Positions 1-64,000 of a stretch of DNA of 64,000 bases are shown piece after piece. This DNA is from a virus. Position 1 is the first letter of the stretch; the number at the start of each line of letters is the position of its first letter. The notes below the pieces were generated by a model. That model made no database searches, was not told the origin of the DNA, and saw only the letters and a program-made list of their open reading frames with translations. The DNA lies in IMG/VR virus record IMGVR_UViG_3300023174_000003, positions 1 through 64,000 of that record. One strand, written 5' to 3'. A program made the position numbers and the translations under genes.

Positions 1-2
1 AT

Positions 3-521
3 GAACAAGAAGCAAATTTAATTCGTCAATCAAATGCACGAAGTCAATTTGGAAAAAATTATAAAGTAAACGGTATTGAATATGATGTAAAAACAGGACG
101 TGCAATAAACCCACCTGCCAATGTATTTATACCAGCCCGTAGTGATAGTGGTTTAGTCCCACCCGTTTCTACAGGTAGTGGCCAATCTAATGCCGCTGGT
201 ACACCAGAGCAAAGACGTAATGTATCACAACGAGCAATGATCGTTGATGCACTATCTGCGCCCCCCGTGGGTCTTCCCACTGGAGCAAATATTCCAGCCA
301 ATACCATGTCATCTGACGCTCAGTTATATCCAACTGAATTAGCAGCAAGATATGGACAAGAACAGGCCTATGGTAATGAGCTTTTGAAAGCAGGTACTTT
401 GGTTCCTAGGCTACAAGAAGCTGGAGCAACACCTGGAATGGCCCCAGAAAATTTTGCTGCATGGGCAAAAGCAAATCCTGGCCTAGCTATACGTTTACTA
501 GGACAAGCACAAGGAGGTTGA
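3..521 (+). CDS. Putative virion protein, C-terminal part (5' end outside window)
   Basis: The frame is open from the first bases, so this is the C-terminal ~172 residues of a longer protein. An internal ATG at 237 exists, but the frame upstream reads smoothly as protein. The composition is rich in Gly, Ala, Pro and Gln, with no membrane segment or known motif. The next gene follows after 1 nt, and its strong AAGGAGGT ribosome site lies inside the end of this gene, so the two are co-translated. The neighbours suggest a virion or tail component; the function is unknown. Confidence 0.75.
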   Translation, partial: EQEANLIRQSNARSQFGKNYKVNGIEYDVKTGRAINPPANVFIPARSDSGLVPPVSTGSGQSNAAGTPEQRRNVSQRAMIVDALSAPPVGLPTGANIPANTMSSDAQLYPTELAARYGQEQAYGNELLKAGTLVPRLQEAGATPGMAPENFAAWAKANPGLAIRLLGQAQGG

Positions 522-522
522 C

Positions 523-1227
523 ATGTCATTAGAAAATTGGTATACATTTTTAACGACACCTAAAATAACGCAACTTAGCAAAGGAAAAATTCCTGTATTT
601 ACAAAAGAACAAGCAGCAGGATTGCTCGGAAATTTACGAATTGAAACAGGAAGACCTGATTTTAAAAACTTAGATGTTGTAGAGGCAGGATCTGGTGCTG
701 GCCGTGGAGCAGCTCAATATACTGGAGTAAGAAGAGCTGCATATGACAAAGCTCGTCAAGCAGCTTTAAAACAAGGCATTGATCCCAATAGTACTGATTT
801 TCAACAACAATATTTTGTTAACGAGTACCTTGGTAAATATGACCCAAAACCAGGAGCAAGTTTAATTGGCTGGACACAAACTTTTGAAAAGATGCCAAAA
901 TCTGGCACTCCGGCTAGTTATGCAAAGTATTTCTCTGATCAATATTTTCGCCCAGGTGAGCCACATCTAGAGAACCGTCAAAAAGCCGCTGGAGATATTC
1001 TTAAACAAGTCTCTTCTTTTGCCACTCCCTCTACTACAACTATTTCGGCTCCCCCTCCTGTACCTACTAATCCTATAGACAAAGGGAATGATTTGGCTCG
1101 ACGTTTATTAGAAATGATTAAATTAAAAGTACCAGGTGGCCCCTTGAGTCAAGCTCCTGATAACATAGAAGAAGGGCTTAGCCCCCTAGGCAATTCCCCC
1201 CTGGATCAATATTTGTACAACATTTAA
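523..1227 (+). CDS. Virion-associated muramidase-like protein (phage tail lysozyme type)
   Basis: 234 residues. Residues ~28-110 resemble the phage tail lysozyme family: a helix GLLGNLRIETG (33-43) with a candidate catalytic Glu41, followed by GAAQYTGVRR (~62-71), equivalent to the GIAQW-R motif of that family. The family cuts peptidoglycan from the virion to let the tail through the cell wall. The C-terminal ~70 residues are Pro/Ser-rich and probably a linker. Start supported by AAGGAGGT 7 nt upstream. Lies among structural genes, which fits a virion enzyme rather than the endolysin (a separate GH24 lysozyme is at 8.1 kb). Family call inferred from motif memory. Confidence 0.6.
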   Translation: MSLENWYTFLTTPKITQLSKGKIPVFTKEQAAGLLGNLRIETGRPDFKNLDVVEAGSGAGRGAAQYTGVRRAAYDKARQAALKQGIDPNSTDFQQQYFVNEYLGKYDPKPGASLIGWTQTFEKMPKSGTPASYAKYFSDQYFRPGEPHLENRQKAAGDILKQVSSFATPSTTTISAPPPVPTNPIDKGNDLARRLLEMIKLKVPGGPLSQAPDNIEEGLSPLGNSPLDQYLYNI

Positions 1228-1228
1228 A

Positions 1229-1528
1229 ATGGCACGTTTTTCTGACTACGTAAATACAACCGATACCATTCTTCCAGGAGATGTATACAAATCTGAACGA
1301 AAATTGCTTGGTTTATCTCTTCCAGATCCGCAAACAATTTTTAATTACAATGTAAGAAAAAAAACAATTTTTAAACCAGAATCTTATTTTGGTTCTCCGG
1401 CAGCTGCACCATCTACTGATTTATTTCAAAACTTTTTAAACTTACAGCAAAACCCGGAAGCCTTGGCTAATGCTCAAATGCAAATGCCAATGACTCCCTT
1501 TGGCCCTTTATCACCAGGAATGGTGTAG
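1229..1528 (+). CDS. Hypothetical structural-cluster protein, 99 aa
   Basis: Not recognised. ATG lies 1 nt after the preceding stop codon, so translation is probably coupled. The C-terminal half is rich in Pro, Met and Gln, with a MQMPMTP stretch, and no membrane segment is visible. Position between a virion lysin and two larger probable virion proteins suggests a small tail or neck part, but nothing in the sequence proves it. Confidence 0.6.
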   Translation: MARFSDYVNTTDTILPGDVYKSERKLLGLSLPDPQTIFNYNVRKKTIFKPESYFGSPAAAPSTDLFQNFLNLQQNPEALANAQMQMPMTPFGPLSPGMV

Positions 1529-1559
1529 AATTTAAAATATAAGAATTAAGGTAAAAAAA

Positions 1560-2345
1560 TTGTCCTCAACTTCTTCAAATAAACAACCTCTGTTTATTGA
1601 CCGTCCGTTATTTGATTCGGTGCGAGTCACAACACAAACCGTTGGTAGCACCAGTACCAATACTTTGTTTGTACAAGGGGGTCAAGCTCCGTCCATCCTT
1701 GTTGATATGGATGCAACCCTTAGCGATGATATGAATAGTGGCGCTGTAGTTGACTCAATCTCTATTGTTCGCAATGATAGCTACAGGGCTGCTGATTACA
1801 CCGTAAGTGCAACTACCTCAGGCACACCAATTTCCTTGGTTAGTGGTCAAATTGTTTACGTAACAACCACTAGCAGCTTTACTGGTGCAGGTTCAGCAGC
1901 AAGCGGTCTTGGATATTACACATACACTGGAGCTACTACGTTGACAGGGGTAAACACAACTCTTGTCTACTCAGGTGGTACAGCATCTGGTTTTAATTAT
2001 GCCAACATAAGCTATGGTGTGCAACCTGCTGTAACTTTTGTGTTCTATCACACCCGTAACACAACTGTACCTATTCCAGCCAGTGGTGACTACAGACTAC
2101 TGTTTTCCAAAACAGTCCCTGCAAACAGTGGTGTAGTTGACTGTTCTGATGTGATGCCCCAACTGGCCACTCCTACCGCCTCTGCGGGCAATACCAATGG
2201 TTTGGGACCTACGGCACCTTTACGTAACAAAGGCATCTACCTGGAGCGAGGAGACCGCATCTACGTGGGTGTATTCCCTGATGGTCCCCATACAGCCGGT
2301 TATATTCCCGGTGCACAGGTCTATGCACAAGGTGGTTTCTTCTAG
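1560..2345 (+). CDS. Putative virion structural protein, beta-rich
   Basis: 261 residues, beginning at a TTG codon just after an AAGG site; no ATG occurs in frame for the first ~40 residues, while the frame from the TTG reads well. Rich in Thr, Ser, Gly and Val in alternating patterns typical of beta-sandwich virion proteins (residues 20-220). No enzyme motif. It ends 2 nt before the next gene, a probable operon partner. Could be a tail, baseplate or decoration protein; unproven. Confidence 0.65.
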   Translation: MSSTSSNKQPLFIDRPLFDSVRVTTQTVGSTSTNTLFVQGGQAPSILVDMDATLSDDMNSGAVVDSISIVRNDSYRAADYTVSATTSGTPISLVSGQIVYVTTTSSFTGAGSAASGLGYYTYTGATTLTGVNTTLVYSGGTASGFNYANISYGVQPAVTFVFYHTRNTTVPIPASGDYRLLFSKTVPANSGVVDCSDVMPQLATPTASAGNTNGLGPTAPLRNKGIYLERGDRIYVGVFPDGPHTAGYIPGAQVYAQGGFF

Positions 2346-2347
2346 AG

Positions 2348-3904
2348 ATGGGCTTTAAGGGAGCAAATAGCTTCGGGTCTTTTGAACGTAAGAAAGACTT
2401 TGTTGTTAAAAATGTTACCCCTATCACCACTGAATTTTCTAAAGGAAGTGTCCGTGGTTCTATTGCTGCTGTAAACAGAGAATCTGCTTGGACAAGATGG
2501 CGTCGTGGCTATGAGCTATCCTCGTCCAGCTCTTATGACAACGCATATCAATATAGATTTATATATGATATTCCGTTCCCTTCAGGGACAATAACACCTT
2601 CTGGCACTAATCCCGTCTCGACTGTTTCAGGTGCATTCAAAGGATTTCCAACCACAGCAAAAGAATTTGGTATGCACTGGGCTGGTGTTCGTAACCAGGG
2701 CAACATGCGTACTGATGAGTTATTTGATTCGTTGGGTGAAAGACTTTCAGTTGTAAATGTTACAGAAGACAATTATTTCTGGTACGTACAACTAAAGGGT
2801 ACTTGGAGTTCAAGCAACCCGTTACCCGCACCCTTGTATGCCACAGTCTCTGGTGTTACCACACCACTCAAACCAATGAATGGTGAGATCCTAGAGGACA
2901 GGATAATCACAGTCAGTGGCACACCAATAACAGCAACTACAATCAATCCTAATACACAAAAAAGATATGGCTATGTCCAGGCTGTGCTAGTTGACGTAAA
3001 TCAAGATGCAGGAATTCTTAAATTAAAAAAAGCTGGGTCCGTAGAAGTAACACATGACAAAGCATTTTTAACACCAGCAACTAAGCCACCTGCTATAGGG
3101 AGATTTTTAATTACTGGCAATAGATATGCTTGCACTTGTCAAGACTTCACACATAGAGATTACTTCTTTATGTCATCAATCAATAACACAACTAGAAAAT
3201 ATTTTCCGTATTCAAGTGTTACATCAATCAAACCCGGACGTTATGAAAACATCACACTAAGTGGTGAGCTTGATAACAACACAACATCATATTCATTAAA
3301 TGACAGGGTAATGAATGTTGTTGCGCCTTCAGCTACGTATCAACTATTAGATGACATTGCTATATCAGAAGTAAATCGTTTAGCAACAAGAGACAACCCC
3401 GGTGTATTTAGAGACTTTGGCGCCACTTATGTACGTAGCACAACAGACTTATCACTCCCTGGTAATACAGCGGAAGGCATGCCTGTGTACACAGACTACT
3501 CACAAGAGCAGAATGTAATTACAAGCTTGGGCGATAACTGGGCACCAGTGTTAGATGAAATGCGTTATTGCAAACATATCTATTCAATGAAGTTTCAGGA
3601 ACATGTGTTTCCCCCTGAACCTTCTGATTTTCCCGTAGGAATGGATTCAATGGCTGAGTGGGAGCAAAAACTGGTACAAGAAGCAGAAGATAATCAAAAA
3701 CAATACCAAGCATTTAACGTAACCAAAAAAGCATTAAGTTACATGGATGTTCCACCATACAACTGTCAATCTCCTGTGATGGCTCCAATGTTACAAAAGT
3801 TGTTTAACATTCCAAATCAAATTGTCAGCCTGTCAGGCTTCAGAATGATTGACAAAACGGGACATATTTACATACCAGCTTCAGGAGAAAAGCCTTCTCT
3901 GTAG
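2348..3904 (+). CDS. Putative virion structural protein with widely split CxC...CxH zinc motif
   Basis: 518 residues. The N-terminal half is beta-rich and Ser/Thr/Gly-rich. Cys262-x-Cys264 followed by QDF, and Cys408-x-His410 followed by IY, match the two halves of a SWIM zinc finger (CxC...CxH) but are 143 residues apart instead of the usual 6-25. The C-terminal ~90 residues hold an acidic Glu/Gln-rich helix and a Pro-rich tail. Follows the preceding structural gene by 2 nt and is the last gene before a gap with possible promoter sequence. I would call it virion structural; the metal site is inference. Confidence 0.6.
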   Translation: MGFKGANSFGSFERKKDFVVKNVTPITTEFSKGSVRGSIAAVNRESAWTRWRRGYELSSSSSYDNAYQYRFIYDIPFPSGTITPSGTNPVSTVSGAFKGFPTTAKEFGMHWAGVRNQGNMRTDELFDSLGERLSVVNVTEDNYFWYVQLKGTWSSSNPLPAPLYATVSGVTTPLKPMNGEILEDRIITVSGTPITATTINPNTQKRYGYVQAVLVDVNQDAGILKLKKAGSVEVTHDKAFLTPATKPPAIGRFLITGNRYACTCQDFTHRDYFFMSSINNTTRKYFPYSSVTSIKPGRYENITLSGELDNNTTSYSLNDRVMNVVAPSATYQLLDDIAISEVNRLATRDNPGVFRDFGATYVRSTTDLSLPGNTAEGMPVYTDYSQEQNVITSLGDNWAPVLDEMRYCKHIYSMKFQEHVFPPEPSDFPVGMDSMAEWEQKLVQEAEDNQKQYQAFNVTKKALSYMDVPPYNCQSPVMAPMLQKLFNIPNQIVSLSGFRMIDKTGHIYIPASGEKPSL

Positions 3905-4020
3905 GTTTTTTGTAGTATAATATAACGAAGACTAATCAGTCTTAAGGAATTCAAGGGCTAGTTACATTGCACCAGGCTGGCCCGTTGGTTAAAGTCTAGG
4001 CAACAACATGCGTACTTCCC
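3905..4020. promoter_or_regulatory. Intergenic region with TATAATATA box and small hairpin
   Basis: After the structural gene's stop there is a TATAATATA sequence at about 3916-3924, resembling a bacterial -10 or T4-like late promoter box, with no good -35. An inverted repeat AAGACT-aatc-AGTCTT follows (about 3929-3944) without a T-tract. Either a weak promoter for the + gene at 4021 or a processing/termination site. Low confidence. Confidence 0.25.
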
Positions 4021-4446
4021 ATGACCTACACTGTTTCCCCTCCCCTCGACCAGAGGGTAGTTGACGATTTCTTTCATTTATTAAGAAGCCGTAAGACCAG
4101 TAAACTAGCCTGGTTTTATGGCATGCTTGCAACCTATGGGGTAAAACCAGAAAATTTAAAAGGGTTTACCTGGAACGACGACGGAACAATTAACGTCTCA
4201 AACAAAAAGAAACCTGTACGACCCATGCATCCGCAATGGGTTTTTTTGTTTCAACTCAAAGAAAAGCAACCCCCAAATCTTGAGAGTTGCTGGAGAGACG
4301 CTTGGTTACTTATCTATGAAGCCATGGCATGTAAAGAAGTTCAATGCAATGTGATTGAACTGTTACTTGCTTATAAGATGCGTAAAGCTTTCTATAAGCC
4401 TGCTAAACCATTGACTCAGACATCTCCTGTTCCCGCTTACGCATAG
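4021..4446 (+). CDS. Hypothetical protein, possible degenerate tyrosine-recombinase-like fragment
   Basis: 141 residues. Residues ~30-80 read LAWFYGMLATYGVKPENLKG, then a W-D-D-G-T-I-N-V strand, a KKKP turn and MHPQW. The order resembles the first part of a tyrosine recombinase catalytic domain (helix with GLRxxEL, then a beta strand and a Lys turn), but the catalytic Arg is Lys, and the later HxxR/H/Tyr parts are absent. If related, it is not an active recombinase. It converges on, and overlaps by 44 nt, an excisionase-like HTH gene on the other strand. Otherwise unknown. Confidence 0.5.
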   Translation: MTYTVSPPLDQRVVDDFFHLLRSRKTSKLAWFYGMLATYGVKPENLKGFTWNDDGTINVSNKKKPVRPMHPQWVFLFQLKEKQPPNLESCWRDAWLLIYEAMACKEVQCNVIELLLAYKMRKAFYKPAKPLTQTSPVPAYA

Positions 4447-4630
4447 CACGTTGTACAGACCCACGGTTCCACAGATAACTATCCCTGGAGTAGGTCTTGC
4501 CCTTGAATGCAGCATAGTGGGGCCCCAGCTTGAGGGTGCCATCATCACGCATGCGGAATAGAGTCTGACGGTCAATGCTGAGCGCATCAGCCATTTGATT
4601 GGCTGTCACCCATTGAGCTGTTGCGGCCAT
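4403..4630 (-). CDS. Small helix-turn-helix DNA-binding protein (excisionase/MerR-like)
   Basis: 75 residues. Residues ~8-35 (VTANQMADALSIDRQTLFRM) form a typical HTH, followed by a short wing with GPHYAAFKG and YSRDSYLW, as in excisionase-like or phage Cro-sized regulators. Basic C-terminus. It is transcribed away from the HNH gene at 4765; the 134-nt gap between them holds a nested inverted repeat that could be its operator. No Shine-Dalgarno seen. Likely a regulator; target unknown. Confidence 0.65.
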   Translation of the reverse strand: MAATAQWVTANQMADALSIDRQTLFRMRDDGTLKLGPHYAAFKGKTYSRDSYLWNRGSVQRAMRKREQEMSESMV

Positions 4631-4688
4631 GTGAAAAAACCGTGTGCATTCCTACATTACACAAAAATTTTAGCTTTGGTAGGTACTT

Positions 4689-4717
4689 AAGAAAGAATTC
4701 GTAAGTTTACGTTTCTT
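4689..4717. promoter_or_regulatory. Operator-like nested inverted repeat
   Basis: AAGAAA (4689-4694) pairs with TTTCTT (4712-4717), and inside it CGTAA-gt-TTACG (4700-4711) is a near-perfect palindrome. It sits between the divergent HTH gene (start 4630) and HNH gene (start 4765), where a repressor site would be expected. Binding protein unknown. Confidence 0.35.
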
Positions 4718-4764
4718 TACAGAAGCTAGGCCATCTTAAAATTAGGTAATGGCAATTATAGAGT

Positions 4765-5133
4765 ATGTTCGCAACAGAGCATGACCCTCTCGCCTTACTG
4801 ATTGAAGTCACACCAAAGTCTGCTAAACGCCGTTTCCGAGAAGAAATCTACAAGTCCTGGGACCACTGCTGTGGTTATTGCGGAGCCCCAGCCACAAGCC
4901 TGGATCACATTATACCTAGGTTTAGGTCTGGGTCAAGTAACTCTAACAATTTATTGCCATCTTGTCAGAAGTGCAACAGTAATAAAGGATCGATCAAGAT
5001 GGAAGACTGGTACCCAACACAGGATTATTTCTGTGAAGAGCGTATGAAAAAAATTAAAGAATGGATGAACCAAGAACTATTTAATATTTTCCAGTACACT
5101 GGTGATTACGTGACGTACAAGCAGGCAAGTTAA
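4765..5133 (+). CDS. HNH endonuclease
   Basis: 122 residues with a clear HNH/zinc core: CGYC near residue 36, then LDHIIPR (catalytic His), G-S-S-N-S-N-N-L (metal-binding Asn) and CQKCNSNKG near residue 75, giving the two CxxC zinc knuckles. HNH enzymes nick or cut DNA; in phages they act as free-standing homing nucleases or in packaging. The stop TAA shares its last base with the start of the next gene (TAATG), so it is inserted within a translated operon. Could be a homing nuclease; a terminase-linked role is not supported here. Confidence 0.85.
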   Translation: MFATEHDPLALLIEVTPKSAKRRFREEIYKSWDHCCGYCGAPATSLDHIIPRFRSGSSNSNNLLPSCQKCNSNKGSIKMEDWYPTQDYFCEERMKKIKEWMNQELFNIFQYTGDYVTYKQAS

Positions 5134-7775
5134 TGGGTCTTCGTTATGATTCTAGCCAGTCAGACGGCAATAGATGGATTGTCGCAAAAGAAAAAACTGA
5201 CCATGATACACAGCAACGAACAACAGACTTGTTGGCTACAGACAACGCAGAAAAATATAGACAGGGTGTAATAGATTGGTATAACAGTATGGGCAAGCCA
5301 GTGCAATGGACCAAAGACAATCAAACACAATATTATCTTAAAGCTAATGAAGATAATATAAATAAATCAAATAACCAAACTATTTCAGAAAATAACAATT
5401 CAATAATTGCAACTAATGCTGCCAATGATGTATTAAACAGAAAAAATAGTGCAAAAAATAAATCTTATGATGCGGTCATAGATGCAGCTACAAGAGTCAA
5501 TAAAGGAGAGTATGTAGATAAAAGAGAAATAATAAGAAATGTGATTAAAGACTTACCGGATTTAACAGAAGATGAAAAAAAATCACTTCAATCCAATCTT
5601 GAAACACATTTTAAATCTTTTTATAAAACAGAAAAATTAGAAAAGTGGGATATTAATTTAGGGGCCAAACCTTTAGATGGTGATTTTGAGCCTGGCTTTT
5701 ATAAAAAACAAAATAACGGACAAGCTGCACAAGAATGGCAAAAAGCGGTAGACAATGATGATGTAGATATTGTTGACAGATATGGAGAAGAAGGTTTTTA
5801 TTTACAACACTATACAAATATTGGAAAGAAAGCAGGTGTTCGTGGCAATGCAGTAAAGCCAATAGAAGCAGCAAGCAACTATAAAGAATTAAAGCCTACC
5901 GATACAGATATTGCAGCCGTAAGAGATCTACAACTAGGTATTCCTTATGAAGCACAATCTGACAGATTGTTGAAAATAAAAGAGGTAGCTGATGCATGGG
6001 AGGCAGCAAAAAATAATGATCCATATTGGAGTAAATTAGCAAAAGAAAAATATCTTGATCCAACTGACAAAGAACAATTTACTGTTCTTTTTAGATTGTC
6101 AAACAGGCCAGAAGATAAACAAGCTGCTTTTAAATACAACTTAAATACAGGATCTGGTATCACTGAATTAGAAGACGCAATTAACCAGGCGGGGGGTGAA
6201 AAAATGCAAGTAGATGTTAAAAAGTTTTCCGTTTTAAGGCAAAATGTATTAAAAGATACCATGGCTGAAATGAAAAAAGCTAAAGCACAAGAACAGAATT
6301 TAAGTCTTTATAAAGGGTTCAGTACTTTTGGGGACATATTAAATGTTAATAAACAACTCACTGACTCTATTCTTGGTGATACGGGAGTAGGTGGAATACT
6401 CAGCCTTACCAGTGGAGGCAAAGCAGAAGAAAATCTTCAGAAAGGAATGGAAAAATTAACAGGCATAAAAAACAATGTTACATATAACTGGCAAAAATGG
6501 TTTGATGAAACTTTAAAAACAAAATATGATCAAGACCTTAGCTTAGGATACAAGGAACAAGGCATAGAAAAACAAATTAACATAGACAAAGAGTTTGCTA
6601 AAAATTATATTGACGGTTATTTAAAACCAAGATTTGATACATCACGTTCAATGGATGAATTTAACGAATATTTAGATGTTAGACAAGAAGAACAAAACCC
6701 TTTCCAAACACAAGACTTGATTAATGCTATGCAGTTAACTGCTGATACAAGAGCTAAAGCTTATTTAGACCAAGTTCAAAAAAGTGATGACAAATTTTTT
6801 GACTCTGATTTTTATTTTAATCCAGTAGGAGACAAAGCAAGAGAGACTGCCTATGCCGATCAAAAAGCAACAGTTGAAAAAGACTGGGAAGAAGCTAAAG
6901 CTGCAATTGCAGCTAACAAAGGAGACTCTTATTGGGAACAACAAGCATATAGATTTGGTGTTGATGTAAATGATAAAACACAATTTGCTCGCATGCACTT
7001 TCAAGTTAAAGGACAAGGACAAGGCTATGATGCTGCTGAAGATATACTTAATGCTAGTAAAGTAAGTGATGAAATTTACACCAAAATACTTCCTGCGTTA
7101 AAAACACAAGCAGAAAAAAGTGGCATGACACCTTGGGTAAATTTTATTAAACCAGAAGAATTTGCCGATGAAGTATTAAAAGGTGTCGATCCAACAACCA
7201 ATAAAGAAGCCTGGGACGAGATATTAAAAAGATATGGAATCAGTGACTTCAAGGGTACTGTAGATGAATTAAAATCCTATATTACTGAATCATTGCGATC
7301 AGATACAGCTACACAAATTAGAAAAGAGATAAAATATTTAAACGAAAAAAAACAAGATCCAACCCAACAATCTTTGGGAGTTACTTACATAGATAGACCA
7401 GAAGATTATAAAACAGGAACACCACCAGCAGATACAGAGTTATATAAAATTTTTCAAAAAGCAGGTTTTCAAGGTACCGAAGAAAGTTTTTATAAAGATT
7501 TTATGCCTGATGTAAATCAAGAAGACATGAAATTTTTAAACCTTGGGGCGACAAATAAATCTCTTAGTTTTTCAGGCTTTAATCCTAAAGATCCTTATGA
7601 AGCTCTTGGTACCCTGGAAAATCTTAATGAAGATACAGCGTCAACTTCTAAAAAAGAAACAACAAAAGAAGAAGATAGTCCATTTAAAATAGATATTGAC
7701 AGTACAGAAGATACCGGCTCAGACGAAAGTCAGTCCTTTCTTGGTAATTACGCCTCTTTGTTTAAAAAGAAATAA
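5133..7775 (+). CDS. Large Lys/Glu/Asp/Asn-rich putative virion or injected protein, 880 aa
   Basis: 880 residues, highly charged, helix-rich, with low-complexity Asn/Lys stretches around residues 65-110 and a Glu/Asp/Thr-rich tail (~830-870). No membrane segment, Cys cluster or enzyme motif seen. Two related-looking blocks occur (ADAWEAAKNNDPYWSKLAKE near 285 and KDWEEAKAAIAANKGDSYWE near 590), suggesting an internal duplication of a helical repeat. Start overlaps the HNH stop by one base; the next gene starts on this gene's last base. Size and place fit an internal, tail-tape or ejected protein; unproven. Confidence 0.65.
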   Translation: MGLRYDSSQSDGNRWIVAKEKTDHDTQQRTTDLLATDNAEKYRQGVIDWYNSMGKPVQWTKDNQTQYYLKANEDNINKSNNQTISENNNSIIATNAANDVLNRKNSAKNKSYDAVIDAATRVNKGEYVDKREIIRNVIKDLPDLTEDEKKSLQSNLETHFKSFYKTEKLEKWDINLGAKPLDGDFEPGFYKKQNNGQAAQEWQKAVDNDDVDIVDRYGEEGFYLQHYTNIGKKAGVRGNAVKPIEAASNYKELKPTDTDIAAVRDLQLGIPYEAQSDRLLKIKEVADAWEAAKNNDPYWSKLAKEKYLDPTDKEQFTVLFRLSNRPEDKQAAFKYNLNTGSGITELEDAINQAGGEKMQVDVKKFSVLRQNVLKDTMAEMKKAKAQEQNLSLYKGFSTFGDILNVNKQLTDSILGDTGVGGILSLTSGGKAEENLQKGMEKLTGIKNNVTYNWQKWFDETLKTKYDQDLSLGYKEQGIEKQINIDKEFAKNYIDGYLKPRFDTSRSMDEFNEYLDVRQEEQNPFQTQDLINAMQLTADTRAKAYLDQVQKSDDKFFDSDFYFNPVGDKARETAYADQKATVEKDWEEAKAAIAANKGDSYWEQQAYRFGVDVNDKTQFARMHFQVKGQGQGYDAAEDILNASKVSDEIYTKILPALKTQAEKSGMTPWVNFIKPEEFADEVLKGVDPTTNKEAWDEILKRYGISDFKGTVDELKSYITESLRSDTATQIRKEIKYLNEKKQDPTQQSLGVTYIDRPEDYKTGTPPADTELYKIFQKAGFQGTEESFYKDFMPDVNQEDMKFLNLGATNKSLSFSGFNPKDPYEALGTLENLNEDTASTSKKETTKEEDSPFKIDIDSTEDTGSDESQSFLGNYASLFKKK

Positions 7776-8065
7776 TGTCTGACCAACACAGAAAAGCAGC
7801 AAGTGCCGCTGGCCGCTACAAAAAAGAAAGCATGCAGTGCAATAAACCTCAACGGGCTCCAGCTGGGGATACGCATAAGTGGGTTGTTAAATCATGCCAT
7901 GATGGAGAAGAAAAAATAGTTAGGTACGGCAGGCGTGGATACCAGGACTACACACAACATCACGATAAAAAACGTCGTGCTAATTTCAGGTCAAGAATGG
8001 GATGTGATAAACCAATGGATAAAAACACCCCAAGATATTGGGCATGCTCTCGGCTCTGGGGGTAA
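7775..8065 (+). CDS. Conserved phage protein, DUF5754-like
   Basis: 96 residues, basic. The pattern KWVVKSC-DGEEKIVRYGRRG, then FRSRMGCDK and TPRYWACSRLW at the C-terminus, matches small proteins found in T4-like cyanophages (from memory, DUF5754). Cys residues at about 22, 41, 76 and 91 could bind zinc. Starts on the last base of the preceding stop. Function unknown; often encoded among head/structural genes. Confidence 0.6.
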   Translation: MSDQHRKAASAAGRYKKESMQCNKPQRAPAGDTHKWVVKSCHDGEEKIVRYGRRGYQDYTQHHDKKRRANFRSRMGCDKPMDKNTPRYWACSRLWG

Positions 8066-8110
8066 GAGTCTATGGTAAATGAATAAAAACTAACGCAATT
8101 TGGATTACTT

Positions 8111-8779
8111 ATGTATGATAGTTGTAACATGCTTACTTCCATCGTGCAGGATCTATCTACTGGCATTGAGCTAATCATGAAATATGAAGGGTTCAATGAA
8201 AAATCTTTTCCTGATCCTTCTACTGGTACAGCACCCTACACTATTGGATTTGGTAGCCAATATTATCCCAACGGTGAACCAGTAGGCAAAAGTCAGTTAT
8301 GTACGTATGAAAAAGCAGAGGAATATTTAAATCACGAAATAGATGAAATTAAAAAAGCTCTTGCAAAAGAAGTGCCTGACCTTAGTGGATACATGCTAGA
8401 AGCTTTGATTTCTTTTGTGCATTCCATTGGTTGGGAGCCTTTTCTTTATAGTGATATTTTGGATGCCATTGAAGATGAGGATCGAGAGACAGTAGCAGAC
8501 GAGATGTATCGCTGGGTTTTTGACCAGGATCATCAAGTCGTGAGCAACCTTATTTTCAGACGACGGGAAGAAATTAATCTGTTCTTAAGCAGTACTCTTG
8601 AGCAAGGACTTAATTTTGGTGGACAGCTTTTGTTAAATGCTTTTGCTCGTTATGAGAACACCTCCGGACAAAACAAAGCTATTAGGCATCTTGAAGCAGC
8701 AATCCACCCTATGGTATTAACTGAATTTATTAATCAATTTAAGTTACCAGAATTACAACAGTCTGAAATTACGGTGTAA
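8111..8779 (+). CDS. Phage lysozyme (GH24 endolysin)
   Basis: 222 residues. The T4-lysozyme type catalytic triad is visible as Glu26 (KYEG), Asp35 (PDPSTG) and Thr44 (PYTIGFG). The enzyme hydrolyses the MurNAc-GlcNAc bond of peptidoglycan for host lysis. The lysozyme domain fills residues ~15-155; the remaining ~65 residues are an extra helical tail. No signal peptide, so a holin would be needed. ATG at 8129 is an alternative start that keeps the whole domain. Most likely the lysis enzyme. Confidence 0.88.
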   Translation: MYDSCNMLTSIVQDLSTGIELIMKYEGFNEKSFPDPSTGTAPYTIGFGSQYYPNGEPVGKSQLCTYEKAEEYLNHEIDEIKKALAKEVPDLSGYMLEALISFVHSIGWEPFLYSDILDAIEDEDRETVADEMYRWVFDQDHQVVSNLIFRRREEINLFLSSTLEQGLNFGGQLLLNAFARYENTSGQNKAIRHLEAAIHPMVLTEFINQFKLPELQQSEITV

Positions 8780-8804
8780 GCTTTAGAATAGGTACAGGCA
8801 GCGC

Positions 8805-9113
8805 ATGAATTTTCCAATGGCCCCCTCTATTGAACCCCAGGATTTTGAACTTCCTTTGGAGTTCAAATTTGCTAGGCGCAAAGCAGAGCTACAAGCAGCG
8901 GAAATGACGTGGGATCAGTTGTATAGTGCTTTGTTAAATCTTTACAGCCAACGTCTAATGGAGATTACTGCCATCAAAGACATTCTAGCCGAAGAAGGTG
9001 TTAATATTGATTTTGATATCACATCAGAACTAGAACTGGAAGAACTGGCTCTGATGTGTGGCGACTACGAAGATGAAGATGAGGAAGACGAAGATAACCT
9101 TCAGCCTTTCTGA
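8805..9113 (+). CDS. Acidic hypothetical protein, 102 aa
   Basis: Helical middle (residues 20-65) and a strongly acidic C-terminus (DYEDEDEEDEDN). No recognised domain. 25 nt after the lysozyme gene, so likely co-transcribed; its end overlaps the convergent minus-strand DUF3310 gene by 13 nt. Function unknown. Confidence 0.6.
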   Translation: MNFPMAPSIEPQDFELPLEFKFARRKAELQAAEMTWDQLYSALLNLYSQRLMEITAIKDILAEEGVNIDFDITSELELEELALMCGDYEDEDEEDEDNLQPF

Positions 9114-9481
9114 GAACGCTCTAGGTACCATATAGCCTTCTTAAGGGACTCATCCTGTCCTTTTGACCGTTCTCTCCAGGTGTACTTCAAAGCATTACCC
9201 TTGCAGTACCCACGAAACTCTTCAGGTGTTAATGCAGCCTGGATCGCATCAATACATTCAATATCCCCCTGGTTGTAATGAGGGGGATGATTAACCCTAT
9301 CAATTACATGCCCCGGCGCATCGCTGATAGTTTCTTCTCTTTCCCTGGTACTTGACCCAGGTCCAGCAATACTGCACCCTTCGCTAGTGGCACAGCTCCT
9401 ACTTCCATTCCCTCCTCCACACTCGGAATATATCCTGTAAGACCCGGTCGGCTGGTTTCCTGTTGCATGTTGGGTGGACAT
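9101..9481 (-). CDS. DUF3310 domain protein, start uncertain
   Basis: The last ~65 residues carry the DUF3310 pattern: VNHPPHYNQGDIECIDAI, then GYCKGNALKYTWR and SLKKAIWYLER. This family is common in phages, often near nucleotide metabolism genes; its role is unproven. The first ~55 residues are a Ser/Gly/Cys mixture that looks like out-of-frame sequence, and they overlap another open frame (9304-9702) for 178 nt. No in-frame ATG lies just before the domain. So either a non-standard start, a frameshift from the upstream frame, or a sequence error is involved. Confidence 0.7.
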   Translation of the reverse strand: MSTQHATGNQPTGSYRIYSECGGGNGSRSCATSEGCSIAGPGSSTREREETISDAPGHVIDRVNHPPHYNQGDIECIDAIQAALTPEEFRGYCKGNALKYTWRERSKGQDESLKKAIWYLERSQKG

Positions 9482-9702
9482 TGGTTCCCCTCTAGGGCAA
9501 GGTTTAGACGAGGGCGGCCTTCTTGCGTAGCCACCAGACCTCTATTGTACTGGTCATAAAGGGGAACGTCGTTCTCTTCGTTGTCTAATTCTGCACCAAA
9601 ATCACATTCATTCAACTGACGGCCCCCAACTTCATCAGGGTTAGGAATACCACGGCGCATGAATTCACCTAAGAAATCATCAGCATTTATTGCGTTATGC
9701 AT
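9304..9702 (-). CDS. Hypothetical protein; possibly 5' part of a frameshifted DUF3310 gene
   Basis: 132 residues starting MHNAINADDF. N-terminal ~60 residues are acidic and protein-like; the rest is plausible too. It ends inside the DUF3310 frame, and that frame is the -1 frame relative to this one, so one fused product would need a -1 shift near 9304-9350. No classic slippery heptamer is visible there. Divergent from the + gene at 9735, with AT-rich sequence between (9703-9734). Function unknown. Confidence 0.5.
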   Translation of the reverse strand: MHNAINADDFLGEFMRRGIPNPDEVGGRQLNECDFGAELDNEENDVPLYDQYNRGLVATQEGRPRLNLALEGNQCPPNMQQETSRPGLTGYIPSVEEGMEVGAVPLAKGAVLLDLGQVPGKEKKLSAMRRGM

Positions 9703-9734
9703 TTGTTTAAATCTTCTTCGATTACAATATTAAC

Positions 9735-10106
9735 ATGGGACGATTCTACGAGCCACGTAAGGATTCACCAAAGGGTTATATCCCCGGTGGATATGATCCC
9801 TCAGTGGATGCTGGTACATCTGCAAGTGATACATCTGACTTAAGCCCTGGCGCAAGTTATAACGTTGATACGCGTCATTTAGATACAGAAGAACAAAAGA
9901 CAGCGGGACGTGCTGATACCAGAAATCAAAAGCAAGAAGAACGCGTACAAAAGTTCATGGCAGCAGCAAAGTCTGCAGGTAAGTTTAAGCAAAGTGCCGC
10001 TCTCCGTGAACCAACTAGCGCAGATCAAGGAGAGGTATTTTCACCCGTAGGCAGTACGCAATATTCAGCTAAGCCTAAAAGTACATACGGCCTACCCTTC
10101 GTCTAG
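9735..10106 (+). CDS. Hypothetical protein, 123 aa
   Basis: Hydrophilic, Ser/Lys/Gln-rich, disorder-like, with no recognised domain. A lone + strand gene between two minus-strand blocks; its end overlaps a convergent gene by 15 nt. Divergent spacing to 9702 gives room for its own promoter. The composition resembles small virion-associated proteins, but this is a guess. Confidence 0.55.
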   Translation: MGRFYEPRKDSPKGYIPGGYDPSVDAGTSASDTSDLSPGASYNVDTRHLDTEEQKTAGRADTRNQKQEERVQKFMAAAKSAGKFKQSAALREPTSADQGEVFSPVGSTQYSAKPKSTYGLPFV

Positions 10107-10319
10107 GTAGTTACTGTAGTCTTGCATCTCCAAAGCATCTTGCAAGTGGGTAAACATTTCTTTAATTGTATTCAAGACCCACTGTACATTTTTAGTGCGA
10201 CTTCGGCTAAGAGCCGCACGTAACATATCATTCTCCTGGTGCACCACAGCATCAGTAATAATTTGTAATATTTCCAACCGTTGGTTTACATCTTCAGGGT
10301 CAAGTTTCATACTCGACAC
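10092..10319 (-). CDS. Hypothetical helical protein, 75 aa
   Basis: Not recognised. Mostly helical with regular Leu/Ile spacing. The start (ATG 10319, or 10310) overlaps the end of the dCTP deaminase gene, so it is translated with it. Possible role in nucleotide metabolism by context only. Confidence 0.55.
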   Translation of the reverse strand: MSSMKLDPEDVNQRLEILQIITDAVVHQENDMLRAALSRSRTKNVQWVLNTIKEMFTHLQDALEMQDYSNYLDEG

Positions 10320-10894
10320 GTAACAATTTCCTTAGGTTGATCCTGGTACTTACCATTGCGATCTTCGTAGGTTGTACCACAGGGATTTCCCTTGAAGAAC
10401 ATCAGTTGAATGATGCCTTCATTGGCATAAATACGGTTAAACAATGGTGTGGCATTACTAATCTCAAGGGTCAGATGGCCTTCCCACCGGGCTTCTGCTG
10501 GTGTGATATTTGTAATAATCCCTGATCGGGCATAGGTGCTTTTCCCCATTGCAATAACTGTTACATCTTCAGGAAGTGAGATGCGCTCTTCTGCTACCGC
10601 TAGGCAATATCCATAAGGAGGAATAAGAAAATATTCTCCACGCTCATCTTTAAGTAGTTCAGTGGGACGCAAGATTTCTTGGTTGAAATTCTTAGGGTCA
10701 GTTTCACCTACATCAATACGACCAAAGACAAGGCATTGCATAGGTGATAACCTGATGTCATACCCATAAGAACCTAAGCCGTAACTAAGGACACGTCGAC
10801 CATCCTCCTCTCTAACAATACGGTCCACAAATGGCTCAATCATGCCATGGTTCAAGGCAAGTTCTTTGATTTCTAGGTCGCAGAGAAGGGTCAT
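10307..10894 (-). CDS. dcd: dCTP deaminase
   Basis: 195 residues, the usual length for the family. Deaminates dCTP to dUTP, feeding dTTP synthesis for phage DNA. Seen: SYGLGSYGYDIRLS (N-terminal strand), GKSTYARSGI with Ser119 and Arg123 (substrate site), and PAEARWEGHLTLEISN with the catalytic Glu138. The usual PLEPGWEG is changed to PAEARWEG, which keeps the Glu. A bifunctional dCTP deaminase/dUTPase cannot be excluded. Sits in a minus-strand block with small genes of unknown role. Confidence 0.92.
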   Translation of the reverse strand: MTLLCDLEIKELALNHGMIEPFVDRIVREEDGRRVLSYGLGSYGYDIRLSPMQCLVFGRIDVGETDPKNFNQEILRPTELLKDERGEYFLIPPYGYCLAVAEERISLPEDVTVIAMGKSTYARSGIITNITPAEARWEGHLTLEISNATPLFNRIYANEGIIQLMFFKGNPCGTTYEDRNGKYQDQPKEIVTCRV

Positions 10895-10927
10895 CTGTGG
10901 GTTTCAGTCCTACTCAGTGTACCCTAC

Positions 10928-11512
10928 TTAACAAAGAATCCGACCTTTCTCAGAGTAAATATCAATAAATCTTTGTGTTGCCGCAGATGCGTCATCTTGT
11001 GGCTGAAGGTACACCACAAGTGAGGTACAGGTACGTTGTGTGCTGATTCCCTCACTTGAAAATTTAACCAGCTCTGGGCACGTCTTAAGGATACAGACAG
11101 GAAAATCAAATATTTTTTGCTCGTACCTGATCATGTCAGGACAGTTGGTAAAGTATAAACCCTGCTCAATTTCTTTATTTAGCCAGGCACGATACAACCT
11201 ATGGAACCACACCGCGTGAGATGACGTTATTGCAGTAGCGTTAGAGCGTGTCATTTTCCATTTATCTAAACGCTTGTCAAAGTAATATGAACCACTAGGA
11301 GGAAACACGTAGACTTTTCCAAACCATTCAATGTGATTCAGTCCATCATCCTGAGGCGTATAGAAGTTAGTGGCTTCTACATACGTATTGGCTAGCTTGG
11401 AGCTAGCAGCATCAAGATCAATTTCCCCCAGAAGACTGTGTGCTGCTGTGACCAGGTCTGCATTTGTAATAAGCTCCTGGTCCTCTTTACGCATATTAAA
11501 GTTGACGCCCAT
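10928..11512 (-). CDS. Dam-like phage DNA adenine methyltransferase fold, altered motif IV
   Basis: 194 residues. Residues ~28-75 follow the phage Dam pattern: a GEIDLDAASS strand/Asp, a YTPQDDGL segment and W-x-G-K-V-Y-V leading to the catalytic loop. That loop reads FPPSG instead of D/N-PPY/F, so the residue that contacts the target adenine amino group is missing. It may be inactive or act on another target. Start shares its last base region with the preceding gene's stop. Alternatives: a hypothetical DNA-modifying relative. Confidence 0.6.
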   Translation of the reverse strand: MGVNFNMRKEDQELITNADLVTAAHSLLGEIDLDAASSKLANTYVEATNFYTPQDDGLNHIEWFGKVYVFPPSGSYYFDKRLDKWKMTRSNATAITSSHAVWFHRLYRAWLNKEIEQGLYFTNCPDMIRYEQKIFDFPVCILKTCPELVKFSSEGISTQRTCTSLVVYLQPQDDASAATQRFIDIYSEKGRILC

Positions 11513-11895
11513 TATTCTGTCACCTGGTTGTAGTTGATTTCAAAATAGCGTAAACCATTATGATCATTAATGATGTACCCAGCCTTTTCCGCAGGATCAA
11601 TCTTCTGAGCAGCATTTAAGATACGACGGAAGCTTTCGGCAAGATCATCATTATTAACTTCTTCACATTCTTCTTGTGCCTCATGCAATTCCCCAAGGGT
11701 CCAATAGAACATGCTTCGATCTTCCAGCTGAGGTTGGAATACCATGACCCCAGGACCTTCTTTGTCCCAGAACTCAAGATACATTTGACCCATGTCACCG
11801 AGGACAAAACGTACGGTCGTATCTAGAATCTTTGCTTTCTCAGGGGAATAATCCTTATCAAGCAGATTGGCTAGTAGGTCTTCTCGTCTAGTCAT
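11512..11895 (-). CDS. Hypothetical protein, 127 aa
   Basis: Not recognised; acidic, mixed alpha/beta, with no Cys cluster. It overlaps the preceding gene by 4 nt (ATGA) and touches the methyltransferase-like gene at its end, so it belongs to a tight four-gene operon (12.76-10.93 kb). Function unknown. Confidence 0.6.
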   Translation of the reverse strand: MTRREDLLANLLDKDYSPEKAKILDTTVRFVLGDMGQMYLEFWDKEGPGVMVFQPQLEDRSMFYWTLGELHEAQEECEEVNNDDLAESFRRILNAAQKIDPAEKAGYIINDHNGLRYFEINYNQVTE

Positions 11896-12350
11896 GGTTG
11901 AATAAGTCCTTGTTTAGTAAGAGATTCAAGCAACTTGGGAAGCGGCTGGTACACACAGACCATCTTACCGATGATGCCTCGTTTTTTTACGAGGTTTCCA
12001 CTGTCATCTTTTAGTTTATTAAATTCTTTAGCCCGAATCAAGTACTCAGCAACACACCTTAATCTTCTCTTGAGAGATAGTTCAGCTTGCGGGAACCTAC
12101 CGCAGATTGTATCAGGTGTCATGTCAGCAAACGCTAACCGTAATCTATTGGCAAGGGTCATGCTTGAATTAGCGTCCTCTTCCTCGTAATCTCTAATGTT
12201 TAACAGATACCGCTGGAGGCATCCGTCATCAAAAGAACCAAAGGGAGGTAGGAAGAGGGTAACTTGTTTTGCTATAATACTCGGGAGTAATTGAGAATAA
12301 TTCTCAAGAGTGACGGTTGTTACGTCTAGGTCTTCTATTAGATGGGTCAT
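11892..12350 (-). CDS. Hypothetical protein, 152 aa
   Basis: Not recognised. I prefer the ATG at 12350 (MTHLIEDLD), which lies directly beside the upstream stop; ATGs at 12380 and 12404 extend the protein but overlap the HTH gene. The C-terminal half is basic and helical (RLRCVAEYLIRAKEFNKL) and could contact nucleic acid. Follows an HTH protein gene, so a regulatory pair is possible. Confidence 0.55.
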   Translation of the reverse strand: MTHLIEDLDVTTVTLENYSQLLPSIIAKQVTLFLPPFGSFDDGCLQRYLLNIRDYEEEDANSSMTLANRLRLAFADMTPDTICGRFPQAELSLKRRLRCVAEYLIRAKEFNKLKDDSGNLVKKRGIIGKMVCVYQPLPKLLESLTKQGLIQP

Positions 12351-12351
12351 A

Positions 12352-12759
12352 TCACAAGTGGGCGCTGTGCTTGTAGACATACATGGTCTTATTTCGTAGA
12401 TCACTGGGTTCTACTGGTCGATCTTTGGAAAACGACCGGACTAATTCATTCCAAGGAATACGAATAACTGCTTTGCCACTAGCGCGAGGACAAATATTAA
12501 TATAGTGTATACCTTCTACCCACCCTGTGCCGCCTTTAGTTTTTGCTTTGCTAATCCAATTTCTAATTGTTTGATCAGAAATGCTAAGGCGCCTGGCACA
12601 TTCTTCTGTTGAAATATATTCGTCAGCGTACATCTCAGGATTCATCAGGTCCGTTTCTTCGGTTTTGTAACGAGAATGCCACATTGACCCTAGGATAGTT
12701 TTGATGCCTTTTAATTCAACGGCAATATCCTCAAGACTTTTTCTAAGACCGTGTTGCAT
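12352..12759 (-). CDS. Helix-turn-helix protein, excisionase-like
   Basis: 135 residues. Residues ~48-75 (YISTEECARRLSISDQTIRN) form an HTH of the excisionase/MerR type, followed by a wing with GWVEGIHYI and a strand VIRIPWNEL. The N-terminal ~40 residues form a helix. First gene of a minus-strand operon, divergent from the + gene at 12813; the AT-rich 53 nt between probably hold both promoters. Likely a DNA-binding regulator. Confidence 0.65.
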   Translation of the reverse strand: MQHGLRKSLEDIAVELKGIKTILGSMWHSRYKTEETDLMNPEMYADEYISTEECARRLSISDQTIRNWISKAKTKGGTGWVEGIHYINICPRASGKAVIRIPWNELVRSFSKDRPVEPSDLRNKTMYVYKHSAHL

Positions 12760-12812
12760 GGTGTCAATATATCTTTTTTTATGCTAGCTTTAAAACAAGC
12801 AGATTGTTACCC

Positions 12813-13145
12813 ATGGAAGAAAATCAAGTTCCCGCTAGCACACCCCCGCAAATGCCACAGATTCCTGAAGGGTATATTTCTCCAGAAATCCTGGAACAAC
12901 TCAAAGCACAAGCTCGTGCTCAAGCTATTCAGGCAACACTGAATCAAAGTGTACCCCCTGCTACCGTGCGTCCAGCACCTAGGCCTACCCCTGCCCCTGA
13001 TAGGGTTGTCTACGTTCGTCGCAATCTGACCGTAGCAGAATTGATTATTGTATTTATGCTTTCTTGTGGCCTGGTACTAGGTATTCAAGGTGGTTGGCAC
13101 CTGGCAAATAATCTTCCCCGCATTGAAGTGAAGTGGAATAAGTAA
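12813..13145 (+). CDS. Pro-rich single-pass membrane protein
   Basis: 110 residues from ATG 12813 (a TTG at 12804 is a less likely start). Residues ~1-65 are Pro/Ala/Gln-rich; residues ~73-95 (ELIIVFMLSCGLVLGIQGGW) form one membrane segment with a basic stretch before it, giving a probable N-in anchor. Placed just before the tail fibres. Could be a membrane-anchored accessory or lysis-related protein; nothing identifies it. Confidence 0.55.
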   Translation: MEENQVPASTPPQMPQIPEGYISPEILEQLKAQARAQAIQATLNQSVPPATVRPAPRPTPAPDRVVYVRRNLTVAELIIVFMLSCGLVLGIQGGWHLANNLPRIEVKWNK

Positions 13146-13187
13146 AAAGGATTTATAATCTTAATAGGGGAATTTGTTGACTATTAA

Positions 13188-15599
13188 ATGGCTAATAGAA
13201 GGATATCCGAACTACCAAGCATAGAAGGTAATCAGGTAGGTGAACAGGACCTGTTTACCTTGGTGCACGTATTTGAAGTTGATCCTAGTTTAAAAAATAA
13301 AAAAATTACCATATCAGGTTACAAGGATTACCTGAATACTTATTATTTAACAGCTACTGGCGGGACTTTGTATGGGTCTTTAGATATACAGAATAATTTA
13401 ACAGTTCAAGGCACTGCAAATATATCTGGTATTACTACGTCAGGTAGTTCAATTTTTTCTACTATTATTGTTCAAACCACTGCAACAGTCTCTGGTACTA
13501 TCAGTGGTGCCACAATTACAGGTAATAATTTAAACGTATCTAATGCTCTGATTGGTACAGGGAATTTTACCTTAGCCAGTGGGACTACAGCTAATTTTGT
13601 CACGTTGTCTGGCACAACTATTACCGGCGGCACGATAAACGTAACAACAACTAATATCACTTCAGGTATATTTGCTGCTGGCAGTGCTGCCGCACCATCA
13701 ATTGCCTTTACCGGCGACACGGATACAGGCATATATAGCACTGGTGCAAACCAACTAGCCATCTCAACTAATGGCACGGGGCGGCTGTTTGTTGATGCGA
13801 CAGGTGTAGTTGTATCGGGTACGTTAAGTAGAAACGGATTTAATGTCGTAACTGTCGGTGATGTTGGAACTGTAACTAGCACAATGATTGCTAGTGGTAC
13901 AATCATCGATGCTAATGTCAATATAAGCGGAGCTATTAATGCGACTAAGTTAAACTTCTTGCAAGCTGGCACTGGTGCAACAGCAAGGACCGTTGATTCC
14001 AAACTTAAGGAGGTTGTGTCCGTCAAGGACTTTGGAGCGGTAGGGGATGGAGTAGCTGATGACACAGCAGCTATTCAGGCCGCACTAAATTACGGTGCAA
14101 CTGGAGGCTATACCGTTACCGCTGCTGGCACTTTTAAGATTTCCAGCAAAGTAACAATTAAAGGAAATGCCGATTTTTCTAATGCAATTTTCAACGTTTA
14201 CAGCACTCCGGCCATTGCCCTAGAAATTTCCACGGGTAATGCTTCCAATCCAACCACAATACTTTATAACGCTGTAATCTACCTGCCTAAGGTTTTAAAT
14301 AATACAACTAAACCAGCAACTGGTTGGGTTGGTCAAGGAATTGGTGTTCGTACTGTCAACACTCATTCATGTCAAATCTTTTTTGGAAGAATCGTAGGAT
14401 TTGATACTGGAATTTTGTGTACTGCCTATAATACAGGAAATGTATTTACCACTCATTATTTAGGTGTTATTGAAAATAATAAACAGAATTTACGACTTGA
14501 GCCAGGTAATAGCGCTGGGTGGGTTAACTCAAATACATATATTGGTGGGGCATTAAAGTATTACTCAAGTGAAGGCGTCCGCGTAGCCGGGGCATATCAT
14601 ATTAACATTGAGAACAGTGTAACCATTTGCAATCATCACTTATTCTTAAATATAAGTGTCGAAAGTGACGTGCCCGAATACAATCTTCGTTGTGCTGGTA
14701 GTTATAACATATTTCAACAACTGCGTTGGGAGACCACTGGATTGCCGATGAGGGTTTTATTTTTTGGTACTAATGCCAATCATGGAACCAGGAACATGAT
14801 TCTCGGTGGATATGATATTGAGGCGCTTGAAGTTACATATTCTGGCACTACTGGCCTAAATAATGTACTTTTTGGGGCTGCAACAACAGTATTTGAAACA
14901 GGATCAGGTGGAGTTCCCCTTCGCTACCAAAACGTTTCATCAGCTGGTTCGCCTATCCGAAGATTTTACTCAACAACGCCGGGCGCACCTTGGGCAAATG
15001 GATCAGATTGGACAGTTTCTGAAAGTGCAATTGCGTTAGAAGGCAAACAACCTGGAGATACTTACCCACGAATTAAATTAGATTATACAAACGGTAGATT
15101 GTATGTTGGGAATGCAGCTGTAGCTTTGGCTATGTATTTTGAATCTTTGGGTTCAATTGCACTTGGAGCTTCTGCTAATTTCTGCCCAATAACTCAAAAC
15201 AACCTTAGCTTGGGTATAGACAACTACCGTTGGTCAACTGCTTATCTTTTTACCGCTCCTATCGTTACCTCTGATCAAAAGAATAAGCAAGATATTTCAA
15301 GTTTAGATGATGCTGAGCATCGTGTTGCTGTAGCCCTGAAGGGTTTAATTAAAAAGTTTCGGCTTAAAGATTCCGTACAAACCAAGGGCGATGAAGCTCG
15401 TATCCATATAGGTGTAATTGCTCAAGAGGTAATCGCAGCATTTCAAAGCGAAAGCTTAAACCCGTTTCGCTATGGCATGGTTTGCCACGATGAATGGGAT
15501 GCCACGTTTGACGAAAGTGGTTCTGAAATTTCTCCCGCTGGTGAAATCTATAGCATCCGCTACGAAGAACTATTGGCCTTTATTATTTCGGCCCTCTAA
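13188..15599 (+). CDS. Tail fibre/spike with pectate-lyase-like beta helix and S74 chaperone
   Basis: 803 residues. Residues ~1-55 form an N-terminal attachment part; ~60-240 are repeated Thr/Gly/Ser strands (SGTTITGG type); ~265-310 hold TVDSKLKEVVSVKDFGAVGDG, the usual entry to a pectate-lyase-type parallel beta helix; ~310-650 is the helix; and SDQKNKQDIS near 693 begins an intramolecular chaperone of the peptidase S74 type. The chaperone assists trimer folding and then cuts itself off at the Ser, using the Lys of this motif. Receptor binding, perhaps polysaccharide digestion, is the likely role. Confidence 0.88.
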   Translation: MANRRISELPSIEGNQVGEQDLFTLVHVFEVDPSLKNKKITISGYKDYLNTYYLTATGGTLYGSLDIQNNLTVQGTANISGITTSGSSIFSTIIVQTTATVSGTISGATITGNNLNVSNALIGTGNFTLASGTTANFVTLSGTTITGGTINVTTTNITSGIFAAGSAAAPSIAFTGDTDTGIYSTGANQLAISTNGTGRLFVDATGVVVSGTLSRNGFNVVTVGDVGTVTSTMIASGTIIDANVNISGAINATKLNFLQAGTGATARTVDSKLKEVVSVKDFGAVGDGVADDTAAIQAALNYGATGGYTVTAAGTFKISSKVTIKGNADFSNAIFNVYSTPAIALEISTGNASNPTTILYNAVIYLPKVLNNTTKPATGWVGQGIGVRTVNTHSCQIFFGRIVGFDTGILCTAYNTGNVFTTHYLGVIENNKQNLRLEPGNSAGWVNSNTYIGGALKYYSSEGVRVAGAYHINIENSVTICNHHLFLNISVESDVPEYNLRCAGSYNIFQQLRWETTGLPMRVLFFGTNANHGTRNMILGGYDIEALEVTYSGTTGLNNVLFGAATTVFETGSGGVPLRYQNVSSAGSPIRRFYSTTPGAPWANGSDWTVSESAIALEGKQPGDTYPRIKLDYTNGRLYVGNAAVALAMYFESLGSIALGASANFCPITQNNLSLGIDNYRWSTAYLFTAPIVTSDQKNKQDISSLDDAEHRVAVALKGLIKKFRLKDSVQTKGDEARIHIGVIAQEVIAAFQSESLNPFRYGMVCHDEWDATFDESGSEISPAGEIYSIRYEELLAFIISAL

Positions 15600-15663
15600 T
15601 GACTTACCAACTCTCACCCGCCCTTAGGGGCAGCCCAGCAACCCCTACCCCCGGTGACCTCCA

Positions 15664-15807
15664 ATGACAAAACCACGCGACCTAGCCACCCTTGGTGGTG
15701 GCTTTACTCAATCAGGAACAGGCGCGATCCAGCGTACTGTTGAGAATAAACTGAAGGATACTGTTAGCGTTAAGGATTTTGGGGCTGTGGGGGATGGGGG
15801 GCGCTAA
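15664..15807 (+). pseudogene. Tail-fibre gene remnant, N-terminal piece
   Basis: A 47-residue frame starting MTKPRDLATLGG and ending within SVKDFGAVGDGGR. It matches the conserved entry to pectate-lyase-like fibres (compare VVSVKDFGAVGDG in the gene just upstream), then stops. The part after VGDG that would read V-T/A-DDTAA is lost and replaced by unrelated bases. It looks like the start of a third fibre gene cut down by deletion or recombination. Confidence 0.65.
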
Positions 15808-15852
15808 AATAGATCGAAGACAAGCGCCGACCATGGACCCCGGCACCCTCGC

Positions 15853-16008
15853 TTTACAGGAACTACGGCAACCTTCCTAAATATCACTGGCAGTACCCTA
15901 GCTCTTACCGCAGGATCAGGTTCTACACCAGCCCTTGTTTGTTCTGGTGTGGTATCAGGTAATGCCGGTGGTTTTATAATCCAAGGTCCATTGATTATCC
16001 TTCCTTAA
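15853..16008 (+). pseudogene. Tail-fibre remnant, C-terminal piece
   Basis: No start codon, but one frame reads TGTTATFLNITGSTLALTAG and runs to a stop at 16006-16008 after GPLIILP. The composition is the same Thr/Gly/Ser strand type as in the fibres on both sides. Together with the fragment at 15664-15807 it accounts for most of the 447-nt gap between the two intact fibre genes. Confidence 0.5.
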
Positions 16009-16046
16009 TTTATACGGTAGAATTAAAGAAATAAGATTTCAAAAAC

Positions 16047-17366
16047 ATGGCTTACGGTACCATCAAAGTTGATAACATAATTTTTACTAACGGTGGTTCT
16101 GACCAGACCGTTACCGTATCAGGCATTGTTGCTTCTACTTCAGGTAATCTAACGGTTACAGGAACTATTTCTGGCGGTACTGTCAAAGGTACATACGGCT
16201 CTTTTACAAGTCTGACGGGTGTTACAACTTCTGGTACCACAGCTAATTTTACTAACGTAAACGCTCAAAATATTGGTGTAACAACTTCATTAAGCGGGCT
16301 TGCTATTACAGGGGGTACAGCAGGTTTTACTACTGTTACTGGTACAACTGTCACAGGAACCACTGCTAATTTTGTTACAGTATCAGGCACAACTATAACC
16401 GGTAATACAGGCAGCTTTCAAACAATCACGGGTAATACTGCAGGCTTTACCACTATTACAGGTACTACCATAACGGGCACAACGGCTAATTTTGTCACGT
16501 TATCTGGTACTGCCGATGCAACAATTTACAACGTACGTATTGGACGCGGTGCAGGTGCGCAGAACAGTAACACGGTAGTAGGTAATCTTGCGCTAAATGT
16601 CAACACCACTGGCTTTCAAAATACAGCAGTTGGCGCTAATGTACTGCGCGTTAACAATGATGGTAATTACAATACTGGGGTTGGGTTGGACGCGCTTTAC
16701 AGCAACACCAACGGTAGCGCAAACGTTGCCATGGGATTAAATGCTCTTCGCGCTAACACTACCGGCGAGGGCAATACTGCTATTGGGGTAAATACTTTAC
16801 TTGTCAATGTAGGCGGCAATTACAATACTGCCATTGGACAAAACGCTCTTACTGCTAATACTGCTGGCATCAATAATACTGCCATTGGAATTAATGCTCT
16901 TGCCTCTAATGTTAGCGGCAGTTATAACGTTGGAATTGGCCCTGGCGTATCGTCGAGTAGCAGCACAGTCAGCAATGAAGTAAACATTTACAATGGTAGT
17001 ATTACTGCGCGGTTCCAAGGCGCAGCATCCGCATGGAATTTTGTGTCAGATGCGCGAGATAAAACAGACATTCTAGACTTAACGTTAGGGCTAGAGTTTA
17101 TATCGGCATTGAAACCTCGTAGGTTCAAATGGAATCTACGTCATACTGAGATTGACAAAGGTAAGCCTGCTGCTGGTTTTATTGCACAAGAATTGTTAGA
17201 AACAATTGAAGACTTTGATGCCTCTTATGTTAATCTTGTACATACTGACGACCCTGAACAATTTACTTTTGCCCAAGCTAACATGGTTCCTGTTTTAGTT
17301 AATGCTATACAAGAACTTAGTGCTATGGTAAAAGAGTTGCAATTAACAGTTTTAAAAAACACTTGA
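16047..17366 (+). CDS. Second tail fibre with NTAIG-type repeats and S74 chaperone
   Basis: 439 residues. Residues ~15-165 are Thr/Gly-rich strands closely like those of the first fibre (shared GTTANFVTLSGT). Residues ~178-300 contain about seven repeats of an N-T-A-(I/V)-G-x-x-A-L pattern every ~20 residues, a left-handed beta-roll type common in cyanophage fibres. SDARDKTDI near 333 starts an S74 chaperone that ends in a Leu/Val coiled helix. Likely the distal or accessory receptor-binding fibre. Belongs with the fibre at 13.2 kb as a related pair. Confidence 0.85.
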   Translation: MAYGTIKVDNIIFTNGGSDQTVTVSGIVASTSGNLTVTGTISGGTVKGTYGSFTSLTGVTTSGTTANFTNVNAQNIGVTTSLSGLAITGGTAGFTTVTGTTVTGTTANFVTVSGTTITGNTGSFQTITGNTAGFTTITGTTITGTTANFVTLSGTADATIYNVRIGRGAGAQNSNTVVGNLALNVNTTGFQNTAVGANVLRVNNDGNYNTGVGLDALYSNTNGSANVAMGLNALRANTTGEGNTAIGVNTLLVNVGGNYNTAIGQNALTANTAGINNTAIGINALASNVSGSYNVGIGPGVSSSSSTVSNEVNIYNGSITARFQGAASAWNFVSDARDKTDILDLTLGLEFISALKPRRFKWNLRHTEIDKGKPAAGFIAQELLETIEDFDASYVNLVHTDDPEQFTFAQANMVPVLVNAIQELSAMVKELQLTVLKNT

Positions 17367-17381
17367 TTAATTTTTAAAATT

Positions 17382-18473
17382 ATGACAGGCAAACTTACGG
17401 ATGCAGCAAAGTTTTACAAAGGACTTAAACAACAAGATGAAGCATTTAACTACCTCGAATCTATTACACCTACAGATAAATTAGAAGAATTTTTTATTAA
17501 ATATCGTAGTGATGCACCAGTAGACACTACCTACATTAATAACTGGGAGGGTGTTGTAACAGCAGCCAAGGTCTCTGGTGCTAAATATCCAGAGTTAGTT
17601 GCAGCGCAATGGGCATTGGAATCAAACTGGGGAAAAGATGTCTCGGGTAAAAACAACTATTTTGGACTTAAAGGAACAGGCTCTGATCGATCTACACAAG
17701 AATTTGTTAACGGTAGTTGGATCACAATTGTTGATGGGTTTATTGATTTTCCTGACCTACGGACTTGTGTTGCCTACCTTGTTGATAGATGGTACAGAGA
17801 CTACAAGACCTACAAAGGTGTTAACAACGCACCAAATCGCAACGCAGCAGCAAATCAACTCAAAGAACAAGGCTATGCCACGGACCCTAATTACCCCACA
17901 AAGCTCATCCAAATAATGGACAATAAACTTGGTACGCCAGGCGGTAACGTTTCCAAATTAAATCCGTTGCCCGTACTTTACATGAGTCAACGGGATAATT
18001 ATCGTGACGCAAGTAGAACATGTTTTAGTTCCAGTTGTGCAATGATGTTGAAATACCTCAAACCAAAAGCTATTGCTGGTGATAACGACTACGTAAAAGT
18101 AGTCTTTAGCTATGGTGATAGCACTGATAGCACTGCTCAGTTAAAAACTTTATTTCACTTTGGTGTAGAAGCAAGGTTTAATACCAAGGCAACACCTGAA
18201 TTAATTAAAAAACAAATTGATAACAACAAACCTGTACCCGTAGGTTTCTTGCATCACGGCCCTGTTAATGCACCAAGTGGTAGTGGGCACTGGCTTTGTA
18301 TCACCGGATATGATTCCACTGGTTGGTGGGTGAATGATCCATGGGGTGAATGTAATTTAATCTCTGGTACTTACATAAATGAAAATGGTTCTAAATTGCA
18401 TTACAGTTATAAAAACTTTAACCCCCGTTGGTTGGTAGATGGACCAGCCTCAGGTTGGTGCATTATTGCTTGA
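17382..18473 (+). CDS. Two-domain lysin: glucosaminidase plus C39-like cysteine peptidase
   Basis: 363 residues. Residues ~50-185 resemble FlgJ/GH73 glucosaminidases: AAQWALESNWGKDVSGKNNYFGLKG carries the likely catalytic Glu, followed by the F-x-D-x-x-x-C-V-x-Y-L-V pattern. Residues ~200-345 resemble papain-like C39 peptidases: SRTCFSSSCAMMLKYL (Cys), GSGHWLCITGYD (His) and NDPWGE (Asp). Such enzymes cut glycan and peptide parts of the cell wall. It follows the fibres by 15 nt, suggesting a virion or tail-tip role. Confidence 0.72.
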   Translation: MTGKLTDAAKFYKGLKQQDEAFNYLESITPTDKLEEFFIKYRSDAPVDTTYINNWEGVVTAAKVSGAKYPELVAAQWALESNWGKDVSGKNNYFGLKGTGSDRSTQEFVNGSWITIVDGFIDFPDLRTCVAYLVDRWYRDYKTYKGVNNAPNRNAAANQLKEQGYATDPNYPTKLIQIMDNKLGTPGGNVSKLNPLPVLYMSQRDNYRDASRTCFSSSCAMMLKYLKPKAIAGDNDYVKVVFSYGDSTDSTAQLKTLFHFGVEARFNTKATPELIKKQIDNNKPVPVGFLHHGPVNAPSGSGHWLCITGYDSTGWWVNDPWGECNLISGTYINENGSKLHYSYKNFNPRWLVDGPASGWCIIA

Positions 18474-18867
18474 TGTAATGAAATAACAAAAGGTCGTAGT
18501 CAACATGCCAATTACTAGCTTCATGCCTGGTAAACCACTTGACATAACTATTAAACTGCTTAATCTTTTCTTTAGATTCACAAGCAAAGAATATACTATC
18601 ACCCAGTGGCAGCTCCTGGATCCATGCCCGTAATTGACGTATGGCAAATCCGTGGGGCAACAATCCGGAAGTACCAGATAGTTGACTTGATAATTTCTTT
18701 GCCCTTTTATTAGGTCTTTTGTTTAACCAATCATTAAGTTGGCGTTTACTTTTACTGCACCCAAATGAAAATAACCAGATGTAATTTTGATCTACTTTTG
18801 ACCAGGGCACAAGACGTACTTTAAATATTCCCTTGTTTGTCTTACAGGTCTTAACCTTGTATCTCAT
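18463..18867 (-). CDS. Basic hypothetical protein, 134 aa
   Basis: Not recognised. Basic, with aromatic residues; the middle (residues 40-65, KSKRQLNDWLNKRPNKRAKK) is strongly positive and could bind nucleic acid. Overlaps the upstream gene by 4 nt (ATGA) and the convergent lysin gene by 11 nt. Function unknown. Confidence 0.55.
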   Translation of the reverse strand: MRYKVKTCKTNKGIFKVRLVPWSKVDQNYIWLFSFGCSKSKRQLNDWLNKRPNKRAKKLSSQLSGTSGLLPHGFAIRQLRAWIQELPLGDSIFFACESKEKIKQFNSYVKWFTRHEASNWHVDYDLLLFHYIKQ

Positions 18868-19787
18868 GAATTTGTAATAAGTGAATCAAATAATACAGGT
18901 AATGAATCTTCTGGGCTTCTTTCCCGCTTCCACGCAGCTAGCCAATCAGCACGTGAGTGTTCATGAACCGAGTTAAAATCATAAGAATCAGATGGTTCAA
19001 TAATAAAGAAATCACCGCCTGACAAGATGTTTACATCTCCAACAAGCCAGGTAGAGTTATCTGGTACTGTGACAGTAGCACCTGTTCCTATTGTAGCAAG
19101 TAACAAAGTATAGGCATTAAAACCTGAAGGAATTGTATAATTTGTATTAAATACTGGGCCAATGGTGATTGTATTTGTTTCATCAAACGTAGTCTCTGTT
19201 GCCAAAAAACTATTATCTAAATCTTCTAACAAAAGCAACATTTCCTCGGAAGGAAATTCAACTACAACACCCAAGGTATAGTTAAGTAATTCATTACGTG
19301 TAGTTGATACACATATCAAATAACTTCCTCTTTCTAAGGTGAAGTAAAGATCGTCACCTCTATCTAAACTATTTGGATTAAATGTATTATAACGATCAGA
19401 AGCCGCCCCCATTACGTGGTCATTGTAAGGGTGATGAGGAATTGAATAACCAAAAGAATCATCAACACTATCTTCTTGGAATATCATCCTCCCTTGTATG
19501 GGCCCTAAGTTCAGGTCATAAGCAGATATTTGAATGTAGTTAGGACGAGGTCCGCCCTTCTTTGTAATTAACCAACAAGGTGTCGTTACATCAACCTGGA
19601 ACCAATGATTGTATGTACCACCACCAATACCACCATTTGAATATTGATTTGTATCAGCACGTCCAACAACTTTAGTTAAAGGTCCAAGGGTACCCGTCAG
19701 CTCCCGCAAAGAAGTTTGGCTAAACGTACCTAAAACTAAAGGGTTTTTCTGGGTACGTTGACGTTGGGACTGGGATACCCTACTCAT
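18864..19787 (-). CDS. Putative secreted-like or virion beta protein, 307 aa
   Basis: Beta-rich. Residues ~60-180 (HWFQVDVTTPCWLITKK ... DDLYFTLERGSYLICVST) resemble the jelly-roll seen in pre-peptidase C-terminal domains. No signal peptide. Minus strand behind the fibre cluster. Could be a virion attachment or decoration protein; the role is unproven. Confidence 0.5.
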   Translation of the reverse strand: MSRVSQSQRQRTQKNPLVLGTFSQTSLRELTGTLGPLTKVVGRADTNQYSNGGIGGGTYNHWFQVDVTTPCWLITKKGGPRPNYIQISAYDLNLGPIQGRMIFQEDSVDDSFGYSIPHHPYNDHVMGAASDRYNTFNPNSLDRGDDLYFTLERGSYLICVSTTRNELLNYTLGVVVEFPSEEMLLLLEDLDNSFLATETTFDETNTITIGPVFNTNYTIPSGFNAYTLLLATIGTGATVTVPDNSTWLVGDVNILSGGDFFIIEPSDSYDFNSVHEHSRADWLAAWKRERSPEDSLPVLFDSLITNS

Positions 19788-19801
19788 TTATAATTGTTGT
19801 T

Positions 19802-20494
19802 TTATTCATTGTACTCTGAATTCTCAACCACATCCAGTGGATGAGCAATGGTTGACTTCATGTCTTTACGGATTAGTGTTTGAATATTATCTCTTAGTCT
19901 GGTCTGACCAAATAACATAAGTTGCGCTGCATCAAATTCTGTAATAAACGGAGTAATTGACGCAGGTGGTGTTTTACGGTTCCAGCTGGATACCAGATGT
20001 AAAGGATTGACACAATCTTTGGTGCCACACCAACGGGTGACAGTAAGATTACCTACGTCTCCCCAGGCGCAGTGGTAGATTGCTTTGTGGAACGAAATGT
20101 TTTCAGATTTTTGATTGCTGTAAAAAGAACGGTAAGAAGGAAAGCAAACTCTCCCTAGATTTTTACTGTTGTAAGTCTCAGCTGTCCAACAGTCAGACCA
20201 TCCTTCTGGCTCAACACGCTTCCAAAGTTGAAGAAATTTTACCTTATAGTCTTCATGTATGAAATTAATATTGAAACCACAATTGTTAGAAAGAATTTTT
20301 TCTACACAGTGGTAACACCAATGGTTCTCCATATCTCTAATGAAGTGATTGTGAGGACATTGGAACCCCTTGTAGTACCCTTGTTCTTCTAATGCTTCAG
20401 TCTCAAGTGAGTCTATGTTTGATAGGTAGCGGAAATTGGTTTGAGTCACAACAGTCCTAAGGGTTTTTGTGGGACGTAGCCTAAGGTTTGCCAT
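19802..20494 (-). CDS. HNH-like zinc endonuclease, 230 aa
   Basis: Residues ~55-75 have CPHN-H...WCYHC (a zinc ribbon), and residues ~145-180 have HKAIYHCAWG, then RWCGTKDCVNPLHL, the C-terminal zinc/His part of the HNH_3-type nucleases. The catalytic HxN order is diffuse, so activity is uncertain. Its ATG overlaps the preceding gene's TAA. Adjacent to another HNH-related gene, so probably a homing or recombination-linked nuclease pair. Confidence 0.6.
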   Translation of the reverse strand: MANLRLRPTKTLRTVVTQTNFRYLSNIDSLETEALEEQGYYKGFQCPHNHFIRDMENHWCYHCVEKILSNNCGFNINFIHEDYKVKFLQLWKRVEPEGWSDCWTAETYNSKNLGRVCFPSYRSFYSNQKSENISFHKAIYHCAWGDVGNLTVTRWCGTKDCVNPLHLVSSWNRKTPPASITPFITEFDAAQLMLFGQTRLRDNIQTLIRKDMKSTIAHPLDVVENSEYNE

Positions 20495-20829
20495 TAGACA
20501 GCTACTGCCTCTACCTGGCGTTTGCGTGACCGTTTTGATGGTGTACGTACGTGTAGGACTAGCTCCTTCCTGTTGTCTTTCTCCTTGTTGCTAGGCCCGT
20601 AAAGAACATCTGCGTTACCTGGATCGGTGCCAGTACGTAGGTAGTACACAAGACGGTGCGCGTGGAACTGCTCGCCATTCATACGTACCAGGTAGTAGTC
20701 CCCAGGGGTGGTCCATTTGCCCGCCATATCCCCAATCCTGTGGTAGTACGCATCTTCTAGCCATTCCAGACCACTGGGATAGGCCTCGGAAAGTTTAAGT
20801 TTTGTCTCTACGCACCACAGAGGAAGCAT
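20494..20829 (-). CDS. HNH-homing-endonuclease-like protein lacking the catalytic His
   Basis: 111 residues from ATG 20829 (GTG 20847 adds six). The middle reads YYLVRMNGEQFHAHRLVYYLRTG, the beta-hairpin/His-Arg part seen before the HNH site of phage homing nucleases. Where DH is expected (DHIDG), the sequence reads ADVLYG, followed by KDNRKEL. The catalytic His is therefore missing, which suggests a degenerate or repurposed copy. Expressed from the promoter at 20869-20897. Confidence 0.55.
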   Translation of the reverse strand: MLPLWCVETKLKLSEAYPSGLEWLEDAYYHRIGDMAGKWTTPGDYYLVRMNGEQFHAHRLVYYLRTGTDPGNADVLYGPSNKEKDNRKELVLHVRTPSKRSRKRQVEAVAV

Positions 20830-20868
20830 TGGTTTGTAAGTGCGCACTAGAAAAAAGAATTCTTTTCA

Positions 20869-20897
20869 ACTATAGGGCACAGGATAAGGAGGGTCAA
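20869..20897 (-). promoter_or_regulatory. Sigma-70-type promoter
   Basis: On the minus strand TTGACC (20897-20892) is followed, after exactly 17 nt, by TATAGT (20874-20869). Predicted start near 20862, about 30 nt before the ATG at 20829. Near-consensus spacing and boxes make this the clearest host-type promoter in the window. It would drive the operon reading left from 20.8 to 18.5 kb. Confidence 0.6.
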
Positions 20898-20937
20898 GTG
20901 CAGACTATCCGACTATACCCCTTTACTCTTCTTTATA

Positions 20938-21053
20938 AGATGCAAATGACAAAATGACTGCAAACTGTCATTAAGTGTGACTGAACTATTACTGGCTAGT
21001 CACATCCCAGTCACATTAGATGACACAATGCATTCATTCTGTCATTTGCGTCT
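20938..21053. repeat. 116-bp imperfect palindrome; candidate origin or operator
   Basis: The left arm (20938-20983) and the reverse complement of the right arm (21008-21053) match at 37 of 46 positions; the 24-nt centre is unpaired. Outer parts match 18 of 20 (left arm begins AGATGCAAATGACAAAATGA). Short TGTCAT/TGTGAC motifs recur within both arms. It lies ~40 nt upstream of the promoter at 20869-20897 and after the terminator at 21167-21194. No frame crosses it as a gene. A replication origin, a dimeric-protein binding array, or a remnant of a small mobile element are all possible. Confidence 0.7.
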
Positions 21054-21166
21054 TACTAAGTATAAAGCACCCCCAAAGTTGCATTCTCTGCACTAGCACT
21101 TTAGTCTCACCATAAGACTTCTTGCTACCACTACTCTCTTTTGTTTTCTTTAATATTTCAACTCAA

Positions 21167-21194
21167 ATAAAAAAGCCCCTGCCGAAGCAGAGGC
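21167..21194 (-). terminator. Intrinsic terminator with UUCG loop
   Basis: On the minus strand GCCTCTGC-TTCG-GCAGGGGC forms an 8-bp stem (one G-U) followed by a T-tract. It lies ~25 nt after the glycosyltransferase stop and ends the operon that starts near 26.6 or 25.7 kb. Confidence 0.85.
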
Positions 21195-21218
21195 CAGTAA
21201 CTTCCTCACACACCTACC

Positions 21219-22481
21219 TTACATAAAGCAGGCACCTGTGGGGCAGCTACCCACCTCTGGTTCATCTTCCATTACCTCGATGACGGGTGTCTCCACAGGC
21301 TTCAGCACCTCCTGGAACTCCTGGTGGAATTGCTCAGCAATGTTGTCCCAGTTGTACTGGTCGTCCGTAGCCCGCTCATAGCACTTATCAGCGACCTCCT
21401 TCAGCTTGTCCCGGTCGTAGTACAACTCATTCAGCAGGTCCGTCAGGTGGCTATCACTGGGGCAAGGCATCTCCCTTCCGTAGTTGGTATCCACATCTAC
21501 GTGGTCACACCTAATCAGTGGGGCAGCACCCTCAAAAATTTCCTTACATGACGTGTGATTTGGCACGATCTGTGCTACGCGACAGGCGGCATGCTCATGA
21601 GAAACAAGGCCATGGCCTTCTCCCTTACAAGTGTTGACACCTATATCGACCGCATTATAAATAGTATTCAAGAACTCAACTGCTACATTAGGTGGGTTAG
21701 GAGTATTACCCGTAAAAATAATTCGATTACTTGGGTCTATTCCACGCTTGCCCATCTCCCTGGCAAACAAAGGCAAAAGATCCCACCCCTGATCTTTTAA
21801 TCCCATGTGTAGATATAACCGTGCATCAGGTTTATCTATAGCAAAGTCTGCAAACGCAGAAATTGTAATGTCTTGCCGCTTGCGAAACTGATTCCTGTTC
21901 CCATTAAACACAATAAAAATGTCGTCAGCTAACCCAAGTTTCTTACGACAAGCCGCCTTATCCTTGGGATAGAACTGAGCCTTATCAATCCCATGAGGAA
22001 TAACAGAAATAGGCCGCTGGATCCCCCCTTGAATGGATTCGTTGGCACCAAATTCTGTATAACAGATGCATGCGTCCCAAGAGTTGGCTGTATCCCCTAG
22101 GGCTCCCAGCCACCCATAAGAATCCATTGGGTAGTACCCTACAAATTTAAAGTTTTTTTGTTCATGCAAATCAGCAATACGTTTATACAGTTCGTTTATA
22201 ATCCAAATATCATTCATTACAAATACAAGATCTGGCTTTTCTATCTCAACTGCTTCCTTAATACGGTCTACACCAAAAGGCTCAGGTTGATGTCGATTGC
22301 TGGAAGGATAAATTTTGTATTTATCTTGCAAAACATTTGGATCCCCCCAAAAATTATTTCCTAGCACCACAATTTCATACTTATCTGCAAGCCGTTGCAA
22401 CACATTTTCTGTCACACGGGCAAAACCCGTCATTGCAATAATATCCCCAGACCAAAGCAGCTTGGGCTTTTTGTCAGTCAT
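21219..22481 (-). CDS. Glycosyltransferase, GT-B fold, GT4-like
   Basis: 420 residues. N-terminal Rossmann part from KLLWSGDIIAMTGFARVT (loop binding the acceptor), a middle linker with SVIPHGIDKAQFYP, the classic mark of GT4 enzymes before the second domain, and FIVFNGNRNQFRKRQD; later KGEGHGLVSHEHAA corresponds to the E-x7-E donor-binding motif in altered form. Transfers a sugar from a nucleotide-sugar donor. With the second glycosyltransferase and two methyltransferases at 27-29.5 kb it suggests glycan or virion/DNA modification. Target unknown. Confidence 0.85.
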   Translation of the reverse strand: MTDKKPKLLWSGDIIAMTGFARVTENVLQRLADKYEIVVLGNNFWGDPNVLQDKYKIYPSSNRHQPEPFGVDRIKEAVEIEKPDLVFVMNDIWIINELYKRIADLHEQKNFKFVGYYPMDSYGWLGALGDTANSWDACICYTEFGANESIQGGIQRPISVIPHGIDKAQFYPKDKAACRKKLGLADDIFIVFNGNRNQFRKRQDITISAFADFAIDKPDARLYLHMGLKDQGWDLLPLFAREMGKRGIDPSNRIIFTGNTPNPPNVAVEFLNTIYNAVDIGVNTCKGEGHGLVSHEHAACRVAQIVPNHTSCKEIFEGAAPLIRCDHVDVDTNYGREMPCPSDSHLTDLLNELYYDRDKLKEVADKCYERATDDQYNWDNIAEQFHQEFQEVLKPVETPVIEVMEDEPEVGSCPTGACFM

Positions 22482-22525
22482 TTAATTGATTAGTTAACAC
22501 TCTTGAAATATAGCAGAAATAAAGA

Positions 22526-22900
22526 CTAGCTAAATACGCACACTTCTCTTTTTGCCGCAGAAGCTCGTGTTAATGCCTTTTTATCTACTTGAGTTGCACC
22601 TAGTTCTTCAATCAAAAAGTCAGCGGCCTTCTGGGTATTAGTTGAATCTACGTTGCAGGTATAAAGATCAATTGCTGCATACCCCAGCTCTGGCCACGTA
22701 TGAATAGAGGAATGACTCTCAGACAACAATGCCAATATCGTCACCCCCTGGGGCAAAAACCGTTCACCAATAATACGGAGCACATTAGCCCCAGCTAGAC
22801 ACAAAGCTTTTTCTAGCAGCACACTCAACTGGTCATAATCATCCAAGATCTTTGGATCACAACCGTCCAGATCTAGGATTAAGTGCTGCCCTTGCTTCAT
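22526..22900 (-). CDS. speD: S-adenosylmethionine decarboxylase proenzyme
   Basis: 124 residues, as for small bacterial SpeD. The ESH-S-S-I-H-TWPE motif is complete: self-cleavage before Ser62 would form the pyruvoyl cofactor, with His67 and Cys82 (from DLYTC) as the other active residues. Makes decarboxylated AdoMet for spermidine synthesis; polyamines neutralise phage DNA. A known auxiliary gene of cyanophages. Its start overlaps the end of the primase-helicase gene (ATGA), so it is translated with the replication genes. Confidence 0.95.
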   Translation of the reverse strand: MKQGQHLILDLDGCDPKILDDYDQLSVLLEKALCLAGANVLRIIGERFLPQGVTILALLSESHSSIHTWPELGYAAIDLYTCNVDSTNTQKAADFLIEELGATQVDKKALTRASAAKREVCVFS

Positions 22901-25551
22901 TCGTCTGTTGTATTTTCATCTTCTATTTTATTATTACTCTCCTTAGAATCTAATATTTCTCCATAGAATTCCTTAAACTTTTCTTTGTCCGCCGATACCT
23001 CCACAATTGATGGATATTTCTCAAATCCTGGGCCACTATCCCTGAGTGCCACATTGAATACAATCAGACCCCTTGAAGTCCTCTTGTAGAAAATATTCAT
23101 CTTCAATTGATGCTGGCAAATGTCCAAGAACAAGGGTTCAAACCTGTTCCTAGACATAATATTTACATTGGACAGCTTACAGAATTCACAATAACTGGCA
23201 TATAACCACTTATCCCAGAACACATAAGATCCACTACCACCAGGGGCCGCATGCTTAGCAAAGCCCACGGAACACTTCTCACCTGGTACATAACACAACT
23301 TATGTTCCATCCAATCCAACATGGGGCTAGACCTTAGACTTTGCGTCTTTTCATACTCCTTAAAGTACTTAACCTTATCTCCTGTCCTCATCAGGTATTC
23401 ACGCATTTCTTCTGTTGTTAGGTCCAATAACCAGTTCACCAACCCAGGCAACAAAGCAGCAAATTCCCCTTGTGGTTCACCCTTGGAATCAAACTTGATC
23501 AACTCTCGTTGCTGCCCTGGGCCACCTTCAAAAGGTCTGTCAAATGGAATAGTAAGGCGACGACGGGCAAGACCTGAGGTGTAGTCCGTTGATTGGATCG
23601 CCTCATTTGCCGTAATCATTACCAGACCATGGAATTGAAATGGCTCTGGATTCTCGCTTTGATACTTACGTTCAACCCGAATCCAGTCACCGCCAGTAAT
23701 TGCCTTCAATTTGGAAACACTACCACCCCACCTATCCATATCTTGGAATAACAGTAGTTTCTTACTCATAAAAGCAATAGTCTCAAACCTATTAGTCTCT
23801 AGATTATTAAAGTCAGTACTATAGGTATTCTGCTTACCAACCAAGGCCACAGCTAGGTTTGCGTAGGTACTCTTCCCACTCTTACCTGGTCCAATAATTT
23901 CAACAAATTTCTGCATGTCGTGGCATCCCAGAAGTACGGCCCGCAGCCAAGCCCTTAGTACCTGCACCCGCTCCCAGTCATTACGTTGTGTAAATTTTAA
24001 CCATTTAATAATGCCATCACATGTAGCTGATGGGTCATAGGCATAAGGCATACGTTGTGTGAGATATAATTTTCTGTCAAAAGGTAACAATTCTTTTGTT
24101 TCTATATTTAATACGCCATTTGCAAATAGCAAATAGTTAGTACCTTCGTACCACTTATTAAAACTCACAGCAGCTTGCAGCTGCATGAATAAGTCATTCA
24201 TTAGGTTGGCACTAAACCCATTGGGTAAATTTAAATTTTCCAATCGATGTCTAATACCACCCATCATCTCCACCTTAGTCAACGGAGACCAAAGTCCTTT
24301 ATGTTCTAGCTCGTAGAAATAAAATTGTCCGTGAGGTTGACTGTACCTTAAGTCCCCTTTGTATACCTGTAGTAATAAATCAGCAATTTCGTTTGCAGGT
24401 TGGTTGCGTTTACGTTGTTCTTTACCTTTACCTTCTACTGGTGCTTTCACTTGCTTAGCTTTAGCAGGTGGCAAGTTACCAGTCATAGCAAGGCTTTTGG
24501 ATTGCATACTATGCTCATTAGGCATGGCATTGATACCTAGATCATTTTCTAAATCAGCTAGTAGTACTGCAACTGCATCAAGCGTTTGATCATCTACGTT
24601 CATTGCTTTGTGTTCCTTGTGTTCTTGAGGAGGCTTCCAACCATGTTCCTGAGCAATATGAATAAGACTACCGACACCACGACCACCACTTTTACTAAAA
24701 GATTTCCACCTACGAAGACATTCACCTTCCTTATATTTGTCACTTTGTTTTGACCATTCATCCCATTCATCCAACAATGATTCGTCTAATGTGTGCAAAC
24801 TCTGACCAATGGTTATCCAAATGTCATAGTCATCAGCAGCATCTGGGGGCAAAGCTTTCATTGCTTCTAGTGCTAGCTTCATATCCCTCTCAAGAGATAT
24901 TTCAGTATTAATAGCAAATCCCTGGCCCACAAAACGACTATATTCTGTAGCCGGTTTGCCTTGCCTTACATTCTTATTAATAATGCTATGTATTAACCAT
25001 TTAGGTAACTCAGGTAATTTATTTGCCCACTCAAATCCTTCTCCTTTTGCCGTAAAATATCCCTCCGTCTCTGGATGTAAACCCATCAAAGCTCCTTGGT
25101 GTTTAGTCCAAAGAACTTCGAGTTGTTCACGGTTTGTTTCAGCATGCCAAACATATTTATTTCTTAAGAAATATTTCCAATTTTCTTTACGCACTTGATA
25201 TAACTTACGTGATCTACCTTCTTTACCACTGCAAATTGTTAGTGTTTTAGGTAAAGCTTCTTCTAAAGGAACTCCTGCAATTTCAACAACAAGTTGATCA
25301 ACACTTGCACCGTCAATGTCTACCCATACCAATCCATAAGGATTATTAAAAACAGGACCAGCCATTAAGCCAATAGCTTTACAGTTGTCTTCTACAAATT
25401 CTTTTTCAATTTCTGTGACGCCCAACGGTTTGTTTTGCCACGCCAAAAGATAAGGATCTTTTTTGGCGCCTAGCGGGGTAAGAGGCCAATCAAGTGGGAT
25501 GTAACTTAACCGAATTTCACCCGGTTTTAATGCTTTGGATTCATCCGTCAT
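22897..25551 (-). CDS. Primase-helicase (AEP primase, PriCT, D5/SF3-type helicase)
   Basis: 884 residues. N-terminal archaeo-eukaryotic-type primase: WVDIDG near residues 76-81 gives the DxD metal site. Residues ~225-290 resemble the PriCT helix domain (DYDIWITIGQSLH). Residues ~390-800 form a D5/poxvirus-type helicase: GPGKSGKST (Walker A, ~553), LLLFQDMDRW (Walker B, ~602), and LARRRLTIPFDRPF (sensor/arginine part, ~657). Synthesises primers and unwinds the fork. This replaces the DnaG/DnaB-like fusion of T7. Co-translated with SpeD downstream and a small gene upstream. Confidence 0.9.
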   Translation of the reverse strand: MTDESKALKPGEIRLSYIPLDWPLTPLGAKKDPYLLAWQNKPLGVTEIEKEFVEDNCKAIGLMAGPVFNNPYGLVWVDIDGASVDQLVVEIAGVPLEEALPKTLTICSGKEGRSRKLYQVRKENWKYFLRNKYVWHAETNREQLEVLWTKHQGALMGLHPETEGYFTAKGEGFEWANKLPELPKWLIHSIINKNVRQGKPATEYSRFVGQGFAINTEISLERDMKLALEAMKALPPDAADDYDIWITIGQSLHTLDESLLDEWDEWSKQSDKYKEGECLRRWKSFSKSGGRGVGSLIHIAQEHGWKPPQEHKEHKAMNVDDQTLDAVAVLLADLENDLGINAMPNEHSMQSKSLAMTGNLPPAKAKQVKAPVEGKGKEQRKRNQPANEIADLLLQVYKGDLRYSQPHGQFYFYELEHKGLWSPLTKVEMMGGIRHRLENLNLPNGFSANLMNDLFMQLQAAVSFNKWYEGTNYLLFANGVLNIETKELLPFDRKLYLTQRMPYAYDPSATCDGIIKWLKFTQRNDWERVQVLRAWLRAVLLGCHDMQKFVEIIGPGKSGKSTYANLAVALVGKQNTYSTDFNNLETNRFETIAFMSKKLLLFQDMDRWGGSVSKLKAITGGDWIRVERKYQSENPEPFQFHGLVMITANEAIQSTDYTSGLARRRLTIPFDRPFEGGPGQQRELIKFDSKGEPQGEFAALLPGLVNWLLDLTTEEMREYLMRTGDKVKYFKEYEKTQSLRSSPMLDWMEHKLCYVPGEKCSVGFAKHAAPGGSGSYVFWDKWLYASYCEFCKLSNVNIMSRNRFEPLFLDICQHQLKMNIFYKRTSRGLIVFNVALRDSGPGFEKYPSIVEVSADKEKFKEFYGEILDSKESNNKIEDENTTDE

Positions 25552-25739
25552 TTGATGGTAGCCCCTTCTGTCAGTCTAAATTCAAAAGGTTTTTCAGGGA
25601 ACAGATCTTTTTTAACAATTAAGAAAGCATGAACATGAGCCGTGGAGGGAAGGTGGAAACATAATGGAATATCAGCATTCTCTGACATAGTCCTAGCAAG
25701 GTATTCGATCCAGTGCCCAGTACTCACATGAACATCCAT
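25548..25739 (-). CDS. Small hypothetical protein upstream of primase, 63 aa
   Basis: Not recognised. The stop overlaps the primase-helicase start by 4 nt (ATGA), which favours a real, coupled gene. Contains several His (HVSTGHW, HLPSTAHVH), so metal binding is possible. Role unknown, perhaps in replication by context. Confidence 0.5.
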   Translation of the reverse strand: MDVHVSTGHWIEYLARTMSENADIPLCFHLPSTAHVHAFLIVKKDLFPEKPFEFRLTEGATIK

Positions 25740-25800
25740 TGGTCCAGAGCAGCGTCCTCCATTCTACCGCTGATCTCTCACCCTAAACGCTAAGAACAGT

Positions 25801-26643
25801 TTAAACCAAGTCCGGATCGTAGACCCCGCACCTTTCAATTTGTGAATAATATTCTGCCACCAGTGCATACCAGTCTTCCCTCAAGCTATCCAAAAACCTT
25901 CTAGATATCTTGAATACTTGTGTACGTACGGGTGTCGATACCAAAATTGCAGCCTGCTGGACCTTCATCCCAAGAGTCTGTTCAATGCCTAGGTCGTAAG
26001 CTGCGAGCTGCTTCAACGTTTTTTTAAATTTCATGTTGCCACCTAAGAGGTCTCGCCATTCTTGCGACCCTTTTTCCACATCCTTAGGCCAATTCCGACT
26101 ATAGGGTTTAACGCTGGTCTTTAGGTCAGCTAGCGTCAGTTTTCCGCCGACCACCCCAATTAGGTCAGGAGATCCAGCCCATGCCCGATCCTCGTGGTCC
26201 TTACCCCATACCCTGCCTACCCCATCTGCTGATAAAGCGAAATGATGTTTTTCTAACAGGGGAGTTTCCGCCCAGAGTATTTCGTCAAACTGATCCAAAA
26301 TCTTGGGCATTCCCTCCCAATATTCCTTGTATTCCTCAGGTATCTCGACAGGTAATTTTTTGCAGTACGACTCCATCCCGGCGTGAATACAAGTGCCGCG
26401 TTCTGCAGCAGCCTCCTTCACCCCTGGATTATTCTTGGACCACATCTCCAATTTTTTCTTATTAGCTTCCGATGCAGTCTCAGAAAGTATTGTTGTTACC
26501 GAAGGCGCTGGTCCTGTATAGAACGGAGTGTTGTAATGGCGCTTGCCGTTGATTGTAACCCTGGAGGGCAGTTGATTTAACTGCGCGTAATCCGCACTAT
26601 AATCGGAATTAATCCGTTTTTCCCTGCTTGGTGAGACAGACAT
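25801..26643 (-). CDS. RecB/Cas4-like PD-(D/E)XK exonuclease
   Basis: 280 residues. RGTCIHAGMESY (~82-93) is the family's His-containing motif I; AGSPDLIGVVGGKLTLADLKTS (~158-180) is the metal/catalytic D...(D/E)xK core, here Asp162 region and D-L-K; KKTLKQLAAYDLGIE (~213-226) is the Q-x-x-x-Y motif. In T7-like cyanophages such proteins serve as the 5'-3' exonuclease that degrades host DNA and processes ends. Stands alone 61 nt upstream of the small gene at 25739. Confidence 0.82.
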   Translation of the reverse strand: MSVSPSREKRINSDYSADYAQLNQLPSRVTINGKRHYNTPFYTGPAPSVTTILSETASEANKKKLEMWSKNNPGVKEAAAERGTCIHAGMESYCKKLPVEIPEEYKEYWEGMPKILDQFDEILWAETPLLEKHHFALSADGVGRVWGKDHEDRAWAGSPDLIGVVGGKLTLADLKTSVKPYSRNWPKDVEKGSQEWRDLLGGNMKFKKTLKQLAAYDLGIEQTLGMKVQQAAILVSTPVRTQVFKISRRFLDSLREDWYALVAEYYSQIERCGVYDPDLV

Positions 26644-26690
26644 TACAGGGTTTAAACTTATATTAAATATAGTCTACACCTAGTGTTTCC

Positions 26691-26777
26691 ATGGATCTAA
26701 TCAATATCTTAATAATGTTTTTATTATTGGACTTGGTTGTTATTACTGCCATTCTTGCTGTTCTTTATCCTGGTTGA
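26691..26777 (+). CDS. 28-residue single-pass membrane peptide
   Basis: ATG at 26691, stop TGA 26775-26777; reads MDLINILIMFLLLDLVVITA and ends AVLYPG. Nearly the whole peptide is one membrane helix. It opens the + strand operon that goes on to the glycosyltransferase, divergent from the exonuclease. Short, but composition far from random; function unknown. Confidence 0.4.
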   Translation: MDLINILIMFLLLDLVVITAILAVLYPG

Positions 26778-26814
26778 AGTACAATCTACGTATACCTACC
26801 GACCAAATTTTCTC

Positions 26815-26961
26815 ATGGGCTGCGGCATTTCTCGATTTTATATCTGTACTGATCGAGAGGAAAATGAAGGGTACGTAATTGATTTAGTCACCGAGGATGC
26901 AGAAGAATATGAAGAAAAGCTTAAGGCAGAAGATGCTGACTACCTGCGTGTAGACCAATGA
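26815..26961 (+). CDS. Small acidic protein, 48 aa
   Basis: I choose ATG 26815 (MGCGISRFYICTD); a TTG at 26737 would read backwards through the membrane-peptide gene in another frame. C-terminal part rich in Glu/Asp. Overlaps the glycosyltransferase gene by 4 nt (ATGA), so coupled to it. Function unknown. Confidence 0.5.
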   Translation: MGCGISRFYICTDREENEGYVIDLVTEDAEEYEEKLKAEDADYLRVDQ

Positions 26962-27692
26962 GCAAACTTCCTGTCATCGCAGTTCCCGTCATGGTTGACG
27001 GTGAAAAACTCATCCGCCACTTCAAAACTGTTGACGTACCCCTACGTAGGTATTTCATCTTAGATAACTCCATGGGCAGAGACCCCTCCGTAGATGAGGC
27101 CATCAAAGAAATCCTGGACACAAAACCTGACCATATTGATGAGGTAGCAATCTGCTCGGTCTACCAAAACACTGGCTTCCCTGGGGCAGTCAACCTAACC
27201 ATCCGTCAAAATACCGACTGTGATTACTGGGTCATCAGTGGATTTGACTGGTGGCCAGCCCCTGGTGAATGGCAAAAAATTCTTAATCACATCGGTGGCC
27301 TACCCCATGGAGCAACCCTGGGACTAGGGAATGATGAGATGTGCGGCATGGTAATAACCCATGACCTCCTGCAGCGCGTAGGGTACTTTGACGAGAACTT
27401 CTTTCCCGGATACTTTGAAGATAATGATTACCGTTATCGCCTAAAACTTACCAACACAAAGATTGGTTCTATACCTTTAGCCAGTGAACATGCCACTAGT
27501 AGTACACTGAATAGTGCAGAATCATTCCAAAAAAAGAACTCTGTTTCATTCCAAGAGAATTACAACTATTATGTAAGGAAGTGGGGTGGACCTCCTAGCC
27601 GAGAAACTTATGTTACGCCGTTTAACCAAAATGTTCCAGTCGATTACTGGAGATACAACCCAGCTCGGACCCAAGCCCTTCGTTGGGCCTGA
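26958..27692 (+). CDS. Glycosyltransferase, GT-A/GT2-like
   Basis: 244 residues. Starts with a Rossmann-like strand (LPVIAVPVMVDGEKLIRH), has NTGFPGAVNL (the N-x-G-F-x-x-A-x-N motif of rhamnosyltransferase-like GT2 enzymes), CDYWVISGFDWW in place of the usual DxD strand, and GYFDENFFPGYFEDNDYRYRLK, the characteristic acceptor loop. The metal-binding DxD looks altered (SGFDWW), so activity is not certain. First enzyme of a sugar/methyl cassette. Confidence 0.75.
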   Translation: MSKLPVIAVPVMVDGEKLIRHFKTVDVPLRRYFILDNSMGRDPSVDEAIKEILDTKPDHIDEVAICSVYQNTGFPGAVNLTIRQNTDCDYWVISGFDWWPAPGEWQKILNHIGGLPHGATLGLGNDEMCGMVITHDLLQRVGYFDENFFPGYFEDNDYRYRLKLTNTKIGSIPLASEHATSSTLNSAESFQKKNSVSFQENYNYYVRKWGGPPSRETYVTPFNQNVPVDYWRYNPARTQALRWA

Positions 27693-28854
27693 GGAGGTCT
27701 TACTTGATCTGGGCTTACAGCCCCTAGTCAATAACCTCTGCACTACCAAAGATGAGTCGTTGTCTATTGAGAAGTACAAACTCAGAGCAACTATTGATAA
27801 GGACCTAGTAATCAAACTGGATACTACAGTCCCATCAGATAAACTGTATAAGAATTACTTATATTACTCAGGGGTTAACAAGCCGTACATTAACCACTGC
27901 CGCCTTCTTTGGCACGAGCTTAAACACCTCAAGCATGACACCATTATTGACATTGGTGGTAACGATGGCACTCTCCTTAAAGTTTTCCAAGGACAAACTA
28001 ATGACAAGCTACGTTTAATTAATGTAGATGCCAGTGAGTCTTTTAAAGAAGATAACTATCTTTCCAACATTGAATATGTCAATGCATATTTTAATAAAAA
28101 TTTAGATCTGCCCAAGGCAGACATGATTATTTCTACTAATGTATTGCAGCATACGCCTGACGTACACAGGTTTGTAGAAGGTATTAAACAACATCTGGAC
28201 GGCGTCTGGATCCTGGAATTTCCATATACCCTAAATACAATTAAAACTTTGCAATTCGACCAGTTTTACCATGAGCATTACTACTACTGGCTAGTCACGC
28301 CCCTTGAAAAAATCTTTAAAGAGTATGGCCTTACCATTTTTCATGCCCAAGAAAAACCTATTCATGGCGGAACAATGCGCCTATGGATTACCAATAAGAC
28401 TACCTACGCTGGTACTAATGCCCATCTTAGGTACATAGAAAAAGAAAAGGAATTTGACTATAGCCAGTATTGCTCCAAGGTAAATGTCAAGATCCTTAGA
28501 GACACAGTCTTCCTCAATAACCTGGAAGGCACCACTGCTTACTTTGGTGCAGCAGCAAAAGGTTGTGTGTACCTCAACGCTTTAGGCGTCAGTACTGCAA
28601 CAGATTCCAATGCATATGTTGTTGATGATACCGAGGCTAAGCAAGGATTATATGTCCCTGGCACCGGGATGCAAATCTTAAATCGCAATTATCTATACAA
28701 AAACAAACCTGATAATCTCATTATTCTTGCTCATAACTACAGAGATTATCTCATTCAGGACCTACGGTCCCACTATGAAGGTCGAATCATCACAATGCTA
28801 CCGTCCATTGAGATTGACATGTATGATGACAACAGGTCTTACTTTCAACAATGA
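27631..28854 (+). CDS. SAM-dependent C-methyltransferase-like (two-part sugar methyltransferase)
   Basis: 407 residues from ATG 27631 (27610 and a GTG at 27586 also possible). Order fits NDP-hexose C-methyltransferases: N-terminal piece with LLDLGLQPLVN, a SAM fold with IIDIGGNDGTLLKVF (motif I) and MIISTNVLQHTPDVHRF, the GTMRLWI stretch, and a C-terminal domain with GAAAKGCVYLNALG. The usual N-terminal zinc cysteines are absent. It would methylate a nucleotide-linked or transferred sugar. Overlaps the glycosyltransferase end, so co-translated. Confidence 0.75.
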   Translation: MFQSITGDTTQLGPKPFVGPEEVLLDLGLQPLVNNLCTTKDESLSIEKYKLRATIDKDLVIKLDTTVPSDKLYKNYLYYSGVNKPYINHCRLLWHELKHLKHDTIIDIGGNDGTLLKVFQGQTNDKLRLINVDASESFKEDNYLSNIEYVNAYFNKNLDLPKADMIISTNVLQHTPDVHRFVEGIKQHLDGVWILEFPYTLNTIKTLQFDQFYHEHYYYWLVTPLEKIFKEYGLTIFHAQEKPIHGGTMRLWITNKTTYAGTNAHLRYIEKEKEFDYSQYCSKVNVKILRDTVFLNNLEGTTAYFGAAAKGCVYLNALGVSTATDSNAYVVDDTEAKQGLYVPGTGMQILNRNYLYKNKPDNLIILAHNYRDYLIQDLRSHYEGRIITMLPSIEIDMYDDNRSYFQQ

Positions 28855-29504
28855 ACCAACTCTGGCACATCCCCTCACAAGAGATTAATGCAATCCTTAA
28901 TAAGCATGAGGTCAATGGGTTTGAAGCCGTTGGTGGCACCGATAAAAATACCATTCATAACTATACCGGAATCTATCAGCATGTCTTGCAACCTTACCGC
29001 AAGCTCCCTGGTACCCTACTGGAGTTAGGTGTACAACACGGCGGATCTTCTTTGCTGTGGCATGACTATCTTCCCAACTTCCAACTACACCTGGTAGACA
29101 TTACCAACATTGCTCCCAGTAAAATCTGGGATAGCATGAATGCAGATCGTTATACTTTCTACAATATTGATGGGTATACCGATACAACAGTACAGAAGTT
29201 TAAAGAAGAAGTACCTGATGGGTTTGATGTCATTATTGATGATGGTCCCCATACCCTACAGAGTCAAATCTTTGCTGTTAACTCTTACTTCCCAATGCTC
29301 AAGCCTGGTGGCATCTTGATTATTGAAGACATACAAGACAGTAATCATCTGGACATTCTTACTGATTGCCTGGATGATCGATGCTTTGATGATGTACGTA
29401 CATTTGACGTACGTCGTACTAAGGGTCGATATGACGATTTAATCTGGACGGTTACCAAACCTGATACTGTCGGTTCTCCGATCCAAGGGTGTCTGCTCAA
29501 CTGA
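28851..29504 (+). CDS. SAM-dependent methyltransferase, macrocin-O-methyltransferase/CmcI-like
   Basis: 217 residues. LLELGVQHGGSSLLW (SAM motif I), FDVIIDDGPHTLQSQ (motif with DD-x-H metal/acid residues) and LKPGGILIIEDI are typical of O-methyltransferases that need a metal. Overlaps the preceding methyltransferase by 4 nt (ATGA). Third enzyme of the cassette; probably methylates a sugar hydroxyl on the same product. Confidence 0.8.
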   Translation: MNQLWHIPSQEINAILNKHEVNGFEAVGGTDKNTIHNYTGIYQHVLQPYRKLPGTLLELGVQHGGSSLLWHDYLPNFQLHLVDITNIAPSKIWDSMNADRYTFYNIDGYTDTTVQKFKEEVPDGFDVIIDDGPHTLQSQIFAVNSYFPMLKPGGILIIEDIQDSNHLDILTDCLDDRCFDDVRTFDVRRTKGRYDDLIWTVTKPDTVGSPIQGCLLN

Positions 29505-29585
29505 CATCCTTTGTGTCATACTATTGATACCAGCAATTGTTTCATGTACATCTACCCTATACTTAGAAAACCCAAGGCATCTGAA

Positions 29586-29786
29586 ATGGCACTATCAAAA
29601 CAAGTCAAAGATTCAGTACAAGAAGCAGGCGCCAGCTTGCGTAATGCACTAGCCTTTGCTGCCCGTGGGGAACACCCCATTATTATTCAGGGCTTGGCTG
29701 AGATTCTAATGAAGCTTGACGCCCTAGAAACCATTGATGAATTCATGGCTAAGATGGGTGACCACAAGATGTGCGGACCCTTTTGA
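29586..29786 (+). CDS. Hypothetical helical protein, 66 aa
   Basis: ATG 29586, with AAGG ten nt upstream, gives MALSKQVKDS; longer upstream frames are unlikely. Amphipathic helices (residues 10-30 and 35-55). Last gene of the + cassette and convergent with the gene at 29794. Function unknown. Confidence 0.5.
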   Translation: MALSKQVKDSVQEAGASLRNALAFAARGEHPIIIQGLAEILMKLDALETIDEFMAKMGDHKMCGPF

Positions 29787-29793
29787 TACCTAG

Positions 29794-29994
29794 TTATTTT
29801 TTCTTAGGTGTCCTTGCTTTCTTGCTAGCTTTTTTAGCTGCTTCTGTGTTGGGTACAAATTGCTTGTTTTGTTTGCTACCAGCTTTCTTCTTGGCATCTG
29901 TCTTGGCACGTTCCTCTTTTGAAAGAGAAGCCCACGCCTTCTCTGGTAGATAACGCTTAGTACCGTCTGGTGTAATTGCTTTATCAGCTGTCAT
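29794..29994 (-). CDS. DUF5872-like basic protein, C-terminal half as a separate gene
   Basis: 66 residues from ATG 29994. RYLPEKAWASLSKEERAKTD, then KQFVPNTEAAKKA and a Lys-rich tail, match the second half of DUF5872-type proteins known from large phages and giant viruses (recalled pattern). The first half is a separate gene at 30397-30681, with two other small genes in between. Highly basic, so DNA or virion association is possible. Confidence 0.6.
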   Translation of the reverse strand: MTADKAITPDGTKRYLPEKAWASLSKEERAKTDAKKKAGSKQNKQFVPNTEAAKKASKKARTPKKK

Positions 29995-29995
29995 T

Positions 29996-30196
29996 TTAGT
30001 TTCTTGGGATAACACTAAGGATTGTTTGTTTGACTTCAGGAGAGTAATTGCTATTGGCTAAGTCTTCAACACGAAAAGGGTATTGATATGTTAAAAAAGC
30101 ATCTCTTAATTCTGGGTTGCTTGTTTGGCTTGCTAGTTTATGCATTAAACTTTGACTTGGAAAAGCGTTAGGAATATACTTACCTGCTAATTCCAT
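29996..30196 (-). CDS. Small protein with MELAGKY start, copy 1
   Basis: 66 residues. Shares its upstream AAGGAAAGTAAGTA box and first seven codons (MELAGKY) with the next gene at 30200-30397; after that the two proteins differ. Helical. Its stop lies beside the start of the DUF5872-like tail gene. Function unknown. Confidence 0.6.
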   Translation of the reverse strand: MELAGKYIPNAFPSQSLMHKLASQTSNPELRDAFLTYQYPFRVEDLANSNYSPEVKQTILSVIPRN

Positions 30197-30199
30197 TAC

Positions 30200-30397
30200 T
30201 TACTTTCCTTGTTTAATGTATGCATCAACTACTGTAGCTGGATCAACATTTAAAGCCATAGCTGCCGGAATAATACGAGCTACCATTTCACTTTCAATAT
30301 CACCTCCTGCTAGCTGTCTTGAATCTTTCTGCATATAATTTTTTGCTAATGCAATGACATTATTAAAAGATGTTGCATATTTACCAGCTAATTCCAT
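30200..30397 (-). CDS. Small protein with MELAGKY start, copy 2
   Basis: 65 residues. Same AAGGAGAGTAAGTA leader and MELAGKY start as the neighbour, then different sequence (SFNNVIALAKNYM...). The repeat probably reflects duplication followed by replacement of the rest. Stop of the upstream DUF5872-like gene overlaps. Function unknown. Confidence 0.6.
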   Translation of the reverse strand: MELAGKYATSFNNVIALAKNYMQKDSRQLAGGDIESEMVARIIPAAMALNVDPATVVDAYIKQGK

Positions 30398-30681
30398 TAC
30401 TTACTCTCCTTGTATTTTTTAGCCGCAGCTTTAGCTTTACCACGTTTTTCATATTCATCTTTTGTTTGCCACTTTTCCTTACCCCATTTCTCTAGTGATT
30501 TTTGCCTAGAGTCTTTACCGCCTTGGTACCCACCACCAGCCTTTTCATATTCTTGCACAAGAAGTTGAGACTTTCTAGCGCTCCATTGACCGGGCTTACC
30601 TCCCTTGTCACCAGCCATTATACGATCTTTAATACGTTCACGTAACTCAGGCTTAGTATATTTGTTAGTATCTTGTGACAT
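30397..30681 (-). CDS. DUF5872-like basic protein, N-terminal half
   Basis: 94 residues. KYTKPELRERIKDRIMAGDK, then GGKPGQWSARKSQLLVQEYE and GGGYQGGKDSRQKSLEKWGKEKW, match the first half of DUF5872-type proteins. The usual second half (RYLP..AW...) follows as a separate gene 400 nt downstream. Strongly basic. Likely DNA-associated or virion-packaged; no function proven. Confidence 0.65.
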   Translation of the reverse strand: MSQDTNKYTKPELRERIKDRIMAGDKGGKPGQWSARKSQLLVQEYEKAGGGYQGGKDSRQKSLEKWGKEKWQTKDEYEKRGKAKAAAKKYKESK

Positions 30682-30690
30682 AATTATTTA

Positions 30691-32235
30691 TTAACGAAAA
30701 AATAAACCTTTGGCTTCTGATATGCCCAATTCAGGAATAGTCACTTGTCCAAAAGGTGTGGGAAATTTCCATTTACCACCACGTTGTCTAGCAGCTTCTG
30801 CTTGTTTAAATTTAGTTTTGCGTAATTGATTTTCATAGGCTTCTTGTCTTGGAGTTATTTTAGAAGATCCTCCAAGTTGAGAAACTACTGCAATAGGATT
30901 AGCCGTTCTTGCAATACCTAATCCACCAGTCACAATACGAGCAGCTTGTGGACTAACCTTGCTTAAGATACCTGCACCCACACCAATAATAGGAGCAGTA
31001 GCTGCACCTGTTACATAGTCTCTTGCTATCAGTTGTGCTGTTTTACCAAGATCACCTCGTTCAGTAGCACTTCTAAATTCTGGATCAAATAAAGGTATAG
31101 ATCCTGCAATATTAGAAGCAGTATTAAAACCTGCGCCCAAAGGACCACGTTCTTGTAATATGTTTTTTCCAATTAAATAATTTCTAGTCCCAATTGTTTT
31201 TTGTAAAGTAGTAAAATCTGCAGCAGGTGTGGTATTTAAAGCACTTGGTTTAGATGCATCATACTTATTTAAAAATTCAGTATAAGGTTGAATAGGAAGT
31301 AACCGTTCATTCCCTCTGGTAAACATTTGTACATTTCCTGTACTTGGCCCATAAGCACCCCTTACACTGACTTCTGTCATAGGCCCTGCCAAGCCTGTTT
31401 TTTCATATAAATTAGCTCGCCAATCAGAATCACCTCCAGGACGTACGTTTTCATAACTTTCTCTAACTGGAGTTAATTGTGACACAGAACCAAAAGGTTT
31501 TTCTGCTTGCATAATTTCAGATTTAAATCTTTCTAATGTTTCATTTTTTAAATTTGAAGGTATCTCAAAACCTTTTTCATTTTTCCAATCACTTGGAGTT
31601 AACATTTTTCCACTCATTCGTGTGTATGGCACAGCTCTAGCGCGAATTCTTTCAATGTCTTCTTGAGTACTTTGACGAAGTGGTCCAGAATTTGAAAGAG
31701 GTGTTCCTGCATCTTCAGCTAAAAATGCAGCCCTTGAATCAACATAACTTCTAGGTTCGTTAAGTAATGCTGTGATTTCTTTTGTATTTAAATCAATAAC
31801 ATTTGGAGAAGTTTCAAAACCATAATCAACAGTATTTCCAGTAGGCACTCGAAAATCTTTTAGAAAACGTTGAGCAGCAACAGTTGGAGTTCCACTACCA
31901 GGGAAAGGAAGTGTTTCAAACTTCATTTGCCATGGGTTTTTAGTATTTGGATCAATAGATCCTTCAAGATTAATTAATTGTTCTTCTCCACCACTTAATC
32001 CCATTAGGTCAGATTGTATAATTTCTCGTTTAATATGTGGTCTTTCTCCAGGTAATTTATGACTCTCAGCTACTTCACTTATAACAGCGCCTGGAGTATT
32101 TAATATTCCTTTGCGTCCAATAATATTTCCTTCTCCATAAAAATCAAGAATCTCTTGATCTGTAGTTGTATTACGAAGATAGTCTGTTAAAAACTCATCA
32201 GCTTTTTGTTGTAAATTTGTAAATGGATTTGACAT
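30691..32235 (-). CDS. Large putative virion protein with Gly/Ala-rich membrane-like segment
   Basis: 514 residues. Mostly hydrophilic, with a hydrophobic Gly/Ala-rich stretch near residues 405-430 (GAATAPIIGVGAGILSKV) like those in the 56.6-63.6 kb virion proteins. Basic C-terminus. Its start shares a base region with the Dps-like gene's stop. Could be an ejected or internal virion protein. Confidence 0.5.
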   Translation of the reverse strand: MSNPFTNLQQKADEFLTDYLRNTTTDQEILDFYGEGNIIGRKGILNTPGAVISEVAESHKLPGERPHIKREIIQSDLMGLSGGEEQLINLEGSIDPNTKNPWQMKFETLPFPGSGTPTVAAQRFLKDFRVPTGNTVDYGFETSPNVIDLNTKEITALLNEPRSYVDSRAAFLAEDAGTPLSNSGPLRQSTQEDIERIRARAVPYTRMSGKMLTPSDWKNEKGFEIPSNLKNETLERFKSEIMQAEKPFGSVSQLTPVRESYENVRPGGDSDWRANLYEKTGLAGPMTEVSVRGAYGPSTGNVQMFTRGNERLLPIQPYTEFLNKYDASKPSALNTTPAADFTTLQKTIGTRNYLIGKNILQERGPLGAGFNTASNIAGSIPLFDPEFRSATERGDLGKTAQLIARDYVTGAATAPIIGVGAGILSKVSPQAARIVTGGLGIARTANPIAVVSQLGGSSKITPRQEAYENQLRKTKFKQAEAARQRGGKWKFPTPFGQVTIPELGISEAKGLFFR

Positions 32236-32786
32236 TAGTTATGCCTTAATGTAGCTTTTAAAAACCAAGTGGCTTTAAAAGTTTCTCCTGCTAGTTCTGC
32301 TGCATAATTTTCAATATCAATAGCTTCAACTTCTCTGGCAACCATAGCAAGATCTTTGGATTTCATAGCAAAGTCTTCTAGGTTTTTAAGATATGTCATC
32401 AGCATTGACCTGCCATCATAACTAGTGACATTGTCAAAGTCAGGATGTGCTTCCCTTAATCCACATGCACACATAGGCATGAGGTAGTCCATGCTACGCG
32501 TGAACTCAGCTAGCTTATCAAACTGTTCAACATGTGCTTCGTATTGTTCTTTTAAAAACTCATGGATAGAAAAGAAGTTACTGGCTTCATAGTTAAGATG
32601 ATTTAGATGAGCTTGGGTATAAAGTTGATTTGCGTAAGAAGCATGGCCAATCAACTGTTGAATAAAGGTAGGAATATCAGGCTTGGCTACTACAGCTTTA
32701 GTCTTTTTAGTTTTAGGTTCTACAACCTTAGGTTCCACCTGGGGCGCAGGAACATATTGTACGGGGGGTTGACCAGAGGTATACAT
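32235..32786 (-). CDS. Dps/ferritin-like protein with Pro/Lys N-terminal extension
   Basis: 183 residues. The first ~37 are Pro/Lys/Val-rich (a possible DNA-binding tail). The remainder is a four-helix bundle. Ligand spacing matches Dps ferroxidase sites: His63, His75 (+12), Asp90 (+15 after His75) and Glu94 (+4), equal to E. coli H51, H63, D78 and E82; the site equivalent to D67 is Lys79. HEFLKEQYEAHVEQ and FDKLAEF are typical. Would oxidise/store iron and shield DNA from peroxide, or serve as a structural protein. First gene of its operon. Confidence 0.68.
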   Translation of the reverse strand: MYTSGQPPVQYVPAPQVEPKVVEPKTKKTKAVVAKPDIPTFIQQLIGHASYANQLYTQAHLNHLNYEASNFFSIHEFLKEQYEAHVEQFDKLAEFTRSMDYLMPMCACGLREAHPDFDNVTSYDGRSMLMTYLKNLEDFAMKSKDLAMVAREVEAIDIENYAAELAGETFKATWFLKATLRHN

Positions 32787-32863
32787 AAGTCTTTATCAAT
32801 ATGTATAGTCTATCAAACCTTATTTTAAAAATCTTAAATTAGAATAATAAAAAAGAGTTTGTT

Positions 32864-33199
32864 ATGGCTAACACAGAAAGTTTCTTTGTTACATACGATA
32901 CATTAACAGCACCTGGATCTGGAGTTGCAACACCTGTTCAACTAGGTAGTTCTATTAGTACAAGGAATTATGTTTTGTTTGTTACTGTTGCAGCTGTTAA
33001 CACTAACGTCATTGTTGCGTTAGAAGGTTCTATTGATGGTACAAATTATTCAAAAATAATTGCTAACAATACTATTACTGCTAATGGTACAACTCATTAC
33101 AATATTGCCAACCACCCAGTTAAATTTGTACAGCCTGTCTTTGTATCTGAATCAGGTGGTACAGCAGCTACTGTATTGTTTAGTGTAGGGGCAAATTAA
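32864..33199 (+). CDS. Small beta-rich virion-type protein
   Basis: 111 residues, Thr/Val/Ala-rich alternating strands (ALEGSIDGTNYSKI, FVSESGGTAAT), with no Cys, as in head decoration or Ig-like virion proteins. Divergent from the Dps-like gene, with a 77-nt AT-rich gap holding both promoters. Converges on 33180. Confidence 0.55.
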   Translation: MANTESFFVTYDTLTAPGSGVATPVQLGSSISTRNYVLFVTVAAVNTNVIVALEGSIDGTNYSKIIANNTITANGTTHYNIANHPVKFVQPVFVSESGGTAATVLFSVGAN

Positions 33200-33848
33200 T
33201 TTCTTGTTCTTTTATTGTATTCCAAAAGTAATCAGTCTCATCACCTAAAGCAAGACGATCATATGTGTTTTCTACTTGGTAATACTGAGTAGATACTTTA
33301 AAGTCAGGTGTTTTTGGTTCTGCTGGTGTCAAACTATTATCATAGATTCTTATTCTGTTATTAGGGTAAAGAGCATATTGACCATTCTCTAACTCAATTA
33401 AATTAAAAGATTTATGCTCAGCAGGGCTTTCACTGGTAGCATAATCAATTACATCAGGATCTTGATGATAATTATCTATAGTACAAAGATAAATTCCTTT
33501 TTGGTTTCCATGATCACGAGTATGAATCTCATAATCCATTGAACCAATAAATTGTTTCTGTACAACAGTTATTCCATAGTCCATACAATTCCAAAACTGT
33601 AAGTTTGGAAGACTCATATCAGGAGAAGGCGTAGCAGGTAATGAAGTGAATGCACTGATAGGCAACTTATCATACATAGCTGCATACTCAGGTAGATAAG
33701 TTTCAAAATAAAAGGTGCGTCCAGGCATTGACTTAACAGATACCCACACACCTTTAACAAATTCACCCCATCCACCTTGGTGATCCATCAAATATTCTTT
33801 ACGTACCCATACTTCTTGTGATGGAAGATTAGCAATCAAACAAGCCAT
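33180..33848 (-). CDS. Hypothetical protein, 222 aa
   Basis: Rich in aromatic residues, mixed strands, with no motif I know. Overlaps the convergent + gene by 20 nt. Next upstream gene ends 23 nt away. Conserved-looking; function unknown. Confidence 0.55.
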   Translation of the reverse strand: MACLIANLPSQEVWVRKEYLMDHQGGWGEFVKGVWVSVKSMPGRTFYFETYLPEYAAMYDKLPISAFTSLPATPSPDMSLPNLQFWNCMDYGITVVQKQFIGSMDYEIHTRDHGNQKGIYLCTIDNYHQDPDVIDYATSESPAEHKSFNLIELENGQYALYPNNRIRIYDNSLTPAEPKTPDFKVSTQYYQVENTYDRLALGDETDYFWNTIKEQEINLPLH

Positions 33849-33871
33849 CTGTATCTTTTAGCTATATCTTA

Positions 33872-34018
33872 TTAGTCTATAAGATCATTTGTAAAAACAT
33901 CAAGGTCTTTACCCTGGATACCAGCGCAGGCTTTCTGATAAAAGTAACAGTCAGTTTTACCAGCCGCCTCCAAGGCGGCTTTAACTTTTTTCCATTTAAT
34001 AATTTGTTCTTCTTCCAT
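33872..34018 (-). CDS. Small protein, 48 aa
   Basis: ATG at 34018 overlaps the stop of the upstream gene (TGATG), TAA at 33872-33874; reads MEEEQIIKWKKVKAALEAAG and ends VFTNDLID. Helical N-terminus. Too short for most gene callers but coupled to its neighbour. Function unknown. Confidence 0.5.
   Translation of the reverse strand: MEEEQIIKWKKVKAALEAAGKTDCYFYQKACAGIQGKDLDVFTNDLID
33962..33992 (+). terminator. Possible + strand terminator inside a minus-strand gene
   Basis: AGCCGCC-tccaa-GGCGGCT is a perfect 7-bp stem followed by TTAACTTTTTT on the + strand. It could stop transcripts from the + gene ending at 33199. It also codes for residues 14-20 of the small gene on the other strand, so it may be coincidence. 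Confidence 0.35.
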
Positions 34019-34338
34019 CAGAATACAAAAGGTTGGGGAAGGGTTTCTTTAAAAAACACTGAATGTATTTCTTCAGCAATTCTTTGTTCTTTATTGGTGC
34101 GCTTGAGTTCATCTTCTATTACCCGTTTGAATTCCTCATAGTATTCTTCTGGGGTCAATTGATTTTCACTTACAAATTCAATATAGATGTCATACAAACA
34201 TTCATATAAACGTTTCTTATATGTTTCTTTATTAGTCTTTAAATACGTGCTTGTTTCCCTTGCATCTTTAGCCCCTAAAGAACCCCAAGCTTGGTTGCGT
34301 TCCTTCTCTGCCTTTGCCAGCAATTCAGAAAAAGACAT
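34018..34338 (-). CDS. Hypothetical helical protein, 106 aa
   Basis: From ATG 34338 (MSFSELLAK). Lys/Glu-rich coiled helices; overlaps the next gene by one base. An 87-nt gap separates it from the gene upstream. Function unknown. Confidence 0.55.
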   Translation of the reverse strand: MSFSELLAKAEKERNQAWGSLGAKDARETSTYLKTNKETYKKRLYECLYDIYIEFVSENQLTPEEYYEEFKRVIEDELKRTNKEQRIAEEIHSVFFKETLPQPFVF

Positions 34339-34425
34339 AATAATACTTGTCATAGCAATACTTTTTCAGGATAATGCAAATTTGACATTTTATGAAAATT
34401 CAATAACAAAGAAATTCTATAGCTT

Positions 34426-34680
34426 TTAAATAATTGTTTTAGTAGTATCCGCTACTTCTTTTTTACCTGGCCGTTCATACCCATACTGGACCAACCAATC
34501 CCTAAATGCCTCACCCGTAGGTGTTTTTACTGGCCATGCCACCCATTTAACCAATGCTTTTACATCAATAAACAACCCTGTGACATGGGGTTTCCATGCA
34601 ATGAATACCAAAGGGGGACCTTCTCTGGATACCTCAACTTTTACTGATAGTCCCCCAGCTTTAAACTCATCTTCTTTCAT
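34426..34680 (-). CDS. Hypothetical protein, 84 aa
   Basis: Beta-type N-terminus with hydrophobic VKALVKWVAWPV patch, not long enough for a clear membrane helix. ATGA overlap with the gene upstream. Unknown function. Confidence 0.55.
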   Translation of the reverse strand: MKEDEFKAGGLSVKVEVSREGPPLVFIAWKPHVTGLFIDVKALVKWVAWPVKTPTGEAFRDWLVQYGYERPGKKEVADTTKTII

Positions 34681-34949
34681 CGATCAAATTCAGGTTCTTG
34701 TACCTGAGCAGCTTCTTCTTCTGCTAAAGCCTGGGCCGCAGCTTGCCGTAGTGCCACATCCAAATTAAAATCTTCAATAAATTTTAACCTTTGAAAGTAT
34801 TCATCTCTGCAATGGACAGCTGCTTCATCTTTAAATTTCTCCCATAAACCTGTGTACAATCCATTACCAGGCTGGTACACATCATAGATGTGGTCCATGA
34901 AGTCAGCCTTCTGTTGTTCTTTTATAGAATCAATAAACATTGCTTTCAT
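34677..34949 (-). CDS. Hypothetical helical protein, 90 aa
   Basis: Mostly helix, with Ala/Gln/Glu-rich end. Overlaps both neighbours (4 nt downstream, 20 nt upstream), typical of a dense phage early operon. Unknown function. Confidence 0.55.
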   Translation of the reverse strand: MKAMFIDSIKEQQKADFMDHIYDVYQPGNGLYTGLWEKFKDEAAVHCRDEYFQRLKFIEDFNLDVALRQAAAQALAEEEAAQVQEPEFDR

Positions 34950-35133
34950 CTACATTGGTAATATTTGTGAACACACCTTGGACATCAGGTGTCAACTCAA
35001 AGAGCAGGTCAGCAATCTTATCCTGAAGCAGCTCACCTACTTCTGTTGTAGTACGCCCATTGAATGGGTCATAGATTATTTCAAGGTCAACAGCAAATGA
35101 AATTGTAATGATGGGCTTGGGATCGGTTTTCAT
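34930..35133 (-). CDS. Hypothetical protein, 67 aa
   Basis: Strand-rich N-terminus (PIITISFAVDLEIIYD) and acidic C-terminus. No domain recognised. In the same operon as the 34-35.6 kb small genes. Confidence 0.5.
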   Translation of the reverse strand: MKTDPKPIITISFAVDLEIIYDPFNGRTTTEVGELLQDKIADLLFELTPDVQGVFTNITNVDESNVY

Positions 35134-35159
35134 CTCTTAAATGAGAGTACTCAGAAAGT

Positions 35160-35384
35160 CTAGCTTCCTTTTGGAGGATTGGAACCAATACCAATCAGTG
35201 TTGCTAATAGTGCTGACAAGGTTCCTGCTGCTCGTTCCCCTGGTGCTTTACAGACTGACAAGGATTGATCAGCTGCATTACCGCGTGGTATTAGATAGAA
35301 CATACATGCTGCCCAGTCAGCAACCGATAAACTTGCACTGGTAACCACCACTGCCAGAATACAAGTAGACAACCATTTAGCCAT
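35160..35384 (-). CDS. Small membrane protein, possible holin-like
   Basis: 74 residues from the second Met (MAKWL). Hydrophobic segments at ~4-20 and ~55-68 with a Cys-containing loop; the first could be a signal peptide or anchor. Size and two segments fit a holin or spanin-like protein, but the gene is far from the lysozyme and in an early-type operon. Role open. Confidence 0.45.
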   Translation of the reverse strand: MAKWLSTCILAVVVTSASLSVADWAACMFYLIPRGNAADQSLSVCKAPGERAAGTLSALLATLIGIGSNPPKGS

Positions 35385-35644
35385 CACCCCTCCAGCAAAC
35401 GTTCTAAGGTATTAACCTGTTGCTGCTGGTACACACCCAACCGTTCTTCAATTAGATTGTTATAAGCAATGGCAGCATCAACTAACTCAGCTGGTTCAGA
35501 CTGAGAACATACTGAGTCATTAGCAAGAAGTGCAGCAACCAAAATGGTTACCCGCATCTCTTGCTTAGTACCAATCAATGCTGGCAACGGGGTGCCACCA
35601 TTGGTAAATGCTTCTAACAGATTGTACAAATGTTGAATGTCCAC
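35384..35644 (-). CDS. Hypothetical protein, 86 aa
   Basis: Helical, acidic; not recognised. The start of the membrane-protein gene overlaps its stop. Upstream lies a 90-nt gene-free gap. Function unknown. Confidence 0.5.
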   Translation of the reverse strand: MDIQHLYNLLEAFTNGGTPLPALIGTKQEMRVTILVAALLANDSVCSQSEPAELVDAAIAYNNLIEERLGVYQQQQVNTLERLLEG

Positions 35645-35734
35645 AGTAAGTAAGCAGAAGAAGATGGCCTGAACGTAATATAACTCAAGGTTATAACAGG
35701 GGTTCAGGCTCTATCTCTTCTACTTTAACACCTA

Positions 35735-35950
35735 CTACTTCTCTGCTTTTACCATGTGATACCAATAAGCCCTTGCTGCTGTTAGGTGAAAACGTTTGCC
35801 ACCTAATAACTTATACTTTTTATTTTCTGTTTCCTCTAGCTCATCTTCTTGGTACGGTAGGACTTCATCTTCAGCTAGACGTGAACGATTGATCTCATTC
35901 ATTTCTATCTGTAAACCAAAGTCTTCTGCCGCATGGTAATGACACGACAT
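35735..35950 (-). CDS. Small protein following the Gp157-like gene, 71 aa
   Basis: Preferred start ATG 35950 (MSCHYHAAEDFG); a longer version would run 200 nt inside the Gp157-like gene. Acidic middle, then KRFHLTAARAYWYHM. Function unknown. Confidence 0.5.
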   Translation of the reverse strand: MSCHYHAAEDFGLQIEMNEINRSRLAEDEVLPYQEDELEETENKKYKLLGGKRFHLTAARAYWYHMVKAEK

Positions 35951-35984
35951 CTTAATATGTGCATCATCAACACTAGTAGGAGGT

Positions 35985-36695
35985 TCAATCTTGTAATAAA
36001 AGTTCTCCGTTACATTCGGATGCTTCCACTTCCAGCCGTTTAGATGTGAGTAGTCTTTTTGGTCGGACTGAGTATTCTTGGACAATTTTGATTCCATAGG
36101 GAATTGCTTGGCCTGCTTGGTAAGAGTTTCGGAGTGCATCAAGGTTAGGTAGTATTTCAGATTTAGTTTTAGGCTCAGTTTTCTCTTCGAGAACTGATCC
36201 ATCCATGGATCGTACCACGGTTTGTTTTGTTGTTGTGACCTCTTGAATCAAACAGAATTTTTGCTGTTCCTCTGGGGTCCAATCATCTACGTTACTATTG
36301 ATGGTAACTGTGAGAGCTGGTTTTCGTACAAGAACAAACTCATAGTTGCGACCTGTAATTCTGTTTTCTTTAATGACGCCTGATCGACGTATCCAATTAA
36401 GTAGTCCTTTGAGTCCAGTGAGCTGGGTCTCGTGATGTTTCTTTGCTGTTGACAGCAGCTCTTGTTCTTTTTTGACACGCTCTAAAGCATCCTCATGGGC
36501 AGACATTGCATAATAGATGCGATCAATCTTATCTGATCGCAGGTTAGCAGTTTGTTCTAGCTCTGCTTTACATAAGACTTGTGACTCTGGTGTAAGCAAA
36601 GGTAGGCTACGCTCTAGAACTTGATAGTGTTCATATAGCTTTAGTACATTGAGTTGATCAAGTTTAGTTGCTGTAACTTGAGTTGAGTTAGTCAT
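35985..36695 (-). CDS. Gp157-like phage protein
   Basis: 236 residues. N-terminal half is a long helix with a Lys/Glu pattern (IYYAMSAHEDALERVKKEQE) then LKGLLNWI and strand-rich KPALTVTINS, matching siphovirus Gp157 family proteins, linked in other phages to single-strand DNA annealing/recombination or host-resistance evasion. Downstream of a 37-residue membrane peptide under leader A1. Family assignment from pattern memory. Confidence 0.6.
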   Translation of the reverse strand: MTNSTQVTATKLDQLNVLKLYEHYQVLERSLPLLTPESQVLCKAELEQTANLRSDKIDRIYYAMSAHEDALERVKKEQELLSTAKKHHETQLTGLKGLLNWIRRSGVIKENRITGRNYEFVLVRKPALTVTINSNVDDWTPEEQQKFCLIQEVTTTKQTVVRSMDGSVLEEKTEPKTKSEILPNLDALRNSYQAGQAIPYGIKIVQEYSVRPKRLLTSKRLEVEASECNGELLLQD

Positions 36696-36701
36696 TGTTG
36701 T

Positions 36702-36815
36702 TTAAGCAAACTGTGATTTGATTTTGTTTAAAGCCCAAGTAATAGCAATAGCACTTACCATAAGTAATAGGTCTTTGCAAACAGAACAAACAATAGGAAA
36801 CAAGAAGTCAAACAT
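36702..36815 (-). CDS. 37-residue membrane peptide behind leader A1
   Basis: ATG 36815, stop TAA 36702-36704; reads MFDFLFPIVCSVCKDLLLMV then SAIAITWALNKIKSQFA. One or two hydrophobic segments with a CSVC pair. Its ATG is 21 nt from the family A hairpin, the same distance as in other leader-controlled genes, which supports it as real. Confidence 0.55.
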   Translation of the reverse strand: MFDFLFPIVCSVCKDLLLMVSAIAITWALNKIKSQFA

Positions 36816-36836
36816 TGGAGTAAGTAATGAGTGGAT

Positions 36837-36862
36837 AACAGTTTAACGTCTTGTTTAGGACG
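36837..36862 (-). promoter_or_regulatory. Leader A1 (hairpin with conserved 11-nt loop)
   Basis: Minus strand: CGTCCTA, stem AACA, loop AGACGTTAAAC, stem TGTT. Stem bases differ from other copies yet still pair. 21 nt before the ATG of the 37-residue gene. Confidence 0.7.
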
Positions 36863-36872
36863 ATAAATACTT

Positions 36873-37808
36873 TTAAGTTGTTTTGTAAGAAAGTTGAGGA
36901 AGACTGGTGCCAGGGAATGGAACAAACCCTGCATTTAGCATAGCGTCAAACAGATCCCATGCATCATCTGCAGTGTAGTGTTCCTGTGGTTTGTACGTAC
37001 GCCAGTGCGACATAGGTGCCATAGATCCCGACTTGGTATACAAGACAAGGAACCGACCCTTTGACTTATGGTCTTCTGGTGGAGCATACCACCAAGCTGC
37101 AGCGTTATCAGGAGCAGACCCTCTGTACTGATCACGTACCTCAGAGCGTTTAACCAATAGCTCACGATACTTCTTGAACCAAGTTAAATGAATGCACCAC
37201 GGCTTATAGTCTTGGATCTCTTGCTGGAACTCAGACAGGTCTGTTAGCTGCCGCTGGAATGAACCACAAGAACAATAAGGTTCTTTGACTTTTTGTTGTG
37301 CAGTAACTTCTTCTAGATCAGAGTCCATATCTACTTCCTCATCAGGATCATAGAATCCTTCTGGTGCAATCAAGTGGCCAAGATCTGTATGCTCACTTTG
37401 CAACATAGCCTTAAGCTTGTCTTTACTCTTAAGGTAAATGAACTTATCAATCCATTCTCTTTGGAGTAACGCTTGACCAGTCTTGTGACTTAGCTGGTGT
37501 TGATAATGCCAACCTTTTAGCATTACGTAAGAGTTGTTATGCCAGATACCAGGACCTCTATAGTTAGGACCAAGGTATGCAAAGAAGTTTTTAAGACGAC
37601 CAGTAAATTGTTGGTGTGCATTAATTACACTTTGCTTAGGCACTAATAGCTCAGTGCCATCTTGATGTACTACAACAATATTGTTATCACGTAGATAGAT
37701 CCCACTTACAGTGGTCTCATCAAACTCTGGTAGTGCACGTCTAATATTGCTAATAGAATAGATTTGTTTTTGTGCAGAATTGAATTGGTCTTGAATTAGA
37801 TTGTTCAT
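36873..37808 (-). CDS. SWIM zinc-finger protein
   Basis: 311 residues. Cys179-x-Cys181-x23-Cys205-x-His207 fits the SWIM zinc finger (CxC...CxH), found in proteins that bind DNA or partners. N-terminal 60 residues are strand-rich; residues 205-300 hold a W-rich segment (NAAAWWYAPPEDHKSKGRFLVLY) resembling KTSC-like beta folds. Phage homologues are often near replication genes, as here. Probably DNA- or protein-binding. Confidence 0.65.
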   Translation of the reverse strand: MNNLIQDQFNSAQKQIYSISNIRRALPEFDETTVSGIYLRDNNIVVVHQDGTELLVPKQSVINAHQQFTGRLKNFFAYLGPNYRGPGIWHNNSYVMLKGWHYQHQLSHKTGQALLQREWIDKFIYLKSKDKLKAMLQSEHTDLGHLIAPEGFYDPDEEVDMDSDLEEVTAQQKVKEPYCSCGSFQRQLTDLSEFQQEIQDYKPWCIHLTWFKKYRELLVKRSEVRDQYRGSAPDNAAAWWYAPPEDHKSKGRFLVLYTKSGSMAPMSHWRTYKPQEHYTADDAWDLFDAMLNAGFVPFPGTSLPQLSYKTT

Positions 37809-37829
37809 TGGTTAAAATTGAGTTGATGA

Positions 37830-38027
37830 TTAGATGAACAGGTCGTCCTGCTCTGCCGGAATCTTAGCAGAGCTAGGGGCAGAGTCGTAGGCCCTCTTAC
37901 CAATTCTTAATAAACCATAGGCAAGCATCCCCCACGTAACAGGGTTAGCAAGTGATGCTGCAAGGAGTGTTCCCCCTACGGCATAGGGTGCCGTGTGTTT
38001 GATAGCAGCTTTTAGTTTTGTGTTCAT
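37830..38027 (-). CDS. Small membrane protein, 65 aa
   Basis: From ATG 38027 (MNTKLKAAIKH). Hydrophobic segment ~14-45 (YAVGGTLLAASLANPVTWGM), then a basic and acidic tail. Could be a membrane accessory of the host takeover set. Divergent from the + gene at 38060. Confidence 0.5.
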   Translation of the reverse strand: MNTKLKAAIKHTAPYAVGGTLLAASLANPVTWGMLAYGLLRIGKRAYDSAPSSAKIPAEQDDLFI

Positions 38028-38059
38028 GGTGGTAGCATTGAGCAAAGTTGTTCAGGCTT

Positions 38060-38320
38060 ATGGAAATCAAAGTCATGCCCTTAAGTAAATTAGAACTTGA
38101 CCCAGGGTTAGGTGATTTGTTCTGGAAAGAAAAAGTACAACGAGAGATTAACGAGAATACCTCAGTCAATGAACTAAGACAGTACGCATCTCTGTTGTTG
38201 TCTCTTGCAGTACAACGTCAAGGAATAATAAAAGGACTTGCAAAAGAATTGCTCACTATCAAACATCTATTGATAGATGATAGTGAGCTTGCCAATCCTG
38301 AGATTACACCAGAGGGTTAG
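38060..38320 (+). CDS. Lone + strand helical protein, 86 aa
   Basis: Only + strand gene in the 34-56 kb region. Start ATG 38060 (MEIKVMPLSK). Helical, Leu-rich. Near its 3' end, 38252-38287, the DNA forms a strong hairpin (CATCTAT-tg-ATAGATG plus CTCACTAT/ATAGTGAG). Stop overlaps the convergent HNH gene. Unknown function. Confidence 0.45.
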   Translation: MEIKVMPLSKLELDPGLGDLFWKEKVQREINENTSVNELRQYASLLLSLAVQRQGIIKGLAKELLTIKHLLIDDSELANPEITPEG

Positions 38321-38811
38321 ATGAGTGAATCATCTATTTTTAAATACTTATTACGATATAAAGAATTATGTATTTTTAAATATTTAGTTACGGTATAAGT
38401 ACAACAACCCATTTCAGCTGCAACATTAACACGAGATAAACCTTGAGATTTAAGTCTTAAAATTTTTTCTTGTTGTTCATTGGTTAATTTCCAAGGATGT
38501 TGACCAAGTTTTGCACGATTGCGGTCATGCATATCTTTAATATTATCTGTTTGAGTTCCAGGCAATAAATGCAATGGGTTGCAACAAGATCTATTATCAC
38601 AAGTATGCCGAATAATAATCTTTGGAGTTAATGCAATATTATAATGATGCTCATAACTCCAGCGATGTGCAAGCATTGCTTTTTGGTTGCGTTTTGGATA
38701 ACCATACCCATCTTTATGCCAGCGTTTACCTATGTACGGCCAACAAGAATTAAGACCCCCGAAGGGGTCAATCATTGCTAGCAAACTAATAGAGTTGTTT
38801 GCTATTGTCAT
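38317..38811 (-). CDS. HNH homing-type endonuclease with C-terminal HTH
   Basis: 164 residues. N-terminal HNH: AHRWSYEHHYN, then IIIRHTCDNRSCCNPLHLLPGTQTDN, with catalytic His and zinc Cys residues. C-terminal residues ~110-150 hold a resolvase-like HTH (LSRVNVAAEMGCCTYTVTKYL) for site recognition, a layout typical of free-standing homing nucleases. Inserted between DUF5895-like gene and others; its ATG overlaps the upstream stop (TAATG). Confidence 0.82.
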   Translation of the reverse strand: MTIANNSISLLAMIDPFGGLNSCWPYIGKRWHKDGYGYPKRNQKAMLAHRWSYEHHYNIALTPKIIIRHTCDNRSCCNPLHLLPGTQTDNIKDMHDRNRAKLGQHPWKLTNEQQEKILRLKSQGLSRVNVAAEMGCCTYTVTKYLKIHNSLYRNKYLKIDDSLI

Positions 38812-39881
38812 TAGATTAATCCATCATCCTCTCCAGTAACGGGATCCCTGGCACTAGGCAAAGCAGTTACATCAACTTCTTTGGTGTTACGTAGTTCAGG
38901 TAGTATCTCTACTCCCTCTCGTATTCCATAGGCACCACCAAGCTTTGCAGCATCCTGCTTAGCATGTTGATTGATATAGTCCTGGAACATTACCTGGTAC
39001 TTCCAAGTTGATTCCCGATCTTCATCAGGAATACTCATTGCATTTAATGATTCAACGGCGGCTTCTTGTGTGCTGTAATCAGGGATATCAAACCCTTCAA
39101 TAGCACATATCTCAACGTTATTAGCGCCGCGCATGTCATTAACAAGCTGAGGTGCAAATACTGTTGTTGCATAAAACTTCTCGTTAAACATCAGTGGAAT
39201 CTCAGAGTCAAGTGCCTTGCTCAAACACTTAGACATCTCCTTCTCATACAACTTAATCTTCTCGGCTGCATCAGTACCATTAAGTCCTTTTAAGGTAAGG
39301 ACCATAGGTAGCTTATGTGCCCGTTGATTTTCTGTAGTAAGGATAAAGATTAAGTATTTGGTACGTACACTGTACTTACGTTTGTACATCTCGCCTTTAC
39401 TGTTAGCAAGATCAGCAGCAACCTTGTCATTATCCCAGAGGGATTTGACTTGATCGTTGTCAAACGTACCAATTGTTTGCCTCATCCCTGTGGTTTCCTC
39501 AACCATGAGGGGAGAACGTAGAAGGACTTGAACTCTAGGCTGAGTGAAATTGAGTCCTTCTTCAATTGAAGTATTGGGAGCCATACCGAAAGTCTGCTTG
39601 TAGTTCCAGATAACAGAACCCTTAGCAAATTGATCTTCAGTTGCGCTCCATCCGCAAGTATCCAGGTCTGATATCCGCACGAACCAACCTCTTGTCTTAG
39701 ATTTGTTGAGGGGTTGGATTGTGACGAAGTTCTGGTATCCTGAAACAAATTCTTTAGATTGAAATAACGCAAAAGATTCCAAGCCACGTGTTGCAATAGC
39801 AGAAGTTTTTTTCATAGCCATGGTCGAGGTTAGTTTCGTAGTAGGTGAGTTGGTCGTGGTGTCAAACAAAGTGCTAGTCAT
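38811..39881 (-). CDS. DUF5895-like protein next to SSB
   Basis: 356 residues from ATG 39881; a GTG at 39902 would start inside leader A2's stem, and the ATG is 20 nt from the hairpin as in other copies. The region 34-340 (FVSGYQNFVTIQPLNKSKTRGWFV, AHKLPMVLTLKGLNG) matches proteins that neighbour single-stranded DNA-binding proteins in cyanobacteria and their phages (DUF5895, from memory). Likely a DNA replication/recombination partner of the SSB upstream. Confidence 0.65.
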   Translation of the reverse strand: MTSTLFDTTTNSPTTKLTSTMAMKKTSAIATRGLESFALFQSKEFVSGYQNFVTIQPLNKSKTRGWFVRISDLDTCGWSATEDQFAKGSVIWNYKQTFGMAPNTSIEEGLNFTQPRVQVLLRSPLMVEETTGMRQTIGTFDNDQVKSLWDNDKVAADLANSKGEMYKRKYSVRTKYLIFILTTENQRAHKLPMVLTLKGLNGTDAAEKIKLYEKEMSKCLSKALDSEIPLMFNEKFYATTVFAPQLVNDMRGANNVEICAIEGFDIPDYSTQEAAVESLNAMSIPDEDRESTWKYQVMFQDYINQHAKQDAAKLGGAYGIREGVEILPELRNTKEVDVTALPSARDPVTGEDDGLI

Positions 39882-39901
39882 TTGAGTAGCGAGGTTGGAC
39901 A

Positions 39902-39930
39902 CAGGCAGTTTAGCGTCATGCCTGAGGACG
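39902..39930 (-). promoter_or_regulatory. Leader A2
   Basis: Minus strand: CGTCCT, stem CAGGCA, loop TGACGCTAAAC, stem TGCCTG. One base differs in the loop from other copies. Lies after the SSB stop and 20 nt before the DUF5895-like ATG. Confidence 0.75.
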
Positions 39931-39949
39931 GGCCAGCTATCTTAACAAT

Positions 39950-40750
39950 TCAGAAAGGTGCGTTGGCATCGTTGGAGTCAAAGCGCCCAGGTAGATCAGG
40001 CAAGTTGTTACCTACGTTCTGTCCCCAGGGCTCAGCAATTTCATCAGCAGTCTTACCACCCCATAGGCTTTGAGGTGCATCAGATGAGGTTGTGGTCTGT
40101 GCTTTGATACCACCAGAAGACTCTTGGACCTTGGGTGCTAGTGTCATTGATACCAACTGGATCTTGGTATTAGATTTACGTTCTTTAGTTTCTTTATCTA
40201 ACCAAGAATCAGTAATCAATCTTCCCTGGATCGTAAGCCCAGTTCCTTTCCTTGTCATGTTTGCTAGTAGTTCAGCTTGATTAAATCTGTCAGTAGCTGA
40301 GTTAATAGCATAGAAGTTAAACAGGTCAGCTTGACCTTTACCAGTGCTAACAGATAGTGATTGATTAACAATCATTAAACCTTCTGCAGTTGTTCTGAAT
40401 GAACGTTCATCTTCTTGGTTAATATCTTTTACACAGCGACCACTAAGGATAACTGTATTTAAGATAGGGAATGATTCATTAACAATAGCTATTACGCCAC
40501 CATGTAATGAGAATGTGCGTGACTCTAAATCATGACGTAGCTTTGCACCATGGATATAGATGTGTGATCCCTTAGGAGTCTTTAGAAAACGCTCTGAACT
40601 TTTACCGTAGACATTTAGTTCAATAGCCGTTGCCGACTTATTGCCTACTGGAGGTAGTAGTACAGGACAACGTACGGCTGTATTAGTAGCCGATATGTAA
40701 ACCTCAGTTGGTTCTTGAGTTGTTTGTGCGCAAAGACTTGCAAAGTTCAT
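39950..40750 (-). CDS. ssb: Tandem OB-fold single-stranded DNA-binding protein
   Basis: 266 residues from ATG 40750 (MNFASLCAQTT). Residues ~10-90 form a first OB-like part (VYISATNTAVRCPVLLPP, SSERFLKTPKGSHIYIHG); residues ~105-220 are the SSB core (TVILSGRCVKD, DLFNFYAINSATDRFNQAELL, GLTIQGRLITDSW). The tail is Gly/Pro/Asp-rich, ending NAPF, like the acidic C-terminus that recruits replication proteins. Behind leader A3. Confidence 0.8.
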   Translation of the reverse strand: MNFASLCAQTTQEPTEVYISATNTAVRCPVLLPPVGNKSATAIELNVYGKSSERFLKTPKGSHIYIHGAKLRHDLESRTFSLHGGVIAIVNESFPILNTVILSGRCVKDINQEDERSFRTTAEGLMIVNQSLSVSTGKGQADLFNFYAINSATDRFNQAELLANMTRKGTGLTIQGRLITDSWLDKETKERKSNTKIQLVSMTLAPKVQESSGGIKAQTTTSSDAPQSLWGGKTADEIAEPWGQNVGNNLPDLPGRFDSNDANAPF

Positions 40751-40772
40751 GGAATTAAAAAGAAAAGTGGAA

Positions 40773-40797
40773 GACAGTTTAACGTCATGCCTAGGAC
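40773..40797 (-). promoter_or_regulatory. Leader A3
   Basis: Minus strand: CGTCCTA, stem GGCA, loop TGACGTTAAAC, stem TGTC. Pairing needs one G-U wobble, possible only in minus-strand RNA (the other strand would have A-C). 22 nt before the SSB start. Confidence 0.75.
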
Positions 40798-40803
40798 GGA
40801 TCC

Positions 40804-42630
40804 TTAGTGGCAATCCAGCCAAGTATAACCTACCTTTGCATCCCCTTCTATAAGGCAACGAAAGTTAAAGGTTTGCTGCGCCTGGGGGAAAGCAGCCAGT
40901 GCTTGCTCCTTAACTTTTTCTACATGTTCAGGTAGACAAGCAAGCTGGACCTCGTCATGAACCATGGCAAGCTGCATCCAATCCTTGTCATAGAACAAGT
41001 CAATGTTATTTAAATTGTTATGGATATTGACAACAACTTGTTTCATAAGTATTGCGCCAGCTGATTGCAATAGTACATTCAATCCTTTAAATGCAGAACG
41101 ACAATAGAGTTGCCGACGATCAAGGCCAATAAGATATCCCCTGGTATCAATGTTATCTTGTATCTGTTGTTTAAGTAACTTAAGTGCAGGCACACCATTC
41201 ATGAATGAATTTATTGCAGTACTTCCTATGTCCTTAAGAACTGTTGCATCTTTTTCATTCGGATCAATAATGGTACCAGCCTTGACACCACCACATCCAT
41301 ACAACAATCCATAGAGTAAACGCTTAGATATATCCCTGGTACTTACACCAAATTGTTCTTGGTTATAAGTATGGATATCAACGTCTGGGTTAATGACCAT
41401 ATTACCGTACTCACCATTATCCCAACAAGCCAAGTAACCAGCAAGACATCTAAGCTCCAATGCTTTTGCATCAACACCAATAAGTACATAACCTTTTGGT
41501 GCATGGAATAAGTCACGGCATTCTTTACCGTAAGGACTATATGCCCCTGGCACCTGAGCCATGTTAGGTTCTTTATGACTACATCTTCCAGTGACACATC
41601 CATTTGTATTCATGCTGCCATGCATCTTGTTATCTTCTTTGCTTACAAGTTTTAACCAAGCATTTTGACCATCAGCTATTTGCCCTAGCCTTTTCTTAAT
41701 CAACTGGTACTCAGCTAATAGCTTAGCTTCTGGAAATGGTAAGGCTTCTAGTACATCATCATCAAGTGATGCATTGCCTTTGTCTGTTGTTTTATCAGGC
41801 TGCCAACCATACTTAGTATGTAACCGTTCGACTACCTGCTTGCGTGAACCAGGATTAAATTTGTTTTCTATTTGTTTAGTAAATGGTACACCTGCAACAT
41901 ACCCACGGCCTTTATTGTTTACTTTCGGAATGAATACAGACTCTTCCGTAATAGGCGGAAAAGCTTTTTGTAATGCCTCCTCAAGTTCTTCTTGTCTTTG
42001 CCTAAGCGTATCCACCAGATCAAGAGCTTTGTCCACATCAAATGGAAAGCCAGTAATAATCTGGTCGTTAATTGCTTCAGCAAATTCATGTTCAAGTTTA
42101 AGAGACGACTCAGGGTAGTTCTTAGATTGAATGAAGTTAAACAACTTGTAAGTAACACTTACATCTTGTCTACAGTATTCTGCCATCTCCTCTGAGTATG
42201 CAGAGAAATCTTTGAATTCAATCTTGTTATCAGATAGTCTATAACCCCAAGCTTTAAGTGATGCAGATCCTCTAAGCTTTATTGGTACCTCAGGATACAC
42301 ACTAAGATCAAGATCATACAAGACTTCGCGTGGCCAGATAAGCCTGGTGCATACCAAGGTATCAATAAGTCGAGCCGCTCTAAAGGTATAGAATGGATAA
42401 AGTTTTCTTATGACTGGGATGTCATAGAAGATTAAGTTATGTCCAATTAAAACATTAGCCTTAGCCATGTGCTGCAGGCCGTCAGCAATAGCATCAGGCC
42501 CGTAAGTAAAAGTTTGTTTTCTCTGGACATCATATATAACAATGCAGAAGATTTCCTCTACTTTATCATAGAGCCCATTGGTTTCAATATCTATGACATA
42601 AATCTTTTCATTTGCGGTAAAGTTGTTCAT
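40804..42630 (-). CDS. polA: DNA polymerase A family with 3'-5' exonuclease (T7-type)
   Basis: 608 residues from ATG 42630 (MNNFTANEK). Exonuclease motifs: VIDIETNGL (ExoI), GHNLIFYDIP (ExoII), YCRQDVSVTYKL (ExoIII). Polymerase motifs: GVDAKALELRCLA (motif A, catalytic Asp), RDISKRLLYGLLYG (motif B/O-helix) and MVHDEVQLAC (motif C). The O-helix residue matching E. coli 762 is Tyr, as in T7. Synthesises phage DNA. Ends with leader A3 for SSB downstream. Confidence 0.94.
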   Translation of the reverse strand: MNNFTANEKIYVIDIETNGLYDKVEEIFCIVIYDVQRKQTFTYGPDAIADGLQHMAKANVLIGHNLIFYDIPVIRKLYPFYTFRAARLIDTLVCTRLIWPREVLYDLDLSVYPEVPIKLRGSASLKAWGYRLSDNKIEFKDFSAYSEEMAEYCRQDVSVTYKLFNFIQSKNYPESSLKLEHEFAEAINDQIITGFPFDVDKALDLVDTLRQRQEELEEALQKAFPPITEESVFIPKVNNKGRGYVAGVPFTKQIENKFNPGSRKQVVERLHTKYGWQPDKTTDKGNASLDDDVLEALPFPEAKLLAEYQLIKKRLGQIADGQNAWLKLVSKEDNKMHGSMNTNGCVTGRCSHKEPNMAQVPGAYSPYGKECRDLFHAPKGYVLIGVDAKALELRCLAGYLACWDNGEYGNMVINPDVDIHTYNQEQFGVSTRDISKRLLYGLLYGCGGVKAGTIIDPNEKDATVLKDIGSTAINSFMNGVPALKLLKQQIQDNIDTRGYLIGLDRRQLYCRSAFKGLNVLLQSAGAILMKQVVVNIHNNLNNIDLFYDKDWMQLAMVHDEVQLACLPEHVEKVKEQALAAFPQAQQTFNFRCLIEGDAKVGYTWLDCH

Positions 42631-42841
42631 CTTGAATTGATAGGCCATGCTTTGACAATTGTTCATCGTTTTCTTGAATCCATTTAAGTATACTGATGAT
42701 CCCTGTTTTTTGAGGATGAGATAACACCTTACTTAAATCTGTTTCACTTAGTACAGGAATCAGATGGAACTTGTTGTTCTCTTGGTCTGCTTGGATGGCA
42801 TGGGGTGTACCATTCAAGATGCAGCTAATGACATAAGCCAT
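42608..42841 (-). CDS. Small protein upstream of polymerase, 77 aa
   Basis: Not recognised; strand-rich N-terminus, helical end. Overlaps the polymerase start by 23 nt. Its own leader contains a strong hairpin (42881-42898). Unknown function. Confidence 0.5.
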   Translation of the reverse strand: MAYVISCILNGTPHAIQADQENNKFHLIPVLSETDLSKVLSHPQKTGIISILKWIQENDEQLSKHGLSIQDEQLYRK

Positions 42842-42880
42842 GGAGGTTAAGACTAATAATCAAGGTGTTTTCCTGGTACT

Positions 42881-42898
42881 CCCCCAGGGGTCTGGGGG
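42881..42898 (-). promoter_or_regulatory. Leader hairpin for 42608-42841 gene
   Basis: Minus strand CCCCCAG-ACCC-CTGGGGG, a perfect 7-bp GC-rich stem, 39 nt before the ATG and within the 93-nt gap after the GP88-like gene. No T-tract, so more likely a structure acting on translation or stability than a terminator. Confidence 0.5.
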
Positions 42899-42934
42899 AA
42901 GCACAAGAACATCTAAATGATAACCAGTTTTATT

Positions 42935-43717
42935 TTATTTGCAACCAACTAGTTCCTTTACCTTCTTAACGGTATTATAACCAACAAACTTACCTTGCTT
43001 CTTGCGTAGCTGTATCGCTTTGCTTGCATTAGAGCCAGCCCTCTGGGACCCATGGACCAATAGTGCAAAGGGCTTAGTGCCAAGGCAATGGCTATCATCA
43101 TGGTCTATCTCTAGGCCTTGGGCCGCTGCCTCTTCCTCTGTGTACACAACGTATGCCCTACGGGTAAAGATATGTTCACGCCCTGGAATCAAGCTGTCAA
43201 GTTGACCGCCTATTGATGCAGTCAAGAAGAAGTTACTTGGTATGTTCTCAGCTTGGTTCAACCACATGTTAAGTGATTTAGTAAATGCATAGAAGGTTTT
43301 ATTAAGACGTTGCCTTGCTACCTCCATCCATGCCATAAGATATTGCTCTGTCCAGAAGTCACCTGACTCATGGACTCTTACAAGATCCTCATCATATGGA
43401 TCAATAGAAGCCAAGATAAGTGCAGCCATATTATCTACGGCATGCTTTGAATCAGTATAGGCTGCATCACGTAATAGATCCCAGTTATACCAACGGGCAT
43501 CACGTACGTTAGGCCTAGTCTCTGCCATAGCAGCAAAGCATCTGTACTCTGCAACGTCTTCAATTAGTGCAGCAAGACTATCATTGATCTTACCTGTGTG
43601 CCGGTCAGCAAATGTTCTGCATACACCAGCGCCAGGACATGCATAGCCAGCAGGTAAACTAAAGATTAGTCTTTTGCTGAGCTTAGCATTACCACGGGAA
43701 AACTTGAGAAGGTTCAT
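42935..43717 (-). CDS. GP88-like phage protein
   Basis: 260 residues. FSLPAGYACPGAGVCRTFAD, then YRCFAAMAETRP and VRVHESGDFWTEQYL, FYAFTKS and the end KAIQLRKKQG match the phage gene product 88 family, with several Cys that may bind metal or an iron-sulphur cluster. Function is unknown; common in large and cyanobacterial phages near replication genes. Behind leader A4. Confidence 0.7.
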   Translation of the reverse strand: MNLLKFSRGNAKLSKRLIFSLPAGYACPGAGVCRTFADRHTGKINDSLAALIEDVAEYRCFAAMAETRPNVRDARWYNWDLLRDAAYTDSKHAVDNMAALILASIDPYDEDLVRVHESGDFWTEQYLMAWMEVARQRLNKTFYAFTKSLNMWLNQAENIPSNFFLTASIGGQLDSLIPGREHIFTRRAYVVYTEEEAAAQGLEIDHDDSHCLGTKPFALLVHGSQRAGSNASKAIQLRKKQGKFVGYNTVKKVKELVGCK

Positions 43718-43741
43718 TGTTCAGTTGAATGTGAGTTGGAT

Positions 43742-43767
43742 AGCAGTTTAACGTCATGCTTAGGACG
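43742..43767 (-). promoter_or_regulatory. Leader A4
   Basis: Minus strand: CGTCCTA, stem AGCA, loop TGACGTTAAAC, stem TGCT. The AGCA/TGCT pair replaces GGCA/TGCC of other copies (compensated change). 24 nt before the GP88-like ATG. Confidence 0.75.
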
Positions 43768-43786
43768 CGGTAAAACCTACATTGGC

Positions 43787-43981
43787 CTATGCTAAGAGTT
43801 CCATTAGGAATAACAGACGTTTGTTGCAGGCTTCTGATAGCTTGATCTGTTCCTCGGTCATAGGAGTCTGTTGATTGTACAGTGATTCACCTATGTCACC
43901 CATAAGCTTTACATTAGTTAACTTCTTGCGCAGCCTTGCTTTTTCGGCTTGGCTTAGTCGCTGGTACAGAGGCAGCATCAT
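43787..43981 (-). CDS. Hypothetical protein, 64 aa
   Basis: Helical, basic N-terminus. Overlaps the upstream zinc-ribbon gene by ~68 nt in another frame, so the start may be the internal Met at residue 27 (MGDIGESLY). Unknown function. Confidence 0.4.
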   Translation of the reverse strand: MMLPLYQRLSQAEKARLRKKLTNVKLMGDIGESLYNQQTPMTEEQIKLSEACNKRLLFLMELLA

Positions 43982-44201
43982 GTGAGTTCAGTTGATTGGT
44001 GAGTTGTTTAATACCAGTTACAAAATAAGCATAGTCCCTAGTTTCTGTAATGATTGTAAGTTTGTCACATACATTACATATACCAGTCCAGCATGATGAA
44101 CATCCTACAGAATACACACCATACTTATCGCCACAATCACTGCATGTTACATAGGCATCTTTTAGTTTTTTAATGAGTTGTTTGATTTGTTTCTTGGTCA
44201 T
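43914..44201 (-). CDS. Small zinc-ribbon protein
   Basis: 95 residues from ATG 44201 (MTKKQIKQL). CSDCGDKYG...CSSCWTG-CNVC gives three CxxC pairs, probably two zinc sites. Basic helix at the start. Likely nucleic-acid or protein binding. Start overlaps the upstream gene. Confidence 0.6.
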   Translation of the reverse strand: MTKKQIKQLIKKLKDAYVTCSDCGDKYGVYSVGCSSCWTGICNVCDKLTIITETRDYAYFVTGIKQLTNQLNSHDAASVPATKPSRKSKAAQEVN

Positions 44202-44548
44202 GTCACATGCCTCCATGCTTTACGTAGAATGATTCGGTTAATAGTAGCAGAAGATAACCCATATTTTTCTGCAATTGTTTTTTGCATTATTCCTGTACGT
44301 GCCAAGGTACGGATGTCACGTACGTTATTCTCAGTAAGAATTGCATTTTGATTTGCAGATCCTACATTCTTTATGGCACCCTTGGACCCAAGCTTAGGAC
44401 CAGGCTTGTTGATTGCATAGGTACAAATGGTTTTAAACCTGGTACCACAATCCAAACATCTACGATACTGCCACATCTGATCAATGTGATCTTGATGTTG
44501 AGTGCAGGTAACCCTTGTGTTTTTGCTACGGCAGTTACGACACTTCAC
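44198..44548 (-). CDS. NrdR-like zinc ribbon fused to HTH, copy 1
   Basis: 116 residues. CRNCRSKNTRV...YRRCLDCGTRFKT (residues 3-41) is the zinc ribbon seen at the start of NrdR regulators, but instead of the ATP-cone there is a resolvase-type HTH (ENNVRDIRTLARTGIMQKTIAEKYGLSSATINRI). A short DNA-binding protein; regulator or part of a nuclease family without the cutting domain. Confidence 0.65.
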   Translation of the reverse strand: MKCRNCRSKNTRVTCTQHQDHIDQMWQYRRCLDCGTRFKTICTYAINKPGPKLGSKGAIKNVGSANQNAILTENNVRDIRTLARTGIMQKTIAEKYGLSSATINRIILRKAWRHVT

Positions 44549-45032
44549 TGTACTCTCCTACTTTTGCATAACATGCACAATCTTTTCCATCAAGCTCAGT
44601 GAATCCCATGGTGCACTTACGTTCCCAGTGAACACAGCCTGCTGAATAACAACGTGATACTTTATATATTTTTGTTCCATCTTTCTTTTTCATTTTATCT
44701 TTTGTCCATAAAACATTACGGACTATCTTACCTACAGTAGAACGATGGATGCCTAGCTCAACAGCTAGTGCCTTTTGATTCTCACCATTACTTACGCGTT
44801 CTCTAATTTGTGTAGCTAACTCAAATGTAAGTGGTGAATATTGTCTAGGCATTTTATATTCTTCTGGCAAATAACCAATAGTCTGATGTGTTTCCCCTGG
44901 TAATTGATAAGTAGAAAAACGTTGTTGACAGTAAGCACATAGTCGTGATCTCATAATGACACCACTAGAATGATGGTTGGCACGTAGTGTTGTGCAGTGA
45001 TCGTGATCACAGCAAGGACATTTAATAGTCAT
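44535..45032 (-). CDS. NrdR-like zinc ribbon fused to HTH, copy 2
   Basis: 165 residues from ATG 45032 (MTIKCPCCDHD). CPCC...RSRLCAYCQQRFSTY forms the ribbon; then an HTH (NGENQKALAVELGIHRSTVGKI). A C-terminal Cys/Trp segment (SAGCVHWERKC...CACYAK) is extra and may bind another metal. Paralogue of the next gene, sharing order and spacing. Likely DNA-binding. Confidence 0.65.
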   Translation of the reverse strand: MTIKCPCCDHDHCTTLRANHHSSGVIMRSRLCAYCQQRFSTYQLPGETHQTIGYLPEEYKMPRQYSPLTFELATQIRERVSNGENQKALAVELGIHRSTVGKIVRNVLWTKDKMKKKDGTKIYKVSRCYSAGCVHWERKCTMGFTELDGKDCACYAKVGEYSEVS

Positions 45033-45216
45033 TGTTTTCAGTAGCAGAAAGAACTTGTTTGGCAAGCGGAATGTTTAATGCTATGCGTAGTGTGTCATTT
45101 TCAAATGCCAACATGCGCACCATGTCTACTGTGGTAATTTCACAAGTAGGAAATCGACTATACATTATTCCCGCAATTTCAAAATATGCGGTGCGGTAAT
45201 CCATTTCTTCAGTCAT
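45022..45216 (-). CDS. Small acidic protein, 64 aa
   Basis: Not recognised; starts MTEEMDYRT. Overlaps the downstream ribbon-HTH gene by 11 nt. At the left edge of the GC-rich cassette. Unknown function. Confidence 0.5.
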   Translation of the reverse strand: MTEEMDYRTAYFEIAGIMYSRFPTCEITTVDMVRMLAFENDTLRIALNIPLAKQVLSATENNDY

Positions 45217-45221
45217 AGTAC

Positions 45222-45473
45222 CTACAGCTCCTCAGAGTATTCAGTAAAAAATTCAAAAGCAATAGATTGTTTGTTGTTATTAAGTTCTATGGAAAAAAAA
45301 GAACAGGCAAGAAAAGAAAGTAACACATGAATTCCACCAGAAGCAAAGAATTGATATGTAGGATTTTGATACTTTACCCAGAGCAATGAGGTATTCTTGG
45401 CAATACCAAACTGCCAAAGGCGATCTACATTGCCATCATCCCAAACTTTTTTATCGTATTGAAAAAGTTTCAT
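45222..45473 (-). CDS. Hypothetical protein, 83 aa
   Basis: ATG 45473 chosen because the upstream gene stops immediately before it (TGA-A-ATG). AT-rich codons, unlike the GC-rich genes to the right. Aromatic and strand-rich. Unknown function. Confidence 0.5.
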   Translation of the reverse strand: MKLFQYDKKVWDDGNVDRLWQFGIAKNTSLLWVKYQNPTYQFFASGGIHVLLSFLACSFFSIELNNNKQSIAFEFFTEYSEEL

Positions 45474-45474
45474 T

Positions 45475-45708
45475 TCAGTTGGTACCCTCCAGTTCGTCGG
45501 CGATGTCGAGCAGGCCAGTGCGTACACATTCCTCAGCTTCCCACACTCCTCTTTCGTAATCATTTAGATAAGAACGAAGCGTCTTTGGCGGCACTATTTG
45601 ATCAGCAGCAGCACGTAGGGCGGTTGCCAGTGCAGGACCAGCTAGGTCATTGTTGGTGCTGTAGTATGCTTTACGCACCGCTTGCGCTGCGGGGGAAAGT
45701 TCAGTCAT
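45475..45708 (-). CDS. GC-rich cassette protein, 77 aa
   Basis: From ATG 45708 (MTELSPAAQAV). Helical Ala/Leu-rich. First gene (left end) of the ~2.3-kb GC-rich set with codon use unlike the rest of the window. Overlaps its upstream neighbour. Unknown function. Confidence 0.55.
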   Translation of the reverse strand: MTELSPAAQAVRKAYYSTNNDLAGPALATALRAAADQIVPPKTLRSYLNDYERGVWEAEECVRTGLLDIADELEGTN

Positions 45709-45886
45709 GGACGGTGGCCTCATATCCTTCAGCCATTAGCGATGCTGACAATGCCATTGCTAATTGCTTGGTGTACCGCTTTGTGCCGCCAGCGACCATA
45801 TCGGTCACGGTCCAGCGTGTGTGGTTTGTCCAGACGACAATGCGCTCATTGCCTTTCTGAAAGAAGACTGATCGGGGCTTACTCAT
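45701..45886 (-). CDS. GC-rich cassette protein, 61 aa
   Basis: From ATG 45886 (MSKPRSVFFQK). Strand-rich, basic. Overlaps neighbours on both sides by 8 nt, typical of a tight phage operon. Unknown function. Confidence 0.5.
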   Translation of the reverse strand: MSKPRSVFFQKGNERIVVWTNHTRWTVTDMVAGGTKRYTKQLAMALSASLMAEGYEATVHD

Positions 45887-46214
45887 TGGTGGTCTCGGGA
45901 ATGGGTTGGTACTGTGGCAGCCATTGGCCGTGCTTGTCGGTAAAGCCAGCCTCATACAGGAACTGTTTAGCGGCGATGGCGTCACCGGCCATAGCACGTT
46001 CCATCAGGGTTGGAGCGGTAATGGCGTCTGCCATGTCTTCAAGGGTGCTGGCTGGAACGGCATAGAACGATTCCATGTCGTCGTATTGGGCCTCGGTATC
46101 GGCTAGGTGGCGCAGAACAGCGGCAATGCCGTGATGAATGCTGTATCCCTCGTAAGAGCTGGCAGCTTGCTCAAACTCGTCAACTAGGCGTTGGGCGCGA
46201 GAGTCGCTAGTCAC
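45879..46214 (-). CDS. GC-rich cassette protein, 111 aa
   Basis: Helical, Ala-rich (MERAMAGDAIAAKQFLYEAGF), hydrophilic. 4-nt overlap (ATGA) with the upstream gene. Unknown function. Confidence 0.55.
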   Translation of the reverse strand: MTSDSRAQRLVDEFEQAASSYEGYSIHHGIAAVLRHLADTEAQYDDMESFYAVPASTLEDMADAITAPTLMERAMAGDAIAAKQFLYEAGFTDKHGQWLPQYQPIPETTNE

Positions 46215-46678
46215 GGGGCCTCGGGGATGTATAGGGCGTTGGCTGGTAGCCAGTGGGTGTAGTCATACATCTCAGCTCTTGTTCTAGTTCGGATGTAGAT
46301 CCAACGCCACATCTGTCCATCGTTATCCCATAACCAACAGTAACCATCTTTGTTAACATCTTTTGGACCGGGCAATCTGCTGTCAAATGGAATAGGAAAA
46401 AACTCATCCGTGGGCTCCACCGGATCCTCAGTCATGGCTGCTCCCCAGCGGAGATGATTGGTGATCTTGTTGCGACGTTTCTGCGTCTGCCAGACGAGCG
46501 TGAGGTAAGCGTTTATGACAGAAGCGGCAAGTAGGCGATCTTTCATGTCAAAGCAAGCATCTTTTGATGCGTACCTGAGAGCGTGCTCCAAGTCAATAAG
46601 TCTGTCTCCAGGGATGGGCCACGCTGTTCCGTCAAAGTGAACGAACGGGCTACCATCGGGAATGGTGATGTCAGTCAT
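46211..46678 (-). CDS. GC-rich cassette protein, 155 aa
   Basis: N-terminal strand (SPFVHFDGTAWPIPGD), a helix, then a Trp-rich C-terminus (GYCWLWDNDGQMWRWIYI, HWLPANALYIPEAP) like short phage proteins that display a value-plus-unit pattern. No known domain. Starts on the last base of the upstream stop. Confidence 0.5.
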   Translation of the reverse strand: MTDITIPDGSPFVHFDGTAWPIPGDRLIDLEHALRYASKDACFDMKDRLLAASVINAYLTLVWQTQKRRNKITNHLRWGAAMTEDPVEPTDEFFPIPFDSRLPGPKDVNKDGYCWLWDNDGQMWRWIYIRTRTRAEMYDYTHWLPANALYIPEAP

Positions 46679-47202
46679 TAGATCTCCTCTCCAGTGTTGT
46701 TGGCAAGTGAACTATCTGGTTTGACCGGATAGTTGCCCCAGCGGGCAAGTACAGCGCGGGCGTAGTCGAGGGCGCCTGTGTTCAAGCTGACACGGAATAT
46801 GCCAGGCTTGACTTGGCCGCCAGTTGCATCACTGCAGACTTTGGCTGCGTAGCTGAACTCATCCAGCATTGTTTCGGGCATTAGTTTTAGCAGCTCTTCA
46901 TCAGTCGGCACCACCGGCTCGGGCAACTTGTAAGGCAAACTTACAGGTCGCTTGGCCAAGTTGTAACAACGGCGGCCAAAATCCACAAGATCGCTGTCAA
47001 ATGTGGGACCGTGGATTGACCAAGCCAATCGCAACAGCTCTTCATCAGTCGGCACCACCGGCTCGGGTTGGGCTAGGACAGCGCGGGCATCCTCGACGGA
47101 CTGAAACAGCGCCTGTTCATGGTGGTCGGGCCACTTCCCGCCATGTTCTTCATACGCCTCCACCAGTCGCTGTAGTTCGGAGCGGTAGTCGGGGTTAGTC
47201 AT
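46678..47202 (-). CDS. Repeat-containing protein, 174 aa
   Basis: Contains EPVVPTDEELL twice (near residues 47 and 97), encoded by 33 identical bases at about 46892-46924 and 47038-47070. Acidic, helical between. Repeats may be degenerate modules or recombination scars. No known function. Confidence 0.55.
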   Translation of the reverse strand: MTNPDYRSELQRLVEAYEEHGGKWPDHHEQALFQSVEDARAVLAQPEPVVPTDEELLRLAWSIHGPTFDSDLVDFGRRCYNLAKRPVSLPYKLPEPVVPTDEELLKLMPETMLDEFSYAAKVCSDATGGQVKPGIFRVSLNTGALDYARAVLARWGNYPVKPDSSLANNTGEEI

Positions 47203-47437
47203 TGAGGGCCTCCAGTGCGCGGCGGATGGTGTCCATTGCAGTGTCGTCCAAGTAAGGCTTGTTGCTGTTGACCAATGCCAGCGCCTGCTCCTTCAAACTC
47301 GGCGGCTCAGCCAGGGCGGCGCGGGCGCGGCACAAAAGAGGACCGCACTCTTGATAAGTCAGGGGTAGTGATTTAACTACTACTTTTGCCTCTAGCGTTG
47401 CGCAAAGCTCAGCGCACAGGGCGCGGAAGTCAGTCAT
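47195..47437 (-). CDS. RALEALND-tail protein, 80 aa
   Basis: From ATG 47437 (MTDFRALCAELC). Ends DTIRRALEALND, the same end as the upstream gene. The repeat of ~33 bases spanning stop and next start (47201-47232 and 47435-47467) flanks this gene, so it may be an unequal duplication. Unknown function. Confidence 0.55.
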   Translation of the reverse strand: MTDFRALCAELCATLEAKVVVKSLPLTYQECGPLLCRARAALAEPPSLKEQALALVNSNKPYLDDTAMDTIRRALEALND

Positions 47438-47786
47438 TGAGGGCCTCCAGTGCGCGGCGGATGGTGTCGTAGGTGGTGTCGTCAATCTTGTCTCTGTCGT
47501 AAGCATCAGCAAGCTCGTGAAGCGCCTGCTCCTTCAAGTTTGGCGGCTTGGGGCGGCGGGCGGCGCGGAGCCTGTCGGACGCCGGCTCATAACCTGGGTG
47601 GTAGATGTGCTTGTCAATCCACTCACAACACGCCTCCAGCTCCTGGTCGGCACCCCATTGGGAAGCTTTAGTAATAGCTTCTCTAAATGTTTTTGAATTT
47701 AGGAGGTTGTGAGTAGGATCAGTCTTAAACTGATTCCAGATTGAATCCACCAGCTCAGGCGGTGGGGTGATTGGGTCGTTAGTCAT
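47430..47786 (-). CDS. RALEALND-tail protein, 118 aa
   Basis: Helical N-terminus (ELVDSIWNQFKTDPT), then a stretch (LKEQALHELADAYDRDKIDD) related to the downstream gene and the shared ending RALEALND. First gene of the GC-rich cassette; a 86-nt leader upstream includes hairpins TAAGTA/TACTTA and GTTAG/CTAAC. Confidence 0.55.
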   Translation of the reverse strand: MTNDPITPPPELVDSIWNQFKTDPTHNLLNSKTFREAITKASQWGADQELEACCEWIDKHIYHPGYEPASDRLRAARRPKPPNLKEQALHELADAYDRDKIDDTTYDTIRRALEALND

Positions 47787-47872
47787 TAGATTTATTTGAT
47801 TTGAGTAAGGTGGATAAGCTGGACTTACATAAGTAAATACTTAATGCCAGCACAATATAACGTTAGTATTAT

Positions 47873-48202
47873 CTAACACCCATAGTAGTCAAGTATTAGC
47901 TCAGCCAACTTAATGGCTAATACTTTAGATGGGATAGTAAGTATTGAGCTTAATCCCCATTTACTGGTAGCTTCTTTTACTTTTTCTTGGTAGTTCAAGT
48001 CAATACCACTATCATCAAAATTAATTATTAACTTAGCAATGTATGATGTTGTTGTTTCATCATCTTCAGGAAGTTCAATGTCATGGGTCACAGTAACTGA
48101 ACTTGCAATTACCTTAGGTTCTGGTTGTGATAGTTCTTCTGCCCATGATGTAAATGGTTTGCCGTTCAAGAAAACTTTATTAGCTGGTTGTTGGAGTGCC
48201 AT
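47873..48202 (-). CDS. Hypothetical protein, 109 aa
   Basis: From ATG 48202 (MALQQPANKV). AT-rich codons again. Mixed strands, then helix. Overlaps upstream gene end. Unknown function. Confidence 0.55.
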   Translation of the reverse strand: MALQQPANKVFLNGKPFTSWAEELSQPEPKVIASSVTVTHDIELPEDDETTTSYIAKLIINFDDSGIDLNYQEKVKEATSKWGLSSILTIPSKVLAIKLAELILDYYGC

Positions 48203-48204
48203 GA

Positions 48205-48507
48205 TCAATAGATGTCGTTAGTGGGAGTAAGTTCTAGATCTGAGGACAGAAGCATAATGCCTGCCTCAGCAATAAGCTTGCGAGTTGCATCTTGTCCAAA
48301 AAATTTAAGTAGATCTTGCAACATACTTTTTTTATCATCTGTGTATCCAGTTTCAAATATCAATGCACAAAGGGTAAGCAATTTAGCAACAGGTAGTTGT
48401 CCTATTATTTCATCAGCAGCCAATGGAATTAGATCATCCCATTTGTCCTCAGGTATTGCAGCATACAATGCATCAACTTGTTCTTGATAGTCAGCAGAAA
48501 TTTCCAT
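48205..48507 (-). CDS. Hypothetical helical protein, 100 aa
   Basis: Acidic helices. Preceded by a strong leader hairpin (48544-48570). Stop lies 2 nt before the next start. Unknown function. Confidence 0.55.
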   Translation of the reverse strand: MEISADYQEQVDALYAAIPEDKWDDLIPLAADEIIGQLPVAKLLTLCALIFETGYTDDKKSMLQDLLKFFGQDATRKLIAEAGIMLLSSDLELTPTNDIY

Positions 48508-48543
48508 GGTGTTGAATGAATGGACAAGGATAGTGTAGTGGAA

Positions 48544-48570
48544 CTAAGGCCAGTGGTTAGCTGACCTTAG
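48544..48570 (-). promoter_or_regulatory. Leader hairpin for the 48205-48507 gene
   Basis: Minus strand CTAAGGTCAG-ctaacca-CTGGCCTTAG, a 10-bp stem with one G-U pair, 36 nt before the ATG. Same location type as leaders A-C but sequence unrelated. Confidence 0.55.
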
Positions 48571-48582
48571 CTTTATTTAATG

Positions 48583-48948
48583 TTATGTTACAGGCGTAGC
48601 TTGAGTCTCATGAGTCTCACCCATCATGCCATTCTCCTTGAGGCGATCAAGCATTTGACACATGATCGTTGCATGCTCATGGGTTTTATCCATAAATGCC
48701 TGAGCACGGGCAGCTGATATAGTATGGACTGTACCGTTGGCTTCTACATAAGCCCAACTTCCGTCAGGCTGTGGCTGCCCCTGGAGCGCAAGCCGTTCTG
48801 AGTTACGTACATAACGTAGCTCTAGATTGTGACGGTCAGTTAATCCTTCGTTATCAATCCAGGTTGCACCTAGGTTATAACGTTTGTCATCATCCATGTA
48901 GGCATGGACTTGTGGAATGAGGCCAGTAAAGCAAGATAAAATTGACAT
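48583..48948 (-). CDS. Hypothetical protein, 121 aa
   Basis: Not recognised. C-terminal helix rich in Met and His. Behind a two-part leader hairpin 24 nt upstream. Unknown function. Confidence 0.5.
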   Translation of the reverse strand: MSILSCFTGLIPQVHAYMDDDKRYNLGATWIDNEGLTDRHNLELRYVRNSERLALQGQPQPDGSWAYVEANGTVHTISAARAQAFMDKTHEHATIMCQMLDRLKENGMMGETHETQATPVT

Positions 48949-48972
48949 GAGTTAAGTGCAGTGGAATGTCTG

Positions 48973-49002
48973 GGGCTTACGTCAGGTTGGCGCTGACTGC
49001 CC
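48973..49002 (-). promoter_or_regulatory. Leader hairpin for the 48583-48948 gene
   Basis: Minus strand GGGC, then GTCAG-cgccaac-CTGAC, then GCCC: a two-part stem. 24 nt before the ATG, the same spacing as family A, with a C/A/T-rich unstructured spacer and no Shine-Dalgarno, but loop sequence differs. Confidence 0.5.
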
Positions 49003-49011
49003 AATGGTTGG

Positions 49012-50715
49012 TCAGTTAGATACTAGGTCCTTCTCACGGATCTGTAAAGCTTCTTGGAATATACCTTGATATTTCTCACGTTCTATAGATGTCAATGATC
49101 TGTTACTTGGTCCTGCAATCTGTTCTACATGCATGGTGCCATTGGATACCTTGAGTTGTATTGTGAATACAGGCTTGTTGTCAACCATACATAAGACAAT
49201 GAATTGTTTCTTAGCTTTTATAAGATTGGCATATGTTGATGATGCACCTACACAATTACGTACTGCTTGCCCCCATTGTGCAAGCTGATGAGTATCTATG
49301 GGTTGAATGAATGTCCAGATCTCATCAGCAAGTTTTACTTTGACAGGAACAGGGAATAAATCCTGTGGTAGTTTTTGGTTTGGGTTACTTATCTTCCAGG
49401 CTTCTGCTTGTACATGATCATGGAACTCAGTGTAACGCCAACGCCTAGGCGGAGTAAGTTCTTTACCTGCAGCTAATACATTATTAATCATGTCCATTGT
49501 ATCTCTAAATAAATAGAATGTAAGCATATAACAATTCAGTTGATTATCTTTATGCCTATTACTTGGCTTTTCATCTTCTATATATTTGTTTAGCATATTA
49601 AATAATGATGCCACTGGTAGGTTGGTTGCTAGCCATTTCTTTGCTAACGAATCAGTTTTATAATAAGCGATTGAATGGATACGGCCAATAGATAAAAACA
49701 TATTGGTTTGTATTCCAGTCTGTAAATAATCCATAGGGCAGTCAGGATATATATCAAGGATATCTAGAATCCAAGCCAAAGTATGTATAAGTTTTTTGTG
49801 TATAGAACTAATTTCTTTCTTGGACTTAGTGGCTGGATCATTGAACGTATTAATAATTAATTGACATTGCTCATTGATGTAACGTTTAAACCATGGCTTA
49901 CCAAGTTTCTCTTGCATAACAGTAAATGATCTATCTAAATTTTGGGTATACCGTAGCCTTAGTATTTCTATATACAATTCAAAGCTAGGCACAATGTTTT
50001 GATTCTTTGGTATTGATGTATGATGTAATTCTAATAGTTCATGGTAATTATTTTTAGCCGTATCTATTCTGTCCCATACACCACCATCAGTATAAGTAGG
50101 TATTGAATTTATAATGGCTTCTCTGAATGGTTGTATTACACTTGGTCTTATCTCTTTACCTTTTGTATTGTATCCTTTGAAGTTACCATGTTCCCAATAG
50201 TGTGATTGACATCCATTAGATATATCTTCTGCTGTTACAAACTTTGTATAGACATTGAACTCTATGCGTCCATACTTTTTGATAGTAGTATCTTTTCTAT
50301 TTATGTCTCTAATGTATACCTGTTTGCATGTAGTTTCTGTATTCTTAAATGCATAAGTAAACCCATAGATATAATCTTCACCTGGGTTAGGTAACCATGC
50401 TGCAATCCACAAGGATTCGTAGTGGTACACAACAGCTTTAAGTTTTGTTGTGGCTACCATATCTTTATCATATGTAACACGACTAAAAGTATGATAGCGA
50501 TATGGAACTTCTTCTTGGTTAATAGCAATTATTGCTGCAAGTAAATTGCTAGGCATAACAATGTGTGCAGGGATAATATCATTAGGCAAGCCAAGATGAA
50601 AGCGTGGTTTCTTAGGCTTGCTTACAGGAGTAGTAGCAGCTTTAGCCAAAGCTTTTAACTTTGGATCATAAGCTAATAGTTCTGTGCGCAGGTTGGCGGG
50701 TAGTTGGAATTGCAT
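49012..50715 (-). CDS. PcfJ-like protein
   Basis: 567 residues. The C-terminal ~100 residues (HQLAQWGQAVRNCVGASSTYANLIKAKKQFIVL...PVFTIQLKV...HVEQIAGPSN) match the PcfJ domain first described on conjugative plasmids and often found in phages, with unknown role; the conserved NCVG Cys and Gln are present. N-terminal 450 residues are large and unassigned. Behind leader A5. Confidence 0.65.
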   Translation of the reverse strand: MQFQLPANLRTELLAYDPKLKALAKAATTPVSKPKKPRFHLGLPNDIIPAHIVMPSNLLAAIIAINQEEVPYRYHTFSRVTYDKDMVATTKLKAVVYHYESLWIAAWLPNPGEDYIYGFTYAFKNTETTCKQVYIRDINRKDTTIKKYGRIEFNVYTKFVTAEDISNGCQSHYWEHGNFKGYNTKGKEIRPSVIQPFREAIINSIPTYTDGGVWDRIDTAKNNYHELLELHHTSIPKNQNIVPSFELYIEILRLRYTQNLDRSFTVMQEKLGKPWFKRYINEQCQLIINTFNDPATKSKKEISSIHKKLIHTLAWILDILDIYPDCPMDYLQTGIQTNMFLSIGRIHSIAYYKTDSLAKKWLATNLPVASLFNMLNKYIEDEKPSNRHKDNQLNCYMLTFYLFRDTMDMINNVLAAGKELTPPRRWRYTEFHDHVQAEAWKISNPNQKLPQDLFPVPVKVKLADEIWTFIQPIDTHQLAQWGQAVRNCVGASSTYANLIKAKKQFIVLCMVDNKPVFTIQLKVSNGTMHVEQIAGPSNRSLTSIEREKYQGIFQEALQIREKDLVSN

Positions 50716-50738
50716 GTGAGTGAATAATGAGTGGGATG

Positions 50739-50767
50739 CAGGCAGTTTAACGTCATGCCTGAGGACG
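50739..50767 (-). promoter_or_regulatory. Leader A5
   Basis: Minus strand: CGTCCT, stem CAGGCA, loop TGACGTTAAAC, stem TGCCTG. 23 nt before the PcfJ-like ATG; the spacer is C/A/T-rich without Shine-Dalgarno. Confidence 0.75.
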
Positions 50768-50772
50768 TGGAC

Positions 50773-50934
50773 CTAGTCGTATTCGATACCGAATTGCACC
50801 CGTTCTTGGTACGTAGTATGGAACTTGGTTAGCTTAGGTAAGCGCTTAGCAAATCCAAAGGCTAGGTATATGCGTCCCCGTGGTCCACGGAAGACAAGAT
50901 ACCAAGGCCTGAACTCAATAATGAATCCAATCAT
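50773..50934 (-). CDS. Small basic protein, 53 aa
   Basis: From ATG 50934 (MIGFIIEF), 4 nt after the upstream stop. Aromatic and basic (LVFRGPRGRIY). Could bind nucleic acid. Stop is 5 nt before leader A5. Confidence 0.5.
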   Translation of the reverse strand: MIGFIIEFRPWYLVFRGPRGRIYLAFGFAKRLPKLTKFHTTYQERVQFGIEYD

Positions 50935-50938
50935 TCCG

Positions 50939-51220
50939 TTAGATCTCCGATAGGTCGACATCGATCCAGTCAATGTCTTGTTCACGTACCCATGCTACTA
51001 ACTCACTGAACGCAACTTTGTTATCAGTGGTTTCAAGTTTGTCTGGGTCAGTGGGAGGTTGGACCTCTACAACAAAGTTAGCATGGCATAGGCCAGGCTT
51101 GAACTCTGCTGGTTCCTCCCACGTGGCAGGACTTACCTGGATCCTATCATCAATCCATGCTTCCACATAAACGAAGTACTCGCCATCTAATGGAATGACA
51201 TCAATGTTCTCAATGATCAT
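50939..51220 (-). CDS. Acidic hypothetical protein, 93 aa
   Basis: Strand-rich and acidic, ends DIDWIDVDLSEI. Shares NKVAFSEL with the 52280 gene (NKVVFSEL), suggesting a paralogous C-terminal part. Unknown function. Confidence 0.5.
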   Translation of the reverse strand: MIIENIDVIPLDGEYFVYVEAWIDDRIQVSPATWEEPAEFKPGLCHANFVVEVQPPTDPDKLETTDNKVAFSELVAWVREQDIDWIDVDLSEI

Positions 51221-51222
51221 GA

Positions 51223-51435
51223 TCAGACCTCCTGTAGTTGTTGTGTAGCCACAGCCACTGGCTGCTGAAACGCAGAGCCAGGACCATAGCGTTGGACTAG
51301 ATCTGGGAATGCACCTAGGATACGTTGACGGTTAGTGGGATCAGCATACCGTAGTGCGTTGGCCATAGTACTGACGAACTTGCCGCCGTACTTGGTCATG
51401 GTCTCGGTCATGTGATAAATCTCAGTGCTGGTCAT
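51223..51435 (-). CDS. Small conserved phage protein, 70 aa
   Basis: Start ATG 51435, 21 nt after leader A6. KYGGKFVSTMANALRYADPTNRQRILGAF is a motif I recall from other phages and mobile elements. Helical. Function unknown. Confidence 0.6.
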   Translation of the reverse strand: MTSTEIYHMTETMTKYGGKFVSTMANALRYADPTNRQRILGAFPDLVQRYGPGSAFQQPVAVATQQLQEV

Positions 51436-51456
51436 GAGTTGAGTTGCGGTGGGACA

Positions 51457-51485
51457 CAGGCAGTTTAACGTCATGCCTGAGGACG
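51457..51485 (-). promoter_or_regulatory. Leader A6
   Basis: Same core as A5. The 55 nt from 51431 to 51485 are identical to those at 52817-52871, including the start codon of each gene. Confidence 0.75.
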
Positions 51486-51496
51486 GGTCAGCTTAG

Positions 51497-51697
51497 TTAC
51501 AGAATCTTTATGTTGCGTTTGCTTAGGCCAGTACCAGGCAATCCAATGGATGCATGGACGCCTGACTCACGAGCATTCAGTGTGAGTTGCAATGGACCTA
51601 ACTGGAATGATTTAGAGAATGACTTGATGCCATTCTCCGTAATGTTGATACCATTCCAAGTCTTGTCAAAGTTGAACAATGATTTCTTGTGAGCCAT
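51497..51697 (-). CDS. DUF4236-like small protein
   Basis: From ATG 51697 (MAHKKSLFNFDK). FQLGPLQLTLNARESGVHASIGLPGTGLSKR matches the ending of DUF4236 proteins (GPLRLT..SGVGASVG-PG). 66 residues. Unknown function; followed by leader A6. Confidence 0.55.
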   Translation of the reverse strand: MAHKKSLFNFDKTWNGINITENGIKSFSKSFQLGPLQLTLNARESGVHASIGLPGTGLSKRNIKIL

Positions 51698-51698
51698 C

Positions 51699-51902
51699 TT
51701 AGATACCTTCAATGCATGGGTGGATGTTGTCATCGTTCATATTTGTCATGGTAAATTTTTCACCAGTGACAGGATCAATGAAGCCTCCAACGAATCCGAT
51801 CCCATTACGGTCAGCGGATTCTTTCATTAGTGCCACAAACCTCATCGCTTCAAGACGACGTAAGCTTGTGGCATCAGGCACAGTCAGATCAGAGTTAGAC
51901 AT
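51699..51902 (-). CDS. Hypothetical protein, 67 aa
   Basis: MSNSDLTVPDATSLRRLEAM; helical, acidic end. Next gene starts 2 nt after. Unknown function. Confidence 0.5.
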   Translation of the reverse strand: MSNSDLTVPDATSLRRLEAMRFVALMKESADRNGIGFVGGFIDPVTGEKFTMTNMNDDNIHPCIEGI

Positions 51903-51934
51903 TGGATGGGGAAGTTAAGGTTTGATTAATGAAC

Positions 51935-52243
51935 TTAGGATTTTACTAGATTCTGTTTGACATCCATACTAAATATCATGTCAGCATCAGTGGGATCTTC
52001 ATATCCTGTAACATCGATAGGATCAATGTCAGGAAAGCAGACCGGCTGGTCGAATTCAACATTGACTAGTACCGTCAGATGTTCCTTGGACAGGCTTACC
52101 CAATCTTCAGTCAACCAATTGATGGCATGTTGCTTGTTCACCAGATATACGGTGCGATCATGCCATACGTCATCGTTCTTGATCTTGTAATCAATGATGG
52201 CACCGAAGTGTGTACCACCGATAGGCAGTGGGGCATTAGTCAT
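51935..52243 (-). CDS. Hypothetical protein, 102 aa
   Basis: Strand-rich, acidic; WHDRTVYLVNKQHAINWL pattern. No domain known. Unknown function. Confidence 0.5.
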   Translation of the reverse strand: MTNAPLPIGGTHFGAIIDYKIKNDDVWHDRTVYLVNKQHAINWLTEDWVSLSKEHLTVLVNVEFDQPVCFPDIDPIDVTGYEDPTDADMIFSMDVKQNLVKS

Positions 52244-52279
52244 TAGCTTTCGTGGTGATGGTGGACAGGGGTGAGGGGA

Positions 52280-52549
52280 CTATGCGAATGGCGTAAAGCC
52301 TGGTGCATCTATCAACTCTTGTAGTGTGCATACAGCATCTGCTGCTAGCTCACTGAACACAACCTTGTTATCAGTGACATATTCATTTGACTGATCCTCT
52401 ACTACTTCACATCCGCTATCTTCTAGCTCATCGCAGAACTCATCCCATGTCATGTGCTTGCCATAGACATGAGCGTATCTGCCCGTGGCATCTGCCACTA
52501 ATGCAACATAGTGATTCATTGTACTCATTTCAGGGGTGGTTGTACTCAT
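52280..52549 (-). CDS. Hypothetical protein, 89 aa
   Basis: From ATG 52549, overlapping upstream stop (TAATG). Contains NKVVFSELAADAVCTLQELI, partly like the end of the 50939-51220 product. Acidic. Unknown function. Confidence 0.5.
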   Translation of the reverse strand: MSTTTPEMSTMNHYVALVADATGRYAHVYGKHMTWDEFCDELEDSGCEVVEDQSNEYVTDNKVVFSELAADAVCTLQELIDAPGFTPFA

Positions 52550-52821
52550 TACTTGTGTAGCTCCTGGTGTTGTTGCCAATGGGCAGCATGAATCTCTGCT
52601 GCTGTAACAGCGGACTCACCTCCGGTGTTGTCATAGAGATACTCAGGTGTTGGGTCATAGCCCGTCACCTCTTCTAATGCATCGATGCAGTCTGAGATAG
52701 TATCCAGCATCCACTGTGGTGCAGAATACATTTGGTCTTTGGCTTCCTCTTGTTTGAGGACAGCGTTCATCTTTTTGATCCAGCGTTCGCATGCGCACTC
52801 TGGAGTCTTGTCTAAAGTCAT
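52549..52821 (-). CDS. Hypothetical protein, 90 aa
   Basis: From ATG 52821, 21 nt after leader A7. Helical, Cys at CACERW. Unknown function. Confidence 0.5.
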   Translation of the reverse strand: MTLDKTPECACERWIKKMNAVLKQEEAKDQMYSAPQWMLDTISDCIDALEEVTGYDPTPEYLYDNTGGESAVTAAEIHAAHWQQHQELHK

Positions 52822-52842
52822 GAGTTGAGTTGCGGTGGGACA

Positions 52843-52871
52843 CAGGCAGTTTAACGTCATGCCTGAGGACG
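52843..52871 (-). promoter_or_regulatory. Leader A7
   Basis: Identical core to A5/A6 (stem CAGGCA/TGCCTG, loop TGACGTTAAAC). 21 nt before the ATG of the 52549-52821 gene. No Shine-Dalgarno. Confidence 0.75.
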
Positions 52872-52944
52872 AGCTATTAGGTTTCAGTATTTTGTGGCAT
52901 TTCAACATTTGTTGAAAGCCTATAGTAGTACTGATGTATTACCG

Positions 52945-53298
52945 TTAGATCATTCCTAAGAGTGACAGCCAGCTATCAGGGTGATCTGGTTCCACCTCAT
53001 CGTAGGTAGGTGTCAGGCAAATGGAATCAAACGTCCATTCCTCTATGTCTTCCATTGTTGGCACCTCGTACCAACCAATGAGATCATCTTGTTCATCTTT
53101 GTAGTTACGTCCTTTGGGTATCCAATAGTACATGAGTACTCCCTTCTTATTCTTACGGACAGCACCGTTATACGGCAGCTGACCTTTCAGTGGATCCTGG
53201 AAGCAGCACTCGACAGGATATTGTTCCTGTCCATCTGCTTCTGTCAATGGCTCGTAGCCTAGTGCTGTGGCCATCTGTTGCTGTTCAGGTAATAGCAT
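52945..53298 (-). CDS. Acidic hypothetical protein, 117 aa
   Basis: N-terminus MLLPEQQQMATALG, then strand-rich with KNKKGVLMYYWIPKG. Acidic overall. Behind leader B1. Unknown function. Confidence 0.55.
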   Translation of the reverse strand: MLLPEQQQMATALGYEPLTEADGQEQYPVECCFQDPLKGQLPYNGAVRKNKKGVLMYYWIPKGRNYKDEQDDLIGWYEVPTMEDIEEWTFDSICLTPTYDEVEPDHPDSWLSLLGMI

Positions 53299-53319
53299 GG
53301 TGTGAATGCGATTGGATGT

Positions 53320-53346
53320 CTGCGTTGTAAGGATGCGCAGCCCCCT
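53320..53346 (-). promoter_or_regulatory. Leader B1
   Basis: Minus strand: AGGGGG, stem CTGCG, loop CATCCTTACAA, stem CGCAG. 21 nt before ATG 53298. Spacer C/A/T-rich. Confidence 0.7.
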
Positions 53347-53353
53347 GTTAATC

Positions 53354-53695
53354 TTATTTAAGTTGTTGTTTTCTGGTACGTGTACGTGGTACCTTTGCTG
53401 GTGTAGCTACCGGCTCTGGTACATCTGCAACGTACTCTAGATTCCAGTTAGCAATAGTATCTATTGCATTAATAAACTTGCCACAATACTGTGTAAAGCT
53501 TATAACAAATTCTTCGCCGTGGTCAGCTTGCCACTGACGATAGGTCTTGATGCTCCACTGGACCACAGCAATGATTACTGCTGTGATAGTTACCAGTGTC
53601 ATAACAATGTTGTAGGCGACACGTCGCCAATTAACTTTCTGTATCTGTGTCAGTGCATCATCCACTGGTGGAAAGCTGTAGGTCATGTTAGTCAT
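53354..53695 (-). CDS. Single-pass membrane protein, 113 aa
   Basis: From ATG 53695 with AGGAG 8 nt upstream. Hydrophobic segment ~27-47 (VAYNIVMTLVTITAVIIAVV), basic tail. Paired with the next gene, also a membrane protein. Function unknown. Confidence 0.6.
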   Translation of the reverse strand: MTNMTYSFPPVDDALTQIQKVNWRRVAYNIVMTLVTITAVIIAVVQWSIKTYRQWQADHGEEFVISFTQYCGKFINAIDTIANWNLEYVADVPEPVATPAKVPRTRTRKQQLK

Positions 53696-53924
53696 GGTGA
53701 ATCTCCTGTGGGTGTGATTGTAGTTGTGTGATGTCAATACCTGCGGCTGCCATTACGACAGTTGCAATAATAAATGTCATCAACACAAAGGTTGTGGCAT
53801 CTAATACTTTGCCGAGCATTTTTGAGCTCAATACTTTTCTAAGCATTTTTAAGTGCATGATAGATTTGCGTTGGTACGAATCAAGTTCAACGTAACGGCC
53901 TACAATTTTATGGTAGTTCTTCAT
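53688..53924 (-). CDS. Single-pass membrane protein, 78 aa
   Basis: Hydrophobic segment ~45-65 (TFVLMTFIIATVVMAAAG). Basic N-terminus. Overlaps the other membrane-protein gene by 8 nt; may form a pair. Function unknown. Confidence 0.6.
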   Translation of the reverse strand: MKNYHKIVGRYVELDSYQRKSIMHLKMLRKVLSSKMLGKVLDATTFVLMTFIIATVVMAAAGIDITQLQSHPQEIHHD

Positions 53925-54118
53925 TACATTCCATATAGTATGTCACTGTCTTCGTCCTCGTTAATAAGCTCAAATTGAGACCACAAACGATAAGTTTCTA
54001 TAGTGTTTGCAATGCCGTGGGTGTGGCTTGCATATTTTCGTGCTTCATTTATATCGTTAAAACATGTATCAATGTTCTTGTCAACAGGGTGATACACAAT
54101 GTGAACGTAGTTAGCCAT
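53924..54118 (-). CDS. Hypothetical protein, 64 aa
   Basis: Strand then helix, acidic C-terminus. Start ATG 54118 has GGAGA upstream plus leader B2. Unknown function. Confidence 0.5.
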   Translation of the reverse strand: MANYVHIVYHPVDKNIDTCFNDINEARKYASHTHGIANTIETYRLWSQFELINEDEDSDILYGM

Positions 54119-54145
54119 TAGATTCTCCGTTGTAGTTGTGAATGC

Positions 54146-54172
54146 CTGCGTTGTTAGGATGCGCAGCCCCCT
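54146..54172 (-). promoter_or_regulatory. Leader B2
   Basis: Minus strand: AGGGGG, stem CTGCG, loop CATCCTAACAA, stem CGCAG. 27 nt before ATG 54118. One loop base differs from B1. Confidence 0.7.
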
Positions 54173-54179
54173 CGTGTTA

Positions 54180-54493
54180 GATTAACTTGGGGTGAAGAAG
54201 AACCGTGTCAGCCCCTTCATACAAGGGAACCAGGATTTTTACGGTCTCTCCTGGTTGGTAACAGACGAGCTGTGCCACTGATCATGGGGCAGCTCCTCCC
54301 TTATCTTAATTCTTGCAGACATGTATAGGGTCAGGACGCAATAGTCCTTCAGCTCGTGCGGCGGGCGCCCTATGCCTGCTACAACTTTAGGTTCATCACG
54401 CCTAAAGAAGTTTGTTGGAACTCTTCTGAGTTCCTAGACGAGTCAACTCCTGGCCAGGAGGGTCAGCTGAACCCTCCAAAGCATAGCAGGTTT
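54180..54493 (-). ncRNA. Hairpin-dense gene-free region; candidate structured RNA
   Basis: No coding frame fits. Visible stems (+ coordinates): 54228-54235/54249-54256 (8 bp, perfect); 54267-54272/54290-54295; 54324-54331/54367-54374 enclosing 54333-54337/54344-54348; and a domain closed by 54375-54381/54484-54490 that contains 54386-54391/54401-54406, 54417-54423/54428-54434 (TTCT loop), the palindrome 54447-54460, and 54457-54463/54471-54477. Immediately follows the stop of a minus-strand gene and ends at leader B2, so it is probably transcribed as minus strand, but wobble pairs do not settle the strand. Family unknown. Confidence 0.6.
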
Positions 54494-54495
54494 AA

Positions 54496-54750
54496 CTAAT
54501 CTTCGATGCCATACTCCTGCTCATATTTAAGCAAGAGTGCGTTTCGGTCAACACACTTCTTGAGGAATTGTGCCAATGGATGCAAAGCATCCCACTCTAA
54601 TGCACCGTCTTGCCACTGGAAGTACATCTCCAGTAGCTCGGTACGTTTCTGTTCAATAGACCAATCAACACAAGGGTGTTGAACAGTCGAGTCTCGCCTG
54701 GCAAGCAGACGTGCATCTTTTATGATGCGTTCAACCGTAGCACTGGTCAT
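54496..54750 (-). CDS. Hypothetical protein, 84 aa
   Basis: From ATG 54750 (MTSATVERIIKD). Helical, basic N-terminus, acidic end (YEQEYGIED). Behind leader C1. Stop at the edge of the structured region. Unknown function. Confidence 0.5.
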   Translation of the reverse strand: MTSATVERIIKDARLLARRDSTVQHPCVDWSIEQKRTELLEMYFQWQDGALEWDALHPLAQFLKKCVDRNALLLKYEQEYGIED

Positions 54751-54762
54751 GATTGTGAGTAA

Positions 54763-54828
54763 GCCACACTCAGTGTGTGGCAATAACTGGACCAGGGTTT
54801 GCACCTGGTCACCCGCTTTAACGGATCA
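54763..54828 (-). promoter_or_regulatory. Leader C1 (two hairpins)
   Basis: Minus strand order: CCGTTAAAGCGGG at the upstream stop; hairpin GACCAGG-TGCAAAC-CCTGGTC; linker with AGTTATTGCC; hairpin GCCACAC-actga-GTGTGGC. 12 nt before ATG 54750. First stem differs from C3 but pairs; loop TGCAAAC identical. Confidence 0.65.
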
Positions 54829-54987
54829 GCTTGCTTGACGCATCTCCACTAATAGCTCAACCAGTATCTGGTTGTAACTTTTACTAGATTCTTTGGAGTG
54901 ATATTCTGCTATCACTTGTGCATCATCTAACTCTTTGTTGCTGAAGGTGCCCATAAACTTGAACAGTTGTTCGTAAGTAAGTGTCAT
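54826..54987 (-). CDS. Small acidic protein, 53 aa
   Basis: ATG 54987, TGA 54826-54828; reads MTLTYEQLFKFMGTFSNKEL and ends VEMRQAS. Helical. Too short for the ORF threshold but bounded by leaders on both sides. Unknown function. Confidence 0.5.
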   Translation of the reverse strand: MTLTYEQLFKFMGTFSNKELDDAQVIAEYHSKESSKSYNQILVELLVEMRQAS

Positions 54988-55001
54988 TAAATTGATGCTG
55001 T

Positions 55002-55077
55002 GCAGGTGCCCATCTCCTGCGGACTAGGCAATACTGAGTAGGGGATTCGATCCCCCGGCATCACGCCTGGTACTCAG
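55002..55077 (-). promoter_or_regulatory. Leader C2 with acceptor/T-arm-like fold
   Basis: Minus strand: CTGAGTA pairs with TACTCAG and encloses a GGC-gtgat-GCC hairpin and a GGGGAT-cga-ATCCCC stem resembling a tRNA T-arm; then AGTATTGCC linker and hairpin GCAGG-agatgggca-CCTGC. 14 nt before ATG 54987. Takes the place of the TGCAAAC hairpin of C1/C3. Confidence 0.6.
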
Positions 55078-55244
55078 AACGGAATCTCATCAAACGACTC
55101 CACACATGAATCAGTAGCTGGATCATCAATGACCCAGCCTTCTTCCTCTGCTTCTGCTTCTAACACCCATTGAGGTGTGTTATTTGCTAACCAGATATCA
55201 TGAAGGAGTTGTTCTTGATGAATGTTGCTAGGTTGAATACGCAT
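55074..55244 (-). CDS. Small acidic protein, 56 aa
   Basis: ATG 55244, TGA 55074-55076; reads MRIQPSNIHQEQLLHDIWLA and ends ESFDEIPF. The end DEIPF resembles the tail of SSB proteins that recruits partners. Between leaders C2 and C3. Unknown function. Confidence 0.5.
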   Translation of the reverse strand: MRIQPSNIHQEQLLHDIWLANNTPQWVLEAEAEEEGWVIDDPATDSCVESFDEIPF

Positions 55245-55259
55245 TTAACTGTGAGCTGT

Positions 55260-55334
55260 GCAGGTGCCCATCTCCTGCGGACTAGGCAATGACTGTGGGA
55301 GGGTTTGCACCTCCCAACCCGCTTTAACGGATCA
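55260..55334 (-). promoter_or_regulatory. Leader C3
   Basis: Minus strand: CCGTTAAAGCGGG at the upstream stop; hairpin TGGGAGG-TGCAAAC-CCTCCCA; linker AGTCATTGCC; hairpin GCAGG-agatgggca-CCTGC (identical to C2). 15 nt before ATG 55244. Confidence 0.65.
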
Positions 55335-55559
55335 GCAACCAAGCATCTCGTCCACGTAGGACTTGATGACTTGGAGTTGGTCTCGGTTAAGTGTCTGGCT
55401 ACGGCCATACTCCAAAAGGTCAAGGACCTGGAGCATGACGCTTTCGCCAGCCTCTTCACGAGACGGTACGCCACACATGTCGAAGATCTCATTACGAGAC
55501 ATCTCAGTGATGTCAACGCAATCGATCTTACGAACGGTGGCGATGGTGGTCTTAGTCAC
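55332..55559 (-). CDS. Hypothetical protein, 75 aa, GTG start
   Basis: GTG 55559 with GGAG 8 nt upstream. Ends with stop that lies in leader C3. Acidic helix with Cys (VDEMLGC). Unknown function. Upstream leader holds divergent A8. Confidence 0.55.
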   Translation of the reverse strand: MTKTTIATVRKIDCVDITEMSRNEIFDMCGVPSREEAGESVMLQVLDLLEYGRSQTLNRDQLQVIKSYVDEMLGC

Positions 55560-55814
55560 GGTGTTACTCCGTAGGTGAGCTTGGACTTACACTGCTGAAG
55601 TGCAGCTGCCAAGATCGTGACTGACCACCGAGTTGTCTGCTGCGTTTAACGTCCAGCTCGACGCCTAATCTATTGGTGAATCTAGAACCTAACTCTCGTA
55701 CATGAACGAAAGCTACCGATTCTAGCACCACCTAACCTAGGATGATACGTATTCGTATTATAAATGTTACAATACGTGTTAATATCACCACAGGTTAGTG
55801 GTGTGTGGCAACAG
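55560..55814 (-). promoter_or_regulatory. Leader region with divergent A8 and AT-rich promoter-like box
   Basis: No gene. Divergent family A copy: minus strand GCTG-GACGTTAAACG-CAGC (55657-55639), 11-nt loop. Further right is a TATAAT box at 55757-55762 with no clear -35, inside an inverted repeat ACGTATT/AATACGT, and CACCAC-aggtta-GTGGTG beyond. Probably the promoter and leader of the gene at 55559. Confidence 0.45.
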
Positions 55815-56084
55815 TCAGTTAACTTGCTTAGCACTGGCAATCGCTTTGCCATTCTTCACAAGTACTGATAACTTATACTCAGGCGAGCAGCTATCTTCTA
55901 GGCAATCACTTGGGTCGTAACACTCAACTGCAATTGCATTGTGGAGATCCACAAGCCATTGCTTAACGTTCGTATCAAACTGACCCAAGACTTCAAGGTG
56001 AATGCTCACCTTCTTGCCTCTCATCAGATACTCTGCTGCCTGGTCGCAACGAGCAAAATACACTTCAGCTTGTGATAGTTGCAT
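55815..56084 (-). CDS. Hypothetical protein, 89 aa
   Basis: Mixed alpha/beta with three Cys (CDQA, CYDPSDCLEDSC). No domain known. Behind leader B3. Unknown function. First gene of the minus-strand region at this end. Confidence 0.5.
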   Translation of the reverse strand: MQLSQAEVYFARCDQAAEYLMRGKKVSIHLEVLGQFDTNVKQWLVDLHNAIAVECYDPSDCLEDSCSPEYKLSVLVKNGKAIASAKQVN

Positions 56085-56108
56085 GATTTGAATGCGAGTG
56101 TGTACAAC

Positions 56109-56135
56109 CTGCGTTGCAAGGATGCGCAGCCCCCT
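56109..56135 (-). promoter_or_regulatory. Leader B3
   Basis: Minus strand: AGGGGG, stem CTGCG, loop CATCCTTGCAA, stem CGCAG. 24 nt before ATG 56084. Preceded by TATATATA, a possible -10. Confidence 0.7.
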
Positions 56136-56143
56136 ATATATAC

Positions 56144-56168
56144 GAACTACCCCGTAGTTCTTTTTTTT
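56144..56168 (+). terminator. + strand intrinsic terminator
   Basis: GAACTAC-ccc-GTAGTTC followed by eight T. A textbook terminator for + strand transcripts, although no + gene ends here; the nearest + genes to the left end at 38.3 kb. On the other strand it is a hairpin at the promoter end. Confidence 0.6.
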
Positions 56169-56285
56169 CTCCCCACATTCTGTTACTTGTGGGTGGTAGG
56201 AGAACAGTCAGAAAATTTGCACCCCAATTAAAGATTGTATAGGGTGTTTTTGTATGTAAAATCCCTACTTAGCCCAAAAATTTAG

Positions 56286-56317
56286 ACAAAAAAGCCGGGT
56301 TTAATCCCGGTGTTTTT
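56286..56317. terminator. Bidirectional terminator
   Basis: CCGGG-tttaat-CCCGG flanked by AAAAAAG on the left and TGTTTTTG on the right, so T-tracts follow the stem on both strands. Separates the minus gene ending at 56338 from the early region. Confidence 0.75.
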
Positions 56318-56337
56318 GTAAATTTTAAAAATATTTA

Positions 56338-56550
56338 TTATTGATTTTTACTTTGCTTATATTTTAGTGTTGCATTCATAGCTTTGTTGAATGCCTCTTG
56401 ATCTGGCAGCTCGTAAGCTAGGTGTTTCTTGGATTCTGTTACAAAATCACGTACCTCTAGAGAGTCATGACCTTTTTTAGCCATTTCTACAGCTTTATTT
56501 TTTATTGCCTCTAGTCCTTCTACTCTTTTTTGCCGTGTTCCAGCGTCCAT
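56338..56550 (-). CDS. Hypothetical basic protein, 70 aa
   Basis: Helical and Lys-rich, divergent from the large + gene at 56642, with an AT-rich gap of 91 nt. Ends just before the bidirectional terminator, so a single-gene transcript. Unknown function. Confidence 0.5.
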   Translation of the reverse strand: MDAGTRQKRVEGLEAIKNKAVEMAKKGHDSLEVRDFVTESKKHLAYELPDQEAFNKAMNATLKYKQSKNQ

Positions 56551-56641
56551 TTATAGGTAAAATTAGTTTCCTTCTTTTACTATAACCTAGATTAATCAAC
56601 ATTAGAATATTTACAGAACAAAATTAAGACAATAAACTCTA

Positions 56642-59600
56642 ATGCCTCTTTCATCTACTGATTTTTACGCATATAGCCGTGCTACTGGGACACCTTACCC
56701 CGAAGATGCAGAAGAAAGAGCTGATTTAGCTCCTGAAGTTTACGAATATCGTCAAAATCAATTAAAAGGACAGGACGAAGGTTTTAATTTAACAAATGCC
56801 CTGGGTGTTGGTGCAGCTTTGGCCGGTGTTGGCGCTGGTGGATATGCTTTATCTCGTGCTCTAGGACGCAAAGTACCTGCCACTGCAACATCAACGTCTC
56901 GTGCAGCTAATGAAGGACTTGTTCGTACTAATCTTGACAGGGTTCGCACTGAACCTACTTTTAATCGGGTAGAAACAGAAGTTGTTAAACCCTCTAAAAC
57001 AGTTGATACTACTCAAAATTTTACACCTAGGCAATATATTGAAAACCAAGGTGCTGTTGAACCAGATCCCTGGTACATAAAAACAAATAGAGTACGTTCT
57101 CCCAGAGCTCAAGTGGAGCGGCCCCAGGCGCAGCTCCTTCTTCCTGGGATGACAGAACTAGAAGAGTCTTTAGAAGGGTCTACGTATAGCAAGTACTTTA
57201 CAAATAAACCTGCAGGATCAGTTGCTGCCATGGCAACACAATCAGCCAGGGAGCAAATAACAAAAGCAGAAGATCAATTAAATAGGACTAACCCAGAATC
57301 AGAATCTTATATTTCAAGACTAAGGTCAATGCGAGAAACTAAATCAGAACAAGCTCAAGACCTAGCTAATAGTGTCCTCAGGGCTCTTCAAGCTGGAACA
57401 GAACAAGAACACTATGCTCTAGACACACGTCAAGAAGATGTTCTTGCTACACATTCACAAGAAGCCCTAGATAGAGCCAAACAAGGGATGCCTGCTCCTA
57501 AACCAGCAGCAATTTCAAAAGATTGGAGCAATAAGTTATTTAATCAAAATGGGATGCTTCGTGACGATGTCTTGTTAAATGTTATCGGTGATGCCAACGT
57601 ACTTCCTCTTGATATCTCAAAAGCATTATTAGAAAGCAGTTCTGTTAATCCCCGAGACAGCTTTAAAGGTAGACCCTACAAAAATATACAACAAACCCAG
57701 GGAAGGTATGATCCTAAAGCAGTTTTTGCTGCTACAAAACATATTCGCGAAAATTTACTTACAGAAGATTATCAAGACACGATTAAAAACTATTTGATTA
57801 CTGGTAACATTCAACCATTGCAAAGTAGGGGTTTTGGTTATACCACTCAGAGTCCAACAAGAACTCAGTTATTGGTTATTTCTAAGGGAAAAGAAGGAGA
57901 ACCTAAATTCCAAGCAAAAGTAGCTGCCCCAGCCCGTTATTCAAGAAGCGACCTGGAGCCATTGTTCCAAGATAAAACAACAGGAGAAATGGTTACAGCT
58001 CAGCAACTTGCTGCAAACGTAGCAAAATTTAATTCTGAAGCTGCGGAAGCAGGCACAGGTTATGGAGCTGAAATTGGACAAGCTGTTGCATTTGTACCAA
58101 GGGAACCAATTGCCCCCTTTGGATCTCTGCCCGGAGTTTCAGCTAGTGGGCCAATAAAGAATAAAAATACTGGCGTAGATTATGCAATTGGAGGCATAAA
58201 AGAATACGGCTCTACACCTGGGGCAGAAGATTTTTCAGGTGCTAACCCGCTGCCAACGTATTCAACAACACAAGAATATTTAGATGCAGAGCACATAGGC
58301 GTAACTAAATATGGAAAATTATATGCCAAAGTTAAACCTGTTTCTTTAAGCACTAGCCCATATAGCAATAGGATGAATATGGATTATGGAAATATTTTTC
58401 ATAAAAATCCAATAAGCGGACAACCCTGGTCCAGTGAACAAGATGTTGCACAATTTGTGCATAACATGCATTCTAATTTTAATGCTAAAGTAGCCACTGC
58501 TTCTGAACGTCAATATGGCACAGATCTTTTTCATGAGCCCTTCTTGGTTACTTTACATGGCACAGACGAAAAAGGAAGAACGCGTCAAACTTTATTAGAT
58601 CCTTATGAGCCAGTAGGATCTCAAGGAACACTAGCGTCTCAGATGCAAGACGCATTATTACAAAAAGGTATTATTCAAGAAGTACATACGGAAGAAGGTG
58701 CATCTTATCTCAGGCAAGCAAGATATGATGTTCCAATTCCAGAAGGGGAAAGAACGCCCGTTTTAGGTTTTGGCGACATTGGAAAACATCAACAAACAAT
58801 AGGAAAAGGAACAGCAAATCATTATGAATATCTGCAAAATGTGCAAGATTTATATGAAAGACAAACAGGTAATAAATTAGCAGACATTCAAGTTGCTCTT
58901 GACCTGGCCAAGACAAACGCAGGCCCTTACCTTGGTGGACCGTCTTCTAATCCATTCTTGAATCGGGCTCTTACCACTGCCAATACTCTTACTCAGATAT
59001 CTGAACCTACTCGTTTACGGATGCGTGAACCAGGCCAGGGAGAGTCTGCAGCAGAACGTTATGGTGTTGGCACAAGAGCAATGACTCCCCCATCTGAAGC
59101 TGAAAGAGCAGCAACTGCAGCAAGAGAGTCTAGAACACTTTCTTTCCTGGAACAAAATCCCGAAATGATGGCTCGGCTGTATCCAGAAAAAACAGCTGGT
59201 CTCGCGGCAAAACAACAACTTGCAAAACGACAAGGTCAAAAAGTTGCCCCCGCTAATGAATGGGCTGATACACGTAATGTTTCTGCATCAGAAGCCCAAG
59301 CTTTATATGAAGGATCAAAAGGCCTTTCAGAATATGAAGAATCACAAATCTATCCTGAAGCAACAGCACGTCCAGAGGAACCAGTTGAAAGGCGTCAACA
59401 AACATATACTCCTGCTTTTGAAGACATAGCTGTTCAGGGTCCAGGCCTTTCTTTGACACGAGCTGAAGCAAAAGCTGTACAACGCCCCGGTGGTGACTTG
59501 AGCCAACAGATTCAAGGACGCGCCCTGGAGCAAGCACGTGAACGTGGACGCATGGCAAGAGCAGCAGCCCTTTCTCCCGCTGGTACTGTTGAAAGAGGAG

Positions 59601-60037
59601 CATTAAGAGTTTCCCCTGGAACGTACTTAGAAACAGGATTAGGTGGATTAACTGAATCTGAAGTTATCAGTCGTTATGGACGCACCTCAAGTCAATTAGC
59701 ACAAGAAGCAAATCGAGCAATGTATCAAGCTGCAAGACAGCAAGGATTACCGTCAATGCCTGCTAGTATAAGAACACAAGTTCCAAGACCAGGTATGAAT
59801 AGTCCTACAGGTGGAGTAACTCAACCGTTTATTCCAGGTATTCTAGAAACAAGTCCCAAAATTACTCCTGGTTACGCTGATGAGCTTGCATCATATATGG
59901 CAAAACGTGCTCCATCAAGAATGGAACAAAGCATTAGGCAAAATGTAGCTCAATCAAAACAAGCACGTCTTGCATCTGATTTCCCTAATGCATTTAAAGC
60001 TGCAATACAAAAACAATTAAGATTACCAATCTTTTGA
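56642..60037 (+). CDS. Large virion-associated protein of cyanophage type, 1131 aa
   Basis: Starts with MPLSSTDFYAYSRATGTPYP, a pattern I associate with conserved proteins of uncultured marine and freshwater cyanophages. A Gly/Ala membrane-like segment lies at ~50-68 (ALGVGAALAGVGAGGYALS); the rest is hydrophilic and Gln/Arg-rich, with long helical and disordered parts; no enzyme motif. Likely internal/ejected or tail-tape-associated protein. Opens the right-hand + operon. Confidence 0.6.
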   Translation: MPLSSTDFYAYSRATGTPYPEDAEERADLAPEVYEYRQNQLKGQDEGFNLTNALGVGAALAGVGAGGYALSRALGRKVPATATSTSRAANEGLVRTNLDRVRTEPTFNRVETEVVKPSKTVDTTQNFTPRQYIENQGAVEPDPWYIKTNRVRSPRAQVERPQAQLLLPGMTELEESLEGSTYSKYFTNKPAGSVAAMATQSAREQITKAEDQLNRTNPESESYISRLRSMRETKSEQAQDLANSVLRALQAGTEQEHYALDTRQEDVLATHSQEALDRAKQGMPAPKPAAISKDWSNKLFNQNGMLRDDVLLNVIGDANVLPLDISKALLESSSVNPRDSFKGRPYKNIQQTQGRYDPKAVFAATKHIRENLLTEDYQDTIKNYLITGNIQPLQSRGFGYTTQSPTRTQLLVISKGKEGEPKFQAKVAAPARYSRSDLEPLFQDKTTGEMVTAQQLAANVAKFNSEAAEAGTGYGAEIGQAVAFVPREPIAPFGSLPGVSASGPIKNKNTGVDYAIGGIKEYGSTPGAEDFSGANPLPTYSTTQEYLDAEHIGVTKYGKLYAKVKPVSLSTSPYSNRMNMDYGNIFHKNPISGQPWSSEQDVAQFVHNMHSNFNAKVATASERQYGTDLFHEPFLVTLHGTDEKGRTRQTLLDPYEPVGSQGTLASQMQDALLQKGIIQEVHTEEGASYLRQARYDVPIPEGERTPVLGFGDIGKHQQTIGKGTANHYEYLQNVQDLYERQTGNKLADIQVALDLAKTNAGPYLGGPSSNPFLNRALTTANTLTQISEPTRLRMREPGQGESAAERYGVGTRAMTPPSEAERAATAARESRTLSFLEQNPEMMARLYPEKTAGLAAKQQLAKRQGQKVAPANEWADTRNVSASEAQALYEGSKGLSEYEESQIYPEATARPEEPVERRQQTYTPAFEDIAVQGPGLSLTRAEAKAVQRPGGDLSQQIQGRALEQARERGRMARAAALSPAGTVERGALRVSPGTYLETGLGGLTESEVISRYGRTSSQLAQEANRAMYQAARQQGLPSMPASIRTQVPRPGMNSPTGGVTQPFIPGILETSPKITPGYADELASYMAKRAPSRMEQSIRQNVAQSKQARLASDFPNAFKAAIQKQLRLPIF

Positions 60038-60059
60038 TTTATAATAAAAAATAAACGTT

Positions 60060-60278
60060 ATGGCCGAAAAAAAGAAAAAAGATAAAAAGTTTATCCAAAA
60101 TATGGATATGAAAGAAGGTGCGTTTACGGCCAAGGCCAAGAAACGTGGCATTACAACTGCTCAACTCCAAGAGAATGTATTGTCTGAGCCTGATAAGTAT
60201 GATGAAAAAACAGTGAAACAAGCTAATTTACGTAAAACCCTGGTAAGCTTACACAAAGATAAAAAGAGTAAAGGTTAA
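60060..60278 (+). CDS. Small Lys-rich protein, 72 aa
   Basis: KFIQNMDMKEGAFTAKAKKRGIT and LRKTLVSLHK match short basic proteins seen in phages and giant viruses (a pattern with KPGAFT..AKxxG), probably DNA- or virion-associated. 22 nt after the large gene, likely co-transcribed. Confidence 0.55.
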   Translation: MAEKKKKDKKFIQNMDMKEGAFTAKAKKRGITTAQLQENVLSEPDKYDEKTVKQANLRKTLVSLHKDKKSKG

Positions 60279-60281
60279 GCA

Positions 60282-60917
60282 ATGGCTAAAGACGCACGGC
60301 TTGACCTTGGTCGTTACATTACAAACCCTTTTAATCGCAACGGGTTTTCTAATAAGAAATTATCTTTTGATGATTTATTTTCAAGCAAGCCAGAAAGTGG
60401 TAACCCACCGTGGGTGCCTTCACGATTTAACGAAAAAGATTTGTTAAATCGTGTAATGACAAAGAAACTTAATTTGAATCCTGATTTAAATTTTGTTTCT
60501 AACTCACCGTTTTTTGATGATAATTCAAAAACAAACGAACATTACGATATGTTCGGTCTGGGTACTTTTAATCGTCCTGATGATTATGATTTCAATGAGG
60601 GACGCGCCCTTACAGCGCAACGCCCACAAGAGCAACCTGATTTTAATCCTAAATGGGTAGAAGCATATAAATTAAGTCCCACACTTAACCCACAAAAAGC
60701 AGCTAAGAATCCAATGCCTCGGATGAGAAATCCAGATCCTCATGGATTCCTTATGGCAACTGCAGAGAACCAAGCTAAATCTGAAGTAGAAAATACACCA
60801 AGTGTTGCTGATCTATTAAAAAGAAAAGAAGAAGTTACAAAAGATCAAGAAGAAGCACAAGGCACTAAAATTCCAACAGAAGAACAAAAACAACCAATAG
60901 CTCCTACCCAGGTTTAA
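60282..60917 (+). CDS. Hypothetical virion-cluster protein, 211 aa
   Basis: Asn/Pro/Phe-rich; repeated Phe motifs (NPFNRNGF, NSPFFDD). Acidic C-terminus with Glu/Gln. No domain. Within the virion operon. Confidence 0.55.
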   Translation: MAKDARLDLGRYITNPFNRNGFSNKKLSFDDLFSSKPESGNPPWVPSRFNEKDLLNRVMTKKLNLNPDLNFVSNSPFFDDNSKTNEHYDMFGLGTFNRPDDYDFNEGRALTAQRPQEQPDFNPKWVEAYKLSPTLNPQKAAKNPMPRMRNPDPHGFLMATAENQAKSEVENTPSVADLLKRKEEVTKDQEEAQGTKIPTEEQKQPIAPTQV

Positions 60918-60949
60918 GTCAAATATAATAAAGATAAAGTAATACTAAT

Positions 60950-61537
60950 ATGGCAATAGGAAACTTACTATCAAGACTTGGTCAGTTTTTTACCGCCCAC
61001 CCAGGTGCTGTAGACGTAGCTAAAACTGTGGCACCCGGCGCGGCTTTAAACGCAGTAATGGGTGGTGTTGTAGGTGGCTGGAAGGGTGCTGCAGGATATA
61101 GTGCTGGTGATTTTTTATTAAATTATCCACTTGTGGCACTAGCAAGAAAAATTGCCCCAGAAGTAGAAGAACAAGTAGTAATAAAAAATGCAAAAAACAT
61201 AGATGAAATAATCACACGCAAAAGACCGTCCGGATTAGAAACTGCTGCTAATTTAGGTGGCTCAATGTTATCAGCTCCTTTAACTGACTTGGTTACTGGT
61301 GGAGCGCTCTTGCCACAAGAGCAAGTTGTTCCAACAAACGAATCGCAGCCGCAACAAATCTACCAACAGTTAACACAAAGAGACAAAGTAAATAACCTAC
61401 AACGTCAAGCCCTGTCTCCAAATACAATGTATCAAATGCAGGGCATTGAACACACTGCTCATATACCAGGGATTACTTTATTGCCGGAACAAGCTGCATT
61501 ATTAGAACAACAATTACAAACATTGGGGATAGCCTAA
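60950..61537 (+). CDS. Putative virion protein with Gly/Ala membrane segment, 195 aa
   Basis: Residues ~28-60 are Gly/Ala/Val-rich (GAALNAVMGGVVGGWKGAAG), like the other right-end proteins; C-terminus Gln-rich helix. Shares a base with the next start (TAATGG). Candidate for ejected membrane-active virion protein. Confidence 0.55.
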   Translation: MAIGNLLSRLGQFFTAHPGAVDVAKTVAPGAALNAVMGGVVGGWKGAAGYSAGDFLLNYPLVALARKIAPEVEEQVVIKNAKNIDEIITRKRPSGLETAANLGGSMLSAPLTDLVTGGALLPQEQVVPTNESQPQQIYQQLTQRDKVNNLQRQALSPNTMYQMQGIEHTAHIPGITLLPEQAALLEQQLQTLGIA

Positions 61538-62544
61538 TGGCAAAAACTCCATGGGCCTATGAACAATATATTCGTAAACCAGGAGAAGTTACTGGGCTGA
61601 GACAAGGCGCGGCTATTGGTGCCCGCTTAAAAGAACAGATTGCCCAAGAAAAGGGTTATGGACAAGGTGTTAAAGATCCAGCATTTTACCAACGACTGCG
61701 TACGGCTGGTGTTACGCCAAGACAAACACCTCTCGCCTTCCTTGGTGCCTATAGCGCAAATATCTTAGGTGATGTAGTCAACGATGAAACAAGACGTTTT
61801 TATTGGAAATACAACCACCCTGGTGCAATTGCTGATGAATTAGCGCAAAAGCTTGTTGACCCAGAGGACCGCCTAGGACCTTACGGAAGAGCTGCCGTAG
61901 GGTTTGTTGCTATACAACCAGCAGCAGCCCTTACAGGGGCATACGACCCCCTTAACATTGCACAATTAGGTCGGCCAGCGGGCTACAAACAAAATGAACC
62001 TAGTGAGGAAGATTACAGAGAAACATCTGATCCCGCAGCTGAGTTATTTGAGCGTTTCTTCCAGGGTCGCAGGGGACGTCCTTTGAAGTACGAAGATGCC
62101 AAAAAAGAAATTCCTAGCCTTACTCATGAGAGATATGCTAATTATATGGGATTCTTATACAATGATCCCGGCATTCCTGGCACCATGGGTTCAGTTAAAG
62201 TAACAGGTGAAAATTTAGAAGGTAAGCCAGAGATCAGATTGATGGGTAATCCTATTAGCATTCCTTCTATTACAGCGTTAGCTGGTGGCTTAGCTGGAGC
62301 AAGATATGGTGTGACGCAGGTAGATAGAACCCGTGGCCCCATACAGCTTGATTTACTGGGTAAACCACAAGTACTTAAAGGAGAAGTACAAAGAGGAGGT
62401 AGAATAGGACGTGGTATTGCAGGGGCAGGTGTTGGTGCTTTAACTGGTGCTGCTATTGGCTTACTTGTCAATGAAGCAATTGCATCTGCAAATAGACCAC
62501 AACTTCCTCGTTTAGCTGAGTATCAACCGCAAGATAATATCTGA
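61537..62544 (+). CDS. Putative virion protein, 335 aa
   Basis: MAKTPWAYEQYIRKPGEVTG start; hydrophilic, with two Gly/Ala segments near residues 245-262 and 295-312 (GRGIAGAGVGALTGAAIGL). Middle holds FFQGRRGRPLKYEDAKKE. Unknown role, likely in the same class as its neighbours. Confidence 0.55.
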   Translation: MAKTPWAYEQYIRKPGEVTGLRQGAAIGARLKEQIAQEKGYGQGVKDPAFYQRLRTAGVTPRQTPLAFLGAYSANILGDVVNDETRRFYWKYNHPGAIADELAQKLVDPEDRLGPYGRAAVGFVAIQPAAALTGAYDPLNIAQLGRPAGYKQNEPSEEDYRETSDPAAELFERFFQGRRGRPLKYEDAKKEIPSLTHERYANYMGFLYNDPGIPGTMGSVKVTGENLEGKPEIRLMGNPISIPSITALAGGLAGARYGVTQVDRTRGPIQLDLLGKPQVLKGEVQRGGRIGRGIAGAGVGALTGAAIGLLVNEAIASANRPQLPRLAEYQPQDNI

Positions 62545-62585
62545 TAGAATTTTAAATATAGATAGACAAACAGCTAAAAATAAAA

Positions 62586-63623
62586 ATGGCCGATTACACA
62601 GAAGAACAACTTAAAAATCTTGCGCGTATTAGAGAGCTTAAAGCGACAAACGATCGAATGGCATCAGTGTTGCCTCCTATAACAGGGTCTACTTCAACTC
62701 AAGCAACTGTACCAGGTACTAATCCAGGGGGTTTTGAAGGCTTTCTAAATATGCTTAGAGGCCAAGCTGGCAAAGCCTCTGAAGCTACAACACAAGCAGC
62801 ACAACGAGCGGCACAAACTCCATTGGGACAAGCTGTTGCGCAAGGACCTGAAAGTGCTTTCCGGTTTGCTACTGAAGTCCCTGGTAGACCCGGCGTTGTC
62901 CGTGGTGCAGGACAAAGCCTTTTGGGCGGCGGCATTACAGGTGGAGCACTTTCTGGCCTAGATCCACTTCTTAAAGGCAACTTACCCGGCGCTGTAGTAG
63001 CCGCAGGAGCAGGTGCAGCCACTGGTGCAGTACTGAATCCAATTGCAAATGTTCTTACAGAGGGAATGATTAGAAACGGTCCCCTGCCAGTTAAAGCCTT
63101 AGGATATGCAGGTCGATTTTTAGCACCAGGTATTTTAGCCGCAGCAGCAGGCGGAGCAGCGCAAAGAGCTATTGCACCTAATGCAGGAGAAGAGTCCAGC
63201 TTCCCTGATCCCGCTGCTGCATCACTTCCATTGTCAGTAGCTGGTATACCATTAAATAAGGCGGCTGCAGAAGAAGCCAAGACACTGAGAGATGCACGTC
63301 TTCAACAGCAGATTCGTAATGAATCAATGAGTGCAGAGATGGCCAACCTAAAAGATTTAATAAATTTTAACAATGTAGCTCAAGTGCAACAAGCAAAAGC
63401 TCTTGATCCCTTGGTGCAAGCATCACTAGACAAGTCTCTTGCTAGGCAGCAAGCTATGGTGAATCTGCAAACAAATAGTTATGCTCGCCTAGGTACTTTG
63501 TCAATGGCTGGTAATCTTGCGGAAGGGGCTCAAAGCGAAACAGGTGCATTAATGCGTACTATTGCAAGCACTAATCCTTATGCAGGATCCACAATACAAG
63601 CTCCTGCCATTCGCTTTGGTTAA
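62586..63623 (+). CDS. Putative virion protein with Gly/Ala segments, 345 aa
   Basis: Residues ~115-150 (GALSGLDPLLKGNLPGAVVA, then AGAGAATGAVLN) are Gly/Ala-rich; C-terminal ~100 residues are a Gln/Ala-rich helix. Similar design to the genes just upstream. Candidate internal protein. Confidence 0.55.
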   Translation: MADYTEEQLKNLARIRELKATNDRMASVLPPITGSTSTQATVPGTNPGGFEGFLNMLRGQAGKASEATTQAAQRAAQTPLGQAVAQGPESAFRFATEVPGRPGVVRGAGQSLLGGGITGGALSGLDPLLKGNLPGAVVAAGAGAATGAVLNPIANVLTEGMIRNGPLPVKALGYAGRFLAPGILAAAAGGAAQRAIAPNAGEESSFPDPAAASLPLSVAGIPLNKAAAEEAKTLRDARLQQQIRNESMSAEMANLKDLINFNNVAQVQQAKALDPLVQASLDKSLARQQAMVNLQTNSYARLGTLSMAGNLAEGAQSETGALMRTIASTNPYAGSTIQAPAIRFG

Positions 63624-63628
63624 TAATC

Positions 63629-64000
63629 ATGGGCACATCTTTTGGCACTTTTCCTAAACAGGTTCCTTCCTATGGGAATAAGCCTTTTTATAATGTAAAT
63701 TTTGAAGGGATACTCCCTGGTGCGCAACAACAGTCTTATTATGGAGCACCTGATAAAGGACAGTCTTTTCAAGATTTAATAAACTCTACTAAAGGTATGG
63801 ATCCTAAAGATAGAGCTAGTATTATTTTTGCTCACACAATGAGCAAGCCTCAGTATTCACTAGCTGAGCTTGCTGATTTTAGAAAGAAAGAAGCAGCTGA
63901 AGCCCAGAGGTTAGGTAAAGAATCTGCTGCTGAAGCTTGGAAATATAATATGATAGGTAAAGGTGTAGATGCCCTAGCCTCAGGCATTAAGACAGCAGTG
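63629..64000 (+). CDS. Putative virion protein, N-terminal part (runs off window end)
   Basis: ATG 63629, open to the last base (124 codons). Starts MGTSFGTFPKQVPSYGNKPF; Gln/Tyr-rich then helix. C-terminus outside the window. The first gene in the window (3-521) is the C-terminal part of a + strand protein; whether they join depends on the genome beyond. Confidence 0.6.
   Translation, partial: MGTSFGTFPKQVPSYGNKPFYNVNFEGILPGAQQQSYYGAPDKGQSFQDLINSTKGMDPKDRASIIFAHTMSKPQYSLAELADFRKKEAAEAQRLGKESAAEAWKYNMIGKGVDALASGIKTAV

Follow-up and report, generated by a model that had tools for sequence, protein, structure and literature searches.

A structured RNA family of uncultured viruses related to cyanophage S-EIV1 shares a kissing-loop module with the cyanobacterial RNA CyVA-1

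GOLLD, ROOL and OLE are conserved, structured and autonomous non-coding RNAs, some of them found in phages, and in the purine, lysine, cobalamin and guanidine riboswitches and the hammerhead a contact between two loops organises the junction. Structures of GOLLD, ROOL and OLE are described in PMC12286853. The Rfam family nearest to the RNA described here is CyVA-1 (RF02965), an sRNA from cyanobacteria to which no function has been assigned; its loop GAAGGAGAACGACGUCA is similar to loop C of the phage RNA. The locus lies in a stretch of 64,000 nucleotides of virus DNA (the window), contained in a 79,791-nt IMG/VR virus record whose kin is the cyanophage S-EIV1 (Synechococcus host). A sequence-only reading had proposed a gene-free block in this window as a candidate non-coding RNA, a proposal that our analysis supports and to which it adds the strand, the kissing loops, a putative promoter, a family and the link to CyVA-1 (Table 1). 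An Rfam hit had been named as evidence that would count against the proposal, and searches of the window at gathering and relaxed thresholds returned chance matches alone. It had also not been possible to match the block to tmRNA, RNase P, 6S or group I introns, in agreement with the Rfam result and with the lack of any tRNA or tmRNA in the block by ARAGORN and Rfam.

Table 1 Features of the RNA and its surroundings in the 64-kb window
Feature	Position	Strand	Description
Flanking small gene	53924-54118	-	64 aa
-10-like box	54178-54183	+	TAGATT, 5' of the RNA, read from the sequence; putative promoter
Whole conserved RNA unit	54187-54498	+	~312 nt; identity in L004/L005 and fold z = -4.07
Conserved core	54187-54303	+	117 nt; profile match and pair counts; common to the phage family
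Hairpin C	54189-54215	+	5-bp stem GGGGU/GCCCC; 17-nt loop GAAGAAGAACCGUGUCA at 54194-54210
Kissing strand in loop C	54202-54206	+	ACCGU; partner 54241-54245
P1	54223-54302	+	closing stem around hairpins B and A; AAGGG 54223-54227 / CCCUU 54298-54302
Hairpin B	54228-54256	+	8-bp stem, 13-nt loop UUUUUACGGUCUC
Stem of hairpin B	54228-54235 with 54249-54256		8 bp, AACCAGGA/TCCTGGTT
Kissing strand in loop B	54241-54245	+	ACGGU; partner 54202-54206
Joining strand	54257-54266	+	GGUAACAGAC; family consensus UGGNAACUGA from 85 sequences
Hairpin A	54267-54295	+	long stem with UG/KG step
3' domain	54304-54498	+	stem 54326-54372, then multi-branch domain closed by 54375-54381/54484-54490
Closing stem	54375-54490		CCTGCTA/TAGCAGG
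Stem	54385-54407		CTTTAGG/CCTAAAG
Stem	54417-54434		GGAACTC/GAGTTCC
Flanking small gene	54496-54750	-	84 aa

The block is kept at 96.8% and 94.8% identity in two IMG/VR relatives (L004 and L005), its absence from relatives having been another result that would have weakened the proposal. In the same two records the upstream flanking gene is 82.0–85.5% identical and the downstream one 79.0–84.0%; thus a block that is gene-free and antisense to its neighbours can, in a compact phage genome, be better conserved than they are. Each flanking gene is an intact ORF of its own, has homologues of about equal length and matches no family in Pfam or PHROGs. In L004 a separate insert stands between the stop codon of the upstream gene and the block, leaving the end base of the block unchanged, and L005 lacks the leader hairpin found at the block's other side, which together indicate that the conserved unit has sharp ends of its own near 54187 and 54498. 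This 312-nt unit agrees with the 250–310 nt guessed beforehand. The longest ORFs in the block are of 33 aa (- strand) and 47 aa (+ strand) and relatives differ by 2-nt indels, so that no ORF on either strand accounts for it, as the sequence-only reading had held. Folded on the + strand the unit reaches -116.3 kcal/mol (z = -4.07), a value equalled by none of 100 shuffles; the stems named earlier are all present where they had been placed, and are more numerous than chance predicts.

A profile of the block recovered its first 117 nt, on the + strand, in other phage contigs. With a degenerate pattern built from two loops at least 119 stretches of viral contigs were found, and a covariance model of the core matches at least 91 phage loci with 85 distinct sequences; more exist. 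Since the loop pattern and the covariance model had both included the window, profiles were made without it. The profile lacking the window, L004 and L005 finds 54187–54303 on the + strand of the 64-kb window at E = 6.8e-19, and that lacking the whole freshwater group finds the same core at E = 2e-17, the next best match being at E = 1.3. By this independent profile, and by its loops C and B with complementary kissing strands, its P1 and its hairpin A, the core of the block is a member of an extensive RNA family in cyanobacterial viruses, undescribed until now and a strongly supported addition to what is carried by uncultured aquatic viruses related to S-EIV1. The hosts are presumably cyanobacterial, to judge from the kinship with S-EIV1 and from psbA.

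Beyond these contigs the searches were negative within their scope. S-EIV1 has no copy of the RNA by profile or by a scan for the kissing loops; the core model matched none of 194 cyanobacterial genomes, under strict filters that make this weak evidence; and when the block and several relatives were compared by blastn with 50,697 phage records, no related match was found. In a pattern scan of genome contigs the matches listed were chance coding matches alone, none fitting the profile, and the first pattern, made from the 5' end in a - strand reading, found two close relatives alone together with chance matches (L007, L009). No description of the RNA was found in the main texts of the open-access papers searched.

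Read on the + strand, the elements of the core follow in the order hairpin C, P1, hairpin B, joining strand, hairpin A and P1'. Across the 85 sequences the cells of hairpin C are 98.8% paired with double changes at 5/5 pairs, those of P1 94.7% (4/5), of hairpin B 93.3% (8/8) and of hairpin A 97.4% (11/11). Taken over the set, 96.1% of cells pair and 28 of the 29 pairs show double changes, with a covariation score of 0.886 against 0.220 when shuffled and at most 0.19 when slid. The alignment was fitted to the model and therefore leans towards it, a minor concern given how low the slid controls fall and how many double changes there are. In ten sequences checked by hand, 98.8% of cells pair and double changes are found at 20/34 pairs, and neither the percentage paired nor the covariation score was matched in 500 shuffles.

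The two loops pair with one another. Kissing cells are paired in 592 of 595 cases in the 85 phage sequences, and the two central pairs, which were left as N in the search pattern, pair in 170/170 cells with four and five pair types; for the other loop letters, that pattern itself imposes part of the conservation. In the ten hand-checked sequences 4/5 kissing pairs show double changes. ACCGU/ACGGU is the sole kissing-loop pair of this 17-/13-nt kind in the window. Thus the family is structured, with a kissing pair and a conserved unit of the size given above, and the block is almost certainly a real structured RNA.

The 3' domain is kept only in the window's close relatives, with 185–189 of its 195 bases identical in two of them. 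The stretch 54352–54498 folds with z = -3.44 on the + strand and -2.07 on the - strand, and of the changes that tell G-U from A-C among the three sequences two favour + and one favours -; with so few substitutions the covariation evidence here is weak. In a further relative (L265) the multi-branch extension at the 3' end is a different one, indicating that the core carries variable 3' domains.

The explanation that fits best, and which we hold with reasonable confidence, is a phage-encoded structured sRNA read from the + strand, with a promoter of its own and a CyVA-1-like kissing-loop module. That it is an independent RNA, separately transcribed and acting in trans, we consider probable. The main rival is a cis-acting leader or riboswitch, in which the kissing-loop fold would sense a ligand and control a gene or element 3' on the same strand. 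Its compact, aptamer-like fold and invariant loop and junction bases would suit such a role, and in three contigs (L327 1688–1866, L271 2886–3070, L292 1464–1676) the RNA stands in tandem with a glutamine riboswitch on one strand, the riboswitch beginning 11–60 nt 3' of it. In some lineages a same-strand ORF, a tRNA or this riboswitch lies close 3', which is compatible with a leader too. Counting ORFs of 100 aa or more, however, the nearest one downstream is on the same strand in 47 of 75 loci and on the opposite strand in 28, the window included, where the next gene converges. No constant same-strand gene follows the RNA, and downstream genes vary between lineages. With neighbours on either strand, the RNA is not attached to any single gene downstream, and we regard the leader role as unlikely. 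The neighbours include what we take, by eye, to be psbA, psbD, transaldolase-like and high-light-inducible genes; further neighbours are tRNAs and a LAGLIDADG gene (L353, Pfam LAGLIDADG_2, 1.6e-7).

Six contigs (L272, L324, L336, L338, L347, L348) have the C/B kissing pair directly 5' of a small ORF (MTREKLTEI..). In the L272 type this ORF starts ~10 nt after hairpin B, a placing that speaks for a leader, and AGGAGG lies between C and B; the arrangement is possibly a cis-control variant. Two other ideas were tried on the genomic context and set aside: a packaging RNA, for which no link to terminase was seen, and an RNA preceding DUF4278 genes, for which there was no Pfam match.

The sRNA reading also has to be weighed against a mobile or hitch-hiking origin, in which the RNA, as an intron remnant or a selfish element, would have spread along with homing endonucleases. 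LAGLIDADG or HNH genes do adjoin the RNA in several contigs (the LAGLIDADG gene of L353; an HNH-like ORF in L089), it is absent from S-EIV1, and its position and orientation vary by lineage. Against this, no split gene was seen at the RNA in the loci examined, Rfam gives no group I or II match, each record has one copy, and the family appears to keep its own promoter box. Moreover, in a marine clade the RNA has a fixed syntenic place ~1.4 kb from the major capsid gene. Such an origin is therefore improbable. The capsid gene of this clade has S-EIV1 as its sole match among cultured phage records (70%), and of 74 further capsid loci that were searched, some of them fragments, 28 carry the RNA. 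As a separate observation, four marine relatives (L368, L315, L285, L363) have major capsid genes in several pieces lying hundreds of bases apart, with LAGLIDADG-like ORFs near the broken gene in L363; these are probably multiple introns.

The strand of the RNA is given by its wobble pairs. Read on the + strand the core has 27 G-U cells against one A-C, and these 27 would become mismatches if it were read on the - strand; with the fold z-scores, this assigns the RNA to the + strand, opposite in sense to the small genes on its flanks. A - strand element, being a leader or an intergenic mRNA part of the small-gene operon, would suit the direction of those genes and the folding of the wider 377-nt stretch, which has z of about -2.8 to -2.9 on either strand (-2.89 on -), but it is hardly credible given wobble pairs compatible with + alone, a conserved unit that folds better on + and relatives that place the RNA in either orientation to its neighbours. 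Structured DNA, a cruciform or protein-binding site, is just as improbable: inverted repeats can extrude on either strand and the 3' domain has the palindromes CAGCTG and CTCCTGGCCAGGAG, but the 27:1 bias, the long-range kissing pairs with unpaired conserved loops and the fixed place of the -10 box all oppose it.

For the sRNA that we favour, transcription would start from the -10-like box TAGATT. In the 85 distinct sequences a peak of information for TANNNT is found 5–10 nt before the core, with no peak at -35, and from the position of the box the 5' end of the RNA would be the foot of hairpin C. A terminator consistent across the family was not found and U enrichment 3' of the core is modest; one relative (L264) has a hairpin and a U-run there.

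The block had been described as lying between two leader-controlled genes. Recurrent leaders adjoining it are real, but they are elements separate from the block RNA. One, on the - strand 5' of small genes (54779–54830 and 55285–55336 in the window; 2706–2757 and 3001–3052 in S-EIV1, L006), has the layout GCUG-AUCCGUYAAAGCGGGU-stem-GGUGCAAACC-stem-CAGU. Its pattern GATCCGTYAAAGCGGGT matched 88 viral stretches, a GUGCAAAC loop comes next at 78/92 sites, the stems covary, and the element (AUCCGUYAAAGCGGGU leader) is absent from Rfam. A recurrent hairpin, AGGGGGCUGCGCAUCCUAACAACGCAG, is found just 5' of small genes at 53313–53346, 54139–54172 and 56102–56135 (- strand), and is present too in S-EIV1 (L006 ~2407) and relatives. 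An identical 36-nt leader, GCCUAGUCCGCAGGAGAUGGGCACCUGCACAGC, with a Shine–Dalgarno-like GGAG in a hairpin, occurs at 54997–55032 and 55255–55290 (- strand), and in many phages variants of it come after the AUCCGUYAAAGCGGGU leader. The repeat CGUCCUCAGGCAUGACGUUAAACUGCCUG lies 5' of small genes at 50713–50767, 51431–51485 and 52817–52871 (- strand), and its motif GACGUUAAACUG adjoins the new RNA in L119, L310 and L372. Finally, a hairpin leader resembling a tRNA T-arm, GGGGGAUCGAAUCCCC, at ~55036–55084 (- strand) is flanked by a short acceptor-like stem UGAGUA/UACUCA and is not part of a full tRNA; it is seen elsewhere in L004 (2087–2131) and L005 (1797–1840, 2925–2970).

The closest likeness to the phage core is found in the loops of CyVA-1. 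Its 17-nt loop, GAAGGAGARCGAYGUCA, is nearly identical to phage loop C, and the pattern GAAGGAGA..CG.YGUCA on a hairpin is present in loop C of the window. At all 12 CyVA-1 loci examined a hairpin with a 13-nt loop, omitted from the Rfam model, lies 45–120 nt 3' of the 17-nt loop; its sequence, UUUYURNCGYUUC in 11 of the 12 with one variant, is nearly identical to that of phage loop B. Hairpins with such a 13-nt loop number 11 in the 256,620 nt of cyanobacterial regions analysed, all at CyVA-1 loci. In nine hand-aligned loci 52 of 54 CyVA-1 kissing cells are paired, for example with G-C replacing A-U on both sides. With the same two loops and complementary kissing strands in both, the phage RNA and CyVA-1 share one kissing-loop module. 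A conserved partner gene for CyVA-1 was also sought: a protein of ~230 aa is encoded upstream in 5/11 loci and not in the others, and no function follows from it.

From these features a mode of action can be proposed. The RNA would be transcribed from the + strand, most probably by a -10 promoter of its own immediately 5' of 54187. Its 5' core folds into hairpin C followed by a three-way junction of P1 and hairpins B and A, with the 17-nt loop C kissing the 13-nt loop B. The kissing helix is flanked by two invariant loop sides, one A-rich (loop C) and one U-rich (loop B), which may stack on it or contribute triples. In the window the lineage-specific 3' multi-branch domain comes after the core. 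The resulting stable RNA might then offer a kissing-loop platform to a component of the cyanobacterial host that binds the same platform of CyVA-1-type host RNAs as well, the phage RNA imitating such an RNA or competing with it. The host partner is a guess, and although binding of this kind is the mechanism we favour, we think it less likely than not. CyVA-1 is found in 9 of 117 sampled cyanobacterial genomes and in none of the very small ones listed (1.8–2.2 Mb), a rarity and an absence suggesting that competition may not apply to picocyanobacterial hosts. The wider proposal, offered tentatively as something that may prove right but on which we would not rely, is of a new RNA superfamily defined by one 17-/13-nt kissing-loop module in CyVA-1 and the cyanophage sRNAs, the phage version imitating or sequestering the host's reader of the module during infection and some lineages adding 3' domains. 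The phage RNA also opens to experiment the question of how RNA in place of protein could influence the host during infection.

Like GOLLD, ROOL and OLE, the phage RNA is a conserved, structured non-coding RNA; it is much smaller, has a different fold and has no Rfam match. The glutamine riboswitch (RF01739), of cyanobacteria and cyanophages, is likewise a structured RNA of aquatic phages, but a separate element with its own Rfam match, whereas the phage core itself has none. From the riboswitches and ribozymes built on kissing loops it differs in having other loops, no Rfam match and no tie to a same-strand gene. CyVA-1 has features of its own, namely an outer stem, one more hairpin before C, a long linker from C to B and a different 3' domain. 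The phage RNA has neither that outer stem nor the additional hairpin: it starts at hairpin C, with the -10 box directly 5' of it, its C–B linker is short, and it possesses P1 and hairpin A of its own. At the CyVA-1 gathering score of 41.4 bits the window has no match, and among the phage relatives scanned at a relaxed threshold the highest score is 25.1. The phage RNA is thus distinct from CyVA-1, yet common descent of the two is likely, and the orphan CyVA-1 gains from the comparison its missing half, the kissing partner.
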